Below, one piece after another: positions 1 through 10,287 of a stretch of DNA of 10,287 nucleotides. Position numbers and translations under genes: made by a program. Location of the stretch: NCBI GenBank assembly GCA_030630935.1, contig DAOVMD010000074.1:1-10287 (forward strand), in the 5' to 3' direction. The first letter of the stretch is position 1; every line of letters starts with the position of its first letter. Below the pieces are notes generated by a model. That model was given only the letters and a program-made list of their open reading frames with translations. It was not told the DNA's origin and did no database searches. This stretch comes from Candidatus Mcinerneyibacteriota bacterium (GTDB taxonomy: Bacteria; AUK180; JAQVHJ01).

Positions 1-68
1 AAGCTTTAAACATTGAAGATTTCCATAAAAAAAGGCCTAAGTTCAAAGGCGCTGGTGTATACATTTAG
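1..68 (+). CDS. Possible C-terminal end of a gene entering from the left edge (partial)
   Basis: The third frame is open from the window edge and ends at a TAG at 66-68. It gives about 21 residues (codons from position 3) ending ...FKGAGVYI. The codons look ordinary for this window, and palindromes start immediately after the stop, as expected at a gene end. The fragment is too short to identify a family, and 21 open codons can occur by chance. I list it as a probable gene tail only. No function can be given. Confidence 0.35.
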   Translation, partial: ALNIEDFHKKRPKFKGAGVYI

Positions 69-109
69 ATATGCCGTATATCGCGCATATATGGTTCTTT
101 AAACCATAT
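69..109. repeat. Two adjoining AT-rich inverted repeats
   Basis: ATATGC (69-74) pairs with GCATAT (85-90). Sharing its last two bases, ATATGGTT (89-96) pairs with AACCATAT (102-109) around the loop CTTTA. The pair sits directly after the stop codon at 66-68. It could be a transcript end structure for the gene entering from the left, but no T-tract follows, so a classical intrinsic terminator is not supported. Confidence 0.5.
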
Positions 110-159
110 TGCACTCATTTTCGTGATAAACCCACGCTAGGAAAACAATTGAAAAATAA

Positions 160-199
160 CTAGCCATTTATGGCTAGTATGAAAATGATAAAAAAGAGA
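160..199. repeat. Intergenic repeat, copy 1, with TTTA-loop palindrome
   Basis: CTAGCCA (160-166) and TGGCTAG (171-177) form a perfect 7-bp stem around TTTA. From 162 to 185 the sequence is identical to 2828-2851. The next 14 bases match with two exceptions, so about 38 bp are shared. The second copy lies about 80 nt upstream of the first TPR gene. The palindrome alone could be an RNA hairpin or a protein site. The A-rich tail carried with it suggests a dispersed element. Confidence 0.7.
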
Positions 200-276
200 A
201 AAAATATTTAAACCATGAAGAACTTGAAGGAAAAGAAGAAACAAAAAAAAAAAACTATTTCTTTTTAGAAGAAATG

Positions 277-302
277 TAATAAGGGTGTAAGCACCCTTAT
301 TA
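277..302 (-). terminator. Probable terminator hairpin below the 373-1320 gene
   Basis: TAATAAGGGTG (277-287) and CACCCTTATTA (292-302) form a perfect 11-bp stem with loop TAAG. It lies about 70 nt past the stop codon of the minus-strand gene. Read on that strand, the stem is followed by CATTTCTTCT and, further on, a run of twelve T. The T-rich stretch next to the stem is imperfect. It could act in both directions, also stopping any transcript coming from the left edge. Confidence 0.45.
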
Positions 303-372
303 ATAAAGGATAAATTTTTTAAAATTCACTTCTTATGTATTGGCGATGAAATGATTAATTTGAATTATGTAT

Positions 373-1320
373 TTATTCTGTTTCTGTTGATTTCTGTTCT
401 TTTCCTGTTTTCAAGAATAATATCATATTCTCAATTTCTTCTTCATTGATCTCAAAGTTTATTTTTTTCTCATCTAATGTTCCGTAGCCTGTAATCGTTA
501 TTTCTGCATCTGACGGGCATTTTATTTTATTAGATTTAACAGTTATGCTTCTAACTTTAAATGTTTCATCGGCATAATATGACGGTTTTAAAATCATCTG
601 ATTAAGAGGGAATATTGGTGTTTTCCCGACAGGTAAAAGGTATGCTTCGAATCCGTAATCCTTAAAAACAAATTTAATACCAGAATAATGTACAGCTCTA
701 GTAATTGAATCCATTGATTCAGTTAACCCTTTGTATTTGGTTTCCAGGGACATTTTAACCTTCTGATCAATTGACCCTTTATGATAATCGCCTAACTTAA
801 TATTTTCATCTTTTAATATTCTTGCTTGAGCTGTTAAGATAATAATGGTATCTTTAAAATGTTCTTCATTATAAGTTTGAATACTTTCAACACTTCCCAT
901 TGAAGAATGATAATAACTCGATAAAGACAATGTTGCACTCATTAAATATGCAGCAATCAGAATAATAATAACACTGAAAATTTTTAATTTTTTAATACTA
1001 ACGTTGCTATATTCCTTAAATGCTTTTCTTTTAAAGACAACATAAAATAGCATATTTAATCCTCTAATAATTGAGTATCCTGCCCAAAATACAGTTATTG
1101 CACTGAAGGATCGAGTAGCAAATAGGACAATCAAAGAAAGTGCGAATATAAGCACCAGCTCCATACTAAACATATTTGAAGTAATTTTTTTTCTTAGAAA
1201 AGCTAATGCTTTATAATAGTCTCCAAGAGCTGAATTTAGAATTAGACTCAATATTAAAATTATCAAACTAATAGTTGTGAAGCTGAAAGCAAAATTAGAA
1301 TTGAGTTGATAATAATCCAT
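373..1320 (-). CDS. Unrecognised membrane protein, four N-terminal helices plus soluble C-terminal domain
   Basis: The product has 315 residues and I do not recognise its family. Hydrophobic segments at about 12-31, 52-69, 72-95 and 113-133 look like four membrane helices. A run of basic residues (about 97-114, FKRKAFKEY and IKKLK) lies before the last helix and should face the cytoplasm. That places the 180-residue C-terminal domain outside the cytoplasm, if the topology is simple. This domain is mixed alpha/beta in appearance, has one cysteine (268) and no motif I can name. The start is well supported: AGGAGG lies 7 nt upstream of the ATG on the minus strand. It follows the zinc-ribbon gene by 97 nt on the same strand and is probably co-transcribed with it, although a weak promoter of its own may exist in the gap. 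A hairpin at 277-302 lies downstream. Confidence 0.85.
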   Translation of the reverse strand: MDYYQLNSNFAFSFTTISLIILILSLILNSALGDYYKALAFLRKKITSNMFSMELVLIFALSLIVLFATRSFSAITVFWAGYSIIRGLNMLFYVVFKRKAFKEYSNVSIKKLKIFSVIIILIAAYLMSATLSLSSYYHSSMGSVESIQTYNEEHFKDTIIILTAQARILKDENIKLGDYHKGSIDQKVKMSLETKYKGLTESMDSITRAVHYSGIKFVFKDYGFEAYLLPVGKTPIFPLNQMILKPSYYADETFKVRSITVKSNKIKCPSDAEITITGYGTLDEKKINFEINEEEIENMILFLKTGKEQKSTETE

Positions 1321-1365
1321 AATTATCCTCCTTAATTTTTATTTTTTTTAAAATAGAAAAATCAA

Positions 1366-1393
1366 AATATATTTAGCAGCATAATTTTCTAAA
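1366..1393 (-). promoter_or_regulatory. Weak candidate promoter for the four-helix membrane protein
   Basis: On the minus strand TTTAGA (1393-1388) and TATATT (1371-1366) are separated by 16 nt, about 46 nt before the ATG at 1320. The match to the sigma70 consensus is 4/6 and 5/6. In such AT-rich DNA this could be chance. Read-through from the stronger promoter at 2470-2498 may be enough. Confidence 0.25.
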
Positions 1394-1417
1394 TGGTGCT
1401 TGCGTTGGTAGCCTTGT

Positions 1418-2449
1418 TCACATAAATTTTTCAAGTATTTTTTTCCTTCTTTTCTTTGCAATATATATTATTATAACTCTAGCAAATATTCCTAATATGA
1501 AAGAGGTAAATATAGCCCAAAATCCTACATTAGTAATCGTGTCTTCATACTTATCTAATATTTCAGGACTCAGGACAATGATAAAGAATATTATAATCGA
1601 TAGTAAAAGGGGTAAACATCCAAACCGAACCTTCCATTTCCTGAAATTATCACTGGGCTTGTCCCCTTTTATTCTCTTTGAATCCTGACCATCAATGATA
1701 CATTTATAAATTTTATCTTTATATTTATAACTGGTTATCCAAAATGGCATGTAAACTTTCTCGGGATCTTTTATGTTTTCAGTATCATAACTGAATTTTA
1801 AATCTTTATAAGTATCACCTGGGATATCACTTACTGTTTTAAGTCTAACTCTTTTATTTAAATCATATTTTAATCTGTTTTCAAATACATTCTCAGTTGA
1901 ACATTTAAATGGTTCAATTGAGAAGCCCAAAGTATATTCTAACTTGAATGGTTTTAATTTGTTTTCTCTGAATTCTGTCTTTTCACAAAAATCTGCAAAG
2001 CGGTGATCCAAAAAATCTGTTGCAATGCCTTTATCACAGAATTTTCCTGAAACCCGGCCACCGCTGGGATCCCATTCAACTTCCCTTCGGTTTTTGTAAC
2101 CGGTGTAAAAATTACCACTTTTTGCAGACCAGTCAATATTATATTTTATGGAAAATGAATAAAAGGGCAGGTAAATCCCCGTAACATTCTGCCAGTCAAA
2201 ACAGGTTAGAATATCATTAGGAGTATAATCACCTTGAATAAACCATTCCAAAAATAATTTATGATATTCTTCCTTCGTAATTGAAAATGGTATTATAGAA
2301 TCAGGTTTTTCAACTTCTTTTTCAATAGGATCTTCAATTTCGAAATGACTACCGCAATAATTACAAACTAAAATAACTGTTTTTGGGGAGTATTGTACAG
2401 TGCCGCCACAATTTTTACATCTAACTTCTCTTAAATTAATTCTTACCAT
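1418..2449 (-). CDS. Zinc-ribbon membrane protein (TFIIB/PriA-like zinc ribbon family, related to Bacillus YdjG)
   Basis: The product has 343 residues. It opens with a zinc ribbon, C11-x2-C14 and C29-x2-C32, in the pattern RCKNCGG...VCNYCGS. Next comes a conserved stretch where SITKEEYHKLFLEWF and GIYLPFYSF match the family layout I remember: helix, then [IV]YLPFW. A second YMPFW (233-237) with YKYKDKIYKCIIDGQ follows, and KGDKPSD (261-267) closes the core. Two membrane helices lie at about 278-295 and 307-330, before a basic tail. Such proteins are often annotated 'PriA' or 'replication restart' because of the zinc ribbon, but no helicase domain is present. From memory, B. subtilis YdjG, encoded next to a PspA-like protein, has a similar plan. 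Binding of a protein or lipid partner at the membrane is an inference. The promoter at 2470-2498 is strong and GGAA serves as a modest ribosome binding site. Confidence 0.8.
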   Translation of the reverse strand: MVRINLREVRCKNCGGTVQYSPKTVILVCNYCGSHFEIEDPIEKEVEKPDSIIPFSITKEEYHKLFLEWFIQGDYTPNDILTCFDWQNVTGIYLPFYSFSIKYNIDWSAKSGNFYTGYKNRREVEWDPSGGRVSGKFCDKGIATDFLDHRFADFCEKTEFRENKLKPFKLEYTLGFSIEPFKCSTENVFENRLKYDLNKRVRLKTVSDIPGDTYKDLKFSYDTENIKDPEKVYMPFWITSYKYKDKIYKCIIDGQDSKRIKGDKPSDNFRKWKVRFGCLPLLLSIIIFFIIVLSPEILDKYEDTITNVGFWAIFTSFILGIFARVIIIYIAKKRRKKILEKFM

Positions 2450-2469
2450 TTTAAATTTCCTATAATATA

Positions 2470-2498
2470 ATTATAACTGAAATAAAATAAAAAGTCAA
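2470..2498 (-). promoter_or_regulatory. Sigma70-type promoter for the zinc-ribbon gene
   Basis: On the minus strand TTGACT (2498-2493) is followed after exactly 17 nt by TATAAT (2475-2470). Five of six bases match at -35 and six of six at -10. Transcription would start about 10-15 nt before the ATG at 2449, leaving a short leader. It probably drives both minus-strand genes. Confidence 0.75.
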
Positions 2499-2542
2499 GA
2501 GCAAAATCGTGACGAAATATATATTATAATGCAGTAGGGGTA

Positions 2543-2562
2543 TTGTTTGCTCTCGCAAACAA
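2543..2562. repeat. Perfect 8-bp hairpin, loop TCTC
   Basis: TTGTTTGC (2543-2550) pairs with GCAAACAA (2555-2562). It lies upstream of both divergent promoters, so it is outside both transcripts unless there is antisense transcription. It could be a protein binding site. Confidence 0.5.
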
Positions 2563-2588
2563 CTGTTTGAGTAATCAGTTTGAGTTTG

Positions 2589-2604
2589 CTCCTGTAAACA
2601 GGAG
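2589..2604. repeat. TAAA-loop palindrome
   Basis: CTCCTG (2589-2594) and CAGGAG (2599-2604) pair around TAAA. Read on the minus strand the loop is TTTA, as in the palindromes at 160-177, 2828-2841, 10123-10142 and 10194-10207, although the stem differs in each. Confidence 0.55.
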
Positions 2605-2667
2605 TGTCTTCTAAATAACGTCTCAAATTCTTAAGCGCGTCACAAACGAAGTGCAGTGATCACGATC

Positions 2668-2687
2668 AATTTCAGGGATATGAAATT
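2668..2687. repeat. Perfect 7-bp inverted repeat
   Basis: AATTTCA (2668-2674) pairs with TGAAATT (2681-2687) around a six-base loop. Just before it is the self-complementary octamer GTGATCAC (2656-2663). Both could be operator-like sites, but nothing ties them to a known regulator. Confidence 0.4.
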
Positions 2688-2726
2688 AAATCGGGAAACC
2701 TGAACTGAATAATTAAAATATTTATT

Positions 2727-2802
2727 TTCTATTCTCCGTTCTCTGTTCTCTATTCTCTGTTCTCTACAGCGAAGCTGTTTGTTCTCTGCTCTCTGTTCTC
2801 GG
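2727..2802. repeat. Heptanucleotide array TTCTCTR, interrupted by a hairpin
   Basis: Five units in strict 7-bp register run from 2732 to 2766 (TTCTCCG, TTCTCTG, TTCTCTA, TTCTCTG, TTCTCTA), after a truncated unit at 2727-2731. Three more follow at 2782-2802 (TTCTCTG, CTCTCTG, TTCTCGG). Between the two blocks lies the hairpin ACAGC-GAA-GCTGT (2766-2778). The array is polypyrimidine on the plus strand, and its copy number could vary by slippage. It lies about 80 nt upstream of the -35 element of the TPR gene. Confidence 0.75.
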
Positions 2803-2805
2803 TGA

Positions 2806-2822
2806 GGTTAACAGAGTTAACC
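2806..2822. repeat. Perfect palindrome GGTTAAC-AGA-GTTAACC
   Basis: The 7-bp arms are separated by AGA. A degenerate copy with 14 of 17 bases the same lies at 9987-10003, after the last gene. So the element occurs on both sides of the plus-strand gene set. Confidence 0.55.
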
Positions 2823-2827
2823 GAATC

Positions 2828-2865
2828 AGCCATTTATGGCTAGTATGAAAACAATAAAAAAGAAA
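2828..2865. repeat. Intergenic repeat, copy 2, with TTTA-loop palindrome
   Basis: It is identical to 162-185 over its first 24 bases and nearly so for the following 14. The stem here is only AGCCA/TGGCT, because the outermost pairs of copy 1 are lost. It ends about 20 nt before the -35 element of the TPR gene promoter. Confidence 0.7.
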
Positions 2866-2883
2866 CTAAGAGTAAAAATAAAT

Positions 2884-2912
2884 TTGACTTTTTTATATTT
2901 AAGTGTTAAAAT
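2884..2912 (+). promoter_or_regulatory. Sigma70-type promoter with extended -10 for the TPR gene set
   Basis: TTGACT (2884-2889) and TAAAAT (2907-2912) are spaced by 17 nt, and TG at 2904-2905 gives an extended -10 (TGnTAAAAT). Transcription would begin near 2919, about 25 nt before the start codon. It should drive at least the first TPR gene and the lipoprotein gene. The -35 and the T run after it match those of the divergent promoter. Confidence 0.7.
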
Positions 2913-2927
2913 ATTATAGACAAATTG

Positions 2928-2976
2928 AATAGGAGGGTATGTTTATGAAACGATTAGTTCTGGTTTTTATTTTGGT
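2928..2976 (+). repeat. 49-bp 5' cassette, copy 1 (RBS plus signal-peptide start)
   Basis: This block matches 4931-4979 at 48 of 49 bases; the only difference is C2951 against A4954. It holds AGGAGGG, two in-frame ATGs (2939 and 2945) and the codons for MKRLVLVFILV. The similarity also extends upstream (ACAAATT) with a one-base indel. After 2976 the two genes are unrelated. Confidence 0.9.
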
Positions 2977-4912
2977 ATATTTTATCTTCATTAATATTGC
3001 ATTTGCAGTTGAAGTAAGTGACCAGGATGTTCTTGATATAAATTATTTAATGAGTTTAAATAAGTGGTCAGAAGCTGAAGAACATATAGATAGATTATTA
3101 AATAATAAAACGTTCAATAAAGATTCTGAAGGTTACTGTTATCTATTACATTCTTTATTTTCAATAAAAGTTGCAACAGGAGACTATACTCAAGCAGAAG
3201 AACTTTTTACTGAACTGTCGAAGGCAGTTATTAAAGTTCATGGTGAAAACTCTGAGCAATTAATCTTGGCCTACGTAAGTTATTTAAAGCTTAAGCTTGT
3301 CATGAAGGATTATTCCGGATTTGAGATAGGGTTAAAAAAGGTTGAATCTTTAATTAAAAAAGATACAAAATATGACCCGGCATTATTAGGTAAGGTTTAT
3401 TCAATTGCGGCAAATTATTATCATGAACGGTATAACTACGATAAATCAGAAATTTACGCGGATAAATCAATCGAATTCTTTTCAGTACGGGATCTAATGA
3501 ATAATAATTATTTAATTGCGCTATATATTAAGAGTGATGTTTATTTAAAAAAGGGAAATTATTCGGAAGCGGAGGAAATATATTCAAAAATGTTTGAGTA
3601 TGTTGAATCCTATAAGGAGACAGAACCAGGACTATGCAGCATTATAATATTAACATATATAGATTTAAAAAGACTTAAGGGCGAAGTTAAGAAAGCATTT
3701 GAAATTTATAATAAACACAAGGAATATTTAGATACATATTATAATTCAAATCAAGATCAGAAGAAAAATTATTATATAATCCTGTCAAATTTATACAATG
3801 ACGCTTTTGAATATGAAAAAGCTGAATTTTATAATAAAGAACTTCTTAAACTTCTTGGTAAGGATGATTATAGATATACTGCTCAGGTATATAAGAATTT
3901 AAATCAATTATATTTTATCCAGGGAAACATGAAACTTGCTGAAAAATGCGGAATTTTATCTTTACATGCTTATAATCAAATGAAATATTCAGATATGCAA
4001 TCAATGGCAATTGTCCTGAATTCCTTGGGGCTAATTAAGCTTTATCAAGGGGATTATAAAAATGCTGAAAGGTATCATAAAGATGCAATAAAATATCTAA
4101 AGAAGGTTACACCTGATAAGGAAAGTTTAGTTGGACAGCCCTATATTTGTAATCTGGCAAGAGTATATTTATTTACAGGAAGATGTTCCGAAGCCGAGAA
4201 ACTCCTTGACGAATATTATGACCCTGAAAAAGATATTAAGAAGGATGTTAATGCTGATATTCTTCTCGAAATCACGACGTACGCAAACTTAAGGTATTAT
4301 CAAGGTAGATACGATGAATCCATTAAGTATTTTGAGTTTGCGATTACAAAAGAAACGGAGCTGGCAGGGAAATATACTCCGGATATCGGGTTCATGTATA
4401 TAGATTATGCTGATGTTTATCTGGAGATGAAAGATTACGAAAAAGCAGAAGGAGCTTTAAAGAAAACTATCAAAATTTTACTCGGTGCAGGTTTACCGGA
4501 TATTGCTTTAAGCACAACCTATTGTAGGTTAGCCCGGATTTATATGGAGAGAGGTAACCTTGCAAAAGCTGAGGAGCTGGCAAAAAAGGCTTTGAAATGG
4601 GATAAACTTAGATTCGGTACAAATTATCCTACTGTGGCTGATGACTATGAAGTTTTGGGCCTGATAAACTTGAAGAAGGGCAACATGAAATTAAGTAAGA
4701 AATACTTAGAGAAATCCTTGAAAATTAGAGAGAAATTCTTTGGTGAATACTTAGTGCCTGAGATAGCAAGAGCATATGCCAATTTGGCCGAGTTCTATGA
4801 GATTAATAAGGATAATGTAAAAGCAAAAGAGTATGAAAACAAAGCAAAATATATTTATAATATTGTTTATAATAAAGATCACCCGAAATTGAAGGAATTA
4901 AAAAGGAATTAA
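2945..4912 (+). CDS. Secreted tetratricopeptide-repeat protein, paralogue 1
   Basis: From the ATG at 2945 the product has 655 residues. An in-frame ATG at 2939 is only 1 nt from AGGAGGG, so 2945, with a 7-nt spacing, is the better start. A Sec signal peptide ends at ...INIAFA (cleavage after about residue 21). The rest is almost all helical TPR repeats. Clear motifs lie at about 354-387 (LNSLGLIKLYQGDYKNAE), 485-515, 524-557 (CRLARIYMERGNLAKAEELA), 566-599 and 608-640, and weaker ones at about 62-95, 150-180 and 192-222. The style resembles the kinesin-light-chain/NPHP3 type TPRs. No catalytic domain is visible, so a scaffold or binding role outside the cytoplasm is inferred. It is a paralogue of the 5562-7544 product, with mature parts of nearly equal length (about 634 residues each). 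Its 5' end is shared with the lipoprotein gene 35 nt downstream. Confidence 0.9.
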   Translation: MKRLVLVFILVYFIFINIAFAVEVSDQDVLDINYLMSLNKWSEAEEHIDRLLNNKTFNKDSEGYCYLLHSLFSIKVATGDYTQAEELFTELSKAVIKVHGENSEQLILAYVSYLKLKLVMKDYSGFEIGLKKVESLIKKDTKYDPALLGKVYSIAANYYHERYNYDKSEIYADKSIEFFSVRDLMNNNYLIALYIKSDVYLKKGNYSEAEEIYSKMFEYVESYKETEPGLCSIIILTYIDLKRLKGEVKKAFEIYNKHKEYLDTYYNSNQDQKKNYYIILSNLYNDAFEYEKAEFYNKELLKLLGKDDYRYTAQVYKNLNQLYFIQGNMKLAEKCGILSLHAYNQMKYSDMQSMAIVLNSLGLIKLYQGDYKNAERYHKDAIKYLKKVTPDKESLVGQPYICNLARVYLFTGRCSEAEKLLDEYYDPEKDIKKDVNADILLEITTYANLRYYQGRYDESIKYFEFAITKETELAGKYTPDIGFMYIDYADVYLEMKDYEKAEGALKKTIKILLGAGLPDIALSTTYCRLARIYMERGNLAKAEELAKKALKWDKLRFGTNYPTVADDYEVLGLINLKKGNMKLSKKYLEKSLKIREKFFGEYLVPEIARAYANLAEFYEINKDNVKAKEYENKAKYIYNIVYNKDHPKLKELKRN

Positions 4913-4930
4913 AAAGAAAAAACAAATTAA

Positions 4931-4979
4931 AATAGGAGGGTATGTTTATGAAAAGATTAGTTCTGGTTTTTATTTTGGT
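4931..4979 (+). repeat. 49-bp 5' cassette, copy 2 (RBS plus signal-peptide start)
   Basis: This is the second copy of the 2928-2976 block, about 2 kb downstream and in the same orientation. It provides the ribosome binding site and the first eleven codons of the lipoprotein gene. No promoter travelled with it. Confidence 0.9.
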
Positions 4980-5445
4980 TTCAATGCTCATTTTCTTTTA
5001 TGGCTGTACCCCGACAAATACTTCGATTAAAGAGACATCATCATCGCCTGATTGGTCGAAGCTTGGGGCGAAGAAGAATTCTTCATCTGTTGACTGGTCG
5101 AAACTTGAGAAGAATATTGCTGTTACACCTACGGTAATTTCAAGTGATGAGACCTATGGTTACACAGAAGAGAATCCTATTAATGTCGGTGGAGTATATG
5201 AGACCGGACCACTAAGGAAAAGACAGTATCTTAACTGTTTATTGGGACCTAATGGAGAAGAGATAACGTACTATAGGGAAGGCTCATGCTGTCATTTTGA
5301 AACACCCAATGGACTTTTGGGAATTGGACTTCTTGACAGATTTAATATCACTTATCCAGGTTTGAAGGAACCTATTATCCTGTTCCTAAACCAGTACGAT
5401 TACGAAAAACCTATGGCTCCGAAAGGTTTCACGATAAAAGAGTGA
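4948..5445 (+). CDS. Small lipoprotein with two DWSKL repeats and a conserved GSCC domain
   Basis: The product has 165 residues from the ATG at 4948. The ATG at 4942 is too close to AGGAGGG. The signal peptide ends in IFFYGC, with C20 as the likely lipidated cysteine; the position -3 residue is F, an unusual but tolerable lipobox. Two short repeats follow, SSSPDWSKL (31-39) and SSSVDWSKL (45-53), which look like a duplicated linker. The C-terminal domain (about 68-165) has the blocks YGYTEENPINVGG, GPLRKRQYLN, LGPNGEE, GSCC (112-115), GLLD, ITYPGLK, YDYEKP and APKGF. I remember this block order from uncharacterised lipoproteins of Bacteroidetes-type genomes, some carrying a sugar-acid aldolase name that the sequence does not justify. 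The paired C114-C115 could bind metal or form disulfides. It lies between two TPR paralogues and is probably co-transcribed with the first. Confidence 0.85.
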   Translation: MKRLVLVFILVSMLIFFYGCTPTNTSIKETSSSPDWSKLGAKKNSSSVDWSKLEKNIAVTPTVISSDETYGYTEENPINVGGVYETGPLRKRQYLNCLLGPNGEEITYYREGSCCHFETPNGLLGIGLLDRFNITYPGLKEPIILFLNQYDYEKPMAPKGFTIKE

Positions 5446-5561
5446 GAAGAAATATAAGAGACAGGGCTTACATTTTGTTTCAGTATTATGTTTACTTCAG
5501 AATAGTGGAAGTTACTATTGTTAGTTGATCATTTAGAAATAATTTAAAAAGTAGGTGAGAC
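5446..5561 (+). other. 116-nt gap before the second TPR gene
   Basis: No gene is present. A 6-bp hairpin, AATAGT/ACTATT (5501-5519), is not followed by a T-tract. A poor promoter-like pair (TTGTTA at 5518-5523 and TAATTT at 5540-5545, 16 nt apart) could start transcription of the next gene. I cannot decide whether the operon is continuous here. The ribosome binding site of the next gene is AGGTGA at 5553-5558. Confidence 0.4.
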
Positions 5562-7544
5562 ATGAAGAGAAAATTAATTATTTGGTTTTTAGCTTTAATT
5601 ATTCTTTTAACCTTTTCATTTAAAACTACTATTTCTGCTAAAGAAATATCACAGCAGGATATGATTAATATAGAGAAGCTCAGGTCAAAAGGTGATTATG
5701 AAAAAGCAGAAGAATATATAAACAAGTTTTTAAATGATAAAACATTAAATAAAAACACTGCATACTATTGCTCTCTTTTATTTTCACAATTATTTATAAA
5801 GTTAAACGGTTGTGAGTATGACAAAGCAGAGGAAATTTTTCTTAAGTTAGAGGAAAGTATAGAGAGGGTTTTCGGTAAAAACTCAAATCAACTAATAATT
5901 GTTTATACTACCTATTTGAAAATGCAAAATACTACCAATAACGATAAAGTATTTATCGAGACGGTAGAAAAAATAGATAAAATAATTACTGAATCTAAAG
6001 ATCTCTCCCCGATTGTATTAGGAAAGTATAATTCTATCATCGCGAAGTTTTATTTTACAAGGTCAAATTATAAAAAAGCAGAAGAGTATTCAAAAAAATC
6101 AATAGAGTACTTCTCAAAGCAAGCTAAAATGGACCCGGATTTTGTAAATCCAATGATCATTTTAAGTGATATAAATGTACTTAATGGAAATTATACTGAG
6201 GCTGAAAAAGGCTATGAGAAACTTATGGAATATATTGAATTCTATAAATCAGTTCATCCGGAAATTAGTAAAGTAATTATCTTAGGATATATTGATATTA
6301 AACGCATGCAAGGTGACCTTAAATCATCCATTAAATTCTTAAATGAAAATAAAGAATTTTTAGATGGATATTTCCAAGAAAATAAAGATGAACAAAAGGA
6401 ATACTATTTAATCCTTGGGAATCTATATTCAGGTGCTTTTGATTATGAACAATCTGAATTCTATTATTTAGAACTTATTAAATTATTAGATGAAAATGAT
6501 AAGAAATATCGGTCTTTAACTTATAGTAGTTTATGTCTCCTGAATTATTTCCAGGGTAAAATGAAACTTGCAGAGAAATATGGGATTTTAGCTTTAAATA
6601 TTTATAATAAATTAGAGAAACCTGACTTTGCCAACATGTCGGGGACATTAAATGCTCTTGGACTTATAAGTACCTTTAGATTTGATTTTAAGAACGCTGA
6701 AAGATTACATAAGGATGCAATTAAATATCTGAAAAAAGTTCACTCAGAAAAAGAAGTTTTAGCGTCGCAACCTTATATTTGTAATCTTGCAAATGTTTAT
6801 CTTTATTCCGGGAGATATAAAGAAGCAGAGAAATTATTAGATGAATACTATCAACCTGAAGAAGATATTAAAAAGGAGGTTACAACCAATATTTTACATG
6901 AGCTAATTACTTATGCAAATTTAAGATTTTTCCAGGGTAAATATGAAGAATCAGTTCGATATTTCAATTTCGCTATAACAAAAGACCACGCCCTTGCTGG
7001 TAGAGATACATCGGATATTGCATTTACACTGGTTGGTTTATCTGATGTCTACCTTGAGATGGAAGATTATGACAAAGCAGAAGATGCTCTTAAAAAAGCA
7101 ATTGAAATATTTGATAATACGCCACAACTTTCTGAAAATGTAAAGAGTGATGCATTTTGCCGACTGGCAAAAGTTTATATTGCAAAGGGAGACTATTCTA
7201 AGGCGGAACAATTATCTAAGCAAGCATTAAAATGGAACAAGCAAAAATCCGGTTATAAATGCCCAAGTGCAGCTGATAATTATGAGAACCTTGGAATTAT
7301 TTATATGCATTTGGGAAAGATGTATAAGAGTAAAAGGTATTTAATGAAATCTCTGAAAATAAGGAAGGTATTTTTTAAAGATTATCTCTCCCCTGACCTT
7401 GCAAGTTCATACTTAAGTCTATCAAAATATTATAAGAAAAAAGGAGATTCAGTTAAAGCAGAGAAGTTTCATAAAATTGCTTTTGAGATGTATAAGAAGC
7501 TTTATGATATTGATCATCCTAAGTTAAAAGGCTTAACAAATTAA
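5562..7544 (+). CDS. Secreted tetratricopeptide-repeat protein, paralogue 2
   Basis: The product has 660 residues. A signal peptide ends near ...KTTISA (cleavage after about residue 26), and the mature part of about 634 residues aligns end to end with the 2945-4912 product. Landmarks shared in order include YCSLL, LGKYNSI, SIEYFS, GNYTEAE, KNAERLHKDAIKYLKKV, QPYICNLA, AEKLLDEYY, TYANLRFFQG, DVYLEM, CRLAKVYIAKGDYSKAE, KIRKVFF and DHPKLK. Similarity is strongest in the block around the equivalent of residues 370-510, where by eye more than half the residues are identical. It is clearly weaker in the N-terminal third. This suggests a conserved binding surface in the middle. Its signal peptide and 5' end do not belong to the 49-bp cassette family. 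The stop is one base before the next ATG, so translation of the two is likely coupled. Function is unknown beyond a binding or scaffold role. Confidence 0.9.
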   Translation: MKRKLIIWFLALIILLTFSFKTTISAKEISQQDMINIEKLRSKGDYEKAEEYINKFLNDKTLNKNTAYYCSLLFSQLFIKLNGCEYDKAEEIFLKLEESIERVFGKNSNQLIIVYTTYLKMQNTTNNDKVFIETVEKIDKIITESKDLSPIVLGKYNSIIAKFYFTRSNYKKAEEYSKKSIEYFSKQAKMDPDFVNPMIILSDINVLNGNYTEAEKGYEKLMEYIEFYKSVHPEISKVIILGYIDIKRMQGDLKSSIKFLNENKEFLDGYFQENKDEQKEYYLILGNLYSGAFDYEQSEFYYLELIKLLDENDKKYRSLTYSSLCLLNYFQGKMKLAEKYGILALNIYNKLEKPDFANMSGTLNALGLISTFRFDFKNAERLHKDAIKYLKKVHSEKEVLASQPYICNLANVYLYSGRYKEAEKLLDEYYQPEEDIKKEVTTNILHELITYANLRFFQGKYEESVRYFNFAITKDHALAGRDTSDIAFTLVGLSDVYLEMEDYDKAEDALKKAIEIFDNTPQLSENVKSDAFCRLAKVYIAKGDYSKAEQLSKQALKWNKQKSGYKCPSAADNYENLGIIYMHLGKMYKSKRYLMKSLKIRKVFFKDYLSPDLASSYLSLSKYYKKKGDSVKAEKFHKIAFEMYKKLYDIDHPKLKGLTN

Positions 7545-7545
7545 T

Positions 7546-7929
7546 ATGAAGAAAATTTTAAAATTACTTCTGGGGCTTGGAGCTTATTATTGTGCTTTAT
7601 ATTTTGTAGCTTTTCTTTTAATGATGTTTCTTTTTATATTTGGTCCAAGAGACTTTGTAATGGAAGTAGGACCTAAAATATTTGAAATAATTGGTACTTT
7701 TCTTTTTATTGCAATGATAGTAAATATTATTTGTATAGTAATTTTCTTAATTCATATTATAACCAATAAGGATTTAACTTCAAATCAAAGATTGTTATGG
7801 ATTATCTTAACTTTAGTTTTTTTCTTTATCACGGGATGGTACTACTGGAATGAATTTATCTGGAGCCGACCACTTGAAAAGAGAGTTAAGGAAAAATTAA
7901 ATCGTCTCAGAAAAAAGAGGGATAAATGA
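7546..7929 (+). CDS. Small membrane protein, three or four helices (PLDc_N-like appearance)
   Basis: The product has 127 residues and is mostly hydrophobic. Segments at about 10-32, 45-72 (long enough for one or two helices) and 82-104 should cross the membrane. The tail SRPLEKRVKEKLNRLRKKRDK is strongly basic and should stay in the cytoplasm. The ending NQRLLWIILTLVFFFITGWYYW recalls the short PLDc_N-type membrane module, where a charged turn is followed by a LW-rich helix, but this is a weak resemblance. There is no good ribosome binding site. The ATG follows the TPR stop codon after one base, so translation probably depends on coupling. Its own stop overlaps the next start in an ATGA. Confidence 0.75.
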   Translation: MKKILKLLLGLGAYYCALYFVAFLLMMFLFIFGPRDFVMEVGPKIFEIIGTFLFIAMIVNIICIVIFLIHIITNKDLTSNQRLLWIILTLVFFFITGWYYWNEFIWSRPLEKRVKEKLNRLRKKRDK

Positions 7930-9296
7930 AAAAGAAGAAGAAGAAGAAAGTATATGATGATAAGAATTTTATCTTCGTGTTTACACGGGAGAATGGTAAG
8001 CCGATTGATTTTTTTATTCAGAAGAAATTTGAAGGAAAGGTTGAGGAGTCAGGTTTAAGGCTTGGTCCGGTTATGATTCCTTATAAGTTTATTAATCGAA
8101 ATATTTATAAAAAGTCCCACATTTCACTTCAACTAAAATCTGATTTTATCGTTCCTGCTGAATTGAAGAAATATTTTAGAAAAAATTCTGTATTTTATCT
8201 TGGTATTAAACGTGGGCTTGGTCAGGATGTTAGTAAAAACATTAATCTCAAGTGTTCTGAGAGTATTATTGAGGAGAACTTTGATGGAGTAAAAGAAGAA
8301 GACATTTCACTTTGTCCGGTTTGCGAAATGAAAATCATTACCAGGGATAAAAGGTGCAATTATTTCTATTGTAAATTTTGTTATTCAATATTTGATCAAA
8401 ATTTAAAAGTTGTAAGTAATGGGAAGATTCTAAAAAAATGTCCTGAGTGCGGGTATTATGGAAGGATAAAGAAATATCAAGAATTTTACTTTGTTTTTTT
8501 ATTTATGTTTATTGCCTGGCATGAAAAGGAGGTATTTTTATGTGATAATTGTGCAATGGACCTTGGTTGGAGAATGCTTCTGGGAAATTTACTGTTTTTA
8601 CTCGGTATTCCTCCAACGATAGCGGTATTCATAGAAACTAAAAGAAAAAGAACTGAATATGTAAAGAACTTAATAAAGGGTACCAAATACTGCAAGAGAG
8701 GGAAACTTCATCAAGCAGATGAGTATTATAATAATTTATCTAAATATTATCAGGAACAACCGGGATTATTATATAACCTTGCCTTAAGTGCATTACAAAG
8801 TGGTGATCTGGTTAATTCAAGGACCAACTTACAACGATCCATAAATGCTTGTCCGACTTACCAGCCGGCTTTATCCTTAATTAAGAAGGTTGAGAACTAC
8901 CAAGTAGGAAAAGAATTCGCAAGAGAAGAAAAACTAAAAAGAACAAAAAAGAAACTTAAGAACGGAGCAATAATAATTTTTATTATAGCAGTCTTTGTAC
9001 TTATGTTTATTGTTTCGGGTACTCTGAAGGATTCTAAGTTTCGATTCCGTAAAGCTGCAAAAAAAATAGAAAAGCCAATGATTTTCAGAGAAATTAGATA
9101 CTGTAAAGTAGATAATCCAAATATTCGTAAGGGACCAGGTTCCAAATACAAGGAATTCATCGAATTTGATATTCAGAAAGGTGATGAACTTTTTATAATA
9201 GGCGGGAGATTGGGGTGGCTTCGATTTAAGAAATCTAAATCCAAAGATGCTGAATCCGCCTGGATAAAAGAAGAGGAAACAGAAAAGAGAGAATAG
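7926..9296 (+). CDS. Zinc-ribbon / TPR / membrane anchor / SH3-like protein
   Basis: The product has 456 residues. The start overlaps the previous stop (ATGA at 7926-7929), with GAGGG at 7917-7921, and begins with M and seven lysines. Residues 12-110 look beta-rich and unfamiliar. A first zinc ribbon has C130-x2-C133 and C149-x2-C152. A second has C172-x2-C175 and C206-x2-C209, followed by a hydrophobic stretch, LLGNLLFLLGIPPTIAVF (218-235). From memory this matches zinc-ribbon proteins with a G-[FI]-P signature before TPRs. Residues about 245-310 form two TPR-like helix pairs (YCKRGKLHQADEYY and LALSALQSGDLVNS). A basic stretch precedes a membrane helix at about 348-364. The C-terminal part, about 391-450, with NPNIRKGPGSKYKE and a WL...SAWIK ending, is a bacterial SH3-like (SH3_3 type) domain, probably extracytoplasmic. 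Such domains often bind peptidoglycan or peptides. The combination is unusual, and the role is unknown. Confidence 0.85.
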   Translation: MKKKKKKKVYDDKNFIFVFTRENGKPIDFFIQKKFEGKVEESGLRLGPVMIPYKFINRNIYKKSHISLQLKSDFIVPAELKKYFRKNSVFYLGIKRGLGQDVSKNINLKCSESIIEENFDGVKEEDISLCPVCEMKIITRDKRCNYFYCKFCYSIFDQNLKVVSNGKILKKCPECGYYGRIKKYQEFYFVFLFMFIAWHEKEVFLCDNCAMDLGWRMLLGNLLFLLGIPPTIAVFIETKRKRTEYVKNLIKGTKYCKRGKLHQADEYYNNLSKYYQEQPGLLYNLALSALQSGDLVNSRTNLQRSINACPTYQPALSLIKKVENYQVGKEFAREEKLKRTKKKLKNGAIIIFIIAVFVLMFIVSGTLKDSKFRFRKAAKKIEKPMIFREIRYCKVDNPNIRKGPGSKYKEFIEFDIQKGDELFIIGGRLGWLRFKKSKSKDAESAWIKEEETEKRE

Positions 9297-9390
9297 TTTA
9301 TGTAATATTAAATATTCTTTTCTATAAAATGAAGGTTATAATAATTGAGAGTAGCACAATTAGAATTATTAAAAATGGAAGGAGATAAGC
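9297..9390 (+). other. 94-nt gap with a possible -10 element
   Basis: The gap holds TATAAT at 9337-9342 but no convincing -35 (TTCTTT at 9315-9320 is poor). AAGGAG at 9379-9384 is the ribosome binding site of the next gene, 6 nt from its ATG. An independent promoter for the last gene is possible, not shown. Confidence 0.35.
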
Positions 9391-9921
9391 ATGTGCAGAA
9401 AATTTCTTGTAATATTAATTTGTGTATTTCTAATCTTGGTGATGTTTAGTAATGAAGTTTTTTCTAAACAACTGAAAAAAGTTAAACTTGAAATTCTTGA
9501 AGATGATGAGCAAGGTGTAAAGTATAAGGTTACTAATAATGATACATTACCAATAAAATGGTATAAGGTAAGATTTATCATAATTTATAATCAACGTACA
9601 CTTATTGGTTCTTCCAGAGATGGAAAGAAACCTGTTTATAGACATTATGAAGTTGAGCAATCTATTTATCATTATGGGCCTAAAAAACCAATTAATCCAG
9701 GGGAAAGCATAGAGTGTTATATGGAATATCCCCCGATAAATGCAGAGGAATTTTGGTTAAGTAAAAAATCATCTAGAATTATTTGTAAAAGTGAAGTCGA
9801 AGAATTCACAATTAAGGATTTAAAAAAAGAAGAACAGGAAATTCAACATATGGAATTCAATCCTTTATCAGCCATAATTTTTGGTATATTGATTATTTTA
9901 GTTTTGTGTCTTAAATCATGA
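9391..9921 (+). CDS. Exported protein with Ig-like core and C-terminal membrane anchor
   Basis: The product has 176 residues and is not assigned to a family. A hydrophobic signal peptide (about 1-25, ending ...NEVFS) is followed by a probably beta-sandwich region from about 28 to 142. Phrases such as YKVTNNDTLPIKWYKVRF and KPINPGESIECYMEYPP are typical of Ig-like or Fn3-like strands, with the NPGE turn before a strand. A charged stretch (KDLKKEEQEIQ, 142-152) leads to a C-terminal hydrophobic helix (about 158-174), so the protein is probably held in the membrane with its body outside. Two cysteines in the body (109 and 132) might form a disulfide. It is the last gene of the plus-strand set. 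The start is supported by AAGGAG at a 6-nt spacing. Confidence 0.8.
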   Translation: MCRKFLVILICVFLILVMFSNEVFSKQLKKVKLEILEDDEQGVKYKVTNNDTLPIKWYKVRFIIIYNQRTLIGSSRDGKKPVYRHYEVEQSIYHYGPKKPINPGESIECYMEYPPINAEEFWLSKKSSRIICKSEVEEFTIKDLKKEEQEIQHMEFNPLSAIIFGILIILVLCLKS

Positions 9922-9971
9922 TAAGGATTCTAGTACCTTTTATCGGGATTCCTGATTCAAATTTCTATAAT

Positions 9972-10006
9972 TTCAGTTATCGGTTCGGTTTATAGAGTTA
10001 ACTGAA
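9972..10006. repeat. Inverted repeat TTCAGTTA / TAACTGAA with degenerate palindrome inside
   Basis: Eight-base arms (9972-9979 and 9999-10006) enclose 19 bases. Positions 9987-10003 match the palindrome at 2806-2822 at 14 of 17 bases, which suggests a decayed copy of the same element. Confidence 0.45.
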
Positions 10007-10094
10007 TATGATGTAATTATTTAGAGCGATTGGTGGTTAAAGAAAGTACAGAAAATTAATTTATACTTAAACTTAAAATCTTTAATTTTGCTTT

Positions 10095-10111
10095 TTATCC
10101 CGTAGGGATAA
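10095..10111. repeat. RTA-loop palindrome TTATCCC-GTA-GGGATAA
   Basis: Seven-base arms pair perfectly around GTA. The core CCC-RTA-GGG is shared with 10161-10185, whose outer stem is different. Confidence 0.65.
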
Positions 10112-10120
10112 CGTGATAGT

Positions 10121-10144
10121 AGCCCCGCAATTTATTGCGGGGTT
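10121..10144. repeat. GC-rich TTTA-loop palindrome
   Basis: CCCCGCAA (10123-10130) pairs with TTGCGGGG (10135-10142) around TTTA. A G-T and an A-T pair extend the stem to ten. It is the most GC-rich element in an AT-rich window and would be a very stable RNA hairpin, but no T-tract follows. Confidence 0.7.
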
Positions 10145-10160
10145 AGAATGCAAAAAGACC

Positions 10161-10185
10161 ACAACAGTCCCATAGGGACTGTTGT
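10161..10185. repeat. RTA-loop palindrome with 11-bp perfect stem
   Basis: ACAACAGTCCC (10161-10171) pairs with GGGACTGTTGT (10175-10185) around ATA. It has the same CCC-RTA-GGG core as 10095-10111, with an unrelated outer stem. Confidence 0.7.
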
Positions 10186-10193
10186 TCGTTCAA

Positions 10194-10207
10194 AGGAATT
10201 TATTCCT
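10194..10207. repeat. Short TTTA-loop palindrome AGGAA-TTTA-TTCCT
   Basis: Five-base arms pair around TTTA. It is the fourth compact hairpin in the row after the last gene and shares its loop with the elements at 160-177, 2828-2841 and 10123-10142. Confidence 0.55.
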
Positions 10208-10287
10208 GTGAATAATTATATAAACAAGTCATGTTCAAAATATATTTCATTATTATACATATCCTCAGGACTAAAGCCCCTCGTTGT

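Follow-up and report, generated by a model that had tools for sequence, protein, structure and literature searches.

Two adjacent genes in the 10,287-nucleotide contig of an uncultivated bacterium analysed here (the window), which encode unrelated proteins, an exported TPR protein (TPR1) and a small lipoprotein, carry almost the same sequence around their start codons. Direct comparison of positions 2928-2976 with 4931-4979 gave 48 identical bases out of 49, and BLAST lengthened the repeat to 2920-2976 and 4922-4979, i.e. 58 columns at 95% identity with three differences, one of which is an indel. The near-identity over 49 bp pointed out in a sequence-only reading of this DNA is thus confirmed, in a block that proves longer. 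That reading had also argued for a recent copy rather than convergence, and this is borne out: convergence is excluded because silent and untranslated positions are identical, and the block is a copy. As to how it arose, the origin that we favour, at somewhat better than even confidence, is one recent local partial duplication which gave one of the two genes the 5′ end of the other.

The two copies, called headers below, lie on one strand in direct orientation, at a spacing of 2003 bases, and belong to adjacent genes. Copy 1 (2920-2976, plus strand) comprises a 5′ untranslated part, an AGGAGGG ribosome site, the start codon at 2945 and the coding sequence as far as the second base of codon 11; copy 2 (4922-4979, plus strand) starts 10 bases past position 4912, where the TPR1 stop codon (4910-4912) ends. 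The sole mismatch within the 49 bases is in an arginine codon, CGA in the TPR gene and AGA in the lipoprotein gene, and since it is silent both copies encode MKRLVLVFILV. The double ATG described earlier is present, but only the second one (2945 and 4948), located 8 bases past the GGAGG of AGGAGGG, is well spaced; the first (2939 and 4942) is only 1-2 bases past the ribosome site and, for that reason, the second is probably the start codon. Beside the ribosome site and the start codon, the header appears to hold the beginning of a Sec signal peptide, with its charged and hydrophobic parts. The repeat covers about the first half of this signal peptide, and both the cleavage site and the promoter are outside.

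TPR1 (2945-4912, plus strand; 655 amino acids from the likely start) matches TPR_12 with an E-value of 9.8e-49, and its signal peptide, ending in ...IAFA, is signal-peptidase-I-like. The lipoprotein (4948-5445, plus strand; 165 amino acids from the likely start) has a signal that ends in FFYGC and matched no family in Pfam and NCBIfam. Judging from these ends, each gene seems to have kept its own cleavage site, for signal peptidase I in TPR1 and a lipobox in the lipoprotein. The latter belongs to a small unnamed family, recognizable by the pattern DETYGY...NPI...GPxGE...GSCCxF...APKGF, and relatives are present in four further genomes, which come from different families; an internal repeat, SSSxDWSKL, occurs in its N-terminal region. 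TPR1 has a tandem paralogue (48%), the second exported TPR protein TPR3 (5562-7544, plus strand), whose header, MKRKLIIWFLALIILL, is not the one described above.

A TPR1 promoter is predicted at 2884-2912 (plus strand; TTGACT-17-TAAAAT, with TG before the second hexamer). It is a consensus match only, and the call is weak by itself: 17 promoter-like sites were found in 2500-5700 versus 14.6 in shuffled sequences. From this match, the transcription start is expected at about 2919-2920. On its left side the block begins right where TPR1 transcription is predicted to start, possibly by chance. The lipoprotein gene starts 35 bases past the TPR1 stop codon and is probably co-transcribed with TPR1 from the promoter before the TPR gene. 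Because the block runs from about the predicted transcription start to the middle of the signal peptide, neither the promoter nor the type of cleavage (signal peptidase I or lipobox) would have been exchanged, and only half of the earlier proposal, a header that swaps signals for expression and secretion, holds.

How exceptional the resemblance is was assessed on a sample of 140 contigs plus the window (1.0 Mb, 812 genes found with a simple ORF caller), in which comparisons were made among all gene starts, and likewise among gene ends and among random stretches from inside genes, genes being taken as unrelated when BLASTP gave no homology (E 0.01). Among these 812 genes, start-spanning blocks of at least 40 bits between unrelated genes were found in three pairs only, which fall into two families: the window pair, at 90.9 bits, and two pairs of a second header family, at 75.5 and 60.2 bits. 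One might object that signal peptides are compositionally alike in an AT-rich genome, so that a similar ribosome site and signal peptide could come about by chance or convergence, and that the MAG to which the window belongs is fragmented, so that the repeat could be an assembly artefact. We regard this as barely credible. The best unrelated start-spanning pair outside both families reached 35 bits, compared with 90.9; all 17 bases just before the start codon are identical in the window pair and in no other of 238,395 gene pairs; and, given the same peptide, the probability that at least 9 of the 10 codons are identical, as they are here, is 5.6e-4 with the codon usage of the sampled genes. 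As for misassembly, the exact stretches common to both copies are only 23 and 25 bases long and the copies differ, so there is no long repeat on which an assembler could misjoin. A header-specific artefact of signal-peptide composition was also considered and rejected through the gene-interior and gene-end controls: the former gave no unrelated pair of at least 40 bits, and the latter two, at 67.8 and 42.9 bits, the 67.8-bit pair consisting of short ORFs of 77 and 84 amino acids.

Beyond the block the two genes have nothing detectable in common, as had been claimed. BLASTP found no homology between TPR1 and the lipoprotein, and over the 200 nt past the block the alignment score was lower than the shuffle mean, with 235 of 300 shuffles doing as well or better. 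Over the 150 nt upstream of the block, similarity between the two copies was not clearly above that of shuffles (31/300). A hidden longer duplication was accordingly rejected, similarity ending at the block edges. The same kind of similarity test gave no trace of another TPR1 body, either between the header and the lipoprotein or past the end of the latter.

The search for further copies, with a 71-base query and a 30-base pattern allowing up to three mismatches, covered the organism's own assembly (3.16 Mb, 471 contigs, 80% complete). Only two copies were found, as far as this 80% complete genome shows, both on the window contig and 2 kb apart. This count is one of two observations which, according to the sequence-only reading, would together refute its idea, the other being a divergence of the copies in relatives at the rate of the rest of each gene. 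The block was absent from 97 other genomes, and the exact header pattern from viral contigs. The closest genome compared (G001; same family, different genus) has a lipoprotein homologue of 43% identity with another header, MRIILVLICTLMLILNIGC, and at a different place, directly 3′ of an apolipoprotein N-acyltransferase-like gene identified by eye from its sequence; homologues also exist in three genomes more distant than G001. G001 has no close TPR1, and a scan of genome contigs for relatives of the TPR gene gave generic TPR matches only, at 29-37%. These results are hard to reconcile with the idea, put forward in the sequence-only reading, of an export header that is mobile or prone to conversion and spreads genome-wide among envelope genes. 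Reuse of a header on unrelated bodies at least twice in the same genome (see below) speaks for it. Yet the window header has two copies, both local, where a mobile element would be dispersed in the genome, and the second header occurs in small numbers, confined to a few gene families. Neither terminal repeats nor target duplications were recognised, and relatives have no copy. We consider such spreading extremely unlikely.

With two copies, none elsewhere and a different header in G001, the simplest reading is a recent local event in the lineage. In the partial duplication that we favour, about 58 bases would have been copied, from near the predicted transcription start through the ribosome site and the start codon to half of the signal peptide. 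The likeliest route would be a tandem duplication or an unequal exchange within the row of genes for exported proteins, after which one gene body may have been lost or replaced and the leftover header may have come to stand in frame before another body. With that, both genes would share a ribosome site and the start of a signal peptide for Sec export, provided that these export signals work as expected. Several features agree with this: the copies are direct, adjacent and on one strand, and copy 2 begins 10 bases past the TPR1 stop codon, beside the end of the first gene, which fits a tandem-duplication junction. Further support comes from the richness of the genome in short direct repeats, from the tandem paralogy of the TPR genes, and from the second header family, which shows the process at other stages, including an orphan copy. 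Against this route stand the missing remnant of a TPR1 body behind the second header, as judged by the similarity test, and an orphan header that is not clearly local.

Another possibility is short-tract gene conversion, in which the two genes had loosely similar headers of their own and, in one or several events, one header was overwritten by the other and the two were kept alike. A short, near-identical tract that ends sharply at either side would be expected from it, and the lipoprotein signal resembles that of the G001 homologue (8 of 17 positions alike, rank 2 among 33 lipoprotein signals), which fits the lipoprotein as the prior owner of the header. But this rank is a weak result, and the G001 header is too different in DNA, so that there is no sign of a matching stretch of sufficient length for conversion to have started in. 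We therefore retain conversion only as a tentative second choice. The rank lends the lipoprotein a weak, non-significant lean as header donor. The N-terminus of TPR1, compared with TPR3, ranked 17 among about 800 N-termini; the direction of copying was sought in these similarities, but ranks of 2/33 and 17/~800 are too weak to decide it.

The geometry at the locus is also exactly that of a 2-kb segment between direct repeats, as would result if recombination had inserted the TPR gene with its own header into the start of the lipoprotein gene, giving the order header, TPR body, header, lipoprotein. When the repeats are joined in silico, an intact in-frame lipoprotein gene is obtained behind the promoter. 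Any direct repeat at gene starts would have this property, though, and the excised form is absent from the assembly, while TPR1 bears no marks of a mobile unit; we hold an insertion to be unlikely. Even less probable, in our estimation, is that the headers act as a recombination pair, with loss of TPR1 and hence an irreversible alternation between a TPR-plus-lipoprotein and a lipoprotein-only state, of which the second header family would be an older and wider instance.

This second header, MKKLILTLLLILLIFPVVYC (MKKLIL...FPVVYC), is more diverged than the window header. It is carried by WG-repeat lipoprotein genes on contigs C20, C461 and C383 (for C20, Pfam WG_beta_rep, E-value 1.8e-104) and by a gene on C121 that matches CarboxypepD_reg and Por_Secre_tail. 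C20 and C121 came out as a pair in the first sample, and contigs C461 and C383 were added later on purpose. Main-form copies agree at just 50-55 of 63 bases, which makes the family older than the window pair; a diverged copy, MRKLIILMFLFLFLFPVVYC, which matches the functional ones at 44-46 of 63 bases, precedes an unknown 169-amino-acid lipoprotein (C461:8952). In addition, an orphan copy at C461:8030 (L128:8030-8092) lies 5 bases past the stop codon of a WG gene, has neither start codon nor body and runs into a stop at the lipobox. Its geometry is like that of copy 2 in the window, 10 bases past the TPR1 stop. The orphan agrees at 49 of 63 bases with the neighbouring WG gene and also with the C20 copy, and, being equally close to both, is no clear product of local tandem duplication. 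On C461 and C121 the genes upstream of the header are homologous (MNNIREEEK... and MMNDTREEEK...) and the bodies behind it differ. These arrangements fit duplication followed by loss or replacement of the body among exported genes, as far as can be read from the sequences. Taken with the window pair, this independent family supports the view that 5′ export headers are occasionally reused between unrelated genes of the same genome; of the header swapping proposed earlier, this much stands, and genome-wide spread of the block does not.

Some other features of the genome are of note. A membrane-anchored family of the type MNNIREEEK...KKKFNWKRFWFW (L128:5880-6335, L067:3231-3977 and 5200-5952; no confident Pfam match) is found repeatedly upstream of header-2 genes, behind near-identical promoter regions. 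The window itself contains, at 161-197 and 2827-2863, a palindromic element made of CAGCCATTTATGGCTA and then GTATGAAAA, of which there are 13 in the genome at no more than one mismatch, against none for the reversed control pattern; it is a REP-like intergenic repeat. Intergenic arrays of a AACACTTGAACTATTGAACTATCTCAACCTCCGCACACTTAAACG-like phrase occur on many contigs (L098:3853-4149 and 7212-7432, L094:17062-17271, L075:1521-1750, L049:961-1175), and the sampled genome as a whole is unusually rich in short direct repeats. On L082, two adjacent minus-strand genes at about 3630 and 3905, of 115 and 71 amino acids, both start with MPRGxxTGPxGMGPMTGRGLGFCA; their DNA agrees at 87% over more than 135 bases that span the start, BLASTP similarity being confined to the first 34 residues.

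Comparable arrangements have been described in mollicutes. In the vsp genes of Mycoplasma bovis and the vpma genes of M. agalactiae, the 5′ untranslated region and part of the signal peptide are conserved, and the bodies of one system are not significantly homologous to those of the other (PMC2268961). The window is alike in placing a conserved 5′ untranslated region and signal-peptide sequence on different bodies, its block ending in mid signal peptide. Whereas vsp and vpma are multi-gene lipoprotein loci with one promoter, switched by inversion through the site-specific recombinase Xer1, whose site of action lies within the 72 bases upstream of the start codon, the window has two direct copies, its block enters the coding region and one of its two genes does not encode a lipoprotein. 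Nor did Pfam recognise a site-specific recombinase among the proteins of the 10.3-kb contig. In Ureaplasma parvum, N-terminal paralogues of MBA have a common signal-peptide 5′ region, and recombination produces chimeric genes (PMC3047005); that system relies on inverted repeats, DNA inversion and phase variation, in contrast to the direct repeats of the window, where there is no evidence of switching. Having no gene cluster, recombinase or inverted orientation, the window is not classed with vsp/vpma or MBA. It is closer to ordinary bacterial partial tandem duplications and chimeric genes, in that the copies are direct and adjacent, one lies just past a stop codon, and the start of one gene stands on another body; it differs from them in that only the 58-base extreme 5′ end is left and the remainder of the unit is invisible. 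The papers found on signal-peptide shuffling dealt mainly with engineering.

Since the effect is local and small, and a parallel in mycoplasmas has been published, the general lesson is modest. If, however, header reuse is regular in this lineage, it would provide a simple route to new exported proteins, for which it is enough that a coding body ends up downstream of a ribosome site and signal peptide left over from another gene. The window pair would then be a fresh example and the second header family, from the same genome, an older example.
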